This document shows positions 1 through 45,266 of a stretch of DNA of 45,266 nt, one piece after another. The stretch is taken from the NCBI GenBank assembly GCA_903858935.1, contig CAIOKO010000069.1, forward strand, positions 1 through 45,266, in the 5' to 3' direction. The stretch's first letter is position 1, and the number at the start of each line of letters is the position of its first letter. A program made the translations under genes and the position numbers. The notes below the pieces were generated by a model, which was not told the origin of the DNA, made no database searches, and saw nothing but the letters and a program-made list of their open reading frames with translations. Origin of the DNA: an uncultured Schlesneria sp. GTDB lineage: Bacteria; Planctomycetota; Planctomycetia; Planctomycetales; Planctomycetaceae.

Positions 1-135
1 AACTCTGCTCGCTGAACCATTATTGATGACTTCCAAGACATGACATCCCCCTTTCACAGGGGATCTTCTCACATCACCTACGTGTTACCCATGTCCCCGA
101 ACGCGCGCCACCTATGTGTCCAGTCTATACACACG
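1..135. other. possible remnant of an insertion-sequence end
   Basis: No gene was recognised. Two related motifs follow each other: TACCCATGTCCCCG near 86-99 and CACCTATGTGTCCAG near 110-124. Repeated short motifs of this kind are found at the ends of some IS21-like elements, but no transposase gene lies in the window and the left side is cut off. The call is a guess from motif resemblance only. Confidence 0.2.
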
Positions 136-200
136 AGGTCGGTGGAGAGCTTGGAGGGAGTCTTTGTGGCTTCTTTGTCGTAGCTTTCCAGTCGTTGCTT

Positions 201-221
201 CCACTGACGCGGGGTCAGTGG
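201..221. repeat. 8-bp perfect hairpin near the left edge
   Basis: CCACTGAC (201-208) and GTCAGTGG (214-221) are perfect inverted copies separated by five bases. A direct repeat, GTGGAGAGCTTG, occurs near 142-153 and again near 218-229, overlapping the right arm. The stretch holds no convincing gene. It could be a transcription terminator or the remains of a mobile element; there is no T-run to favour the first. Confidence 0.4.
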
Positions 222-340
222 AGAGCTTGAATTGCGATGGTCTCCGCCGATTTGTATTCAACTTCATTGCTGTCTTCTCGAAGGCTTCCAAGGCCGGTGA
301 TCCGTTTGACGGCAATTGATCGACCAACGGCAAATCAGTG

Positions 341-466
341 CAAACTCCACTCCCCCTGCGGGGGTGGATTCGGGCCTTCGCCCTGGTGTTTTGTAATCGA
401 TCGATCAACGACACGCGTGCTGGTGCAAAGGCCCGTTAACCACCGCCACGGGGGCGGTGGGGTTTC
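341..466. repeat. palindromic repeat element, family B, copy 1
   Basis: The left arm is GC-rich (CTCCACTCCCCCTGCGGGGG followed by a degenerate TTCGGGCCTTCGCCCT). The right arm is GCAAAGGCCCGTTAACCAC followed by a G-rich tract (about 424-463). The arms are inverted relative to each other with about 40 bases between. The same arms recur at 3740-3862 (copy 2), at 42265-42398, and as half copies at 42517, 43211 and, degenerate, 6768. It ends about 110 bases before dndB. It resembles the REP/BIME class of dispersed palindromes; no RAYT-type transposase is visible here. Confidence 0.75.
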
Positions 467-537
467 GTTTTTGTTGTTTCCAGACACCACCAGACTACCC
501 GAACTTTCTAAAATCAGGAAGTCTGTATAAAGTATTT

Positions 538-559
538 GGAAGTGAAACGAATGACTTCC
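538..559 (+). promoter_or_regulatory. candidate operator/promoter region of dndB
   Basis: GGAAGT (538-543) and ACTTCC (554-559) form a 6-bp dyad with a 10-base spacer, about 18 bases before the dndB start. A TATAAA box lies at 526-531 without a good -35 match. In Salmonella, DndB is reported to repress dnd transcription, so an operator here would make sense. The assignment is inference from position and symmetry. Confidence 0.3.
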
Positions 560-576
560 ACATCGGGTGTCTCGCC

Positions 577-1665
577 ATGGCAAGTTTTGAATATCTTTTT
601 CCGTCGATACGCGGCGTACAGTCCGGGCGCGAGTACTACGTATCCATGTGCCCGTTGCGATTGATCCCACGTATTTTCTTGTTCGACGACGAGGAACTGC
701 GCCCGGAATTGCGGGCTCAACGCGTGTTGAACAAACAGCGTGTCCCCGAGATGGCTCGTTATTTAGTTGCCAATCCGAAGGACTACACCTTCTCGGCATT
801 GACCGCTTCGATCGACGGAAGGGTGAAGTTCGATGCGCTAGGTGACACCGCGGCAGAACGAAGCGTCGGCACGCTGCGTGTTCCAATGAGTGCCAAATTT
901 GTCATCAACGACGGTCAACATCGCCAGGCGGCCATTAGAGAGGCGCTGCAAGAGAACCCCGATCTGGGTGATGAAACGATTGCGGTTGTCTTCTTTCTGG
1001 ATGTCGGTTTAAAGCGGTGCCAGCAAATGTTTGCCGACCTGAATCGGCACGCCGTCCGACCAACTCCCTCGTTGGGTCTCTTGTACGATCATCGGGACGA
1101 AGGGGCTCGACTGGCAAAAGAATTGGTGGAACGCGTCGCCGTCTTCGCTGGCCTCACCGAGCTTGAGCGAAGCACGATATCGAACCGATCAATCAAACTC
1201 TTCACACTCAGTGCGATTCACAACGCCACGCATACGCTTTTGATGCGTCTTGATCTGAAGTCGCGTGAAGAACAGGCGAGTCTGGCAACGGAGTACTGGA
1301 CTGAAGTCGCGCGGCACATTCCGGATTGGACCCTGGCCAAAGATCGAAAGATCAGCGCTGCGGACTTGCGACGAGATTTTATTCATGCTCATGCGCTGGC
1401 ACTCGCAGCACTGGCTCGGGTCGGTAATACCTTGTTGACGTCGCATCGCAAGGACTGGAAGGCGCGACTGAAGCCACTCGATTCTATTGACTGGTCTCGA
1501 GAAAACACCGACGTCTGGGAAGGTCGAGCGATGAACGCCGGACGGCTTTCGAAACGGAGCATCAATGTCACGTTGACGGCCAATCTGATCAAGCAGCATC
1601 TTGGGTTGCCGTTGACGGCGGATGAACAGGCGATTGATTCGAAGCTGAAGAGGAAGACGAAATGA
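577..1665 (+). CDS. dndB: DndB, DNA phosphorothioation system regulator (DGQHR family)
   Basis: This is the DndB member of the DNA phosphorothioate modification system. It is not needed for the sulfur chemistry itself; in Salmonella it is described as a transcriptional repressor of the modification genes. The protein is 362 residues. The family motif DGQHR is at 112-116 (INDGQHRQAAI), and the second conserved block FADLNRHAVRP follows near 150. The frame is open upstream to 457, but the ATG at 577 is chosen because similarity-like sequence starts there (MASFEYLFPS). The ribosome binding site is weak. It is the first gene of the cluster and is separated from dndC by 358 bp that hold repeat element A. 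No dndA precedes or diverges from it. The family call is confident; the regulatory role in this organism is inferred. Confidence 0.93.
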   Translation: MASFEYLFPSIRGVQSGREYYVSMCPLRLIPRIFLFDDEELRPELRAQRVLNKQRVPEMARYLVANPKDYTFSALTASIDGRVKFDALGDTAAERSVGTLRVPMSAKFVINDGQHRQAAIREALQENPDLGDETIAVVFFLDVGLKRCQQMFADLNRHAVRPTPSLGLLYDHRDEGARLAKELVERVAVFAGLTELERSTISNRSIKLFTLSAIHNATHTLLMRLDLKSREEQASLATEYWTEVARHIPDWTLAKDRKISAADLRRDFIHAHALALAALARVGNTLLTSHRKDWKARLKPLDSIDWSRENTDVWEGRAMNAGRLSKRSINVTLTANLIKQHLGLPLTADEQAIDSKLKRKTK

Positions 1666-1704
1666 CGGGATTTTCTGGCAATTGTGCCAATGCATCGGAG
1701 TCTT

Positions 1705-1877
1705 CCAAAGTAGCCATCATCGCTCCGCGTGATGAGCATGTGCCGGAAACGACCCAATCGTTGCTTTAGTGTCGGAACAAAGACCTCGTTTGAACACCTT
1801 TTTTGAAAACATGCGGATTGAAATATGGGAGATTCTCGAACGATGCTCATCACGCGGAGCGATGATGGCTACTTTGG
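1705..1877. repeat. inverted-repeat element, family A, copy 1 (between dndB and dndC)
   Basis: Two perfectly matching 34-bp inverted arms (1705-1738 and 1844-1877) begin with CCAAAGTAGCCATCATCGCT and enclose about 105 bases. The same arms bound elements at 37519-37691 and 40414-40586, all 173 bp long, and the interiors also align, this copy being in the opposite orientation to the other two. Similarity with the 37.5 kb copy continues past the right arm to about 1985, so the full element may be about 280 bp. It has the form of a MITE-like non-autonomous element. No target duplication was identified by eye. Confidence 0.85.
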
Positions 1878-1983
1878 TCGGAAGCGAAGCCGCTCAAGCG
1901 TTTTCTCCGACGCAGGTCTTCGCCTTTGCATCGCTGAAGACCACTGCATGACCGAGGACGGTCATACTGTGGCACAAGATTAA
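1843..1983 (+). other. short reading frame carried by element A, copy 1
   Basis: A 46-codon frame starts in the right arm of element A with MLITRSDDGYFG and contains MTEDGHTV before its stop. The copy at 37326-37553 (minus strand) has a frame of the same layout (MLITRSDDGYFG, then LTEDGKTV), with one apparent two-codon gap that keeps the frame. This may be a small conserved protein or the remains of one. Alternatively it may reflect a conserved hairpin: ATGACCG/CGGTCAT with loop AGGA at about 1948-1965. No clear ribosome binding site precedes it. Confidence 0.3.
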
Positions 1984-1990
1984 GGCACAC

Positions 1991-2015
1991 CACGGAACCG
2001 TCCGTGCTTAGGAGG
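1991..2015 (+). promoter_or_regulatory. hairpin directly before a strong ribosome binding site for dndC
   Basis: CACGGA (1991-1996) pairs with TCCGTG (2001-2006) around ACCG. AGGAGG follows at 2010-2015, eight bases before the dndC ATG at 2024. The strong site fixes the dndC start. The hairpin abuts the end of the extended element A and could affect translation; that effect is inference. Confidence 0.5.
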
Positions 2016-2023
2016 AAATCGAA

Positions 2024-3565
2024 ATGGCAAAAGCGCCTGTGGCTTCGAATAAAGAATCGGCGTTTGCCGAACTGGGGCTCGCCAAGACCGTGGCGGCGGT
2101 CTGTGACGAGATTCGGCAGCTTTACCTGTGGGATGAAATCCCCTGGGTGGTCGGGTACAGCGGTGGGAAAGATTCCAGCGCCGTACTGCAACTGATCTGG
2201 CTGGCGATTCGGGAACTGCCACCGGAACAACGTCGCAAGCCGATCCATGTGATCTCCACCGATACGCTGGTCGAACAACCGGTTGTCGCGGCCTGGGTGA
2301 CGGCATCGCATCTGAAGATGCAGGCGGCGGCGACGGAACAGGGATTGCCGATCACGCCGCATAAACTGACGCCTGACGTGAAAGATACGTTCTGGGTCAA
2401 CCTGATCGGCAAGGGTTATCCCGCTCCGCGAAAGCTGTTTCGCTGGTGTACCAGCCGGATGAAAATCAATCCGTCCAACAATTTCATCCGCAGCGTCGTT
2501 CGGGAATCGGGCGAAGCGATTCTTGTCCTGGGGACGCGCAAGGCCGAAAGCCAGCGACGGGCACTCGGCATGGCCAAGCTGGAAGAAAAGCGGGTTCGCG
2601 AACGATTGACCCCCAACAAAAACCTGCCGAACTCATTGGTCTATACGCCGATCGAGGACTGGTCGAACGACGATGTCTGGCTGTTCCTGATGCAGGTCAA
2701 GAACCCGTGGGGACATACCAATAAATCGTTGCTCGGCATGTACCAGGGCGCATCGGCTGACGGTGAATGTCCGCTGGTGGTTGATACGACGACCCCCAGT
2801 TGTGGCAACAGCCGGTTCGGTTGCTGGGTCTGTACGCTGGTCGATAAAGACCGGTCGATGGAAGCAATGATCAAGAACGACGACGAAAAGGTCTGGATGA
2901 CTCCTCTGCTGGAATTGCGGAACGATCTGGCCGACTTCGATAAAGAACCCGAACGACGCGACTACCGCCGGATGAGTGGCCGGGTTCAATTGTTTCATGA
3001 CGGGCTGGTTCGCGGCCCGTACACGAAAGAGGCTCGGGAACATTGGCTGCGGCGGGTGTTGGAGGCTCAACGAGACATCCGCGAGGTCGGCCCGGACGAG
3101 TTTCGCGAGATTGAGTTAATCTCGATGCCTGAACTGCACGAAATCCGTCGGATCTGGCTGTACGAGAAACATGAATTCGATGACAGCCTCCCTGCGATTT
3201 ATCAGGAAGTGCTGGGCGAGCCGCTGCCTGTGATCGCGTCGGACGACAATCTGTTACGGTCCGAGGACTGGTCGATCCTGCAGGAAGTCTGTGGCGACGA
3301 TCCTGAGTTTTTCCAGTTGCAGGCGAGTCTGCTGGACATCGAACGGGAGTTCCGGGGAATGTCACGCCGTGCCGGGATCTATGAGGCGCTGGACGACAGA
3401 TTACGGGCTAGCCAATACGGCAGTGAAGAGGAAGCGTTGGCGATTCGTCAGGATGAACAGCAACGCCAAAAAGATGCCGAGAAAATTGAGGAACCAACGT
3501 CGTTCGTGCAAAAAACTTTATTCGAATCAGCGATGATCGAAGAGGACGACGAGGTGGTTCTGTGA
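2024..3565 (+). CDS. dndC: DndC, phosphorothioation ATP-pyrophosphatase/sulfurtransferase
   Basis: DndC activates the DNA backbone with ATP and takes part in sulfur transfer. It belongs to the PAPS-reductase-like ATP pyrophosphatases and in studied systems carries a 4Fe-4S cluster. The protein is 513 residues, the usual size. The PP-loop SGGKDS is at 46-51. Candidate cluster cysteines are C142 (RWCTSR), C249, C260, C267 and C270 (the SCGNSRFGCWVC block). The start is fixed by AGGAGG eight bases upstream. Its stop TGA overlaps a GTG (GTGA, 3562-3565) that begins a frame reading MILQ, the same first four residues as DndD. This suggests that dndC and dndD originally overlapped by four bases. The family call is very secure. 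Confidence 0.96.
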   Translation: MAKAPVASNKESAFAELGLAKTVAAVCDEIRQLYLWDEIPWVVGYSGGKDSSAVLQLIWLAIRELPPEQRRKPIHVISTDTLVEQPVVAAWVTASHLKMQAAATEQGLPITPHKLTPDVKDTFWVNLIGKGYPAPRKLFRWCTSRMKINPSNNFIRSVVRESGEAILVLGTRKAESQRRALGMAKLEEKRVRERLTPNKNLPNSLVYTPIEDWSNDDVWLFLMQVKNPWGHTNKSLLGMYQGASADGECPLVVDTTTPSCGNSRFGCWVCTLVDKDRSMEAMIKNDDEKVWMTPLLELRNDLADFDKEPERRDYRRMSGRVQLFHDGLVRGPYTKEAREHWLRRVLEAQRDIREVGPDEFREIELISMPELHEIRRIWLYEKHEFDDSLPAIYQEVLGEPLPVIASDDNLLRSEDWSILQEVCGDDPEFFQLQASLLDIEREFRGMSRRAGIYEALDDRLRASQYGSEEEALAIRQDEQQRQKDAEKIEEPTSFVQKTLFESAMIEEDDEVVL

Positions 3566-3909
3566 TTCTTCAATGTTGCCCTCTCGCTCCGAGAGCGGAA
3601 AGCCGAATGCTCGGTTGCCTGATACCGAAATCACGGTTTACCAGGGAGATGATCCTGGTTGGCAATTCGGCTTACATCTCGCGGCGCGAGATGGCGACTT
3701 TTGGAAAGATCCGCAACTTCCAAAGACGCGAACCGACCGCAACCCCACTCCCCCTGCGGGAGTGGTTAACGGGCCTTTGCCCTAGAACAATGAGCTTGGG
3801 AAATCTCGCAGGACTGGTGCAAAGGCCCGTTAACCACCAGGGCGGGCCCGGTGGGGTGGCGTTCAATGACGCATTGGCGATGTGTTTGCGCGGTGAGGTG
3901 ACTCGATGA
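3562..3909 (+). CDS. bridging frame between dndC and dndD, generated by inserted repeat
   Basis: A 115-codon frame begins with GTG inside the dndC stop (GTGA) and ends with the TGA inside the dndD start (ATGA, 3906-3909). It starts MILQ, like DndD, then diverges and runs through repeat element B. The family-B segment in it reads as PLPLREWLTGLCP, and copies elsewhere give similar peptides. No domain was recognised. A likely history is that a roughly 340-bp insertion split the original dndD start, a new start arose, and the open frame through the element preserved stop-start coupling. Whether the peptide has a function is unknown; it may exist only to carry ribosomes across. Its presence as a frame is certain, its being a gene is not. 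Confidence 0.35.
   Translation: MILQCCPLAPRAESRMLGCLIPKSRFTREMILVGNSAYISRREMATFGKIRNFQRREPTATPLPLREWLTGLCPRTMSLGNLAGLVQRPVNHQGGPGGVAFNDALAMCLRGEVTR
3740..3862. repeat. palindromic repeat element, family B, copy 2 (between dndC and dndD)
   Basis: The left arm (about 3742-3783) holds a CCACTCCCCCTGCGGGAGTGG hairpin core, with its last base beginning GTTAACGGGCCTTTGC. The right arm (about 3818-3858) is GCAAAGGCCCGTTAACCAC plus a G-rich tract. About 35 bases separate the arms. This is the best preserved full copy in the window. It lies inside what is normally a compact dndC-dndD junction, so it was probably acquired after the operon formed. Confidence 0.8.
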
Positions 3910-5930
3910 TTCTGCAACAACTAACGCTGCGAAACTTCGGCTTGTATTGCGGCGAACATCTGCTGGACCTTTCGCCCGGCCGCAAGCGGAATCGGGCGGC
4001 GCCGATCATTCTGTTTGGCGGGGTCAACGGGGGTGGCAAGACGACGATTCTCGATGCCATCCAGCTTGTGCTGTATGGTCCCCGTGCCCGGTGTTCCAAG
4101 CGGGGTGACAAATCGTATGACGATTTCCTGCGGGAATCGGTCCATCACGGGGTTGATGCGAGCGAAGGTGCGGCGATTCAACTTGCTTTCCGTTTCGCGG
4201 CGGAAGGGGAAGAACACCTGTATGAAGTCAGCCGGTCGTGGAGCGCTACGCGTGATCGCGTTCGCGAGCGGGTCGAAGTTCACAAAGATGGAGAACCGGA
4301 CGGCTGGTTGTCGGACAACTGGAATCAAGTGGTTGAAGAGCTGATCCCGTTCGGTATTGCGCAACTTTGTTTCTTCGACGCGGAAAAGATCCGGTTCCTG
4401 GCGGAAGATGAGACAAGTTCTGAGGCACTGGGGTTGGCGATCAAGTCACTGCTGGGACTTGATCTGGCTGAGCGACTCGTCGCCGACGCGGCCTCGCTGG
4501 AAACTCGGCTGGCCAAAAAAAGCCGAAAGTCGCCGGACCTGGTGGAAGCGGAACGGCTGGAGCAATTGCTGGAAGCGAAGCAGAACGAGATCGAAGCGGT
4601 GTATCAGGAAAAGGGCTCGGTCGAAAACCCGCGTCAGGTGGCGGAACGTCGTCTGACAAAAGCCGAGGATCACTTTGCCAAGGTCGGCGGCACACTGTGG
4701 AAGCAACGCGAAGAGCAGCAGCGAAAACTGGGTGAACTGGAATTCCAGTTACGCGAGTGCGAAGAGCGGCTGGTGACGCTGGCATCGGGTGATTTGCCGC
4801 TCGTCCTGGTCATGGATCTGTTGCAGGATGTCTCGGCCAGGGTCCAGTCAGAAGGTGCCGCGACGGAAAATGAAATCGTCGGCAAGCTGCTGGAAACGCG
4901 CGATCAACACGTCCTGTCGCTGTTAAAGAGCGAAAAGATTGGCGCGGCGACGGTCAAACGAGTGGCTGCCTTGCTGGAATCCGACCGAACGGCGCGAACG
5001 TCACCCGCTGGTGCGGAAAACCGGTTAATGCTGTCAGACGGTGGCCGACGGCAACTCGACCATTTATTAACGCGGACGCTGAGTGAACATTCTGAAACGA
5101 CCGATCGCTTACTGAAGGATCTCGACACGGGACGACGGGAATTGGAACAGGTCCAGCGCAGCCTGCAGGCGACCCCCGATGAGGAATCGATCCGCGAGGT
5201 GTCGGATGAATTGAAAGAGGCGGCCAGTGAGGCGGCCCGGTTAAAACAACAGGTTGAGCAAATTTCAAAACAACTCGCCAGCCTGCGAAGCGAACATGGC
5301 GAAATTGAAAGCGTGCTGAAACGATTGCGCAGGAAAGTGGTTGACGAAGAAATCCGGACCGAAGAAGAAGGCCGAGTCGCGACGCTGCTGAAGCGAACTC
5401 AAGAAACGATGAAAACGTATCTGAAGGTGGCGACGAATCGGAAGATAGACCGGCTGTCGCAACTGGTTTCCGATTCGTTTCGATATCTGCTGCGGAAGAA
5501 AACACTGGTCCAGCGAGTGCTGATCGACCCGGAAACGTTTGCGATCACACTGGTCGACCAGCAGGGCCGACTGGTTTCGAAAGAACGTCTTTCCGAGGGG
5601 GAAAAGCAGATTTTTGCGATTTCGGTGCTGTGGGGTTTGTCACAGGCGTCGGCCCGACCGTTGCCTGCGATCATTGATACACCGATGGCCCGCCTGGATG
5701 TGGCTCATCGGAATCAACTGGTGGAGCTTTATTTCCCGAGGGCCAGCCATCAGGTGATTATTCTGTCGACCGACACCGAAATTGAGCGGAACTATTTTCA
5801 GAAGCTTCAGCCACAGATCGCTCGGGCCTACCACCTGAACTATGACGAAGCGAAGAAGCAGACCGTCGCCAGTGAAGGCTATTTCTGGGACGCCGAACCG
5901 GTCGATCAGCACGAGGAAATTTCGGTATGA
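3906..5930 (+). CDS. dndD: DndD, SMC/Rad50-like ATPase of phosphorothioation
   Basis: DndD is the ATPase of the Dnd modification complex and works with DndC and DndE on DNA. The protein is 674 residues. A Walker A (GGVNGGGKTT, 38-47) sits at the N-terminus. A long Glu/Arg-rich coiled-coil middle runs from about 190 to 520. The ABC signature LSEGEKQ is at 562-568, followed by a Walker B-like IIDTPMARLD near 592-601. This is the split-ATPase layout of SMC/Rad50 proteins. The ATG at 3906 overlaps the stop of the bridging frame, and the gene ends in a 4-base overlap with dndE (ATGA). No defect was seen in the motifs, so the enzyme looks active despite the insertion just upstream. Confidence 0.95.
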   Translation: MILQQLTLRNFGLYCGEHLLDLSPGRKRNRAAPIILFGGVNGGGKTTILDAIQLVLYGPRARCSKRGDKSYDDFLRESVHHGVDASEGAAIQLAFRFAAEGEEHLYEVSRSWSATRDRVRERVEVHKDGEPDGWLSDNWNQVVEELIPFGIAQLCFFDAEKIRFLAEDETSSEALGLAIKSLLGLDLAERLVADAASLETRLAKKSRKSPDLVEAERLEQLLEAKQNEIEAVYQEKGSVENPRQVAERRLTKAEDHFAKVGGTLWKQREEQQRKLGELEFQLRECEERLVTLASGDLPLVLVMDLLQDVSARVQSEGAATENEIVGKLLETRDQHVLSLLKSEKIGAATVKRVAALLESDRTARTSPAGAENRLMLSDGGRRQLDHLLTRTLSEHSETTDRLLKDLDTGRRELEQVQRSLQATPDEESIREVSDELKEAASEAARLKQQVEQISKQLASLRSEHGEIESVLKRLRRKVVDEEIRTEEEGRVATLLKRTQETMKTYLKVATNRKIDRLSQLVSDSFRYLLRKKTLVQRVLIDPETFAITLVDQQGRLVSKERLSEGEKQIFAISVLWGLSQASARPLPAIIDTPMARLDVAHRNQLVELYFPRASHQVIILSTDTEIERNYFQKLQPQIARAYHLNYDEAKKQTVASEGYFWDAEPVDQHEEISV

Positions 5931-6304
5931 GCCTGAAACAGATTCGCTTGTCGACCCAAGCGAAAGAGCAGTTGATCCGGTTGAAGACTCGAACGGGGAT
6001 TACGCAGTGGAACATCCTGTGTCGGTGGGCGTTTTGTCTGTCGCTGGCTGAGCCGACGCCTCCAACGCCGGTTGAGATTCCCGCCGACAGCAACGTGGAA
6101 ATGAGCTGGACAGTTTTTGGCGGCGATTGTCACGAGCTTTACCATGCGCTGCTAATGGAACGAGTGATCCGAGATGGAATTGAGACGACTCAGGACAACC
6201 TGACGCGTCAATTCCGCCTCCATTTGCATCGAGGGATCAGCTACCTGGCGACTCCGAACAAGATTCGCTCGATCAGCGACTTGATTGCGACGACAATGTC
6301 ATAG
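5927..6304 (+). CDS. dndE: DndE, DNA-binding subunit of phosphorothioation
   Basis: DndE is the small Dnd subunit. The E. coli protein forms a tetramer that prefers nicked DNA and is needed for modification. The frame is 125 residues, typical of the family. The conserved N-terminus is visible: IRLSTQAKEQLIRLKTRTG followed by a hydrophobic helix (WNILCRWAFCLSL). It overlaps dndD by four bases, so the two are translationally coupled. It is the last gene of the cluster: no dndFGH (DNA-cleaving partner genes) follows, and about 700 bp without a recognisable gene separate it from a peptide transporter. Confidence 0.93.
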   Translation: MSLKQIRLSTQAKEQLIRLKTRTGITQWNILCRWAFCLSLAEPTPPTPVEIPADSNVEMSWTVFGGDCHELYHALLMERVIRDGIETTQDNLTRQFRLHLHRGISYLATPNKIRSISDLIATTMS

Positions 6305-6423
6305 CATGGCTAGTGACACGTATCGCTGTGATGGATACAGCAAATTGGCGGCCAGCAGTCACGCATCGTAGGCGTTGAAGACAACTCGTATCATGGGACT
6401 GATCATTTACCGCACGCAAACTA

Positions 6424-6448
6424 TTCGCGCCCTTAATTTCGGGGCGAA
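6424..6448 (+). terminator. possible terminator of the dnd operon
   Basis: TTCGCGCCC (6424-6432) pairs, with one bulge, with GGGGCGAA (6441-6448), and A/T-rich sequence follows. It lies 120 bases after the dndE stop on the same strand. There is no clean T-run, so the call is weak. Confidence 0.3.
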
Positions 6449-6589
6449 ATATTATCGATAGTGTTTCCCTTTCAGGTCACGCCTCAATCGTCGTTTCATG
6501 AGACGATCGCGACGCGTGATCTATAGTCTTGCGTTTTTAGAACTTATTTTTTGTTTTCAATAACAGCAGACGTTTCCTCCGCGTTTAAC

Positions 6590-6616
6590 CCGACGCGAGA
6601 AGCGCAGGCGCGTCGG
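6590..6616. repeat. 8-bp hairpin in the post-dnd spacer
   Basis: CCGACGCG (6590-6597) and CGCGTCGG (6609-6616) are perfect inverted copies with an 11-base loop, flanked by TTTAA and GTTTA. The role is unknown. Confidence 0.45.
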
Positions 6617-6767
6617 CGTTTAGTCGATCTCTTGCGGAGGTCGCTGGGGTGGGATTTCGACGTTATGTCTGCGAATTTGGGTTCGGGCTTTGTTCATGGC
6701 TCCGAATAGCTCGCTTCTCTTCGAGGCGCGGTTAAACGAAGGGGGCAGCGCCATGAAGGAAATCAGA

Positions 6768-6813
6768 CCAAACCCCACCGGGCTCCCCGTTATCGACGGG
6801 TCTTTGCACCAGC
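6768..6813. repeat. degenerate half copy of repeat family B
   Basis: AACCCCACCGGG followed by GTTATCGACGGGTCTTTGCACCAG aligns with the reverse complement of the family-B right arm (CCCCACCG... then GTTAACGGGCCTTTGCACCAG). Only one arm is present. Confidence 0.5.
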
Positions 6814-7002
6814 ACTATTGCGCCGCCGACATGAGGCCATCCGAATTCTCGTGCGTCTTGCTTCAGTCAGGGGCTATTCTTCGTTACAAACTCTGGCGGG
6901 TCCCGTTTCTTCGATGGTCAGAGGATTTCAGCGCCTTACTTCTCTGACCCGCTTGCAGAGACCTCATTGTTAGAATCGTGCTTTCTCTGAAAAAGGGAGT
7001 CT

Positions 7003-8355
7003 GTGACAACTCAATCACCGTCGTCTTCCGGAATCGATTCCCTGGAGAAATCCGATCAGGGGCACCCCGTTGCATTCAAATACTTTTTTTGGGGCGAGTT
7101 TGCCGAACGCTGTTCCTTCTATGGAATGCGAGCCATTCTGCCCCTGTATTTGACGACGGCATTGCACTTTTCGGATGCGACCGGCGGATCGATCTATTTC
7201 TGGTTCAAGATGGCCTGTTACGGACTGCCGCTCCTGGGGGGTTACCTCGCAGACCGCTATTTCGGCAAGTATCGAACAATCGTCTGGTTTTCCATTCCGT
7301 ATGTGCTGGGGCATTTCATCCTCGGTATCGAGAGCGCGACGGCCGCCATTATTGCCCTGGCGTTACTCTCGGGTGGTAGCGGTGTGATCAAACCCAACAT
7401 CTCAACACTCATGGGTGAAACCTACGACCAGCAGCGTCCCGGGCAAACACAACTTCGCTCCGCCGCGTTCATGTGGTTCTACTTTGCAATCAATGTTGGT
7501 GCCTTAATTTCGACTCTTGCGCTCCCCTGGTTACGAGATCATTACGGCTATGCCGCAGCCTTTCAGTTTCCCGCCTGGTTAATGGTCGTTTCGCTGGCGG
7601 TGTTCGCGTCGGGCAAACGACATTATGCGGTTGAGAGACTGGCCTACGAAGCACCAACTCCCGAGCAAAAACGAGAACGACGGGCAACGCTGGGTCGACT
7701 GATGGGGATTTTCGGCTTGATGGTGTTGTTCTGGGTCCCTTATGAGCACAACGACAGTATTTGGGTCTTCTTCGCCCGTGACTACATCGACATGACCGTT
7801 CCATTCCTTTCAACGACAATTGCCCCCGATCAGTTACAGTTTCTCAATCCGCTGTGCGTGATGATCTTTGCACCACTTTTTGGCTGGCTGTTTCCCAAGA
7901 TCGATCCCCTGGCAAAGGTCTACACGGCCAGAATGAAAATCCTGCTGGGATTTGGCTGCGGCACTTTGGCTTCGGGGATCATGACCATTGCCGGCTTCCT
8001 TTCGAACGCCGATACAAAGATCTCGATCATGTGGTTGGTCTTTGCCTACATCCTGCTGACGATCGGCGAGATTCTTGTTTACGGAACCGGTTTGGAATTA
8101 GCATTTTCAGCGGCCCCGGCAAACATGAAAGGCTTCGTGACGGGTTGCTTCCTTTTAACCATGACGATTGCCAATTTCTTTAATACGTTCTGGGTCCATT
8201 ATTATGGAGGGTCATTAACAGCCGAAAAGCTGACCGGAACGCTTTCACCAGGAATGTTTTTTGGAATATCTGGATTATTTGCACTCGGTGCAGCGATCAT
8301 CATGTTGACGATGAATCGTGATGCGGAAACAGAACAATCCGTCACGACGGGATGA
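7003..8355 (+). CDS. proton-dependent oligopeptide (POT/PTR2) transporter
   Basis: An inner-membrane major-facilitator protein of the POT family, which imports di- and tripeptides with protons. The 450-residue protein is mostly membrane helices. The family signature is at the start of the first helix as WGEFAERCSFYGMRAIL, matching ExxER[FC]xYYG; the usual Phe after ExxER is Cys here. The first intracellular loop shows GGYLADRYFGKYRTI, the MFS loop motif of this family, and a later FWVPYEHNDSIWVFF block corresponds to the central helices. Start is GTG at 7003, with AAAGGGAG three bases upstream. It stands alone, with spacers on both sides. The family call is firm; exact substrate is not deducible. 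Confidence 0.9.
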   Translation: MTTQSPSSSGIDSLEKSDQGHPVAFKYFFWGEFAERCSFYGMRAILPLYLTTALHFSDATGGSIYFWFKMACYGLPLLGGYLADRYFGKYRTIVWFSIPYVLGHFILGIESATAAIIALALLSGGSGVIKPNISTLMGETYDQQRPGQTQLRSAAFMWFYFAINVGALISTLALPWLRDHYGYAAAFQFPAWLMVVSLAVFASGKRHYAVERLAYEAPTPEQKRERRATLGRLMGIFGLMVLFWVPYEHNDSIWVFFARDYIDMTVPFLSTTIAPDQLQFLNPLCVMIFAPLFGWLFPKIDPLAKVYTARMKILLGFGCGTLASGIMTIAGFLSNADTKISIMWLVFAYILLTIGEILVYGTGLELAFSAAPANMKGFVTGCFLLTMTIANFFNTFWVHYYGGSLTAEKLTGTLSPGMFFGISGLFALGAAIIMLTMNRDAETEQSVTTG

Positions 8356-8555
8356 TTGACGAATTTGAATTGGCCCAGTCGAGAGAGCATGCTGATCAGC
8401 AGCGAAAATCAGAAAAGACATTGCCCTTCACGTATTCCATTCACTTTGCATTGTGATTGGTGTTTTGATAATTTGATGTCTGAAATTCCAGTAGTTTTCT
8501 TTATCACCTGTGCTGGCTCCCAGCGACGAGTAAACTCCTCAAGCTGAGGAACCCC

Positions 8556-10115
8556 ATGACGCTTGATGAATCCTTCCAGGTGGCCGTCCAACGTCTGAAT
8601 CAGCAGGGACAATTGCTGAATGGGCAATTGCTCAAATTGCTGGAAGGCGACAAGGACGCGTTTCGTGAGATCCGGGCACGTTTGATTTCTGAAGGGTTCG
8701 CTGAAGATCGATTCGGAGTCGGTCTTGGACGACTGGAAAATGCCCCTGCTGCAGTTGTGCCCCATCTGGCGGATCTCGCTGCTGATGAATCTCTTGAGGA
8801 ATCCGAGCGGTCTGCTGAAAACGAGCCAAATACCGCATCAAATGCCGACTGGTATCTGATGGCGTCTGGTATCACTCAAGGCCCGATGACGTTTGAGTCA
8901 CTCTGTGAAATGCGGATGTGTGGTGAAATCCAACCCGCAGACGTCGTCCGGAACGGTACCTACGGTTTCTGGCAGCGCCCGGACGATGTGCCGGAACTCG
9001 CAGCGATCAAGCCCAACCAGCGAAAACGCTCGCCAAAGATTCCGGTGCAAGAGAAGGTCGTACTCGAGGAATTACCGACACGTTCAAAAGCGATCGGCGG
9101 CGTCAACTCGCCTGGATCAAAACTGACGACCGAAGAATCGGGGTTCTATTTTTGGGAATCAGGACGCAGTGTTGGTCCCGTCTCGCGGACAGAACTGCTT
9201 GAGCGTCTCAAGGCGGGTCGATTGAGTCGCGATGAGTTTGTCCGGTTTGGAATCGACGGTGAATGGCAGCCCGTTTCGGCGATTATCGCAGAAACGAATC
9301 TGGTAACCTCGTTGCCGCCGAGCAAGTCATTCGAGCCCTCCAACGAACATCAACGGCAAAGAAATGACCAACCACTGGGTTCTCTCAGTGATGTCGATAT
9401 TGAACAACCCGATGCGAGACCGCGAATCGAAGTCTCGACTCCACCCGCACCGATATCGACAAAACGTTTGGTGGCGACTCGGCCCACCAGCAATGCCAAC
9501 ACGCCTCCTGCTGAACCTGTAAAAGTACAAGTCCGACCAACGTCGATAATCCAGGACCTGTGGCGACGAGCCTCACGTGGTGTTGGCGGTGAAAAGCGGC
9601 TGACTCAAATCATCATGGCCAGTGCTGTTGTCTTTGGTGCCTGTTTGTGGATGCGGCAACCACCCTCAGCCAGTTCAATTTACCAGGAATTCAACCGCTT
9701 CCACGATCAAATCGTCGAATTGAAAAGTCGTGGGGTGAACGATCAAACGCAGTGGAAACGTGACATCGATCGGGCACTTTCTCGAACTCAGGCATTAGTG
9801 ACAGGACTCAAGGATCCCAAGACCGGGGCTTCTGCGTTGAGACCCGCGAAACAAGAGCTTTTATGGGCGGGTCAGGATTCACTGTTGAAACTGCTGGAAA
9901 GCCCGAACATCGACCCTCAAACGGCAAAAGTTTTCGAAGAACAATTCGAGTACCATATGAACCAGGCCCGACGATTACTCGACGGAGGAACTCGCTCGCT
10001 TCCGCAGGAATTTGCTTTGCCGTCAAAACGACCAGATGCGAGCGGTCCTCCCAGAGCAGGTGCTAAAGCGCCTCAGGGACCACCGGGCAAACCAGCAACT
10101 CCACCGCGTCCGTGA
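8556..10115 (+). CDS. protein with two GYF_2 (DUF4339) domains and one membrane helix
   Basis: The protein has 519 residues. A GYF_2-type domain is at about 98-148 (DWYLMASGITQGPMTFESL ... ADVVRNGTYGFWQRPDDV). A second is at about 193-245 (FYFWESGRSVGPVSRTELL ... DEFVRFGIDGEWQPV). A Pro/Thr-rich linker, one hydrophobic segment near 350-368 (IIMASAVVFGACLWM) and a C-terminal helical and proline-rich tail follow. GYF-type domains bind peptides or scaffold other proteins; in planctomycetes they often sit in membrane proteins of unknown function. The start ATG follows GAGGA by five bases. The HEAT-repeat gene starts 50 bp downstream and may be co-transcribed. No enzymatic motif was seen. Confidence 0.75.
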   Translation: MTLDESFQVAVQRLNQQGQLLNGQLLKLLEGDKDAFREIRARLISEGFAEDRFGVGLGRLENAPAAVVPHLADLAADESLEESERSAENEPNTASNADWYLMASGITQGPMTFESLCEMRMCGEIQPADVVRNGTYGFWQRPDDVPELAAIKPNQRKRSPKIPVQEKVVLEELPTRSKAIGGVNSPGSKLTTEESGFYFWESGRSVGPVSRTELLERLKAGRLSRDEFVRFGIDGEWQPVSAIIAETNLVTSLPPSKSFEPSNEHQRQRNDQPLGSLSDVDIEQPDARPRIEVSTPPAPISTKRLVATRPTSNANTPPAEPVKVQVRPTSIIQDLWRRASRGVGGEKRLTQIIMASAVVFGACLWMRQPPSASSIYQEFNRFHDQIVELKSRGVNDQTQWKRDIDRALSRTQALVTGLKDPKTGASALRPAKQELLWAGQDSLLKLLESPNIDPQTAKVFEEQFEYHMNQARRLLDGGTRSLPQEFALPSKRPDASGPPRAGAKAPQGPPGKPATPPRP

Positions 10116-10165
10116 ATCTCGTCGGTCCGTTGAGCCAACGGTCAAATTGATTAAGGGACGAAACG

Positions 10166-11629
10166 TTGATTTTCCGAATTCTGCTAGGAATCAGCATTTT
10201 GCCTGCGGTCGTTCGCGTTTTCGCAGCGAAGCAACTGGCGAAACACGCCACGACCGCAAACATTCGGTCGCTGGTCAAATCATTGAGTGACGAAGATGAC
10301 CTCGTCCGCGCGGCTTGCCTGGATTCTCTTGCAAGCCACGGATCGACGAGTGTCCCTGAGTTGATCCGTGGCTTGGCGTCAGGGATGAATCCTCGCAGTT
10401 CTCTCGAGATTACAACCGCTTTGGGTCAATTTGGCTCGTCAGCGAACCTTGTCGTACCAATTCTGACACAAAGGCTGGGCGATTCTTCCAGTGCGGTTCG
10501 ATGTGCTGCGGCCAACTCTCTTTGCAAAATCGGGTCACCATCCGCCGCGGCGGTCCCAGCCCTGGTTCGGGTCATACAAGAATCAAACTCGTCGGTCGCC
10601 GCTGCCGCGCTGCGCGCACTCGGCTCAATCGGTCCTGAAGCACGTCGGACATTACCGCTGGTCCTGACGAACCTGACTCACGATGACCGTGACGTGCGTC
10701 AGGCGGCAAGTGAAACACTGGCAAAAATCGGCTCGGCGGGTGCTGAATGTCTGCCTCAATTGACGCAGCTTCTGTTTCACCAGGAGGCAGGAATTCGCGA
10801 AGCCGCTGCGCGGTCGTGCGGTGGAATCGGACCGGAAGCGAAAGCCGCTGTGCCGGCGCTCATGCAGCATTTTCAAGATATCAACGTCGGTGTCCGCCTG
10901 GCTGCAGTGAAGGCCGTTGCTTCGATTAGACCGGCAGACCCGCAGATCCTTTCCCCCTTGATTTCAATGCTACAGGATAAAGAACGAACTATTCGTGAAG
11001 CAGCAGTTCGCGCGTTGATTCCGTTCGGGCCGGCCGCCAAAAACGCGGTGCCGGGCTTGCGGCCATTGTTGAGCGAGGACCGCGGGCGCGTTCGACTTGC
11101 CGCTGTCGACGCGGTCAGCGCGATCGGGGCTTCGGCACGGCATCTGGCACCGGAATTACTGATCTGCTGTTATGACTCACATGAAAGCACGCGTCTGGCA
11201 GGGCTGCGGGCATTTCGACAGCTCGCACCCGGACTGACTGACTTTGTCCCTCAGCTGGTCGATGAATTGGCGAAGGGAAACCCGGAACAGCGTGTCGTCA
11301 TCCTTCAAGTGCTGGGGTCATTGGGTCCGCATGCGATCAGTGCGCTTCAGACAGTCTTTGGGTCCCTTGATGATGAAAACCCCCTGGTTCGTCAGGCGGC
11401 TGCGGCAACAATTGGGCAATTCGGCTCACAAGCGGAAGAACTGGTTCCCGAACTCATTCAACGACTTGCTGATTCGAATACAGTCATCCGCGAAGCCGCA
11501 GTTCGAACACTGGGCGAGATGGGGATCACCGCGCGAGCGGCAAGACCTGCATTGCTTGCTCAACTGAAGGACAAGGACCAATCGGTTCGAAAACTGGTCG
11601 AATCAGCACTCGAAAGAATCCGAGAATAA
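10166..11629 (+). CDS. exported HEAT-repeat protein
   Basis: A 487-residue protein made almost wholly of PBS-lyase/HEAT-type repeats of about 37-39 residues, with recurring phrases such as VRQAASETLAKIG, VRLAAVKAVASI and IREAAVRTLGEMG. Such superhelices serve as protein-binding scaffolds; no catalytic site is expected. The start is TTG at 10166, preceded by AAGGGA at 10153-10158; no upstream ATG fits. The first 25 residues (MIFRILLGISILPAVVRVFA) form a hydrophobic leader that could be a signal peptide or anchor. It follows the GYF_2 gene by 50 bp on the same strand and converges with the pseudopilin gene. Confidence 0.8.
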   Translation: MIFRILLGISILPAVVRVFAAKQLAKHATTANIRSLVKSLSDEDDLVRAACLDSLASHGSTSVPELIRGLASGMNPRSSLEITTALGQFGSSANLVVPILTQRLGDSSSAVRCAAANSLCKIGSPSAAAVPALVRVIQESNSSVAAAALRALGSIGPEARRTLPLVLTNLTHDDRDVRQAASETLAKIGSAGAECLPQLTQLLFHQEAGIREAAARSCGGIGPEAKAAVPALMQHFQDINVGVRLAAVKAVASIRPADPQILSPLISMLQDKERTIREAAVRALIPFGPAAKNAVPGLRPLLSEDRGRVRLAAVDAVSAIGASARHLAPELLICCYDSHESTRLAGLRAFRQLAPGLTDFVPQLVDELAKGNPEQRVVILQVLGSLGPHAISALQTVFGSLDDENPLVRQAAAATIGQFGSQAEELVPELIQRLADSNTVIREAAVRTLGEMGITARAARPALLAQLKDKDQSVRKLVESALERIRE

Positions 11630-11664
11630 TTCGTGGATGTTCGGCATCGCAGGCTCAGGCTGGC

Positions 11665-12633
11665 TTAGAATTCACCAATCACAAAGCCATCGCTGATTGC
11701 AGCGAGGTTGGCGTAAGTTTGAGTATTGATGTTCTCGCTGACAAATCGTACAGAGCCATCCCCTAACAGAAACTGGACACCTCCAACGTGACGGCTGCTG
11801 AACGCGTCATCGGAAAACTTCCCCGTGGCATTCATCAGACAGACAGATTGGCACGATCCACCGACGTCATTCGGGTCATTCCCCACACCAACCCAAGTGT
11901 CATCGCTACCGATAGAAGCTCCTTGTTGAGTTCCCAGTGATCGTCGTTCACCAATAAACAACGTATTGGTCAGTCCGTCAGTCACATCGCGAAAGCTGCG
12001 ACTCGGAATATCGGGCCAGTTCGTAAACCAGGGGAATGCACCATTCGAAGGTCGATTTCCATTTGCGGCAGAATCCGATCCCCAAACGGCGATGTAATTT
12101 GTCCGGCTGAGCGGCAGGTCATCTGAATCATTATCGGGACCAGCCAGGTCGTCAGGGTCTCCCGAAGGATCGATAGCAATATTTGACGACCCGGTATCAG
12201 AAGCGCATCGGAAAATGGGCAACCCGATGTTCAGTCCGTTCGGGACTTTCAAAGTCCAGAAATAGGCACCAAAACCAGTTGCCGGTATGCAACCGGGTGT
12301 CGGTGAGTAATACGAGCAACCAGGTGTTGCGGCAATATTGTTATAGAGGTTGGCCTGATCCAGATGAGGGAGCAGCATGACGCCCCATCCATACTGATTG
12401 TAACCCATACAGGCGGGTGGAAGACGCAAATGTGTATCGTGATAATTGTGAATCGCCAGCCCGAGTTGTTTCAGAGAATTTTTACATTGAGTGCGCCGGG
12501 CCGCCTCGCGAGCTTGCTGCACGGCGGGTAATAACAACGACATCAGTACGGCAATGATCGCAATCACCACCAGCAATTCGATCAATGTAAATCCACGACC
12601 TGATTTCAATGACCGCGATTGTTGATTCAACAC
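11665..12633 (-). CDS. DUF1559 pseudopilin-like protein (H-X9-DG type)
   Basis: This belongs to the large planctomycete family of type II/IV pilin-like proteins with a DUF1559 domain. The product is 322 residues. The N-terminus has the prepilin signature GRGFTLIELLVVIAIIAVL (cleavage after Gly, Glu at +5), followed by LLPAVQQAREAARRTQC and LGLAIHNYHDTH. Near the C-terminus the H-X9-DG motif is present (HVGGVQFLLGDGSVRF). The frame is open further upstream, but the start is placed at GTG 12633 because AAAGGA lies seven bases before it and the prepilin leader then has a normal length. The family is probably exported and peptidase-processed; its exact role is unknown. Confidence 0.9.
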   Translation of the reverse strand: MLNQQSRSLKSGRGFTLIELLVVIAIIAVLMSLLLPAVQQAREAARRTQCKNSLKQLGLAIHNYHDTHLRLPPACMGYNQYGWGVMLLPHLDQANLYNNIAATPGCSYYSPTPGCIPATGFGAYFWTLKVPNGLNIGLPIFRCASDTGSSNIAIDPSGDPDDLAGPDNDSDDLPLSRTNYIAVWGSDSAANGNRPSNGAFPWFTNWPDIPSRSFRDVTDGLTNTLFIGERRSLGTQQGASIGSDDTWVGVGNDPNDVGGSCQSVCLMNATGKFSDDAFSSRHVGGVQFLLGDGSVRFVSENINTQTYANLAAISDGFVIGEF

Positions 12634-13153
12634 GCCGAATTCCTTTGCTCTTGATCGGAGAACGAATGAATTCCAAGACCGCATTCGCGAAGACGACTCG
12701 ACAAAGCGTCTACCGTTAAAATGATACAACTTAACGGCACGGAACCAAAGTCGCTCTCCTTTGCTGATCGGTCCCTTGTCCAGATGTGCGGATCGCTTTA
12801 AACATCGAACATCCCTCAAATAAACACCGCAGGGCGATAAATGTTTCGCAATACCGTCGAAATAGTGTGAATGACTCGCGAAAGTGGTCGAAATCTTGAT
12901 GTATACGCCAGAAGCAGGCCGCAAATCTGAATTGGAAAACTGCTTTTTCGCCGTTGACACCGTGATCGGAGGCTGGAAGCCTCGACGACCGGGAACCATC
13001 ACCGGGGAACCATCAAAAGTCCGCAAGTATCAGGCGAAAAAAACGCCCTCAAGCCGAGCGCACCACTTCGGCAACGTTGTGGCGAAGCGGACGAATTCGT
13101 GGTACAAGGTTTGTTCCGATTCACCTGATGAACTTCTGACTGGAGCCTTCCCT
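12634..13153. other. divergent intergenic region with small repeats
   Basis: No gene was recognised between the divergent starts of the pseudopilin and the next small gene. A hairpin GAGGCT-GGA-AGCCTC lies at 12969-12983. A direct repeat GGGAACCATCA occurs at 12991-13001 and 13005-13015 (14-base period). An open frame from 12884 continues into the next gene but shows no coding features before 13154. Confidence 0.5.
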
Positions 13154-13522
13154 ATGGGACTGTTCGGCGGCAAAGACTGGAACGTGATCGCGATCATTTA
13201 TGAACGGCGCGAAATGTATCGAGTGAACGGTCAGCGAGGTAAAGGTGGAAACGCGGTGAAGTGCCGCGATGGAGCCAAGAATCACGAACGTACGATCTAT
13301 TGGGCGGTGTTCAATCAGAAGCGAGCGTTCGTCGAAGGAGGGGGCGGAAATGGCGAGAAGATGGTCACAAACGAAATTATTGCCCAATTGAAAAAAGAAT
13401 TCTCGATCAATCCCACCGTGACCAGCATTCTTGGGATGCTTGAGCGGGGTGAACAGCCCATGGCTTCTAAGCCGCTTGCCTTTTCGGGATATCCAAAACC
13501 GGAACACGGACCGGAAAACTGA
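13154..13522 (+). CDS. small conserved-looking protein of unknown function
   Basis: A 122-residue protein starting MGLFGGKDWNVIAIIYER. It is not a family I can name. It has no signal peptide and no membrane segment. A central Gly-rich stretch (FVEGGGGNGEK) separates a basic N-terminal half from a helical C-terminal half, and the tail is Pro-rich. The start is ATG 13154, preceded by TGGAG at 13141-13145; the longer open frame from 12884 gives an implausible N-terminus. HemQ follows 70 bp downstream on the same strand, so co-transcription is possible. It could be a cytosolic adaptor; the function is unknown. Confidence 0.6.
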   Translation: MGLFGGKDWNVIAIIYERREMYRVNGQRGKGGNAVKCRDGAKNHERTIYWAVFNQKRAFVEGGGGNGEKMVTNEIIAQLKKEFSINPTVTSILGMLERGEQPMASKPLAFSGYPKPEHGPEN

Positions 13523-13592
13523 ACTCAGGAATTGATCACGTCCGCACGGCAATCGAACGTAAAATTCCAGGCCCCTGATTGAAAGCAATTTT

Positions 13593-14438
13593 GTGAATCG
13601 CCCGTCTCCTTCCCAAACGCCACAGCCCGAACCGACCGCGAAACTCACCGAAGGCTGGCACTGTCTGCACCTGTATTATCGCGTTGATCAAAGTGCGTTA
13701 AACCGGCTTTGTTCCAGTGAACTGGCTGAGGGGCGTGAAGCGCTTGTCCATTTGCTCGACCCTGAACGCCCCGGTGCTCCCGCACGTCTGCAAACGTCTG
13801 TTGTTTCGGGTCACAAGGCCGATTTAGGGCTGATGATCATGGACTCCGATCCGCTGCTCATCGATGGCGTCTGTCAGGCCGTTCGGGCATCGAAACTGGG
13901 AACCGTCCTGCAACCGACGTACTCGTTCGTTTCCATCACGGAAGTCTCGGAATACGTGCCGACACTTGAGCAATACGGTGCCAAGTTACAGCGCGACGAA
14001 GGATTAAAGGTTGATGACCCCGCGTACACTGCGAAACTGAATGCCTACGGACAACGTTTGCCGATGATGAATCGACAACGGCTGTGTCCCGATTTCCCGA
14101 ACTGGCCGGTTCATTGCTTCTATCCGATGAACAAGAGTCGGCACCCGTCAGCGAACTGGTTCATGGAGCCATTCAGCAGCCGTTCCGCCATGATGTCTGA
14201 ACATGCGACGAGTGGGATTAAATTTGCCGGTCGAGTCAGTCAACTCATCACCGCATCGACGGGATTCGACGACTGGGAATGGGGAGTGACGCTTTGGGGA
14301 CGAAATCCAGAATCGATTAAAGACATCGTCTATACGATGCGATTTGATACGGCTTCGGCCCGCTACGCCGAGTTCGGGCCGTTTTATATCAGTTACATCA
14401 AGCCTCCGGCCGAGGCATTGGAACACTTGCAGATTTGA
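13593..14438 (+). CDS. hemQ: HemQ, coproheme decarboxylase (chlorite dismutase family)
   Basis: HemQ converts iron-coproporphyrin III to haem b by two peroxide-driven decarboxylations, the last step of the coproporphyrin-dependent haem route. The frame is 281 residues with an N-terminal Pro-rich extension. The catalytic motif YPMNK is present at 177-181 (Tyr177 and Lys181, matching the Tyr and Lys of the YPMSK motif in Gram-positive HemQ). The haem-ligand His is probably H204 in SEHATSGIKFAGRV, followed by ITASTGFDDWEWGVTLW, which is typical of the family. Start is GTG 13593. These motifs fit HemQ rather than true chlorite dismutase. HemW lies about 3.5 kb further on, on the other strand. Confidence 0.9.
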   Translation: MNRPSPSQTPQPEPTAKLTEGWHCLHLYYRVDQSALNRLCSSELAEGREALVHLLDPERPGAPARLQTSVVSGHKADLGLMIMDSDPLLIDGVCQAVRASKLGTVLQPTYSFVSITEVSEYVPTLEQYGAKLQRDEGLKVDDPAYTAKLNAYGQRLPMMNRQRLCPDFPNWPVHCFYPMNKSRHPSANWFMEPFSSRSAMMSEHATSGIKFAGRVSQLITASTGFDDWEWGVTLWGRNPESIKDIVYTMRFDTASARYAEFGPFYISYIKPPAEALEHLQI

Positions 14439-14469
14439 CAGGCCCGACAGGTCTGTCAGATGTCAGCGG

Positions 14470-15702
14470 TCAGCGGTCAGCGGTCGCGACCTGCTGTTCA
14501 GGAAGGCGGCTGGGGTATCCGTATCGCTCGAACCAGGGCTTCCAGCGATTGTAAACCATTCGCATCAGGTTCTCGTCCATTTTGAACGAGTTCTTACGAT
14601 AACGGGTCAGTTCTGGAAGCATTTTTTGAATCTTTGGTTCCAGTTGGTTCCAGCCGTCGAGGTTCAGTCCCTGATAAATGCGATGCATCTCACCGAGCGG
14701 GTCGACTTCAAGATCTTCAAAACGAAGTTCGTGTAAATTGCCGTGTGGAATCAGATTTCGCGTCCGTTCGTACGTTTCCATGCAATGCGAGTAAATTGAC
14801 AGGGTTTCGTTCTTCATCGTTTCTTCGTTAACGACGTTCCCCAGTCCATTCTCGGCAAACATGGTCCGTCGGAGATGAATACTTGAGTTATAGACGGCGT
14901 AGGGATCTCGATAGATGTAGATGAACTTGGCGTCTGGAAACATTTTGAGCAGCAAGGGGACTCGAAATGTATGTGTCGGGGACTTGAAGACGATCGGCTT
15001 ATCATGTTTGATCGTCAGCTTTTTGACGAAGTAGAGGAATCGTTCCTTCCAGCGTTCCAGTTCTGCAGGGGTCACATCTGTCAATTCGAAGAATCGCTCG
15101 TACTTCGAAGGATCCTCTGGATGAGCCAGCATCAAATACGGGGATAAGCCGGAAAGTAGAACCAGCGCGACTTCGTCTTCCTGCGGTAAATCAAAGCCCG
15201 CTTCGACATTGTCCATCGGTCTTGTTTTGGGGATGAGCCAGCTCGTCAGCGATGTGACAGTACGTTCCGTCAACAAGAAGTTTGCGGGAAACATGACTTC
15301 GTAAAGATTGGGAAACGTGTATTGGGGATCGAGCGTGATCAGATTGTGCAGCAGTGTTGTGCCGCTTCTCCAATGTCCCAGAATAAAGACGGGTGTATGA
15401 TTGATTTCCTGCCGGGCAATTTTCCGACCGTAAATGGCGGACTCGCAAGCGTTGCTGAATGAATTGACAAGGCTCAATGCCGTAATCGATGCAATCTTGT
15501 GCAGGCGTGTCCAGTGCATCGGTGGCCGCGAGGCCAGCAACCTGATCCAGCCTTCAAAGGAACACCCGTGCCAAATGCTGAAGAAACCTTGCGGTTTAAA
15601 CTTAGCACCGTCACCCTCAGTTGCCTTGGGAGCCGGAGCTGGCAGCGGATTCGACTGCGTTGTCACTCGATCGCGTTCCGTCATCACACCGTTTTTATTC
15701 AT
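14470..15702 (-). CDS. sulfotransferase family protein
   Basis: A PAPS-dependent sulfotransferase-fold protein of 410 residues. The 5'-phosphosulfate loop is at 108-116 (LGHWRSGTT), and the 3'-phosphate-binding block appears as FIYIYRDPYAVYNSSIHL in the middle of the protein. These features match the Sulfotransfer_3 type found in many bacteria, where the acceptor is usually a glycan, lipid or small molecule. No signal peptide is seen. The start is ATG 15702; an in-frame GTG-ATG pair 15 and 18 bases downstream is an alternative, as the ribosome binding site is weak for all of them. The acceptor cannot be told from sequence. Confidence 0.85.
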   Translation of the reverse strand: MNKNGVMTERDRVTTQSNPLPAPAPKATEGDGAKFKPQGFFSIWHGCSFEGWIRLLASRPPMHWTRLHKIASITALSLVNSFSNACESAIYGRKIARQEINHTPVFILGHWRSGTTLLHNLITLDPQYTFPNLYEVMFPANFLLTERTVTSLTSWLIPKTRPMDNVEAGFDLPQEDEVALVLLSGLSPYLMLAHPEDPSKYERFFELTDVTPAELERWKERFLYFVKKLTIKHDKPIVFKSPTHTFRVPLLLKMFPDAKFIYIYRDPYAVYNSSIHLRRTMFAENGLGNVVNEETMKNETLSIYSHCMETYERTRNLIPHGNLHELRFEDLEVDPLGEMHRIYQGLNLDGWNQLEPKIQKMLPELTRYRKNSFKMDENLMRMVYNRWKPWFERYGYPSRLPEQQVATADR

Positions 15703-16112
15703 ACCGTCACGTTAAGTTACCACGACGACTCCGATCGTGCGAGACTGAAATAATGGTCGTCGAATTCCATCCGGCCGACCAATACTCTGATCGCAACTGG
15801 CACCGTTCTTGGGATCGACGCTTGAAAAGAGTTCCTTGACAAACTTATCCGGCGGTGGATTATGAAGCGTAATCGCCCCCCACCGTCTCGAAGCCCAGGA
15901 TGCAGGATTCTCAGTCCTTAAATACGGGCCCGAATCCCGCGGGGGGGTAATTTCTTCGGAGACCGTTGCACGATTTGCGTCCTCTCGTCAAACCATCACG
16001 CTCATCTGAAGTAAAACCCTTCGCCCTGGTATATCCTGCTTCGCAGCGACGACCCACATCTGTCAGCCGTTCGGTTCAATCTGGTGCCTCTCAGTTCATT
16101 AAGGAGACGATT
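15703..16112 (+). promoter_or_regulatory. spacer with candidate promoter for the downstream secreted protein
   Basis: TTGACA at 15836-15841 and GATTAT at 15858-15863 are spaced by 16 bases and could be -35 and -10 boxes. That would give a leader of about 240 bases, which contains GGCGGTGG/CCACCG inverted sequence around 15851-15886 and a G-run near 15943. AAGGAGA at 16101-16107 serves the ATG at 16113. No gene was seen in the spacer; the open frame from 15966 is not supported. Confidence 0.35.
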
Positions 16113-17861
16113 ATGCGCTACATCGCCTTTCTGACAATTGCCTGTCTGCATTTCGGCTTCGAAGTTTCCCCTGCCGACGACGCGAAAAAGCCTTTGGCCG
16201 AAGCCTCGCTTTCGACCCCCCTTCGTCTTGCAGCAGACCAGGAGCAGCGAATCCTTCATTCGTTATCTCAACGCATCAAGGTTGAGGCCGAAGATGCACC
16301 GCTTAGTGAAGTCATCCAGTTCATCTCACAAACGATCGATCGGGAAATCCTGATTGATACGCCGGCCCTGGCCGATGCCGGGATTTCAACCGATCAAAAC
16401 ACGACATTCAAACTCGGCGAAATGACCGTTTGGCAATCGCTCTATTTTTTGCTGAAGCCATTCCAATTGACCTGGACTGCTCACGATGGAATTCTGGAAA
16501 TTACGACGAAAGATAAGGCCGAAGCGCAACTTGTCACACGCGTTTACGACGTTCGTAAACTTTGCGATTTGCTTGAGCCAATTTCGAAAGAAATTCGATC
16601 GCAACGGGATCACCGGCAACGGGGTGACACCGGAATGGTCGTAGGTGGTGGCGGGGTAGGCGGAGGAATGATGGGAGGAGGAATGGGAGGTGGTGGCCTG
16701 TTCAGCGTGCCGGTTCAAGCGCTTGGTCCTGCTGTCATTGGAATGGGGACTAGTAGCGACATTAATCACGAAACGCATTCCTCCGAACCAGTCTCGCTGG
16801 AACTGATGTCCGTCGAGTCCTTTCTGGCGAACGTGATGAGATCATTAACGTTGTGGAAATGGCTGGAAATCGACGGCGAAGGGGGTGCCGTTCAACCTGG
16901 AAAAGGTTGCCTTATCGTCAGACAGAACTACCAGGCGCAGTTTCAGATTGCCGGTATTCTTGAGGGGCTGGAACGGTTGCTCGATGCAAAGGGTCCCTCG
17001 AAATCAACGCCCTTCCGACGAATCGGCTATCCTTACGAGGAAGATGCCGCCATTCTTGCAGCGCTTGCCAAACCGAAAAACCTGGAAATCGACGATCAAG
17101 GCCTGGAGGCAGTCCTGCAGCAAATCGCGACGGAAGCGGGATGTCGATTGCTGATCGATTCGCCCGCTCTGGCCGATGAAGGGATCAGCAGCGACCAGCC
17201 TGTGAAATGTCATTTACACAAGCTTCCACTCGGAATCTGTTTGAAGAAGCTTTTAGAGCCCTTGCAACTGACACATGTAGTTGAGGAAGGAGTACTTGTG
17301 ATTACGACGGCCACAAAGGCTGAAGAGATGTTCTCGATTCGTGTCTACGACATTGGCAATTGTCACAAGATTACCAAACCTCTTTCCCATGCTGGACTTC
17401 TCTCGACACTGGCCGATTTGACCTCTGGAAAATGGCTGGAAATGGAAGGTGAAGGTGGACAAGCGGAGTTACTCTCTTCCAAACATTTGCTCGTCTCGCA
17501 AACGCAGCAAGTCCATTCAGAAATCGAATTACTGATCGAAGAACTTTCAGCGGATAAAACAGGCTCAACAGCCAAGCCTGCGATCGCCCTTCGAGTCTAC
17601 ACGTTGCCGGATACCGAGACCGCGGCTGATCTCGTCAAGATATTGCCACGAATTCTGGGAAAAGCCTGGATCGAGAACGGTTCGACCGAGAACGGTTCGA
17701 TCGAATGGGCAGGAAAGTCATTGCTGATCAGTCAGACTTGGGAGGTTCATTTGAAGATCGAAAAGATCATCGATGCGTTAACGATGTCCCGGCGAAAACA
17801 AAATCCCACGCAAATCGGGCCAGTCAGCCCACCGAACACGAATCCACAAGACGGGAAATGA
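16113..17861 (+). CDS. secreted protein of duplicated secretin/STN-like modules
   Basis: The 582-residue product begins with a signal peptide (MRYIAFLTIACLHFGFEVSPA). It has an internal duplication. Module 1 (about 40-135, with LIDTPALADAGIS and LTWTAHDGILEITT) recurs as module 2 (about 310-405, with LIDSPALADEGIS and LTHVVEEGVLVITT). Each is followed by a partner domain containing KWLEIDGEGG or KWLEMEGEGG and a conserved LIV(R)Q or LLVSQ strand, and a third partner copy lies near the end. A Gly/Met-rich low-complexity stretch is near 175-195. The modules resemble STN/secretin N-domain folds, which is inference. A 15-bp tandem duplication (17673-17702) encodes ENGST-ENGSI. Start is fixed by AAGGAGA. 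Function unknown. Confidence 0.75.
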   Translation: MRYIAFLTIACLHFGFEVSPADDAKKPLAEASLSTPLRLAADQEQRILHSLSQRIKVEAEDAPLSEVIQFISQTIDREILIDTPALADAGISTDQNTTFKLGEMTVWQSLYFLLKPFQLTWTAHDGILEITTKDKAEAQLVTRVYDVRKLCDLLEPISKEIRSQRDHRQRGDTGMVVGGGGVGGGMMGGGMGGGGLFSVPVQALGPAVIGMGTSSDINHETHSSEPVSLELMSVESFLANVMRSLTLWKWLEIDGEGGAVQPGKGCLIVRQNYQAQFQIAGILEGLERLLDAKGPSKSTPFRRIGYPYEEDAAILAALAKPKNLEIDDQGLEAVLQQIATEAGCRLLIDSPALADEGISSDQPVKCHLHKLPLGICLKKLLEPLQLTHVVEEGVLVITTATKAEEMFSIRVYDIGNCHKITKPLSHAGLLSTLADLTSGKWLEMEGEGGQAELLSSKHLLVSQTQQVHSEIELLIEELSADKTGSTAKPAIALRVYTLPDTETAADLVKILPRILGKAWIENGSTENGSIEWAGKSLLISQTWEVHLKIEKIIDALTMSRRKQNPTQIGPVSPPNTNPQDGK

Positions 17862-17900
17862 GTCAACGCCCCTCTGCTGTGAGGTGGCTGCAGCTCATGC

Positions 17901-19070
17901 TTAAAGGAACTCCATCACAACCCGGTCGGCGACGAATCGGCCTTCAAGTGTCAAACGTACATGAGAACCGTCGTCGTCGAGCAGGCCAAGTTGTGTCTGT
18001 TCCCGTAATGCGGGTCCGCACAATTTGTCGAGTTCAAAACCGGTTTGTTCAAAAAACGATTTCCTGGCGATCCCACGAATTCGGCGGAGACCAAGATAAA
18101 TTAGCTCCCTTGCCCGGTGCTCAGGGCCGAGTTCCTCAGTGTCGGCCACTGGTGACTCGTCCCGTTCCAGCCTTGCCAGCCAGCCGAGAACGCTTCGAAT
18201 ATTGGTCTCGCGCCGACCGTTCAGGTACCGAGCCGCACCGGGACCGAACGCCCAGTATTCGTCGCCGTTCCAATAGACATTGTTATGCCGACATTCGAAA
18301 CCGGGTTTGGCGAAATTCGAGATTTCGTACTGCTCATATCCGGCTGCCGGCAGTTGCTCCATCGCCAGCGCGTATTGATCGCGTTCCAATTCTTCGTCGA
18401 CTGCGGAAAGATGACCCCGTTCGCGTCGAGTCCAAAAGGCAGTCCCTTTTTCAAAGGTCAGACCGTAGGTGGAAATATGGCTCGGACCAAGCTCAATCGC
18501 TTGTCGCAACGTTTCTTCCCAATCAGCCAAGGTCTGATTGGGAACACCAAAAATGAGGTCCAGCGAGACATTTTCAAATTTTGATTTCAATCGAGTCATC
18601 ACGTCGCGAATATCTTCGGCACAATGATCACGCTCGAGAATCGTCAGCGCCTGTTGAGAAAACGATTGAACACCCAGGCTGATCCGGTTCACACCCATTT
18701 CCGCCAGCAGCTCGATTTTCTCGTCAGTCAGATCGAGCGGATTTGCCTCAACACTGAATTCGGTTGTGGGAGAAATACGGAAGTAATGGCGAGTCATTTC
18801 GAAAAGGCGGCGCATTTCGGCAGGTTTGGGGTGCGTCGGGGTTCCGCCACCAAAAAATAGTGTTTCCAGCGGCGTGCCGAACGGAATTCGCGACATTTCG
18901 ATCTCGTGATCGAGTGACCGAAGGTAGTCGCCAACAAGATCATCTCGACCGGCAATCAGCGTGAAGTCGCAATATCCACATCGATGAGCACAAAAAGGGA
19001 CATGAAAATACGCAGCGCTGGGGGTCCTGGCGACATTGAGCGGGCCGAACTCCGACCCCCGCGACGTCAT
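17901..19070 (-). CDS. hemW: HemW-like radical SAM haem chaperone
   Basis: HemW is a cytosolic radical-SAM-type protein, long misannotated as oxygen-independent coproporphyrinogen oxidase, that binds haem and delivers it to membrane proteins. The 389-residue protein has the C-x3-C-x2-C iron-sulfur motif at C27, C31 and C34 (FCAHRCGYCDF). It also shows LFFGGGTPT, the SAM-binding Gly-rich motif, then EANP and GVQSF, all in family order, and the HemW C-terminal domain. The ATG overlaps the stop of the upstream PfkB gene by four bases (ATGA), so both are made from one transcript. True HemN would differ in the cysteine motif and length. The assignment as HemW is fairly firm. Confidence 0.87.
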   Translation of the reverse strand: MTSRGSEFGPLNVARTPSAAYFHVPFCAHRCGYCDFTLIAGRDDLVGDYLRSLDHEIEMSRIPFGTPLETLFFGGGTPTHPKPAEMRRLFEMTRHYFRISPTTEFSVEANPLDLTDEKIELLAEMGVNRISLGVQSFSQQALTILERDHCAEDIRDVMTRLKSKFENVSLDLIFGVPNQTLADWEETLRQAIELGPSHISTYGLTFEKGTAFWTRRERGHLSAVDEELERDQYALAMEQLPAAGYEQYEISNFAKPGFECRHNNVYWNGDEYWAFGPGAARYLNGRRETNIRSVLGWLARLERDESPVADTEELGPEHRARELIYLGLRRIRGIARKSFFEQTGFELDKLCGPALREQTQLGLLDDDGSHVRLTLEGRFVADRVVMEFL

Positions 19071-19951
19071 GACAACCTCGATAAATTTCTTGCTGGCAGA
19101 AGAACGCTGGCGTTTTCTGCTGCGGCCTGGATACCCAGATTGAGTGATTCGAGCATGGTCAACTGTCGGTCAATTCCTGCAGCAATCCCCGCAGCCAGGC
19201 AGTCCCCGCAGCCAATCGGATTACAGACATCGATTTTCGGAATTTCTATCTTGATCAGACCATCAGGTCCTAGGGCCATCAGTGGCCCCGCGCCTTGGCT
19301 GACAACGACCCATTCCGCTCCTCGAACACGCAATTCGGACATTGCCGCCACCAGATCCAGCTCGGAAGCAAAGCTGCGGCCGACTGTTTTGGCGAGTTCC
19401 TCTCGATTGGGCTTAACAACGTACGGGCGCATGGGAAGAGCCGCGTCGAGTTCCAGCCCCTGTATGTCGAGTACGGCTTTCGCAGACGTCTTTTCGAGCA
19501 GACGACAGAAAAAGTCGGGAGGAGTACCTGCGGGAAGCGAACCACTCAATACGACGACCTCAGCAGACGCTGATTCTTCCACGAATGCATCAAAAAATGA
19601 ATCCAATTCTTCCAGTGGTATCGATTTTGAATTTTCGACAAGTTCTGTCGTTGTTTTTGCCGATTCGTCCAGGATCGTCGTACAGACACGAGTCGAAATT
19701 CGAGACTTCACCCATCGAACCGGGATATTCATCGCCTGAAAGTCGGCGCAGATCTGTACGCCAGAGACCCCGCCGACGAGACATAATGTTTTCGATTGAA
19801 CTCCCAGTTGGTGCAATGCGCAACCAACATTCAAGACCTTGCCTGAACCACACCATGCAGACTGCTGGGCGCGGTTCACCTCACCGGGGATGAACCGGTG
19901 GAAGGAGAGTATTTGCTGCCATGCGGGAGTCAAACCGGCGGCAAGAATCAC
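19067..19951 (-). CDS. PfkB-family sugar kinase (1-phosphofructokinase type)
   Basis: A 294-residue ribokinase/PfkB fold kinase, most like the hexose-phosphate subgroup (1-phosphofructokinase, tagatose-6-phosphate kinase). The N-terminus ILAAGLTPAWQQIL and GEVNRAQQSAWCGSGKVLNVGCALHQLG match that group. The catalytic motif usually written GAGD is GCGD at 247-250 with the base Asp retained (NPIGCGDCLAAG). VVLSGSLPAGTPP is the middle signature. Start is GTG 19951. It is coupled to hemW by a 4-base overlap, though the two have no obvious shared pathway. Substrate is uncertain; the family is firm. Confidence 0.85.
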   Translation of the reverse strand: MILAAGLTPAWQQILSFHRFIPGEVNRAQQSAWCGSGKVLNVGCALHQLGVQSKTLCLVGGVSGVQICADFQAMNIPVRWVKSRISTRVCTTILDESAKTTTELVENSKSIPLEELDSFFDAFVEESASAEVVVLSGSLPAGTPPDFFCRLLEKTSAKAVLDIQGLELDAALPMRPYVVKPNREELAKTVGRSFASELDLVAAMSELRVRGAEWVVVSQGAGPLMALGPDGLIKIEIPKIDVCNPIGCGDCLAAGIAAGIDRQLTMLESLNLGIQAAAENASVLLPARNLSRLS

Positions 19952-20506
19952 GGGTTCGGTCCTTTTATTTTATTAGCCGGGGAGCATTTTTCTGGAAACT
20001 TCTGAAAGTTCCGTCTTTTTTGCCTGAGCGGGAATTGCAGGCCCTATTAGAACAATCCGCTGATGCACTTTCACTGGAACCGGGGATCTTCTTGACTCTG
20101 TGGTCCATTCACTGTTAGGGTATTACAAGTGGCGGAATCTCTCCAGCCCGCTCCCCTCCGTATCCCACGTATCCGTGGACTTTTCGTGATTGTCTGGTTT
20201 CAATTGTATTTTTTGTTTTGTTTCGTTTTCGGTTCAACTTTTCTGTTGAGGATGCCCTGATTCGCGGCAATGATTGACCCGTCTTTCGAAGATTCGTTTC
20301 CGCCGTGTGGAGTATTGACCCCTCAATGGACCCGTCCCTGATTGAACTTCCGCGAAAACATCAACCTCGATCGGGTGGTAAAACACATGTGATCTGGTTA
20401 ATTTGTCGCGACTCACAGATCCGGGCCTGGTGCTGAGACCCTCATGTCCATGAACCGTTTTTGCCAACAATTGAACCGACACCATTCTGAAGTGAAGGAT
20501 GGACGA
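19952..20506. other. divergent spacer between PfkB gene and the next secreted protein
   Basis: No gene was recognised. TTGACT at 20092-20097 with a poor -10 (TTAGGG or TAGGGT) about 17-18 bases on is the best promoter candidate. The stretch has T-rich runs around 20200-20240. AAGGA at 20495-20499 serves the start at 20507. Confidence 0.4.
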
Positions 20507-22045
20507 ATGCACGACTTTCATCGGGCAAAATTTCCATCACACTCGTACTCGATGTACACGCAATCGACGTGCAGTCTTCATTTGAAGACGACAAGCTTCG
20601 TATTGGCGTTTCTATTCGCCGCCTGGCTCGGCGAAATGTCCGGGTGGGCGCAACAAAGGCCGCCTGCTGGCACCAAGGACAAAAAATCTGCGGACAACAA
20701 AGCCGCGACGCCGCCTGCGGGTGATAAGTTTCAACAGCCCGACCCGGATTGGTTGCCTCCGACTTTTCAGCCGTTGCCAGAACCATTGGCGATCATGAGC
20801 CTGGAACAGCCAATTGTCACAAAAGAAGAACTTGCCAAATTAAAGAAAGATTTTTCGGGCAAGTTCACTAAAGCGCTTCGCGACTGTGATTTGAGCGCCA
20901 ATGGCAAGCAGATTATCGAGGGGGGGATCCGCTTCAAATTGGCGGAAATGACCCTCCAGGAGAAAAAGAAGGATCTTCCTGATTTTCACAAACTTCCAGA
21001 ACTTCATAAGAATCTGATGCGGGAAATCTCTCCCGGGGGGGGCGTCGGTAACCCGAATGCCAAACCCGCCGATGTCGCGCTGACGGTTCAGTTCGTTAAC
21101 CAGGAAATCGTGAGACAGATCCCTGAGCTGCTGGTCAACAACTTCTACGTTCGACTGCATGCGGTTTTAATTCTCAGCGAAATGGATTTTCCACCTGCAC
21201 ATGCTCTCCTGCTGCAGGTCATTCAAGCAAAAGACATCCACGACGACCCTGTCAAAGGTCAGCCTGAGGCCATCAAGATTGCTGCAATGCAAGGTCTTGT
21301 GCGAATCCTTCGTTTCACGGCGCCCCCTGTGAAAGATCGAAGCGTGATCGCGATGGCAATTGTTGAAGAACTCAAGAAGACCGAGACACACTGGTGGTAT
21401 CAACTTCGACTGATCGAAGGCCTCCGCCACATGACGGTGGCAATCGATGCTGGAAATAATAAGCCGTTCGTCATCGAAGCGCTGCTGGCCGTCATCAAAG
21501 ATCCGAAACGATCCTGGCCCGTTCGAGCGAAGGCCTGTTATGCTCTGGGACGAGTTCCAATTCCGTCAGCCGTCAATCCGGCAGACGTCGTGACGGCAAT
21601 TGCTGACTGTGCGTTGCAACTTTCGAATGCGGCTCAGGCCCGGCCGAACAATCCGATCTGGAAGAACTGCTTCTGGGACCTCTATCTTGCTTTCAAACCG
21701 GACGGAAGCAAAGAAAAAGACGGCAAAGACAAAGACCTGGATGCTGAGAAAAAGATTCCCGGTGGCCTGCTGGCCCGCTTCAAACCCGCTGCCCAGCCTG
21801 CCTATGAAGTCATCGTCCCGATCTGTTCCGGCGTCATCCAGGGTAAAGCCCCAGATCCCGGTGACGTAATGAAACTGAGTGCATTCGTGAAAGGGCGGCT
21901 CGGTCAAGCAGCGGGCGGCGCGATACCCAAAGAGGACGAACCAAAAACCGGAGATGTTCCGAAAAATAACACGGTCAACAAAGTTCAGAATCCGCAGCTT
22001 AACGGTAATGGCTCAAGTCAGCCCGTATCGCTTCCACGCCCCTGA
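20507..22045 (+). CDS. secreted HEAT-like repeat protein of unknown function
   Basis: A 512-residue protein. The start is put at ATG 20507, since AAGGA lies seven bases before it; the frame extends back to 20444 without a good site. A signal-peptide-like core follows (LKTTSFVLAFLFAAWLG), ending near AQQRPP. Then come a Pro/Lys-rich segment and helical repeats resembling HEAT repeats (YVRLHAVLILSEMDFPPAHALLLQVI; WPVRAKACYALGRV). A charged Lys/Asp-rich patch and a low-complexity Pro/Asn tail end the protein. No enzyme motif was seen. It is likely a periplasmic or surface scaffold; the function is unknown. It stands alone, with a microsatellite directly after its stop. Confidence 0.7.
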   Translation: MHDFHRAKFPSHSYSMYTQSTCSLHLKTTSFVLAFLFAAWLGEMSGWAQQRPPAGTKDKKSADNKAATPPAGDKFQQPDPDWLPPTFQPLPEPLAIMSLEQPIVTKEELAKLKKDFSGKFTKALRDCDLSANGKQIIEGGIRFKLAEMTLQEKKKDLPDFHKLPELHKNLMREISPGGGVGNPNAKPADVALTVQFVNQEIVRQIPELLVNNFYVRLHAVLILSEMDFPPAHALLLQVIQAKDIHDDPVKGQPEAIKIAAMQGLVRILRFTAPPVKDRSVIAMAIVEELKKTETHWWYQLRLIEGLRHMTVAIDAGNNKPFVIEALLAVIKDPKRSWPVRAKACYALGRVPIPSAVNPADVVTAIADCALQLSNAAQARPNNPIWKNCFWDLYLAFKPDGSKEKDGKDKDLDAEKKIPGGLLARFKPAAQPAYEVIVPICSGVIQGKAPDPGDVMKLSAFVKGRLGQAAGGAIPKEDEPKTGDVPKNNTVNKVQNPQLNGNGSSQPVSLPRP

Positions 22046-22083
22046 GTGAGTGAGTGTGTGTGTGTGTGTGTGAGTGTGTGAAG
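22043..22083. repeat. GT/GA-rich microsatellite directly after a stop codon
   Basis: A run of alternating TGAG and TG units (TGAGTGAGTGAGTGTGTGTG and onward) covers about 40 bases, beginning at the TGA stop of the preceding gene. Such tracts are prone to slippage. Here it is outside the frame unless the stop is lost. Confidence 0.85.
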
Positions 22084-22245
22084 TGAATCTGGTCGTGATC
22101 GATGCCTCGAGCAGTCATTTCTTTTGAAATTCGATGCGTCTGCACCAGTTACGAGTCGTGCGAGTCGATCATTCGGCTGTCCTGGTCAAGTCTTCTTCAT
22201 TCTAAATCGACCCGCAACGTCTGGCGATCGGTCGCGGACAATCTC

Positions 22246-25200
22246 TCACTTCCTCCATCGCTTGATCTGCTTCAAAAAACCTGCGGGGTTGCGTTGTCGG
22301 GTCTGGTAGTCTCTTAAGTACTGAGCGTAGCCTGGGTCAACCGGACGGGATTCACCGTCGCGATGGGCATACACAGTCATCCCCTCAAATGGCAACGGCT
22401 CGACCGTATCCCCATAAACCGTATTCAAATCGGCGTCTTTGTCCCAACCGACACTATAAAGAACAAAATCGCGAACCCAACCATCCTGGATCGGGGTCGT
22501 CGGTTCGGCAAACGCCAGGCGGATCTCGTCCCCCGATCCCGTGACAACCAGATGATCGTCGCGTGCGGTCAAGAGCGGCAAGACGTCACCATATCTGGTG
22601 AAATATCCTGACATCGCGGGCCACGCATCCCCGGGTACCAGATCGTGATAGTCAAACTGATCCGGTCCATTTCCAGAAGGGGGCCACGAGCGTTGTGACA
22701 CACCGCCGCGATCAACCAGCTCGGCGCGAACGAGCGTCAATTCCGTTTGCACAAAGTCGACCGGTGGCTCGTCGATGGTAAAGAAGACCTTGTCCCAGAA
22801 GAGTTCCATCGTTGAAACGATTCTCAAACGGTGATCGTTGCTTGAAAACAGATCCGAGACATCGACCGCAATCGTCTTTGTTTTGCCACCAGGAAAACCC
22901 ATGAACGCGCGAACCTCACGCCACTCGCCACTCGCATCGGGAGCATACAACGCCGGTGGTCGTGGTGTCGGCAAATCCGGATTCTGTGAATGCTGAACAC
23001 TCAGTGACGTGCTTCCAGGGTACATCCAACCGGTCAGAAACAAGGTCACATTTTTTGCGTCTGGAAAATCGCCAAGATCAAGCTCCAGAAAATGTTCTTC
23101 GGTCAAACCCTGAGCCAGTCGCCGTTCGAATGTTTTCGTGTAAATATTGTCCCTGGTCACTACTTGATCCAGCACGTTCCGGCCATAAGTGTCTCGCGCA
23201 CTGACCGGGCGTCGGGGATTTTGAACTGTATGGATCTTGGGTTCGGCGAGTGTTGGGGGACCAACCTTCTCGTTCGTGAAAATCTCGGTCCCTGCCGGAT
23301 GGTCGATCGCAAAGAGTTTGAACTGATCAAAATATTCTGCCTCCCAAAGCTCGGCTGTCACTCGGAGCGCATATTCGTTGTCTAAGGCTTTTAATTTGTC
23401 ACCATCGATCTTGATGTATTCCCACTCTCTCCACGGAGCGATGACATTTTCGGCGAATTTCAGACCCAGAGGTGCGTTCCACAACAGATCCGTCACAAAC
23501 TCAAATCGTTCGCCATTCCACGTGTAGAGATAGGGACACGAACCAACTAATTTCTGCTCAATACATACGGCCTCGTCGAGCTTGGGGTTAATCAGATTCA
23601 TCGGAATCCCATTCGTCCACAAGACCCGAACAATTTCAGCACGTTGATTCGCGCCAAGGCCGAAGTGCGAAACAGGATCGGTAACCACCTTCGCCTGATA
23701 TTTCTGTTGCGATTTTAATTCGACTTTCCCACCGATATTCAGATGGTTCGTTCGTTTGTCTGAGTTCTGTTCACCCGGCCGAACCTGATCGGCAACGAGC
23801 TTCACCTCGATCCATCCATGGTTGGGATTGTCAGACTCACAACATTGGCTCGATAGAAAAGCGATGCCGTTCGGGTCAATCGTCACGAGATCCAGATCAC
23901 CGTCGCGATCAACATCATTTACAATCAGTGACTTTACGCCCTTGAGCCAATCGGCCTCAGCTCCTGGCACGGGTGCAAACCCACCATTCCCGTCGTTTCG
24001 AAAAATTGCGGCCCCTCGGCTATCCAAGACAATCACGTCTGTGGTGCCGTCGTTGTCGAAATCCCCAACGTTTAATGATGGAGCGGCGGTCGCTGGAATC
24101 TTGCTCACTTGCCGGAGTGACACTAATCCGCCTGGCGTCCGATTCGTGGAAATGACGTTCACTCCGTTGGGGCCGGCAGCGGCGATGTCCCACGACAAGT
24201 CACCGTCGAAATCGTTGATTCGCAGCGAAGTTGCTCCTTGAACCTCATGAAACTCTTCAAGGCTCCGATAACGAAGTCGGCCATGCCTGACGTTTTCCAG
24301 CCAGCCAGATCCTCGTGTCGTTGCGACAAACAGATCGATATCGGCGTCCTGGTCCCAATCGACAATGGCCAATGCCGTCACGGTGACGTCAGCGGGTGAC
24401 AAGATTGACCGAGATGTCGTTTCATCAAATGTCAGGTTTCCTCGGTTCGAGAAAATCCGCAATCCGCCAGTGGTCGACACGGCAAGGTCAAGATCGCCGT
24501 CGTTATCAATGTCTGCAACCGCAACACAGACGACATTACGAACTTCGTCAAACGCTGAACCACCCGACCGAACAACGAATGATCTCGCGTCGGAAGATTT
24601 GTTCTGTTTTGTGTTTTCAAGCAGCTTCAGACCTGACGGCCCAAAAAGAAGGACATCCGGATCAGCAGTGTGACTCAGACTGCGAACAGAATATTCGTGT
24701 TTCAGCGCATCGGCAGGCTGTAAATCGGTGGGGATTTTCTTCAGTTCTTGATCGACGTCGTCATCGAAATCACAGGCCAGAAACCCTGAGTACGTACCTC
24801 CCGTGGGCGATTGAGCCAGTACTGTCCAGGGTTGAGACTCTTGTCCCCGTTCCCAGGCGATCATTTGATCATCCTGAAGTACAAGCACATCGGAACGTCC
24901 ATTCAAATCGAAATCGACGACAGAAACGTCGCGACACCCGACCGCACGTGGCCAGACTGCTGTCTCGGCGGGCGGAAGAAAATGGACCGGGTTTGAACTG
25001 GGGGATGCCGGTTTGGGCAGGTCAGCCTGCGCCTGAAATTCTTCGCCAAAATCCGGCAACACATACTCCAGCGAATCGAGTATCACAAATCGCTTGTCAC
25101 GTGCTGCCTCAGAGACAATCAGATTCCGGGTGGTCATCATCGAACGTTGAGCGACCTGCCAGTTTCCGTCCTTTGCTGCATCCAACGCTTTCTGGATGAT

Positions 25201-26007
25201 CTCATTGAGATCGACCCTCGTATTGATCTTGATCGTTTCAAAGAAGGGTGAAATGGTTTCTCTAACACTGGTCAGCGTTTCAACGAACTTGGGATCACGA
25301 CGCTGAGCCAATAACAAAAGCCAATCCTTGATGACAAACAGATTGTTCGCTTCCTTCTGGAAGACGGTCCGAAGTGCATTGAATCCTTCGTCACTTGTTT
25401 GATCGGTTGACGTCGCCTGCAACAGGGCGAACAGGTCGTATGCAGCACCGACAGAATTGGGGTTAAGCTTGATCGCTTCGCGCAAATCTTTCAGCGCTTC
25501 GTCCGTCTGCTCCTGCTTTGAAGCCACGCGCGAGGCAATGATCCACGGAATGAACGACTTTGGTTCCGTTGCTTTTGCTGATTCAATCGCTTCGTTGACC
25601 TTCGCCGCCGCTTTGGCAAACCGCTGTTGATCACGATTCCTGTCGATACTCTCGAAATCCAGTTGTCGACAAATGGCCAGATTTCGAGGACCGAACGGGT
25701 CGGCGGGAACCAGGCGCACAACTTCGGTCAGCGCCGCATCCGCCGCAGCGAATTCGTGATTCTCAAGATGGCCCAGTGCCTGGTTCCGCAACTCGATCAG
25801 TTTCAGCGAATCTTCGCGTGATAACCTGGTGATAGTCGGTTGGGGAGGGGTTGGAGGTGGCGGATTTGCCCCCGGACCTTTGTCGAGGATCGGCGCGATG
25901 GCGAACCAGAACGCTGTTAGTAATGAGAGGCCGACACCCAGTAAAAGTAATGGCAGCAACCACAGTGTATTGACGTTTTTTTCAGGCTCAGGCGGGGAGG
26001 TGTCCAT
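22246..26007 (-). CDS. TPR/FG-GAP/ASPIC-UnbV repeat protein, membrane-anchored
   Basis: A 1253-residue protein. A single N-terminal membrane helix is at about 13-38 (LWLLPLLLLGVGLSLLTAFW), then a Pro-rich linker. TPR-like helical repeats cover about 65-210. Several FG-GAP/VCBS calcium-type repeats lie at about 365-765, with DxDxDGxxD loops (DIDNDGDLDLAV, DFDNDGTTDVIV, DVDRDGDLDLVT). An ASPIC/UnbV segment follows at about 790-840 (VELKSQQKYQAKVV, HFGLGANQRAEIVRVLW). The remaining 400 residues are an unnamed C-terminal region with CPYLYTWNGERFEFVTD. Planctomycetes carry many such proteins, probably extracytoplasmic; their role is not known. The ATG at 26007 has a weak ribosome binding site. Confidence 0.88.
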   Translation of the reverse strand: MDTSPPEPEKNVNTLWLLPLLLLGVGLSLLTAFWFAIAPILDKGPGANPPPPTPPQPTITRLSREDSLKLIELRNQALGHLENHEFAAADAALTEVVRLVPADPFGPRNLAICRQLDFESIDRNRDQQRFAKAAAKVNEAIESAKATEPKSFIPWIIASRVASKQEQTDEALKDLREAIKLNPNSVGAAYDLFALLQATSTDQTSDEGFNALRTVFQKEANNLFVIKDWLLLLAQRRDPKFVETLTSVRETISPFFETIKINTRVDLNEIIQKALDAAKDGNWQVAQRSMMTTRNLIVSEAARDKRFVILDSLEYVLPDFGEEFQAQADLPKPASPSSNPVHFLPPAETAVWPRAVGCRDVSVVDFDLNGRSDVLVLQDDQMIAWERGQESQPWTVLAQSPTGGTYSGFLACDFDDDVDQELKKIPTDLQPADALKHEYSVRSLSHTADPDVLLFGPSGLKLLENTKQNKSSDARSFVVRSGGSAFDEVRNVVCVAVADIDNDGDLDLAVSTTGGLRIFSNRGNLTFDETTSRSILSPADVTVTALAIVDWDQDADIDLFVATTRGSGWLENVRHGRLRYRSLEEFHEVQGATSLRINDFDGDLSWDIAAAGPNGVNVISTNRTPGGLVSLRQVSKIPATAAPSLNVGDFDNDGTTDVIVLDSRGAAIFRNDGNGGFAPVPGAEADWLKGVKSLIVNDVDRDGDLDLVTIDPNGIAFLSSQCCESDNPNHGWIEVKLVADQVRPGEQNSDKRTNHLNIGGKVELKSQQKYQAKVVTDPVSHFGLGANQRAEIVRVLWTNGIPMNLINPKLDEAVCIEQKLVGSCPYLYTWNGERFEFVTDLLWNAPLGLKFAENVIAPWREWEYIKIDGDKLKALDNEYALRVTAELWEAEYFDQFKLFAIDHPAGTEIFTNEKVGPPTLAEPKIHTVQNPRRPVSARDTYGRNVLDQVVTRDNIYTKTFERRLAQGLTEEHFLELDLGDFPDAKNVTLFLTGWMYPGSTSLSVQHSQNPDLPTPRPPALYAPDASGEWREVRAFMGFPGGKTKTIAVDVSDLFSSNDHRLRIVSTMELFWDKVFFTIDEPPVDFVQTELTLVRAELVDRGGVSQRSWPPSGNGPDQFDYHDLVPGDAWPAMSGYFTRYGDVLPLLTARDDHLVVTGSGDEIRLAFAEPTTPIQDGWVRDFVLYSVGWDKDADLNTVYGDTVEPLPFEGMTVYAHRDGESRPVDPGYAQYLRDYQTRQRNPAGFLKQIKRWRK

Positions 26008-26154
26008 GACGCGATCGCTTGATACAAGAGACGGAAGAAAAGATCGGGTTTCCTCACAGAGTAAGAACTCCTTCGTCAGTATACCACCATTCCCTCGTCA
26101 CCCCGTCAAAGCCCTGGCGAAGCGGTACGCGTGAATCAATTCTACGGATCTACG

Positions 26155-26201
26155 GAAAATGAAAAACGCGATCGCACGGCGAATGATTCGCCGTGCGATC
26201 G
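26155..26201 (-). terminator. strong Rho-independent terminator of the outer-membrane-like gene
   Basis: A perfect 15-bp stem (26169-26183 with 26187-26201, CGATCGCACGGCGAA and its complement) with a TGA loop. Read on the minus strand it is followed by TTTTTCATTTT. It lies about 90 bases after the stop of the 26289-27266 gene and before the UnbV gene on the same strand, so it separates the two transcripts. Confidence 0.85.
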
Positions 26202-26288
26202 TCATGAGAGATTCATCGGGTTACGCATTACGACAAGTCCACCCGGTGATAATTTTCACTGGTTGAACACGTCGAGGCGATGTCGAAC

Positions 26289-27266
26289 CTAGTACCGAAT
26301 GATCAGATCAATCATCAGTCGGTTCTGGATAATATCTTTGCGTTCGGTATAGGGGATTTCGTAGGCAGCACCGAGTTCCATACGATCGCTTGGTTTGTAT
26401 TTCACGCCGTAGGCACCTGTCACGATGTTGTTCCCCGAAACACTCGTCGAACCGAGGTTAAACAGGTCCAGTCCTTCGACGTTGGCGGGAAACTGATTAC
26501 CGTTGGACATCCAGTGATACCAGTTTGCTTCCGTGAAAATATAGAAGCCGGTGTTTCCCAGCTTTCGGTCCAGGTGATTCGACCAGTATGTACTTTGTGT
26601 ATACGACGACGTGTTGGCGGGAATTCTCGCTCCGAAGGCGGACAGAACGTGCCAGTTCTCGCCCAGTTGTTGACCTGCGGTTGCGAAGAAGTTGAATTCG
26701 CCGTTCCCTTTTCCCTGCAAGGCTTGATGGCTTCCTAAAGGAATCCCGTATGTGAAACCGGTACTGACGATCGTTTGAGTGTCGTAGTTTTTATAGAGGT
26801 TGTATTTCAATCCCGCGTTGACGTCGGCAAATCCGTCGCTCAAAAGGGGGTTTTGCGAAAAGAAGAAGCCGTCCTTCGTGGCAATAATCGACAGGTTTTC
26901 TGTCAGAGCCGCACGTGCCTGCATGGCAAACAACTGAACCTGTCCACCACCCAGTGAACTCGGGACGGTATGGTTGGCAAATATGAAACGAGCTTCCGTC
27001 AATGTCCGAGGGTCTTCAAAATAAACCGGATTCGACATGGGGCTGATGAAGTTTGAAAACCCGTGGTCGCTTGATGCAATCAACCCAAACAGTTTGGGCT
27101 GCGTTGCTTCCGTCGAGGCACAGTTCAAACCCGTCGACGAGCAGTTTGTCGTGCCAAACGGGTTGAAACAGGGAGCGGTAATGAGTGGTTCATCCGACAT
27201 GCCTACCCGAGTTGACGTAAACAACAACACAAAACTGAGCAGTATTTGCCGATGCTTCATCTTCAT
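26289..27266 (-). CDS. predicted outer-membrane beta-barrel protein
   Basis: A 325-residue protein with a signal peptide (KMKHRQILLSFVLLFTSTRVG, cut near MSDEP). The mature part has alternating hydrophobic/polar strands and aromatic-rich ends (for example FSNFISPMSNPVYFEDPRT, AAYEIPYTERKDIIQ), and it ends in IIRY, an aromatic C-terminus common in outer-membrane barrels. Four cysteines near the mature N-terminus (PCFNPFGTTNCSSTGLNC) could form disulfides. The start follows AAGGAAGG by seven bases. Porin or channel is the likely class, but no family was named. It has its own terminator. Confidence 0.65.
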   Translation of the reverse strand: MKMKHRQILLSFVLLFTSTRVGMSDEPLITAPCFNPFGTTNCSSTGLNCASTEATQPKLFGLIASSDHGFSNFISPMSNPVYFEDPRTLTEARFIFANHTVPSSLGGGQVQLFAMQARAALTENLSIIATKDGFFFSQNPLLSDGFADVNAGLKYNLYKNYDTQTIVSTGFTYGIPLGSHQALQGKGNGEFNFFATAGQQLGENWHVLSAFGARIPANTSSYTQSTYWSNHLDRKLGNTGFYIFTEANWYHWMSNGNQFPANVEGLDLFNLGSTSVSGNNIVTGAYGVKYKPSDRMELGAAYEIPYTERKDIIQNRLMIDLIIRY

Positions 27267-27625
27267 TGCGACACCTTCCTTGAACTGCTTGTGACTGGGA
27301 CTTGAATTCGGGATAAACTGGTCCGTTTATCCGAAATTCCGTACGCAACCTATCGGCGTTTTTTTTTCTTCATTTTGATCCGACTGGGATTAGATACTGC
27401 CAATGTCGTCAATCACGATGAACGCACCGATCAACGAAACTTTTCCGATTGAGTAAAATCGTAAAGCCCACTGAGCTCACGCTAGGGAGAACAAATCCGC
27501 GGCATTTGACGTAATCCAATGACTAAAGCGGACTAATGGATATTTAAGTCTAATATTCGAGGCTCGCTTGCACTGCTACAATCCCCCTGGATCGAACTGA
27601 ATGTTTCATTTGGGGACTGTTTGCT
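27267..27625. other. spacer between divergent outer-membrane gene and Rrf2 gene
   Basis: No gene was seen. Near 27531-27557 GACTAAT and AAGTCTAATATTC form partly repeated A/T-rich boxes; Rrf2 proteins often bind such sites, so autoregulation is possible. TAATAT at 27551-27556 could be a -10 box without a good -35. GGGGA at 27612-27616 is the ribosome binding site of the next gene. Confidence 0.35.
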
Positions 27626-28096
27626 GTGTTCTCTCGAGCTGTTGAATACTCTTTACGCGCGATGGTGATGTTGACGGAAGTCAAAGATCAGCCATTGACC
27701 GTACAAGTGATGGCAGAGAGAGGTCAAATTCCAGCCCCGTATTTATCTAAACTCTTGCAGGGCTTGGCACGAGCGGGACTGATCACGTCACAACGGGGGA
27801 CCGGCGGCGGATACGTTCTGGCGCGCAGTTCGGCAGAAATCTCACTTGCCGACATCGTCAAGGTGATGGAACCGCTGCAGCGCCTGTCAAAACAGCAATC
27901 GGGAACCCCTGCTGACAAAAGTCCCTTTCTCATCGAAAAGAAGTTGGATCAGGCCCTGTCACAGGTCAAAATGGTATTTGAAAAGATCTCACTCGAAGAT
28001 CTTCACAAAGAAAGCAATGGCGGGATCCCATTGTGCCACCCCGAGCCACTCGTCAACCTCAGGTTTTCTGACGATAAGCGCCGGCAGAGCTCGTAG
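27626..28096 (+). CDS. Rrf2-family transcriptional regulator lacking cysteine ligands
   Basis: A 156-residue Rrf2/IscR-type winged-helix regulator. The N-terminus MFSRAVEYSLRAMVML, the helix-turn-helix (PAPYLSKLLQGLARAGLITSQRGTGGGYVLARS) and the following ISLADIVKVME are diagnostic. The region where IscR and NsrR carry three cysteines for an iron-sulfur cluster has none here; the only Cys is near the C-terminus (PLCHPEP). It therefore probably does not sense iron-sulfur or NO in the IscR way. Start is GTG 27626 with GGGGA nine bases before. It lies 136 bp upstream of the isoprenoid genes on the same strand and may control them, which is inference. Confidence 0.85.
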   Translation: MFSRAVEYSLRAMVMLTEVKDQPLTVQVMAERGQIPAPYLSKLLQGLARAGLITSQRGTGGGYVLARSSAEISLADIVKVMEPLQRLSKQQSGTPADKSPFLIEKKLDQALSQVKMVFEKISLEDLHKESNGGIPLCHPEPLVNLRFSDDKRRQSS

Positions 28097-28232
28097 TTCC
28101 AGTTTTATCCAACTTTTCGGCGGTCCGACTTTGCTCTGCCAAGCATTGTTGATTAGCATATTCTGGCGATGGAACGCGGCTTGAGTAATGGCCGAGGGGG
28201 TGGCCTGAGCATTCTCTTGATTTCTGGCAGGG

Positions 28233-29198
28233 ATGCGGGTGGACTTGATGTCTGTAGATGGTCAACAGTTTGAAACCGAATTGGCTGAGTTGCGTAACCG
28301 CGTCAATGCGCGGTTAGCCAACTACATGCAACATTTGGAAGACTGCCCAACCCAATTACGCGAATCGATGGCTTATAGCCTGCTCGCCGGAGGAAAACGG
28401 CTGAGGCCAATCCTGGTCCTGCTTGCGAGTGAAACCTGCGGCGGATCGATCGAAGCGGCTCTACCCGCAGCCTGTGCGATCGAAATGATTCATACGTATT
28501 CTTTGATTCATGATGATTTGCCAGCAATGGATAACGACGACTACCGTCGCGGTCGACTGACAAACCACAAGGTTTTTGGCGATGGGATGGCCATTCTTGC
28601 CGGCGATGCTCTTCTGACTCTCGCTTTTGAAGTCATCGCGCGCGATACCCAGCCAGGTCCCGTTGCCGCCGCATGTTGCCTTGATCTTGCCGGCGCCTCG
28701 GGATGGTGCGGCATGGTGGGTGGCCAGGTTGCTGATCTGGAAGCGGAACAGCGACTTGAACAGCAGAATTCGTCGAAAAAATCAACAAATCCGGAATTTC
28801 CGTCAGAGACTGCCCAAAACCTTTCCCAGCTGGAAGCCATCCATCGGCGTAAGACGGGCAGACTGCTATGCTCGGCGGTTACACTCGGTGCCAGGGTTGC
28901 TCAAGCAGATGCCGATTCGATCAATCGACTGCAAGAATACGGATTACGTGTTGGCTTAGCCTTTCAAATTGCGGATGATTTATTAGACGTGACTGGCGAT
29001 GCAGCAAAACTTGGAAAAAAAGTTGGTAAAGATGCGTCACTCGGCAAAATGACCTATCCAGGCCTGTTGGGTATCGATGCAAGTCGTCAAAAAGCTGATC
29101 ACTTGATCCGTGAGGCGTGCGATTTGCTGGAACCCTTTGGAAAACGAGCTGACTCACTGGTCGCGTTGGCAAAATTTGTCACCAGACGAGATCATTAA
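28233..29198 (+). CDS. ispA: IspA-type polyprenyl diphosphate synthase (farnesyl/geranylgeranyl)
   Basis: An all-helical prenyl synthase that condenses isopentenyl diphosphate with allylic diphosphates. The protein is 321 residues. The first Asp-rich motif is DDLPAMDND (D94, D95 ... D100, the DDx4D spacing of bacterial IspA). The second is DDLLD at 248-252. GGKRLRPIL and the RRG block are present. Product length (C15 or C20) cannot be fixed from the motif. ATG 28233 is used; ATG 28248, five codons later, is an alternative. dxs follows 81 bp downstream, as in many bacteria where ispA and dxs share an operon. Confidence 0.9.
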   Translation: MRVDLMSVDGQQFETELAELRNRVNARLANYMQHLEDCPTQLRESMAYSLLAGGKRLRPILVLLASETCGGSIEAALPAACAIEMIHTYSLIHDDLPAMDNDDYRRGRLTNHKVFGDGMAILAGDALLTLAFEVIARDTQPGPVAAACCLDLAGASGWCGMVGGQVADLEAEQRLEQQNSSKKSTNPEFPSETAQNLSQLEAIHRRKTGRLLCSAVTLGARVAQADADSINRLQEYGLRVGLAFQIADDLLDVTGDAAKLGKKVGKDASLGKMTYPGLLGIDASRQKADHLIREACDLLEPFGKRADSLVALAKFVTRRDH

Positions 29199-29279
29199 AA
29201 AGCAAAACAAAAATTACGAATTCAGGCGGGCACCTGCTTTCGCAGAAACAACGGACGAGCATCGTAATTGGAGTCGACA

Positions 29280-31193
29280 ATGAAGTTTGAACTGCTACCG
29301 GAAATTCACTCACCCCTCGATCTCCGCGGCCTGAACGATCAACAATTGGTTCAATTGTCCGAAGAGATTCGTGAGGCGCTGTGCAATCTGGTGCAGGAAC
29401 GGTCTGCTCATTTTGCCAGCAACCTCGGTGTTGTTGAACTCTGTCTCGCACTGCATCTCGTCTACGATTTCTCGAAAGACCGACTGATCTGGGATACCGG
29501 CCATCAAATTTATCCCCACAAACTGATTACGGGCCGGTTCTCGCAATTCTCCACGATTCGGACCAAGGGGGGCCTGATGGGTTTCCCAAACCCGAACGAG
29601 AGTCCTTACGACTTGTTCATGACCGGTCACGCCGGGGCCAGCGTATCGACTGTCCTCGGGATGAAAGCGGCAGACGATTTACTGGGCGAATCCTACCGTA
29701 AATCCGTGGCGGTCATCGGTGACGGGGCACTCCCTTCCGGCGTCGTCTTCGAAGCCATGAATAACGCCGCAGAACTGAAAAGCGACTTGCTGGTCATTCT
29801 GAACGACAACGAAATGGGAATCTGCCCTCGCGTTGGCGGGCTGGCCCAATATCTCGACAAAGCCCGAACGGCCGACTTCTACAACGGACTGAAACGGGAC
29901 GTCAGCTGGCTGCTGAATAAGGTCCCCGTGGTCGGCAAGCAATCGGCCGAGGCGATCGCTCAGTTCAAAACCGCTCTCAAAGGCTTTCTGCACGGAGGAA
30001 TGCTGTTCGAAGAGATGGGCTTCCGATACATCGGCCCGGTCGACGGCCACGATCTGATCGGTCTGCGAAATGCCCTGGAAATGGTCAAGGAAGTCAGTGG
30101 CCCCGTCCTGCTGCACGTCTTCACACAAAAGGGACATGGCTTCGAACCAGCATGTGAAGACCCCGTTACCTATCATGCGCCACCTCCGTTCGCACGCAAC
30201 AAAAAGAACGAAGTCGTCTCGATTAAGAAATCCTCGGCGCGAGCCTATACCAACACCATGAGCGACGCGATTTTCGACGCCATGCAGCGCGACCCCAAAG
30301 TTTGCGTGCTGACCGCTGCAATGTGCGAAGGGAATAAGCTCGGACGTGTCCGTAACGAATTTCCCGACCGGTTCTTCGACACGGGGATTTGTGAAGCACA
30401 CACCGTCGCTTTCGCAGGAGGAATGGCGAAAAGCGGCATGCGACCCATCGTCAATATTTACAGCACGTTCCTGCAGCGAAGTTTTGACCATATCTTCCAG
30501 GAAGTGGCACTCCAGAACCTGCCAGTCACCTTCTGCCTCGATCGCGGCGGTCTCGCAGGACCTGATGGTCCGACGCATCACGGGGTCTTCGACAATACCT
30601 ACATGCGGGTTTTTCCGAACATGACCGTGATGGCCCCCGGCGATGAACTCGATATTGCTCCGATGCTGGATTTCGCTCTGACTCATAACGGCCCGACATC
30701 AATCCGCTATCCGAAAGCCAATGTTGAGAGCATCACGCGACCCGAATGTCCTGTCGAACTTGGCAAGGCGGAAGTCTGGCGCTGGGGTGAAGACGGAATG
30801 TTCGTCGCCTTCGGTTCTCTCTTTACAGACTGCGTCGCCGCCTCGGAAAGATTGAAAGAAGAGGGGCTGGACGTCGGTGTGATCAATGCCCGGTTTGCCA
30901 AACCGATTGACCGCGCCACGATTTTCCGGGCTCTCGAAGAAACCGGGTTTGTGATTACGGCAGAAGAAAATACGATCTGCGGGGGATTCGGCGCGGCAGT
31001 TCTCGAAGCAGCCAACGAAGCGGGAATATCGACGTCAAACCTCAAGTGTCTCGGAATCCCCGATCGATTCATCGAACACGGTGAACGGGACGAATTGCTC
31101 GCGGATATCGGACTGAACGTCGACGGCTTTGTGGCGACGGCACTTGCCATGGCTGACCGGGGGACGCTGGTTGAATGTGAGAACGACGACTGA
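29280..31193 (+). CDS. dxs: 1-deoxy-D-xylulose-5-phosphate synthase
   Basis: Dxs is the thiamine-diphosphate enzyme that joins pyruvate and glyceraldehyde-3-phosphate, the first step of the methylerythritol phosphate route to isoprenoids. The protein is 637 residues. The N-terminal signature DTGHQIYPHKLITGR and the ThDP-binding block GDGALPSGVVFEAMNN are present. The catalytic Glu occurs in GICEAHTVAFAGG, where most Dxs have AEQH; the glutamate is kept. DRGGLAGPDGPTHHG and the C-terminal transketolase domain are intact. ATG 29280 is chosen over TTG 29268 because GGAG lies six bases before it. It is co-oriented with ispA. The function is secure. Confidence 0.95.
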   Translation: MKFELLPEIHSPLDLRGLNDQQLVQLSEEIREALCNLVQERSAHFASNLGVVELCLALHLVYDFSKDRLIWDTGHQIYPHKLITGRFSQFSTIRTKGGLMGFPNPNESPYDLFMTGHAGASVSTVLGMKAADDLLGESYRKSVAVIGDGALPSGVVFEAMNNAAELKSDLLVILNDNEMGICPRVGGLAQYLDKARTADFYNGLKRDVSWLLNKVPVVGKQSAEAIAQFKTALKGFLHGGMLFEEMGFRYIGPVDGHDLIGLRNALEMVKEVSGPVLLHVFTQKGHGFEPACEDPVTYHAPPPFARNKKNEVVSIKKSSARAYTNTMSDAIFDAMQRDPKVCVLTAAMCEGNKLGRVRNEFPDRFFDTGICEAHTVAFAGGMAKSGMRPIVNIYSTFLQRSFDHIFQEVALQNLPVTFCLDRGGLAGPDGPTHHGVFDNTYMRVFPNMTVMAPGDELDIAPMLDFALTHNGPTSIRYPKANVESITRPECPVELGKAEVWRWGEDGMFVAFGSLFTDCVAASERLKEEGLDVGVINARFAKPIDRATIFRALEETGFVITAEENTICGGFGAAVLEAANEAGISTSNLKCLGIPDRFIEHGERDELLADIGLNVDGFVATALAMADRGTLVECENDD

Positions 31194-31280
31194 GAATCCA
31201 CGGCGTTTGATTGTCGCCGATGGTCAGGGAAATTGGATCGGACCAGATCTATCAAGACTCGGAAACAAGGATGTATCCCC

Positions 31281-32630
31281 ATGCTCTCAACACGTTGCTG
31301 GCCTTGCATCGTTGTGTCTGGCTTCTTGATGCTGGTTCCAGCCCCCATCTTTGCGGCCGATAAGTATAAGCTGGAAGAACCGGTCGACGACGCTCGGGTT
31401 TTTGGCGTGGGAACTCGAGTCGAAATCACGGGGAAATTACAGCCGACTCCGAAAGTCGCCCCCTTGTCCCAGACGGCATCCGCTGCGATCTCGTATCGCG
31501 AACGGCGATTGCTGGGGCCGGGTGAGGGTGCCGAATCGTTTCGAGCTGTTCGCGAGTACGAAACCGCTGTCGCTGAAATCGACGTCGATGGAAACAAGAC
31601 CTCGATCCGTCTGCCAGACCCGCTGAAACTGATTGTCGCTCAAGGGCAATCGGAAGGGGTCGAGCTTTACGCACTGGCAGGACTATTGACCGCAAATGAG
31701 CTCGATTTAATTCGCTCACCCGCCGACAGCCTGGCGCTGATTTCGCTACTTCCGAACAAGGAAGTCGAAGTAGGCGAACAGTGGACAGTCAACGAATGGT
31801 CTTTTCAAATGTTGACAGCACTCGATGCGGTCGTGAAAGGGAAACTCGACTGCACGCTCGAATCCGTGGAAAAGGGAATCGCTCGCATCAAACTCGATGG
31901 CAAGCTTGAGGGGGCCGCCGTCGGTTCAACCACTGAAGTCACCATCTCCGGCTTCTACTCCTATCATCTCGACGGAAAATACATCGCGGATACCGACTTC
32001 GTCCAAACGGAAACGCGTGCGCTTGGACCAGTCAGTCCTGCTTTGGATATTAAGGCCCGGGTTCGCTTGCTCCGCTCACCCGCGAAAACGTCGGGACGCC
32101 TCAGCGACCAGAAGATTATCGATCTGGCAGCGAATGAACCCGCCGAGACCGCAAAGTTTCTGAGATTCGAATCACCGTGGAATATCGGGATTCAACACGG
32201 GCGACACTGGCATCTTTATAAGGTCGATGAGACCGTTGCTGTGTTTCGATTGCTCGACGAAGGAAATTTCATCGCGCAATGCGACATGGCATCAATCGCA
32301 CCCGCCAAACCGGGCGAGCATCTGGCCGAACAGACATTTCTCAGTGATATCCGTCGCTCACTGGGCGAACGATTGAGATCAATGAGCAAAGGCGATGTCG
32401 TCCCGTCATCCGATCGAAAATTCATTTTCAAAGTCATGGCAGAAGGTATTGTCGGCGAGCGGCAGATGACCTGGGTTTTCTACCTTGTCGCCGATCCCTC
32501 GGGCCGACAAGCTTCGCTGATGTTCGCTGTTGATACCGACCTGGCCGAAACGTTGGCCAAGTATGATCGTGAACTGGTCGACAATTTGAAGTTTGGTCCG
32601 GCACCCGCACCCCGAGCCGCAAACAAGTGA
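31281..32630 (+). CDS. secreted protein of unknown function
   Basis: A 449-residue protein with a signal peptide ending in PAPIFAADKY. The start is ATG 31281 with AAGG ten bases before; the longer frame from 31233 would bury the signal. The rest is beta-rich with repeated VEVGEQWTV and TTEVTISGFYSYHLDGKYI type strands, and a C-terminal part with FYLVADPSGRQASLMF. No named domain was recognised. It sits between dxs (87 bp) and an alpha/beta hydrolase (37 bp) on one strand, so it may belong to that operon, but no link to isoprenoids is visible. Confidence 0.7.
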   Translation: MLSTRCWPCIVVSGFLMLVPAPIFAADKYKLEEPVDDARVFGVGTRVEITGKLQPTPKVAPLSQTASAAISYRERRLLGPGEGAESFRAVREYETAVAEIDVDGNKTSIRLPDPLKLIVAQGQSEGVELYALAGLLTANELDLIRSPADSLALISLLPNKEVEVGEQWTVNEWSFQMLTALDAVVKGKLDCTLESVEKGIARIKLDGKLEGAAVGSTTEVTISGFYSYHLDGKYIADTDFVQTETRALGPVSPALDIKARVRLLRSPAKTSGRLSDQKIIDLAANEPAETAKFLRFESPWNIGIQHGRHWHLYKVDETVAVFRLLDEGNFIAQCDMASIAPAKPGEHLAEQTFLSDIRRSLGERLRSMSKGDVVPSSDRKFIFKVMAEGIVGERQMTWVFYLVADPSGRQASLMFAVDTDLAETLAKYDRELVDNLKFGPAPAPRAANK

Positions 32631-32667
32631 CGTCATCAGGGCGTTGGGTGAAGGACAGAGGTCAAAG

Positions 32668-33405
32668 GTGAATACCGATCCACCAGACGTGATTGATGAA
32701 TCGAAAACGTCGCCGCAGGCGACACAACCCCCTTTGATCCTGCTCCCTGGACTCGGTGGTGATTCGCGCCTGTTCCGACCGCAACGTGCCGTCTTCCCGC
32801 AATTGGTTTTGCCCGATTGGATTGAGCCAGAGCCCGATGAACCTCTCGCGGACTACGCCGCCAGGTTTGCCAAAATCCTTGATCCTGGCCGGCCCTGCTT
32901 TATCGGTGGAGTCTCGTTTGGCGGTGTTGTCGCTCTGGAGTTGGCCACACATCTGAAAGCGCGCGAATGCTACTTAATGGGAAGCATTCGATCGCCCCGG
33001 GAAATACCCCCGCGACTGAAGTTCTTTCGACCCATTTCGAATCTGGTCATGATCCCCAAATGGCTGTCACCCTGGGTCTTGACCTGTGGAGGTCGCTGGT
33101 TGACCCCGAAAGTGCGAGGCTCTTTACATCAATTGAACGATGCCGACGATCGCTTCTTACGCTGGGCCGCCAAAGCGATCTTGAAATGGACTCCGTCTGC
33201 AGAAGTCGAAAACGTGCGAGTCGTACAGATCCACGGCGACCGCGATCGAGTCTTTCCATATAGCCACAACTATGCTGACAAGACGATCAAAGGTGCGGGG
33301 CATCTGGTCTCGCTGACCCATGCTGACGAGGTCAATGATTACCTTCGCGAACGAATGGCATCCGCCCCGAATTTTGACGAATTACATCCGGCCAGATCGC
33401 ATTGA
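32668..33405 (+). CDS. alpha/beta-hydrolase fold protein
   Basis: A 245-residue hydrolase-like protein with a recognisable triad: Ser in GGVSFGG, Asp in QIHGDRDRVFP, and His in GAGHLVSLTHADEV. LILLPGLGGDSRLF is the oxyanion-strand region. No signal peptide is seen. GTG 32668 is chosen because AGAGG precedes it by seven bases and because the open frame from 32593 would overlap the previous gene by 38 bases. Substrate unknown; esterases and thioesterases of this type are common. Its 3' end overlaps a convergent lipoprotein gene by 24 bases. Confidence 0.8.
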   Translation: MNTDPPDVIDESKTSPQATQPPLILLPGLGGDSRLFRPQRAVFPQLVLPDWIEPEPDEPLADYAARFAKILDPGRPCFIGGVSFGGVVALELATHLKARECYLMGSIRSPREIPPRLKFFRPISNLVMIPKWLSPWVLTCGGRWLTPKVRGSLHQLNDADDRFLRWAAKAILKWTPSAEVENVRVVQIHGDRDRVFPYSHNYADKTIKGAGHLVSLTHADEVNDYLRERMASAPNFDELHPARSH

Positions 33406-33597
33406 CGACGGGCTGCTTAACGTCGACGGGCCGCGATGCGAATAATCCATACCGGCAGACCTCATCCAATCGTATCTCTCTTCGTAAAGCTCATTTTGAC
33501 GCTGGATGGACGAAGTCGTCATCCCACCACTTGTCGAAGCACAACCGAAGGTGGATTGCAGAGCGACAAAAATTAATAGCAACAGTAAGAGTCTCAT
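33382..33597 (-). CDS. small lipoprotein
   Basis: A 71-residue product with a Leu-rich signal (MRLLLLLLIFVALQ) and a lipobox-like STFGC at about 15-19, then a short Ser/Arg/Met-rich mature part. That is the pattern of a lipid-anchored periplasmic protein. A GGTGA lies close before the ATG. The 3' end overlaps the hydrolase gene on the other strand. No family is known to me; short length makes the call moderate. Confidence 0.55.
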   Translation of the reverse strand: MRLLLLLLIFVALQSTFGCASTSGGMTTSSIQRQNELYEERYDWMRSAGMDYSHRGPSTLSSPSSMRSGRM

Positions 33598-33736
33598 CAG
33601 ATCACCACGAACTGATTCCCCAAGTTTTGTTCCGACAATTGAAATATCGACTTCGGAATTCCACTACGATATCGAATCGGCTTAAGATCTGTTCAGGCAG
33701 GCGAAAAATCGTCGACCTGGACCCACCAAAGCTTAC

Positions 33737-34009
33737 TCATTCGACTTCGTCACCGAAGACGAATTGACGTGGGATAAGCGGTTGTGCCGGTTTAATAGCA
33801 ACCCGGATGGTATCTCGATCCACTGAACCGTCTTGACTGGCGTTTGCTTCTTTCAATCGTGTTGGTGGGAATGACACGACCTTCCGTCCGCTTGTTTTCT
33901 GCCGCTCCCTTGCATCCTGAATCATGGCATGCAAGTCGTAGTTGAACTGAATTGCCAAGGCTTCACGCGCCTGTCGCACTTCAGCAACGATCGTGTCAAT
34001 GGGCGGCAT
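33737..34009 (-). CDS. putative antitoxin of the PIN toxin pair
   Basis: A 90-residue protein starting MPPIDTIVAEVRQAREALAI, a helical N-terminus with a basic middle (ARERQKTSGRKVVSF) and a short C-terminal tail ending FGDEVE. It has no clear DNA-binding fold that I can name. The call rests on its place: it begins three bases after the stop of the PIN-domain gene, and the last codons of that gene (AAGGAG) act as its ribosome binding site. In this order the toxin precedes the antitoxin, the reverse of the usual vapBC layout. Confidence 0.6.
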   Translation of the reverse strand: MPPIDTIVAEVRQAREALAIQFNYDLHAMIQDARERQKTSGRKVVSFPPTRLKEANASQDGSVDRDTIRVAIKPAQPLIPRQFVFGDEVE

Positions 34010-34012
34010 GGT

Positions 34013-34486
34013 TTACTCCTTAAGCAGTTCTTCGGGTGTGCAAATAACCGGCGGTTGATAGCCGAAGCCGCGACAGACCTCATCAATATTAAAACGAAGT
34101 TCAGCGTTCGCAATGTGTGTGCAATTCCACGTCATTAAATACTGCATGCCGTTGACTGTCGCAATGGCGATATGGAGCGAGTCGGCCGCTGCCTTGGGCG
34201 GCAGCGGAACTCGTTTCATAAGTTCGGCAGCGAGCGGTTGAACACCGTCACTCGGATCAAGCAACGGTATGTCTGCCAAAACTTCCAATCGGCGTCTTGC
34301 GGCATCTGGGTCACCAGCACTTGCCTCATCGATCACGAATTGTGAAACGAATACGTCGAAGTCCTGCCGTCGGGATTCCCACCATTCACGAGTTATTTGT
34401 TGATGACCGGCCATGATCAGATCACGGCTTGGCCATGCGGTCAAATAACTCGGGACCGTTGTTTCCAGATACACTCTTGGCTTCAT
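34013..34486 (-). CDS. PIN-domain toxin (VapC-like RNase)
   Basis: A 157-residue PIN-domain protein, probably a metal-dependent RNase of a type II toxin-antitoxin pair. Features: N-terminal RVYLETTVPSYLTAWPS (Glu where many VapC have Asp), the middle acidic residue in QFVIDEASAGD, then KAAADSLHIAIATVNGMQYLMTWNCTHIANA, a pattern seen in one PIN subgroup. The final codons read AAGGAG-TAA and supply the ribosome binding site of the antitoxin gene. Activity is unproven; the substitution in the first acidic position is shared by this subgroup as far as I know. Confidence 0.75.
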   Translation of the reverse strand: MKPRVYLETTVPSYLTAWPSRDLIMAGHQQITREWWESRRQDFDVFVSQFVIDEASAGDPDAARRRLEVLADIPLLDPSDGVQPLAAELMKRVPLPPKAAADSLHIAIATVNGMQYLMTWNCTHIANAELRFNIDEVCRGFGYQPPVICTPEELLKE

Positions 34487-34809
34487 TACAAATCACACAT
34501 TGCAGCATCTCACCGGATCACAGAATGACATCGAAACCGACGAACGGTCAGTATAGACAAATCGTCGAAGACTACCAATTAAGACTTTCACCGCGTCGCG
34601 ACGGAGCGCGCCGGACACGTCAATCCGCAAGTAATTGACGTCCTTAAAACATTCGCCTTCCCGAATCACTCGACAGCAATTAACCGTTTCGAGACGATTT
34701 TGAACTCGACCTATGAATGAGTTTGTGACACAGTCATAAACTCACAAGGAATCGATCGTTGTGACGAACGAATAAAATCCGATTCGACATTGCGGAGAAT
34801 GACGTCAGG
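34487..34809. other. spacer before glgX
   Basis: No gene was recognised between the divergent PIN toxin and glgX. The notable structure is the dyad at 34719-34743. Confidence 0.5.
34719..34743. promoter_or_regulatory. 25-bp dyad, candidate operator upstream of glgX
   Basis: GAGTTTGTGAC-ACA-GTCATAAACTC is an inverted repeat with 10 of 11 arm positions matched. It lies 66 bases before the glgX ATG. TTGTGAC...GTCATAA resembles sites of CRP/FNR-type regulators, but the spacing is not the classical one. The regulator is unknown. Confidence 0.45.
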
Positions 34810-37005
34810 ATGGCAATTCAACGAGTCTGGCCCGGCCGCTCAGCTCCTCTTGGAGCGACCTGGGATGGCAAAGGAGTCAATTTTGCCGTGTTCTCTGAAC
34901 ACGCCACGCAGGTTGACCTTTGTCTGTTCGATTCTCCGCTTGCCACAAAGGAAACCGATCGCATCCCACTCCCCGATCTGACAGACCATGTCTGGAATGG
35001 TTATCTTCCTGATGTGAAGCCAGGTCAGCTTTATGGATTTCGAGCACATGGTCCGTATGAGCCGCAACGGGGATTACGGTTTAATGCCAACAAAGTTCTG
35101 CTCGACCCCTACGCCAAAGGGATCGGACGTGATCTGACCTGGACCGATGCCGCATTCGGTTATCGCGTTGGTGACCCGGCCGGCGATCTCAGTTTTGACG
35201 AGCGAGACAACGCCGCGACTGCTCCCCTGGCCGCCGTCATCAATCCCGCGTTTCCCTGGATGGGTGATAAACCGCTCCGCACTCCGTGGCATAAAACGTT
35301 GATTTACGAAATGCACGTGAAAGGCTTTTCGTACAAAAGCCCGTGGGTGCCGCGCGAAAGCCGGGGAAAGTATGCCGGAGTTTCCTGCGAAGGTTCTCTA
35401 CGGCATTTGCGCGATCTGGGTGTCACCGCCGTCGAATTGATGCCCGTTCATCATCACGTTGACGAACGATCGCTCGTCGAACGAGGACTCTCCAACTACT
35501 GGGGCTACAACACACTGGCCTTTCTGGCACCCGATCTTCGGTTTGGCTCGTCCCGTGATCCTCAACGAACTGTCAACGAATTCAAACGGATGGTTCGACG
35601 ATTACACCGTAATGGTTTCGAGGTGATCCTCGACGTTGTCTATAACCACACTTGCGAAGGAAACCAGTACGGACCGACAATCTCGCTGAAGGGTCTGGAC
35701 AATACGTCGTACTATCGAGTCGCCGATCAACCGCGATATTACAAGGACTACACGGGATGCGGTAACACCCTGAATATGCAATCCCCTCGCGTGCTGCAAT
35801 TGATCATGGACAGCCTGCGCTATTGGGTTCAAGAGATGCACGTTGACGGGTTCCGGTTCGATCTGGCCGCCGCACTTGCTCGTGAGCTGCACGATGTCGA
35901 CAAGCTCGGTGCCTTCTTCGACATCATTCATCAAGACCCAATTCTGTCACAGGTCAAGCTGATCGCCGAACCCTGGGATGTCGGGCCCGGCGGTTATCAG
36001 GTCGGAAATTTCCCCGTCTTGTGGACGGAATGGAATGGAAAGTATCGCGACTGCGTCCGCAAGTTCTGGCGCGGCGATGGACACACCGCCAGCGAGTTCG
36101 CTACCCGCTTATGCGGCAGCAGCGATCTTTACGAAGGGACCGGTCGAAGGCCCTATGCCAGCATCAACTTCGTGACGTCGCACGACGGATTCTCGTTGAA
36201 TGACCTCGTCAGCTACAACCATAAGCACAACGAAGCGAACGGCGAAAACAACGGCGACGGAGACAATCATAACATCAGCTGGAACTGCGGCGCTGAAGGG
36301 AAAACAGAAGACCTGTCGGTCATAGAACGACGAAAACGCCAGAAGCAGAATTTCATCGCCACGTTGATGATCTCACAAGGGGTGGCAATGCTCCGCAGTG
36401 GCGATGAATTCAGTCAGTCGCAGGATGGGAACAATAACGCCTACTGTCAGGACAATCCGATCAGTTGGCTGCGCTGGAAGTTGACGGACGAAGAACAGGG
36501 AATTTTCGAGTTCACCAGAAAAGCGATTGAGCTCTGGAAAAACCAGCCGGTCCTTCAACGTCGCAAGTTTTTCCAGGGCCGGATGATTCGCGGCGAACTG
36601 GTTCGGGATGTCCTGTGGTTAACCCCACTGGGCGAACAAATGACCGACTCGGACTGGAACAAGCACTATACCCGCTGTCTCGGAATGCGTCTGGAAGGGC
36701 AGATGGATGACGAGATCGACGACAAGGGGCGCCACATCGTTGGTGACACACTGTTAATCCTGTTCAACTCGCACAACGAAACAATCCCCTTCCTGATGCC
36801 GCCGCACGCTGAATCCGATTTCTGGCAGCCAGTCCTCGACACCGCCACAGACCGACCATTGAAACGACTGCTGGAAGCGCAGCCCTATCCATTACAGGCT
36901 CATTCACTCGCCGTTCTAAAATTAAACCGCCCGAAGCCGAAATTACTGGCACGAGCAAGATCGGTGATTCATCGCATTCTGGAAAAGAGCCGGCGTTCAA
37001 CATAA
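34810..37005 (+). CDS. glgX: GlgX-type glycogen debranching enzyme
   Basis: A GH13 isoamylase-type debranching enzyme that cleaves alpha-1,6 branches of glycogen. The protein is 731 residues. It begins with a CBM48-like segment ([26 protein letters not shown]), then GH13 motifs in order: DVVYNH, the nucleophile Asp in GFRFDLA, the acid Glu in IAEPWD, and TSHDGFS. GCGNTLN and [20 protein letters not shown] match the GlgX/isoamylase group. Start ATG 34810 has a GGAG 13 bases before and a nearer CAGG. The pathway partners (glgP, glgB) are not in the window. A family-C repeat pair begins directly at its stop. Confidence 0.93.
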
Positions 37006-37143
37006 ATCCGGCACAGCCGGTTCGAGCGCGTCGGGCGATCGGTTGAGAACAGGATGACCCTCTTGCATCACGTCGCGACAGCTTTCCAATCAACGCGCAA
37101 ACGGTCAACCTATTCTCAACCCATCGTCCGACGCGCACGAAAA
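37006..37143. repeat. family-C repeat pair, inverted, after glgX
   Basis: Two related units face each other. The left one (reverse) starts with the CCGGCACAGCCGG hairpin at 37008-37020. The right one (37091-37143) holds AACGCGCAAACGGTCAACC followed by TATTCTCAACCCATCGTC. The same sequence recurs at 37851-37914 and, reversed, at 43108-43177. Together they could form a long hairpin. Confidence 0.65.
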
Positions 37144-37325
37144 GGGGGGTCGGGTGTTCAAATTTCAAAATTGGCATGAAAACTGTCACAAACATGCCCA
37201 GGGCTGAGCGACGCGGCGACAGCCGCAAAGCGCTACCCTGGGTCCGAGTGCGCTGGAATTTCCAGCCCTGCTAAGGGCGACACAAACGGTCTCATCAGCA
37301 GAAAAGCTGGAATAACCGACTTGCA

Positions 37326-37553
37326 TCACAGAGCGGCGGCTTCCAGCCGCAGAGGGAATTGCAGAATCGAGAGACGGCGGCTGTAAGCCTCGCTTTCATT
37401 GACACAGAAAGTGGGTACCACGGTTTTACCGTCTTCGGTAAGGCCGTGCTCTTCCGACACCTTATCGCACAATGAAGACACGGCCTTGTCGAAGCCTCCA
37501 GAGTGGCTTCGCCTCAGACCAAAGTAGCCATCATCGCTCCGCGTGATGAGCAT
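37326..37553 (-). other. short reading frame carried by element A, copy 2
   Basis: This 75-residue frame starts MLITRSDDGYFGLRRS in the left arm of element A and contains SEEHGLTEDGKTVV. It aligns with the frame at 1843-1983 over most of the latter's length, with a two-codon gap that keeps the frame. The DNA of the TEDG part also folds as a hairpin (TTTACCG/CGGTAAG) with paired changes relative to copy 1. Coding and structural explanations are both open. Confidence 0.3.
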
Positions 37554-37691
37554 TGTTCGAGAACCTGCCAAATTACAATCCGCACGTTCTCAAATCAGAA
37601 ATTTAAACGGAATATCTGCCAAGATGCTGAGGCAACGCTTGAATCGTTTTCGACGCATGCTCATCACGCGGAGCGATGATGGCTACTTTGG
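37519..37691. repeat. inverted-repeat element, family A, copy 2
   Basis: Perfect 34-bp inverted arms at 37519-37552 and 37658-37691, the same sequence as copy 1. The interior aligns with the reverse complement of copy 1. Similarity continues leftward to about 37415. It lies in the 1-kb gene-poor spacer between glgX and the M56 gene, which otherwise holds family-C repeats. Confidence 0.85.
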
Positions 37692-37850
37692 ATGAAATCC
37701 TGAAACTTGACTCTTTGAGTCAAGTTTCAGGCCCGAAGAAGTCCAAAGCCGTGGCACTCCGAGTTTTGAACGTTAATCTGTTCATAGCGCGCAACAGTAT
37801 TAAGTTACGCCGGTGTGGTCGTCTCTTCAGGCAGTCTTGTCACTCCCAAC

Positions 37851-37914
37851 CAACGCGTAAACGGTCAACCTATTCTCAACCCGTCGTCGAACGCGCACAA
37901 ACTGGCTGTGCCAG
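37851..37914. repeat. family-C repeat, single unit
   Basis: CAACGCGTAAACGGTCAACC, then TATTCTCAACCCGTCGTC, ending in CTGGCTGTGCCAG (hairpin). It closely matches the right unit at 37091-37143. It lies about 95 bases before the M56 gene and may carry part of its promoter region. Confidence 0.65.
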
Positions 37915-38007
37915 GCCAGTGGCATCTCATGATCAATTCCCGTATTTTCTCATCGGGCAAATTCTTCACGCGGTGACTCACCAGATACAACCGCAGGAGT
38001 TATCGAA

Positions 38008-40182
38008 ATGGATTTCGAGTCATTGTTAGTCGAGCCGACACTCGAAGCGGCCGGTGCGTGGAACCGTATGTCTCTAGACGCTCTGGTCTGGATGGCCGGT
38101 TCGTTTTCCAAGGTTTTGCCGTTATTCGTACTTGTCTTGATCGTCACATCGATCTTCCGCCGCTGGCTTGCGCCGTCAGCACGGCATGCGTTGTGGTCAC
38201 TGGTCCTGATCCGTTTGATGCTCCCCGCCAGCATCGCAAGCCCCGTCAGCCTTCAGCACGTCTTTTCGCTCGCGAATGTCTCGAAACTGACGAACCAGAA
38301 ATCATTGCCGGACTGGCTGATGTTTGTCAGCGGTCAGACGGAATCGAAAAACGCCAGCCCACTGATGTCCGAGAACGACACTGCTGCTTCACCGAAACCA
38401 TCGCTGCTTCGACGACTTAGTCCCGGTCTGAATGTCTCGATGAAGATCCTGCTCGTCACAGGATCAACACTGATGGCGATCGCTACGGTCTTTGCATTCT
38501 GGCAAGCTGTTGGCTGGGCGAGATACAGCTGTCAATGTACCGACCCGAAGAGTTGCGACCAGTTGAGCGAGGCACAACGGAACTTTGGAATTGGAACAAC
38601 GATCCGGTTGAGATCGGCCCTGCAAATCCGATCGGCAGCCACATTCGACTGGCTTTGGCCGATCATTCTTGTGCCGGAAAACATGGACACGCTGCCCGAG
38701 ACGCAGCGAACGCATCTGATCTGGCATGAAATGGCAAGAATCAAACGATATGACTCGGCCAAAAGTCTCTTATTCAGCGTCGTCCGTATTCTCCACTGGT
38801 GGAACCCGATCTTCTGGTGGACCCAATGGCAATGGAAGCTGGAACGAGAACTCGCCTGCGACCGGCTTGTAGTTCAACGACTGGGCGAACAGCAGGCGGA
38901 AGAATACCGCCAGACATTGACGCATTACCTGGAGAATCCTTCAAAGCATCCCAAGCCGATCATCGACCCGCCCGGATTTGTGTCGTTCTACGATTCAAAC
39001 AAGACTCTCGGTCGAAGAATTCAGGGGCTGTCGCACGACAGCGGACCTGATAACCGCTTCAATTCCTGTTTCGCCTGGTGCACGCTGCTGATTCTTGGTG
39101 TCACCGGTTTGACCGACGCCGCACGAGTTCCGTTGCAGCAGAGCCCGATCGAATTGCCACCCGGAACGACGTGGCATGATTCACAGGCGCACGAAATATC
39201 ATCGAAAGAGCTGGATACTCGCACATACGACGTCAGTCAGTGTCTCAATCGGTTGCGAGAATCGGAATTTGATTCGGTCTCGGAATGCTATTATCCGCTG
39301 GAATGGATGATGGACCAGGTGTCGCAAGAATTAACGATGGCGATCAATGGAATTCTCCATTCTGCCGACTGGCGTCTTTCATCGGGACCGGCGAATCAAT
39401 CCTTGGGGGGTTCGAATTGCCAGATCGTCGACCAGACAATGATTGTTCGAGCGACCGCCAGTCAACACGATCAGATTGCCCGCATGATCTCGCATTACGT
39501 TGTCGATGGCCGACGTCAAATCACCGTCGAAATTCGTACGATCAGGACTTCAATCGAACTGAGCCAACTATTTCCGCAAGCACGTGGCCAGATCTTTAAC
39601 TCCACATCGATTTCTAATCCGTTTGTCTCCTTCGGCTCTAACCTGTCCGACACCCCCTCAACCAAGGCATCGAGTCAATCACTTCAGACCCCATTACCCG
39701 TTTTTATTACGACTCTTTCTCCCGACACGGCAACTTATTGTTTGAATCAGGCCCAGGGAGATCAACGTGCCAACGTTCTGTTCGCACCGAAAGTGACGAG
39801 CTTCGACGGAATATCCGCAATGATTTCTGATGAAAGAAGCCGACCTTTCGCCACCGGCTTTGTGAGTGCGGGTTCCGGTCTGGAACCGAAAGCCACAACA
39901 GGTCACGACGGTTTCCAGTTACAGACAACCGCACAGGCCGTTGCAGACAAGGTTCACCTCAATGTTGCCTTCAAGCTTTCAAACATTCTTAACGTGCGAA
40001 CTCGACAATTCCGATCCGAATCGGGTGAGTATCAACTTCAAATACCGGAACAGCAGGAATCGGTATTCCAGTCAAACGTCATTCTGAACGACGGTCACAC
40101 CCTGGTGCTGGTCCCGCTCGAACGCGACAGCCAGGGGCTGTTGACGTTATTATTGATCACTCCAAGAATTCTCGGCGAATGA
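38008..40182 (+). CDS. BlaR1/M56-like membrane protein with secretin-like tail and altered zinc motif
   Basis: A 724-residue protein. The N-terminal half has the membrane helices of M56 peptidases (LPLFVLVLIVTSIFRRWL; KILLVTGSTLMAIATVFAFW). The zinc motif reads HEMAR at 240-244 (HEMARIKRYD), where M56 enzymes have HExxH, so the second His is Arg. The downstream E281-LACD285, usually the third ligand region, is kept. The protein may thus be a non-proteolytic sensor. The C-terminal third contains QRANVLFAPKVTSFDGISAMI, like the secretin domain motif, with a hydrophobic ending (HTLVLVPLERD, LLTLLLITPRIL). AGGAG eight bases before ATG 38008 fixes the start. A sequencing error at the His codon seems unlikely, as more than one base would have to change. 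Confidence 0.82.
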   Translation: MDFESLLVEPTLEAAGAWNRMSLDALVWMAGSFSKVLPLFVLVLIVTSIFRRWLAPSARHALWSLVLIRLMLPASIASPVSLQHVFSLANVSKLTNQKSLPDWLMFVSGQTESKNASPLMSENDTAASPKPSLLRRLSPGLNVSMKILLVTGSTLMAIATVFAFWQAVGWARYSCQCTDPKSCDQLSEAQRNFGIGTTIRLRSALQIRSAATFDWLWPIILVPENMDTLPETQRTHLIWHEMARIKRYDSAKSLLFSVVRILHWWNPIFWWTQWQWKLERELACDRLVVQRLGEQQAEEYRQTLTHYLENPSKHPKPIIDPPGFVSFYDSNKTLGRRIQGLSHDSGPDNRFNSCFAWCTLLILGVTGLTDAARVPLQQSPIELPPGTTWHDSQAHEISSKELDTRTYDVSQCLNRLRESEFDSVSECYYPLEWMMDQVSQELTMAINGILHSADWRLSSGPANQSLGGSNCQIVDQTMIVRATASQHDQIARMISHYVVDGRRQITVEIRTIRTSIELSQLFPQARGQIFNSTSISNPFVSFGSNLSDTPSTKASSQSLQTPLPVFITTLSPDTATYCLNQAQGDQRANVLFAPKVTSFDGISAMISDERSRPFATGFVSAGSGLEPKATTGHDGFQLQTTAQAVADKVHLNVAFKLSNILNVRTRQFRSESGEYQLQIPEQQESVFQSNVILNDGHTLVLVPLERDSQGLLTLLLITPRILGE

Positions 40183-40728
40183 GCGGCGGAGTCTTTTTGC
40201 TCGATTTCAAATCAATCAGCCTCGATTCGTATTTCTTTCATTGCAACAAACATTCAGTCAAGCGCAGCATTGTGGCTTGCAACCCTTTCTGTTATCTGTA
40301 TTATTATTTTTGTTATCCATATTTCAATGACGGCTTTTTGGGGGGCGTCGCGAATGATTTTTAAAGACTGAGCGACTGCTTCCCTAAAAGTGCCAGCGAG
40401 GCTTTGCCTCAGACCAAAGTAGCCATCATCGCTCCACGTGATGAGCATCGTTCGAAAACCTGACAAATTCCGCGCCGCATATTTTCAATAAAAGTATTCA
40501 AACGAAGTCTTTGCTCCGATGCGTCGGCAACGCTTGAACCGTTTCTGACAAATGCTCATCACGCGGAGCGATGATGGCTTCTTTGGAAGATGTCCGGAAA
40601 CTTGAAGAAGTCCGATGCGCTGTCGCATCATTAACTCACCTCATGCCAACCGCAGTAAAAACGCATCACCTCGACCAATCGACCCGGGTCACTAACGAAA
40701 GTCACTTAACGAATCACAGGAATCAGAA
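40183..40728. other. spacer before the GYF_2 membrane protein, holding element A
   Basis: No gene was seen. A T/A-rich tract (40290-40330) precedes element A copy 3 at 40414-40586. After the element there are about 140 bases without visible features, ending in AGGAATC before the next ATG. Confidence 0.5.
40414..40586. repeat. inverted-repeat element, family A, copy 3
   Basis: The arms at 40414-40447 and 40553-40586 match the family arms with one change in each arm. The interior aligns with copy 2, including AACGCTTGAACCGTTT before the right arm. The sequence AGGCTTTGCCTCAGA directly left of it matches the flank of copy 2, so the element extends a little beyond the arm. Confidence 0.85.
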
Positions 40729-42150
40729 ATGGCCAATTCTGACAGCAATATGCGATTTTTCGTGCGGATTCGTGGAAAAGTTCACGGACCGTATTCCGTT
40801 AAACAACTGAGCGCGCTGCGCAGTCAAGGACGGTTCGGTGAAACTGACGAAGTCTCGCTGGATGGAAACACCTGGGAACCTGGTTCAACGCTCGAACAAC
40901 TCTTCACCTCATTACAAAAGCCGTCTCAGTCGAAGTCCAGGGAAATGAACGCAGAACCGGTCTCGGTACCTGCAGCCAGCACACCGAAAACATCCACGCC
41001 AGCCCCCCGGGATGCCAGCGCGGTCTGGCATTACAGCGTCAACGACGAGCAACTCGGCCCGGTGTCGTTAAGCGAGCTCCGACAAATGCTCGACCTGGGT
41101 CGACTGACACTTCGTGATCTGGTGTGGCGACAAGGGATGTCAGAATGGTGTACCGCATCCGACATCAAAGAGCTTAATCCCGTTCCGGCGGAACTCGCAG
41201 AACTGGCGGACATTGTCGACAATGACGAACCAAAACGCCGAACAAAATCCAAGTCGATCAAAAAAGTTTCTGCTGATGACGAGACCGAGACGAACGAGCC
41301 ATTAGCGCCTCATTTCTTCGATCAATTTCTCAGTCTTCTGCGTGAAGGGATCAGCGAAAACTTCCTTGCCTCGGAAGGAAAAGGTGCTGTCGAATTAGGA
41401 CGGTGGGCCATTTATCTGTCGATCCTGGTCAACCTGGCAATCGCGTTATACGCAGCTATCGGGTTGAAAAGTCCAGAAATCGCCCTGGGGGGAATCGGAT
41501 TCGTCGCCGTCGCATTGATGCTGCAGTATAGCGCCATCAAGTCGTGTGGAGCGATCAGTCAATTGTTGCGAGCCAAAACCCTGCGGATGTCTTCGACGGC
41601 ATTTTTCGATTCGCTGGTGATCATGCTGTTGATCGGAGGAATCGTCGCACTCGTCGAGTTTTCCATCTATGCCTATCAATTCAAACAAACCCCGATGTAC
41701 ATCGTTGGGTTCGGACTATTTATGCTCTGTGAGTATCTTGCCTTGATACTTCTTCACCCTCAGGCGATCGGCATCACGATTTCCCCCAGGGCCAGTACCG
41801 GAGAAGAAGCGATCGCAATTTTGACATTCTTCATGATGTTGCCACTCCGCTTCGTCGCAGCGGTGTTTGCTTTCGGTTCAGTCATCTCAACCATCGGCAG
41901 CATCGCGGCACTCGTCATGTTGCTGTTCGCCAATACAAAAAGCGAAGACGACATTGCCGGTGCTGGCGGGATCGCTGCCGGTTCAATGGCCTCGCTGCTT
42001 GTCAGTGCGGCGTTTCCCTTCGGCATGTATGTCTATTTCGTCTTTGCCTACCTGATCATCGACGTCGTTCGTTCGATCCTCGTCATCCCCGACAAACTCG
42101 ACCAGTTGTCACGAACAAGTTTCAATAGCCAGAATCAAGCAGGCGAGTAA
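40729..42150 (+). CDS. two GYF_2 domains fused to a polytopic membrane region
   Basis: A 473-residue protein. An N-terminal GYF_2-like domain (RFFVRIRGKVHGPYSVKQL, GNTWEPGSTLEQL) is followed by a second (WHYSVNDEQLGPVSLSELRQML, DLVWRQGMSEWCTASDI) at about 100-148. A basic/acidic linker then leads into several hydrophobic helices (about 225-460). The ending is cytoplasmic-looking. It resembles the 8556-10115 protein in its N-terminal domains, but the membrane part is far larger. GYF-type domains act as adaptors, so the membrane part may anchor a complex; this is inference. Start ATG 40729 has AGGAATC before it. Confidence 0.75.
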   Translation: MANSDSNMRFFVRIRGKVHGPYSVKQLSALRSQGRFGETDEVSLDGNTWEPGSTLEQLFTSLQKPSQSKSREMNAEPVSVPAASTPKTSTPAPRDASAVWHYSVNDEQLGPVSLSELRQMLDLGRLTLRDLVWRQGMSEWCTASDIKELNPVPAELAELADIVDNDEPKRRTKSKSIKKVSADDETETNEPLAPHFFDQFLSLLREGISENFLASEGKGAVELGRWAIYLSILVNLAIALYAAIGLKSPEIALGGIGFVAVALMLQYSAIKSCGAISQLLRAKTLRMSSTAFFDSLVIMLLIGGIVALVEFSIYAYQFKQTPMYIVGFGLFMLCEYLALILLHPQAIGITISPRASTGEEAIAILTFFMMLPLRFVAAVFAFGSVISTIGSIAALVMLLFANTKSEDDIAGAGGIAAGSMASLLVSAAFPFGMYVYFVFAYLIIDVVRSILVIPDKLDQLSRTSFNSQNQAGE

Positions 42151-42264
42151 CAAAATCAGGCGCAGTATTCGAGTTCCAAGTCGATCTCTGGTTTAACGTG
42201 CGTCGCATAGGTCTCGATGTCAGCATTCGCCCGATGGAACAAACCCGCAGTGGATCTATATAGA

Positions 42265-42398
42265 CCCGCCCCACCCCCCCTGCGGGGGTGGTTATCGGGC
42301 CTTTGCCCTACGGATTTGCATGCAATCAGATCGATGAACGATTTGTTTGTGCTGGCGAAAGGAAACCTTAAACACCCCCGTAGAGAGGGGGCCGTTTG
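42265..42398. repeat. palindromic repeat element, family B, copy 3
   Basis: The left arm (42265-42310: CCCCCCCTGCGGGGGTGG, TTATCGGGCCTTTGCCCTA) is well kept. The right arm (about 42353-42398) is degraded (GGCGAAAGGAAACCTTAAACACCCCCG). It lies between two plus-strand genes. It is the only copy besides 341 and 3740 with both arms. Confidence 0.65.
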
Positions 42399-42516
42399 AA
42401 TCGTGATTTTTTTGACGAAAAGTCATTCACGACGTTGCCGGAAATACAAAGTTTTATTTCCGATTTCTTCATGGATCTTCGGCACTTAATGAGTCTGATT
42501 TTAGCGAGGCTAGCCA

Positions 42517-42563
42517 GGGCGAAGGCACGTTAAACACCGCCGCAAGGGGGGGGTGAGGTTTCG
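42517..42563. repeat. half copy of repeat family B
   Basis: GGGCGAAGGCACGTTAAACA followed by CCGCCGCAAGGGGGGGGTGAGG matches the family-B right arm with several changes. No left arm is near, unless the 42265 copy supplies it. Confidence 0.5.
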
Positions 42564-42658
42564 ACTGGCTTCCACTTGCGAAACGACATCAAATGTCGTG
42601 ATATTGAAAGCCGCTCCTGAACATCCGGAACGCGCTCGCTGAAAGTAAGGATTTGGGT

Positions 42659-43111
42659 ATGAACAGAGATCCCGTAAACCTCAATGCTCAATTGGCCGCT
42701 TCGCGGATTGTCTTTGGCGTGTTTGGATTCGCGTTTGCCGGAATCGGAATCACGTTGCTGGGATTTCTCTGGTTAACCCCCTTTAACGAGTTTGGTTCCC
42801 CGCCTCTTTTTTTCCGCATCTTCGGCTCGTTCATCGCTCTCGTTTTCGTCGCGACGGGTGGAACAACATTCGTCGCAGCGATCCTCGGCCAGCGCCTGCA
42901 ACGTCCCGGCACCGATTTCGATCAATTCAACCAGACAAAAGGGGAATCGCCACCCGACGGTCCCGCGATTCCTTCGTCGCCGCTCAATTATTGCTGTTCC
43001 AACTGTGGAGCGAAGCTGACGAACCAGGCCGACGTCTCGCCGCTGGGTGACGTCAAATGCTCGTTCTGCCACCAATGGTTTAATATCCATCGTCCGACAT
43101 CCGGAACATAA
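42659..43111 (+). CDS. membrane protein with C-terminal zinc ribbon
   Basis: A 150-residue protein. Two hydrophobic segments are at about 12-40 (IVFGVFGFAFAGIGITLLGF) and 50-78 (FFRIFGSFIALVFVATGG). The cytoplasmic tail carries a CxxC...CxxC zinc ribbon (CSNCGAKL and CSFCHQWF). TAAGG is nine bases before ATG 42659; TTG 42653 is less likely. No named family is known to me. A zinc-ribbon on a small membrane protein could serve as an adaptor. The gene ends directly at a family-C repeat. Confidence 0.65.
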   Translation: MNRDPVNLNAQLAASRIVFGVFGFAFAGIGITLLGFLWLTPFNEFGSPPLFFRIFGSFIALVFVATGGTTFVAAILGQRLQRPGTDFDQFNQTKGESPPDGPAIPSSPLNYCCSNCGAKLTNQADVSPLGDVKCSFCHQWFNIHRPTSGT

Positions 43112-43177
43112 ACCGGCACAGCCGGTTTATGCGCGTCGAAGGACGGGAATAAAATAGGGTAACCGTTCGCGCGTTGC
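43108..43177. repeat. family-C repeat, reversed, at the end of the zinc-ribbon gene
   Basis: The CCGGCACAGCCGG hairpin (about 43113-43125) directly follows the stop, then GCGCGTCGAAGGACGGGAAT and AGGGTAACCGTTCGCGCGTTG. This is the reverse complement of the unit at 37851-37914 with scattered changes. At this place the hairpin might help end transcription. Confidence 0.6.
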
Positions 43178-43210
43178 CGTCACAGACGTCTAGTTTTTTC
43201 ACCGCCTGAT

Positions 43211-43260
43211 GTAGGGCAAAGGCCCGTTAACCACCCCCGCAGGGGGCGTGGGGTTGCGTT
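43211..43260. repeat. half copy of repeat family B before the sigma factor
   Basis: GTAGGGCAAAGGCCCGTTAA followed by CCACCCCCGCAGGGGGCGTGGGG. Only the right-arm type is present. It lies about 210 bases before the sigma factor start; a small AT-rich tract follows it. Confidence 0.6.
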
Positions 43261-43468
43261 TGGGTTGCTCTGTTTTCCTGACAACAATTCGTTTGCGGCG
43301 TTGCTGCGAGCAGGAAATATTTTTTTTCTGTGTTCTTCGTGTAAGATTTCTGTTCGGCCCGAGTTATTCATTTCAGAACGAATCGATTTTTCCCATCGCA
43401 CCTGGGCCGAAACGTCAGGCTGGTCGATTAACCACATTCGCAAAAATCCACCATCACGGAAGGTGACG

Positions 43469-44065
43469 ATGTACGAGCAGCCGCGAACACGTCCGAGCCT
43501 GCTGGTCCGTCTGAAAGGCGAACGTGATGAGCGGGCGTGGGCTGAGTTTTCGCGGATCTACGAACCACTTGTGCTGCGGCTCATGCATCGACGTGGTTTA
43601 CAGGAATGCGATGCTCGCGATGCGACTCAACAGGTTTTGATCCGTATCAGTGGTGCCATTGAACGCTATCAGAATGACGGGGCCGATGCGTCCTTTCGGC
43701 GATGGCTGTTTCGCGTCGCTCGAAACGTGGTGGTCACTTTTTTGACTCGACAATCAGGACAGCCGAAAGTGCTGGATCACGATCAGATTGCCAATGTGCT
43801 CGATGCCGTCACCGCCGATTGTGCTGAGTCCGAACTGTTCGATGTCGAGTATCGACAGCAGGTGCTTGCCTGGGCGATCGAACAGGTGCGACGGGATTTT
43901 AAAGACTCGACCTGGCAGGCCTTTGTTCAGTCGAGCATTCACGGTCGACCGATCGGAGACGTGGCCAGCGAGCTGGGCCTGTCGGTCGGCAGTGTCTATG
44001 TCGCCCGCAGCCGGATCGTTGCACGGCTACGAGCCAAAGTCGAAGAGCTGGAGACGGACCAATGA
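43469..44065 (+). CDS. ECF-type RNA polymerase sigma factor
   Basis: A 198-residue sigma-70 family protein of the extracytoplasmic-function type. Region 2 is visible as FSRIYEPLVLRLMHRRGLQECDARDATQQVLIRI with FRRWLFRVARNVVVTFL; region 4 as RPIGDVASELGLSVGSVYVARSRIVARLRA, a helix-turn-helix. Start ATG 43469 has GGAAGG five bases before; the frame is open upstream but without coding character. The stop overlaps the start of a zinc-finger kinase by four bases, a pairing common in planctomycetes, so the kinase may control the sigma factor. Confidence 0.88.
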   Translation: MYEQPRTRPSLLVRLKGERDERAWAEFSRIYEPLVLRLMHRRGLQECDARDATQQVLIRISGAIERYQNDGADASFRRWLFRVARNVVVTFLTRQSGQPKVLDHDQIANVLDAVTADCAESELFDVEYRQQVLAWAIEQVRRDFKDSTWQAFVQSSIHGRPIGDVASELGLSVGSVYVARSRIVARLRAKVEELETDQ

Positions 44066-45266
44066 ATCCTGGAGTGACCCATTACGATCGCGATTGTCTG
44101 CGACGACTGCTGGACGAAACCCTGCCGGAACCACTGGCCAGCGAAGTGGCCGAGCATGTCGCGGACTGTGCCGACTGCCGAGCCGACATGGAATTACTGG
44201 CAGGCCAGCCGCAGTGGTGGTCGCAAACCTGCAGTGACGTCAAAGCGATCCTCGCCGAGCCGCAGGCGTACTTGTCCAGTGGCGATGATCTGGCGGGACT
44301 ATCGTCAGCCGAACGAAAAGCAGGAAACCGGTCCCATGACTTGAGTGATGAATCATTCGCATCAGATTTCGCGGTCGATTTTCTAGAACCCTCCGACAAT
44401 CCCGCATCGCTGGGTCGATTGGGTGAATACGAGATCGTCGAAGTCATCGGCCGCGGCGGGATGGGGATCGTACTGAAAGGATTTCAAAAGGAACTGAACC
44501 GGTACGTTGCTGTAAAAGTCCTGGCGCCGCATCTGTCATTGAGTGCCGCCGCCCGCAGGCGATTCGCAAGGGAAGCTCAGGCCACGGCTGCGATTGTGAA
44601 CCCGCACGTGATGGCCATTCATGCCGTCGCCGCGAACGCCAAATTACCCTATCTCGTGATGCCCTTCGTGGCGTGCGAATCGCTGCAACAGCGACTCGAC
44701 CGACAAGGCCCACTCGATGTGAAAGATGTGCTGCGGATCGGACTGCAGGCGGCCAGTGGGCTGGCCGCCGCACATGCTCAGGGTCTTGTCCATCGCGATG
44801 TGAAGCCCGCCAACATCCTGCTGGAGACCAGTGTCGAACGGGTGATGTTGACCGACTTCGGTCTCGCCCGGGCCGTCGACGACGCCACGTTGACTCGAAC
44901 GGGAATTATCGCCGGGACGCCTCAATACATGTCACCCGAACAGGCCAACGGCGACGCGGTCGATCCTCGATCAGACCTGTTCAGCCTCGGCAGCGTGCTG
45001 TATGCGATGTGTACGGCTCGCCCCCCGTTTCGGGCCGATTCGACGTTCGGCGTCTTACGCCGTATCCGAGAAACGTCCCCTCGGCCAATCCGTGAGATCA
45101 ATGCCGATATCCCGGACTGGCTGGAGCGGATCGTGATGAAACTGCTGTCGAAGTCGCCCGACGACCGGATCGCCTCGGCCACGCAGACCGCGACGTTATT
45201 GGAGCAATGTCTGGCTCATGTGCAGCAGCCAACAACGGTTCCGCTGCCTGCAGGAGTTCCGCTGCA
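44062..45266 (+). CDS. Ser/Thr protein kinase with N-terminal anti-sigma-like zinc finger (3' end outside window)
   Basis: The first 401 codons of a kinase that runs off the window. Near the N-terminus is an HxxxCxxC zinc-binding pattern (H32, C36, C39), as in anti-sigma factors with a zf-HC2 domain. The kinase domain has the Gly loop GRGGMGIV (130-137), Lys152 (VAVKVL), HRDVKPANIL (244-253) and DFG (265-267), followed by GTPQYMSPEQ, so it looks active. Its ATG lies in the sigma factor stop (ATGA), so the pair is translated together. A plausible circuit is that the finger holds the sigma factor until a signal arrives; this is inference. What follows the kinase domain is not in the window. Confidence 0.9.
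   Translation, partial: MNPGVTHYDRDCLRRLLDETLPEPLASEVAEHVADCADCRADMELLAGQPQWWSQTCSDVKAILAEPQAYLSSGDDLAGLSSAERKAGNRSHDLSDESFASDFAVDFLEPSDNPASLGRLGEYEIVEVIGRGGMGIVLKGFQKELNRYVAVKVLAPHLSLSAAARRRFAREAQATAAIVNPHVMAIHAVAANAKLPYLVMPFVACESLQQRLDRQGPLDVKDVLRIGLQAASGLAAAHAQGLVHRDVKPANILLETSVERVMLTDFGLARAVDDATLTRTGIIAGTPQYMSPEQANGDAVDPRSDLFSLGSVLYAMCTARPPFRADSTFGVLRRIRETSPRPIREINADIPDWLERIVMKLLSKSPDDRIASATQTATLLEQCLAHVQQPTTVPLPAGVPL

Follow-up and report, generated by a model that had tools for sequence, protein, structure and literature searches.

REP families have been reported from Planctomycetes, and the GTAG termini of REP sequences often give the stop codon to the open reading frames that flank them; REP dimers can have unlike centres of varied length (PMC3733652, in the passages drawn on here). 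An inverted-repeat element within an operon is described for Chunjie of Geobacter, a MITE, in a review, and the consulted sections of the same review describe the Rickettsia palindromic elements (RPEs), which are inserted into genes in frame and code for a conserved peptide (PMC10969869). Where genes are coupled by termination and re-initiation, the six pairs tested lost almost all of the coupling at a distance of about 20 nt (PMC10666635, in the part cited). A search of the open-licence literature gave no instance in which an insert separates overlapping genes and a start lies on both of its sides, a weak negative.

The window, the whole stretch of 45,266 nucleotides of DNA analysed here, comes from a draft genome of 280 contigs and 7.9 Mb. 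It carries dndB, dndC, dndD and dndE in this order as identified by Pfam and PADLOC, the gene order of a Dnd operon. The distance between dndC and dndD is 340 nt, and this spacer holds two palindromic elements. The relevant features are the following.

2024 to 3565, plus strand: dndC (DNA sulfur modification protein), ending CTG TGA; PADLOC DndC, E 2e-196; 86% identity to the DndC of locus L055
3551 to 3573, plus strand: left copy of a direct repeat, SD-like GAGGTG and GTG ATT CTT CAA, with a 4-nt overlap with the dndC stop; interpreted as what is left of the ancestral dndD start
3562 to 3909, plus strand: 115-codon open frame, MILQCCPL...; first stop TGA 3907-3909, inside the ATGA that starts dndD
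3572 to 3712, no strand assigned: palindromic element 1, inverted arms 3572-3608 and 3665-3701, 78% complementary; the arm is found elsewhere in the host genome
3735 to 3864, no strand assigned: palindromic element 2, inverted arms 3735-3785 and 3814-3864, 75% complementary, each arm with its own CCAC..GTGG-type hairpin and a TTAACGGGCCTTTGC tail
3895 to 3917, plus strand: right copy of the direct repeat, SD GAGGTGA (3895-3901) and ATG ATT CTG CAA, the present dndD start
3906 to 5930, plus strand: dndD (SMC-like ATPase), full-length, MILQQLTLRNFG; PADLOC DndD, E 9.2e-214
5927 to 6304, plus strand: dndE; Pfam DndE, E 2.8e-43; its start overlaps the dndD stop by 4 nt (ATGA 5927-5930), so that this next junction of the operon is unbroken

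The two elements belong to different dispersed families. The 19-base core of element 2 has 104 matches in its own genome with at most one mismatch (48 forward, 56 reverse), and a reversed control pattern has none. The core is found in five of 40 genomes, all of one genus and with its own genome among them (G000 104, G001 124, G005 100, G004 40 and G002 one match), and is absent from 10 further genomes of that genus. The element 2 arms gave at least 99 matching pieces across their own genome (E up to 10, self included, 40 of 142 candidates scored); these genome searches scored part of the first-look candidates and the copy numbers are therefore lower bounds. A scan of 29 element 2 loci yielded eight paired copies, 138-249 nt long, with unlike centres of varied length. 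The Y1_Tnp family has 13 matches in the same genome. At one of them, L183, an element 2 arm lies about 120 nt upstream of a 173-aa open reading frame, and the remaining 12 of the 13 loci have no arm; given 104 core matches in 7.9 Mb, one locus in 13 is suggestive only of a link between the element and a REP-associated (RAYT) transposase.

Like the REP dimers, BIMEs and REPINs of PMC3733652, as far as the cited text describes them, the window elements are short hairpin repeats, paired in inverted orientation around variable centres and scattered over the genome. The core of element 2 is a short imperfect palindrome in high copy, and the pairs are inverted with spacers of variable length. There are differences from REP dimers as well. 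The GTAG or CGTC tag of REP sequences is not seen by eye at the hairpin feet of the window families, which are AACCC/TTAAC-like, and the window insert sits inside what appears to be a former 4-nt overlap, with a start on both sides. As with the operon-borne MITEs in the cited portion of PMC10969869, an inverted-repeat element lies inside an operon, and both window elements have terminal inverted repeats. A target site duplication of constant length, which MITEs have, is not found, since the window insert alone has a flanking repeat and 14 other paired copies of such elements in the same genome have none. These 14 pairs, each with both arms close together, comprise eight element 2 places, five element 1 places and the 1705-1877 repeat. 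Left out were single arms, wider or same-way pairs and repeated places among the 29 element 2 loci, and L140 and L146 among the 12 element 1 loci, whose remainder are the window or repeated places. Target duplication as a general habit of these families is rejected on this ground. The RPEs of the same source resemble the window in that an open reading frame crosses a palindromic repeat, but the window frame lies between two full-length genes and not in frame inside one, and the copies of element 2 have different centres. Lastly, the coupled gene pairs of the cited part of PMC10666635, which overlap by 4 nt, resemble the dndC/dndD junction in its presumed ancestral form, and likewise the two ends of the 115-codon frame, but differ from the present pair in its distance of 340 nt; the overlap or very short distance of a coupled pair is found here solely if the 115-codon frame is counted as a gene. 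A palindromic repeat in an operon is a known kind of event, and the start on both sides is the distinctive feature of this locus.

The stop of dndC is the TGA at 3563-3565, and the GTG at 3562-3564 overlaps the end of the gene by 4 nt (GTGA). A preliminary description of this DNA had remarked that the GTG opens a frame reading MILQ and that dndD, 344 bases later, begins MILQ as well. The first point has its coordinates right (3562-3565). The second is borne out by the start of dndD, which lies within ATGA at 3906 (N-terminus MILQQLTL), and by the direct repeat of 23 nt that surrounds both starts, with 18 of 23 positions identical (78%) and copies 344 nt apart. The repeat contains GAGGTG, the start and the I-L-Q codons. 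Thus GTGATTCTTCAA stands at the dndC end, the motif comes again 344 nt downstream, and on both strands of the 45-kb window the motif RTGATYCTNCAR has two sites alone, 3562 and 3906. An SD word of 7 nt, GAGGTGA, precedes the dndD ATG at a spacing of 4 nt, and one of 6 nt (GAGGTG) precedes the left GTG. The SD of the window dndD is the strongest of 17 starts, the 16 others having 3-5 nt, in a comparison made of the window and 16 relatives chosen from the 79 dndD starts in view.

Dinucleotide shuffles were made of windows centred on the two junctions, with no use of the insert boundaries. A match of 18/23 near both junctions was reached by 2 of 2000 shuffles, one of 15/20 by 39 of 2000, and one of 10/12 by 414 of 2000, any position near the two junctions being allowed. 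Because the 12-nt core alone is common in shuffles, duplication of the start is supported by the length of the repeat with its SD word and, above all, by the presence of the ancestral motif in the exact ancestral position. In the flank test on paired copies the window insert was delimited with the repeat already in view, which biases the P value for the window.

The ancestral state of the junction was approached through relatives. A first search of genome contigs with DndD alone gave no relative. A DndD search gave a match in 6 of 59 relatives, 13 of 170 genomes of the order and 5 of 392 of the phylum, the own genome being counted each time; the viral contigs gave one distant relative (55%) and the plasmid records 33, with 61.6% as the highest identity among the matches listed. 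The junction was tallied in 83 loci, the best 80 of 131 DndC relatives from genome contigs plus three phylum loci, which include many similar Streptomyces and are unweighted by kinship. Outside the tally stand L006 (overlap of 11 nt), four loci with no dndC directly upstream (L007, L043, L046, L048) and four without a dndD N-terminus (L044, L045, L047, L049). The overlap is exactly 4 nt in 44 of the 83 loci and of another length in 21; seven have a gap of 0-30 nt, seven a gap above 100 nt, and in four (L060, L064, L120, L121) the dndD N-terminus is out of view. The sequence RTGATYCT is found at the dndC stop in 30 of the 44 loci that overlap by 4 nt and in none of the 35 others with both ends visible, a contrast that is partly built in, RTGA being the 4-nt overlap itself.

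The closest relative, L055 (on the same contig as L040), has a DndC 86% and a DndD 74% identical to those of the window. Its dndC and dndD overlap by 4 nt, the junction reads ATGATTTTGCAGCAA, also given as ATGATTTTGCAGCAACTG, and its dndD begins MILQQL. In L057, of the same genus, codons 3-4 of dndD are CTT CAA, as in the left copy of the window repeat. Judged from these comparisons, the ancestral junction is a 4-nt overlap with a dndD starting MIL or VIL. Relatives commonly overlap by 4 nt with RTGATYCT at the dndC stop, and L055 has the 4-nt overlap; the GTGATTCTTCAA with which the window dndC ends is therefore most likely a former start of dndD. A strain with the same site empty was not found, dndC being present in only 2 of 15 genomes of the genus, own included.

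The preferred reading, which we regard as probable, is a REP- or MITE-like insertion into the 4-nt overlap that has the start region on both of its sides, with a dndD that initiates on its own and an open frame that is incidental. The ancestral dndBCDE operon would have had dndC and dndD overlapping by 4 nt (RTGA), with dndD starting M/V-I-L; the expected motif at the dndC end without elements is RTGATTCTNCAA, and the expected site before insertion would carry GAGGTG and, after a few bases, RTGATTCTNCAACAACT. Palindromic repeats of two genome-dispersed families, each an inverted pair of REP-dimer or MITE-like type, would then have entered the overlap, their order of insertion being a matter of conjecture. 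A junction segment of about 12-23 nt, with the SD word, the start and the first codons, would have come to flank the insert left and right; dndC still ends in the left copy, and dndD starts in the right one. The repeat may have arisen as a target duplication at insertion, although the 14 other paired copies, which lack a flanking repeat, tell against this. That an original 4-base overlap was broken by an insertion, as the preliminary description proposed, gains support from the 44 of 83 loci that overlap by 4 nt and from L055, which does so with MILQQL. Its further proposal of a start copied or rebuilt stands as regards the dndD start on both sides; the origin by target duplication is the conjectural part. 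It had named, as counting against a broken overlap, relatives in which the spacer is normal and dndC does not end in MILQ; such junctions occur only at other insert-bearing or differently spaced loci, and the closest relative keeps both the overlap and MILQ.

After such an event dndD would be freed from coupling to dndC and would initiate at GAGGTGA-N4-ATG. The two genes are now presumably translated independently, because dndD has a strong SD and re-initiation coupling fails at about 20 nt. The insert may have been tolerated because each side of it has an SD and a start. On this view two tightly overlapping genes could take up a repeat insert of 340 nt, with neither gene lost, when a ribosome-binding word and a start lie on either side. 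The 115-codon frame would follow from the same event, the left copy keeping a start, the right copy keeping the ATGA stop, and the insert being of fitting length and free of stops in frame; this frame is probably not translated to any effect.

The left MILQ might instead be the outer flank of element 1 (GGATTTCTTCCAAAGT.GCC), which by chance would give dndC its stop and a likeness to the dndD start, with dndD having kept its sole start throughout. Relatives of element 1 have GGATTTCTTCCAAAGTAGCC-like sequence at their flanks, similar to the left GATTCTTCAATGTTGCC once two gaps are allowed; GGATTTCTTCCAAAGTAGCC or close variants stand before the hairpin arm in many of 26 aligned family copies, and REP termini that supply stop codons to flanking frames are described in the cited text of PMC3733652. 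The match needs those two gaps, however, whereas an ancestral start fits all 12 positions of RTGATYCTNCAR gapless and in exact 4-nt register, and the GAGGTG common to the left and right copies is left without a reason. This origin of the left MILQ is considered unlikely.

Gaps above 100 nt between dndC and dndD are found at L056 (300 nt), L057 (137), L058 (457), L059 (229), L102 (172), L081 (310) and L129 (228). RTGATYCT is absent from the dndC stop of all seven, and the best 24-nt repeat that spans each junction reaches 12-15 matches, against 18 in the window. Several inserts are repeats of their own genomes, with 76 matching pieces for L056, 66 for L102 and 68 for L058 (E up to 0.001, self and both strands included); in three other planctomycete lineages such own-genome repeats fill the dndC-dndD junction, without duplication of the start or an open frame. 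L059 and L102, of one genus, have the right edge of the insert in common and differ in the middle, and the inserts of different lineages are unlike in sequence by eye. The conserved N-terminus of the L057 dndD has CTG and no ATG, GTG or TTG; a normal start was not kept by the insertion there. On a DndC tree of 19 rows, well-supported branches require three changes or more between overlap and insert: at L058, at L059 with L102, and in the clade of the window, L055, L056 and L057, where L055 still overlaps and the order is not settled. The tree gives no direction, gain and loss of an insert looking alike in it, and horizontal transfer is outside its scope. Three or more insertions at dndC-dndD are nevertheless suggested, because a return to an exact 4-nt overlap seems less likely.

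Recurrence of hairpin repeats at this junction in several lineages might speak for a role of the insert as an RNA element, its two hairpin pairs setting the DndC:DndD ratio through transcript stability, pausing or processing. The predicted RNA fold of 3551-3945 is very stable (-171.6 kcal/mol, z -6.29). Any long inverted repeat yields such a fold, however, the inserts of the lineages are unlike by eye, and the closest relative has no insert. A terminator or a promoter in the insert was rejected, simple consensus scans giving no terminator-like or promoter-like site, and so was a structured RNA of a known family, neither element attaining the gathering score in Rfam. Co-option as an RNA element seems rather improbable; the preferred reading leaves room for an effect of the insert on the transcript through the strong predicted fold.

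The preliminary description had seen in the palindromic insert a translational bridge. On leaving dndC a ribosome would start again at GTG 3562, translate the palindromes as 115 codons and re-initiate at dndD via the second ATGA; the frame would be held open by selection, so that the operon is spared an untranslated structured gap and the coupling of DndC and DndD is kept. If true, a selfish palindrome would now serve as a translated spacer by which two defence genes stay coupled. Its observational basis, an intervening frame open for 115 codons that closes in the dndD ATGA, is confirmed (TGA 3907-3909), and the exact 4-nt overlaps on both sides and the 6-nt SD word before the left GTG are in its favour. 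The published limit of about 20 nt argues against direct coupling of dndC to dndD, but a relay through the 115-codon frame would be compatible with it.

The frame itself is open in just 2.6% of 5000 dinucleotide shuffles of the spacer, and at least one of the three frames is open in 5.5%; an open frame in the phase that ends on the ATGA TGA is expected in roughly 1%, with a phase factor of about 3 that is our own estimate and a feature that was picked after the fact. Non-coding frames of the window are, for comparison, open for 115 codons at 3.5% of positions on the plus strand (1164/33,384) and 2.4% on the minus strand (953/39,751), a background taken outside open frames of at least 250 codons in which short true genes are kept, so that the percentages are high if anything. 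The codon log-odds of the frame, -0.085 per codon, lies above about 94% of its own base shuffles (mean -0.247, 95% point -0.083). In the five window genes used for comparison, on which the scoring was also trained, no 115-codon chunk falls below 0.050, and a different frame of this stretch, at 0.015, outscores the frame in question. The 115-aa product matches no family at E 0.1 in Pfam or 0.001 in PADLOC, and a comparison with phage records at E 1 gave no match. Good signs of a gene are lacking, the codon use of the frame is not gene-like, and a real small gene is rejected on the lack of matches and the codon use.

The corresponding frame in 4-nt register is closed in the five planctomycete inserts (L056, L057, L058, L059, L102) and in L129. 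Of the eight insert-bearing junctions compared, the only one besides the window with an open frame is L081 (Verrucomicrobiales), where that frame too has 4-nt overlaps at either end; were the relay real, L081 would be another instance of it. The L081 insert is a DUF1016_N gene fragment (E 7e-23), however, so its open frame is inherited from that gene. With codon use that is not gene-like, non-coding frames of this length common in the window, the closed planctomycete frames and a dndD that has its own strong SD word, the translational bridge is quite improbable, and the insert is probably open in this frame as a mere by-product. An assembly artefact is very improbable, for although draft assemblies such as this one of 280 contigs fail at repeats of this kind, dndC and dndD are complete and in frame on either side, the contig runs on into dndE, and repeat inserts lie at the same place in other assemblies.

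The dndC-dndD junction offers natural replicates for the fate of a defence operon on loss of translational coupling, because different palindromic repeats fill it in other planctomycete lineages while dndD-dndE mostly still overlaps. The dndD-dndE junction is readable in 68 of the 83 loci, with overlaps of 11 nt in 19, of 4 nt in 16 and other lengths in the rest. The overlap is 4 nt in the window, L055, L056, L059, L063, L066 and L102 and 17 nt in L081; gaps of 3-22 nt are found in L061, L062, L065 and L068, and one of 86 nt in L129. Four of the five readable insert-bearing relatives thus keep the overlap (L056, L059, L102 and L081; not L129), and L057, L058, L067 and L071 are not readable. 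A 98% copy of the L058 repeat lies about 2.6 kb downstream, near the dndD end, and the dndD-dndE junction of L058 may be filled too.

At the dndC-dndD junction the inserts of two relatives from one genus share their right edge and differ in their central palindromes, a pattern suggesting that repeats turn over at one site.

L059, 4246-4474, dndC-dndD insert of the first genome
L102, 4252-4423, dndC-dndD insert of the second genome

In another relative, L058, one repeat may fill two adjacent junctions of the same operon, because its second copy, 98% identical and 2.6 kb downstream of the first, lies around the end of dndD.

L058, 4507-4963, first copy, at the dndC-dndD junction
L058, 7147-7311, second copy

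The junction can also hold an inserted piece of a gene. In a Verrucomicrobiales dnd operon (L081) a DUF1016_N (PF17761) fragment lies between dndC and dndD at 4545-4862, overlapping each gene by 4 nt, and the open frame is kept across the junction.

Four loci (L007, L043, L046 and L048) have dndD without dndC directly upstream. A similar short GGAGGGCTGACGCCACTCCGCTCGCC-like stretch immediately precedes the dndD start in each; it would be a further repeat located at the 5' end of dndD. At a further locus no dndD match was found in the ~3 kb searched downstream of dndC.

L060, 1960-2250, array of AGTCCTTTCCGGCAGAAAGGACCTACCAAACAC repeats 3' of dndC

In the relative of the same genus as the window (L057, 1364-1560), the conserved dndD N-terminus LLLQQLSLRNFG has CTG where relatives have ATG or GTG, and no in-frame ATG, GTG or TTG occurs at the conserved N-terminus position. 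Either the start would be non-standard or the gene would be decaying.

The repeat family of element 2, one of the two inverted-arm palindromes of the window insert, may stem from a Y1-type (RAYT-like) transposase in the window's own genome; an element 2 arm lies ~120 nt upstream of the transposase ORF.

L183, 1083-1760, minus strand, region with the 173-aa transposase ORF

The window has a further inverted motif, CCAAAGTAGCCATCATCGCTCCGCGTGATGAGCAT, also found elsewhere in the genome beyond the three window pairs. Its copies often adjoin a GAAACTTGACTCATTGAGTCAAGTTTC palindrome.

Window, 1705-1877, perfect 35-nt inverted repeat of CCAAAGTAGCCATCATCGCTCCGCGTGATGAGCAT, between dndB and dndC
Window, 37521-37689, further inverted pair
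Window, 40416-40584, further inverted pair
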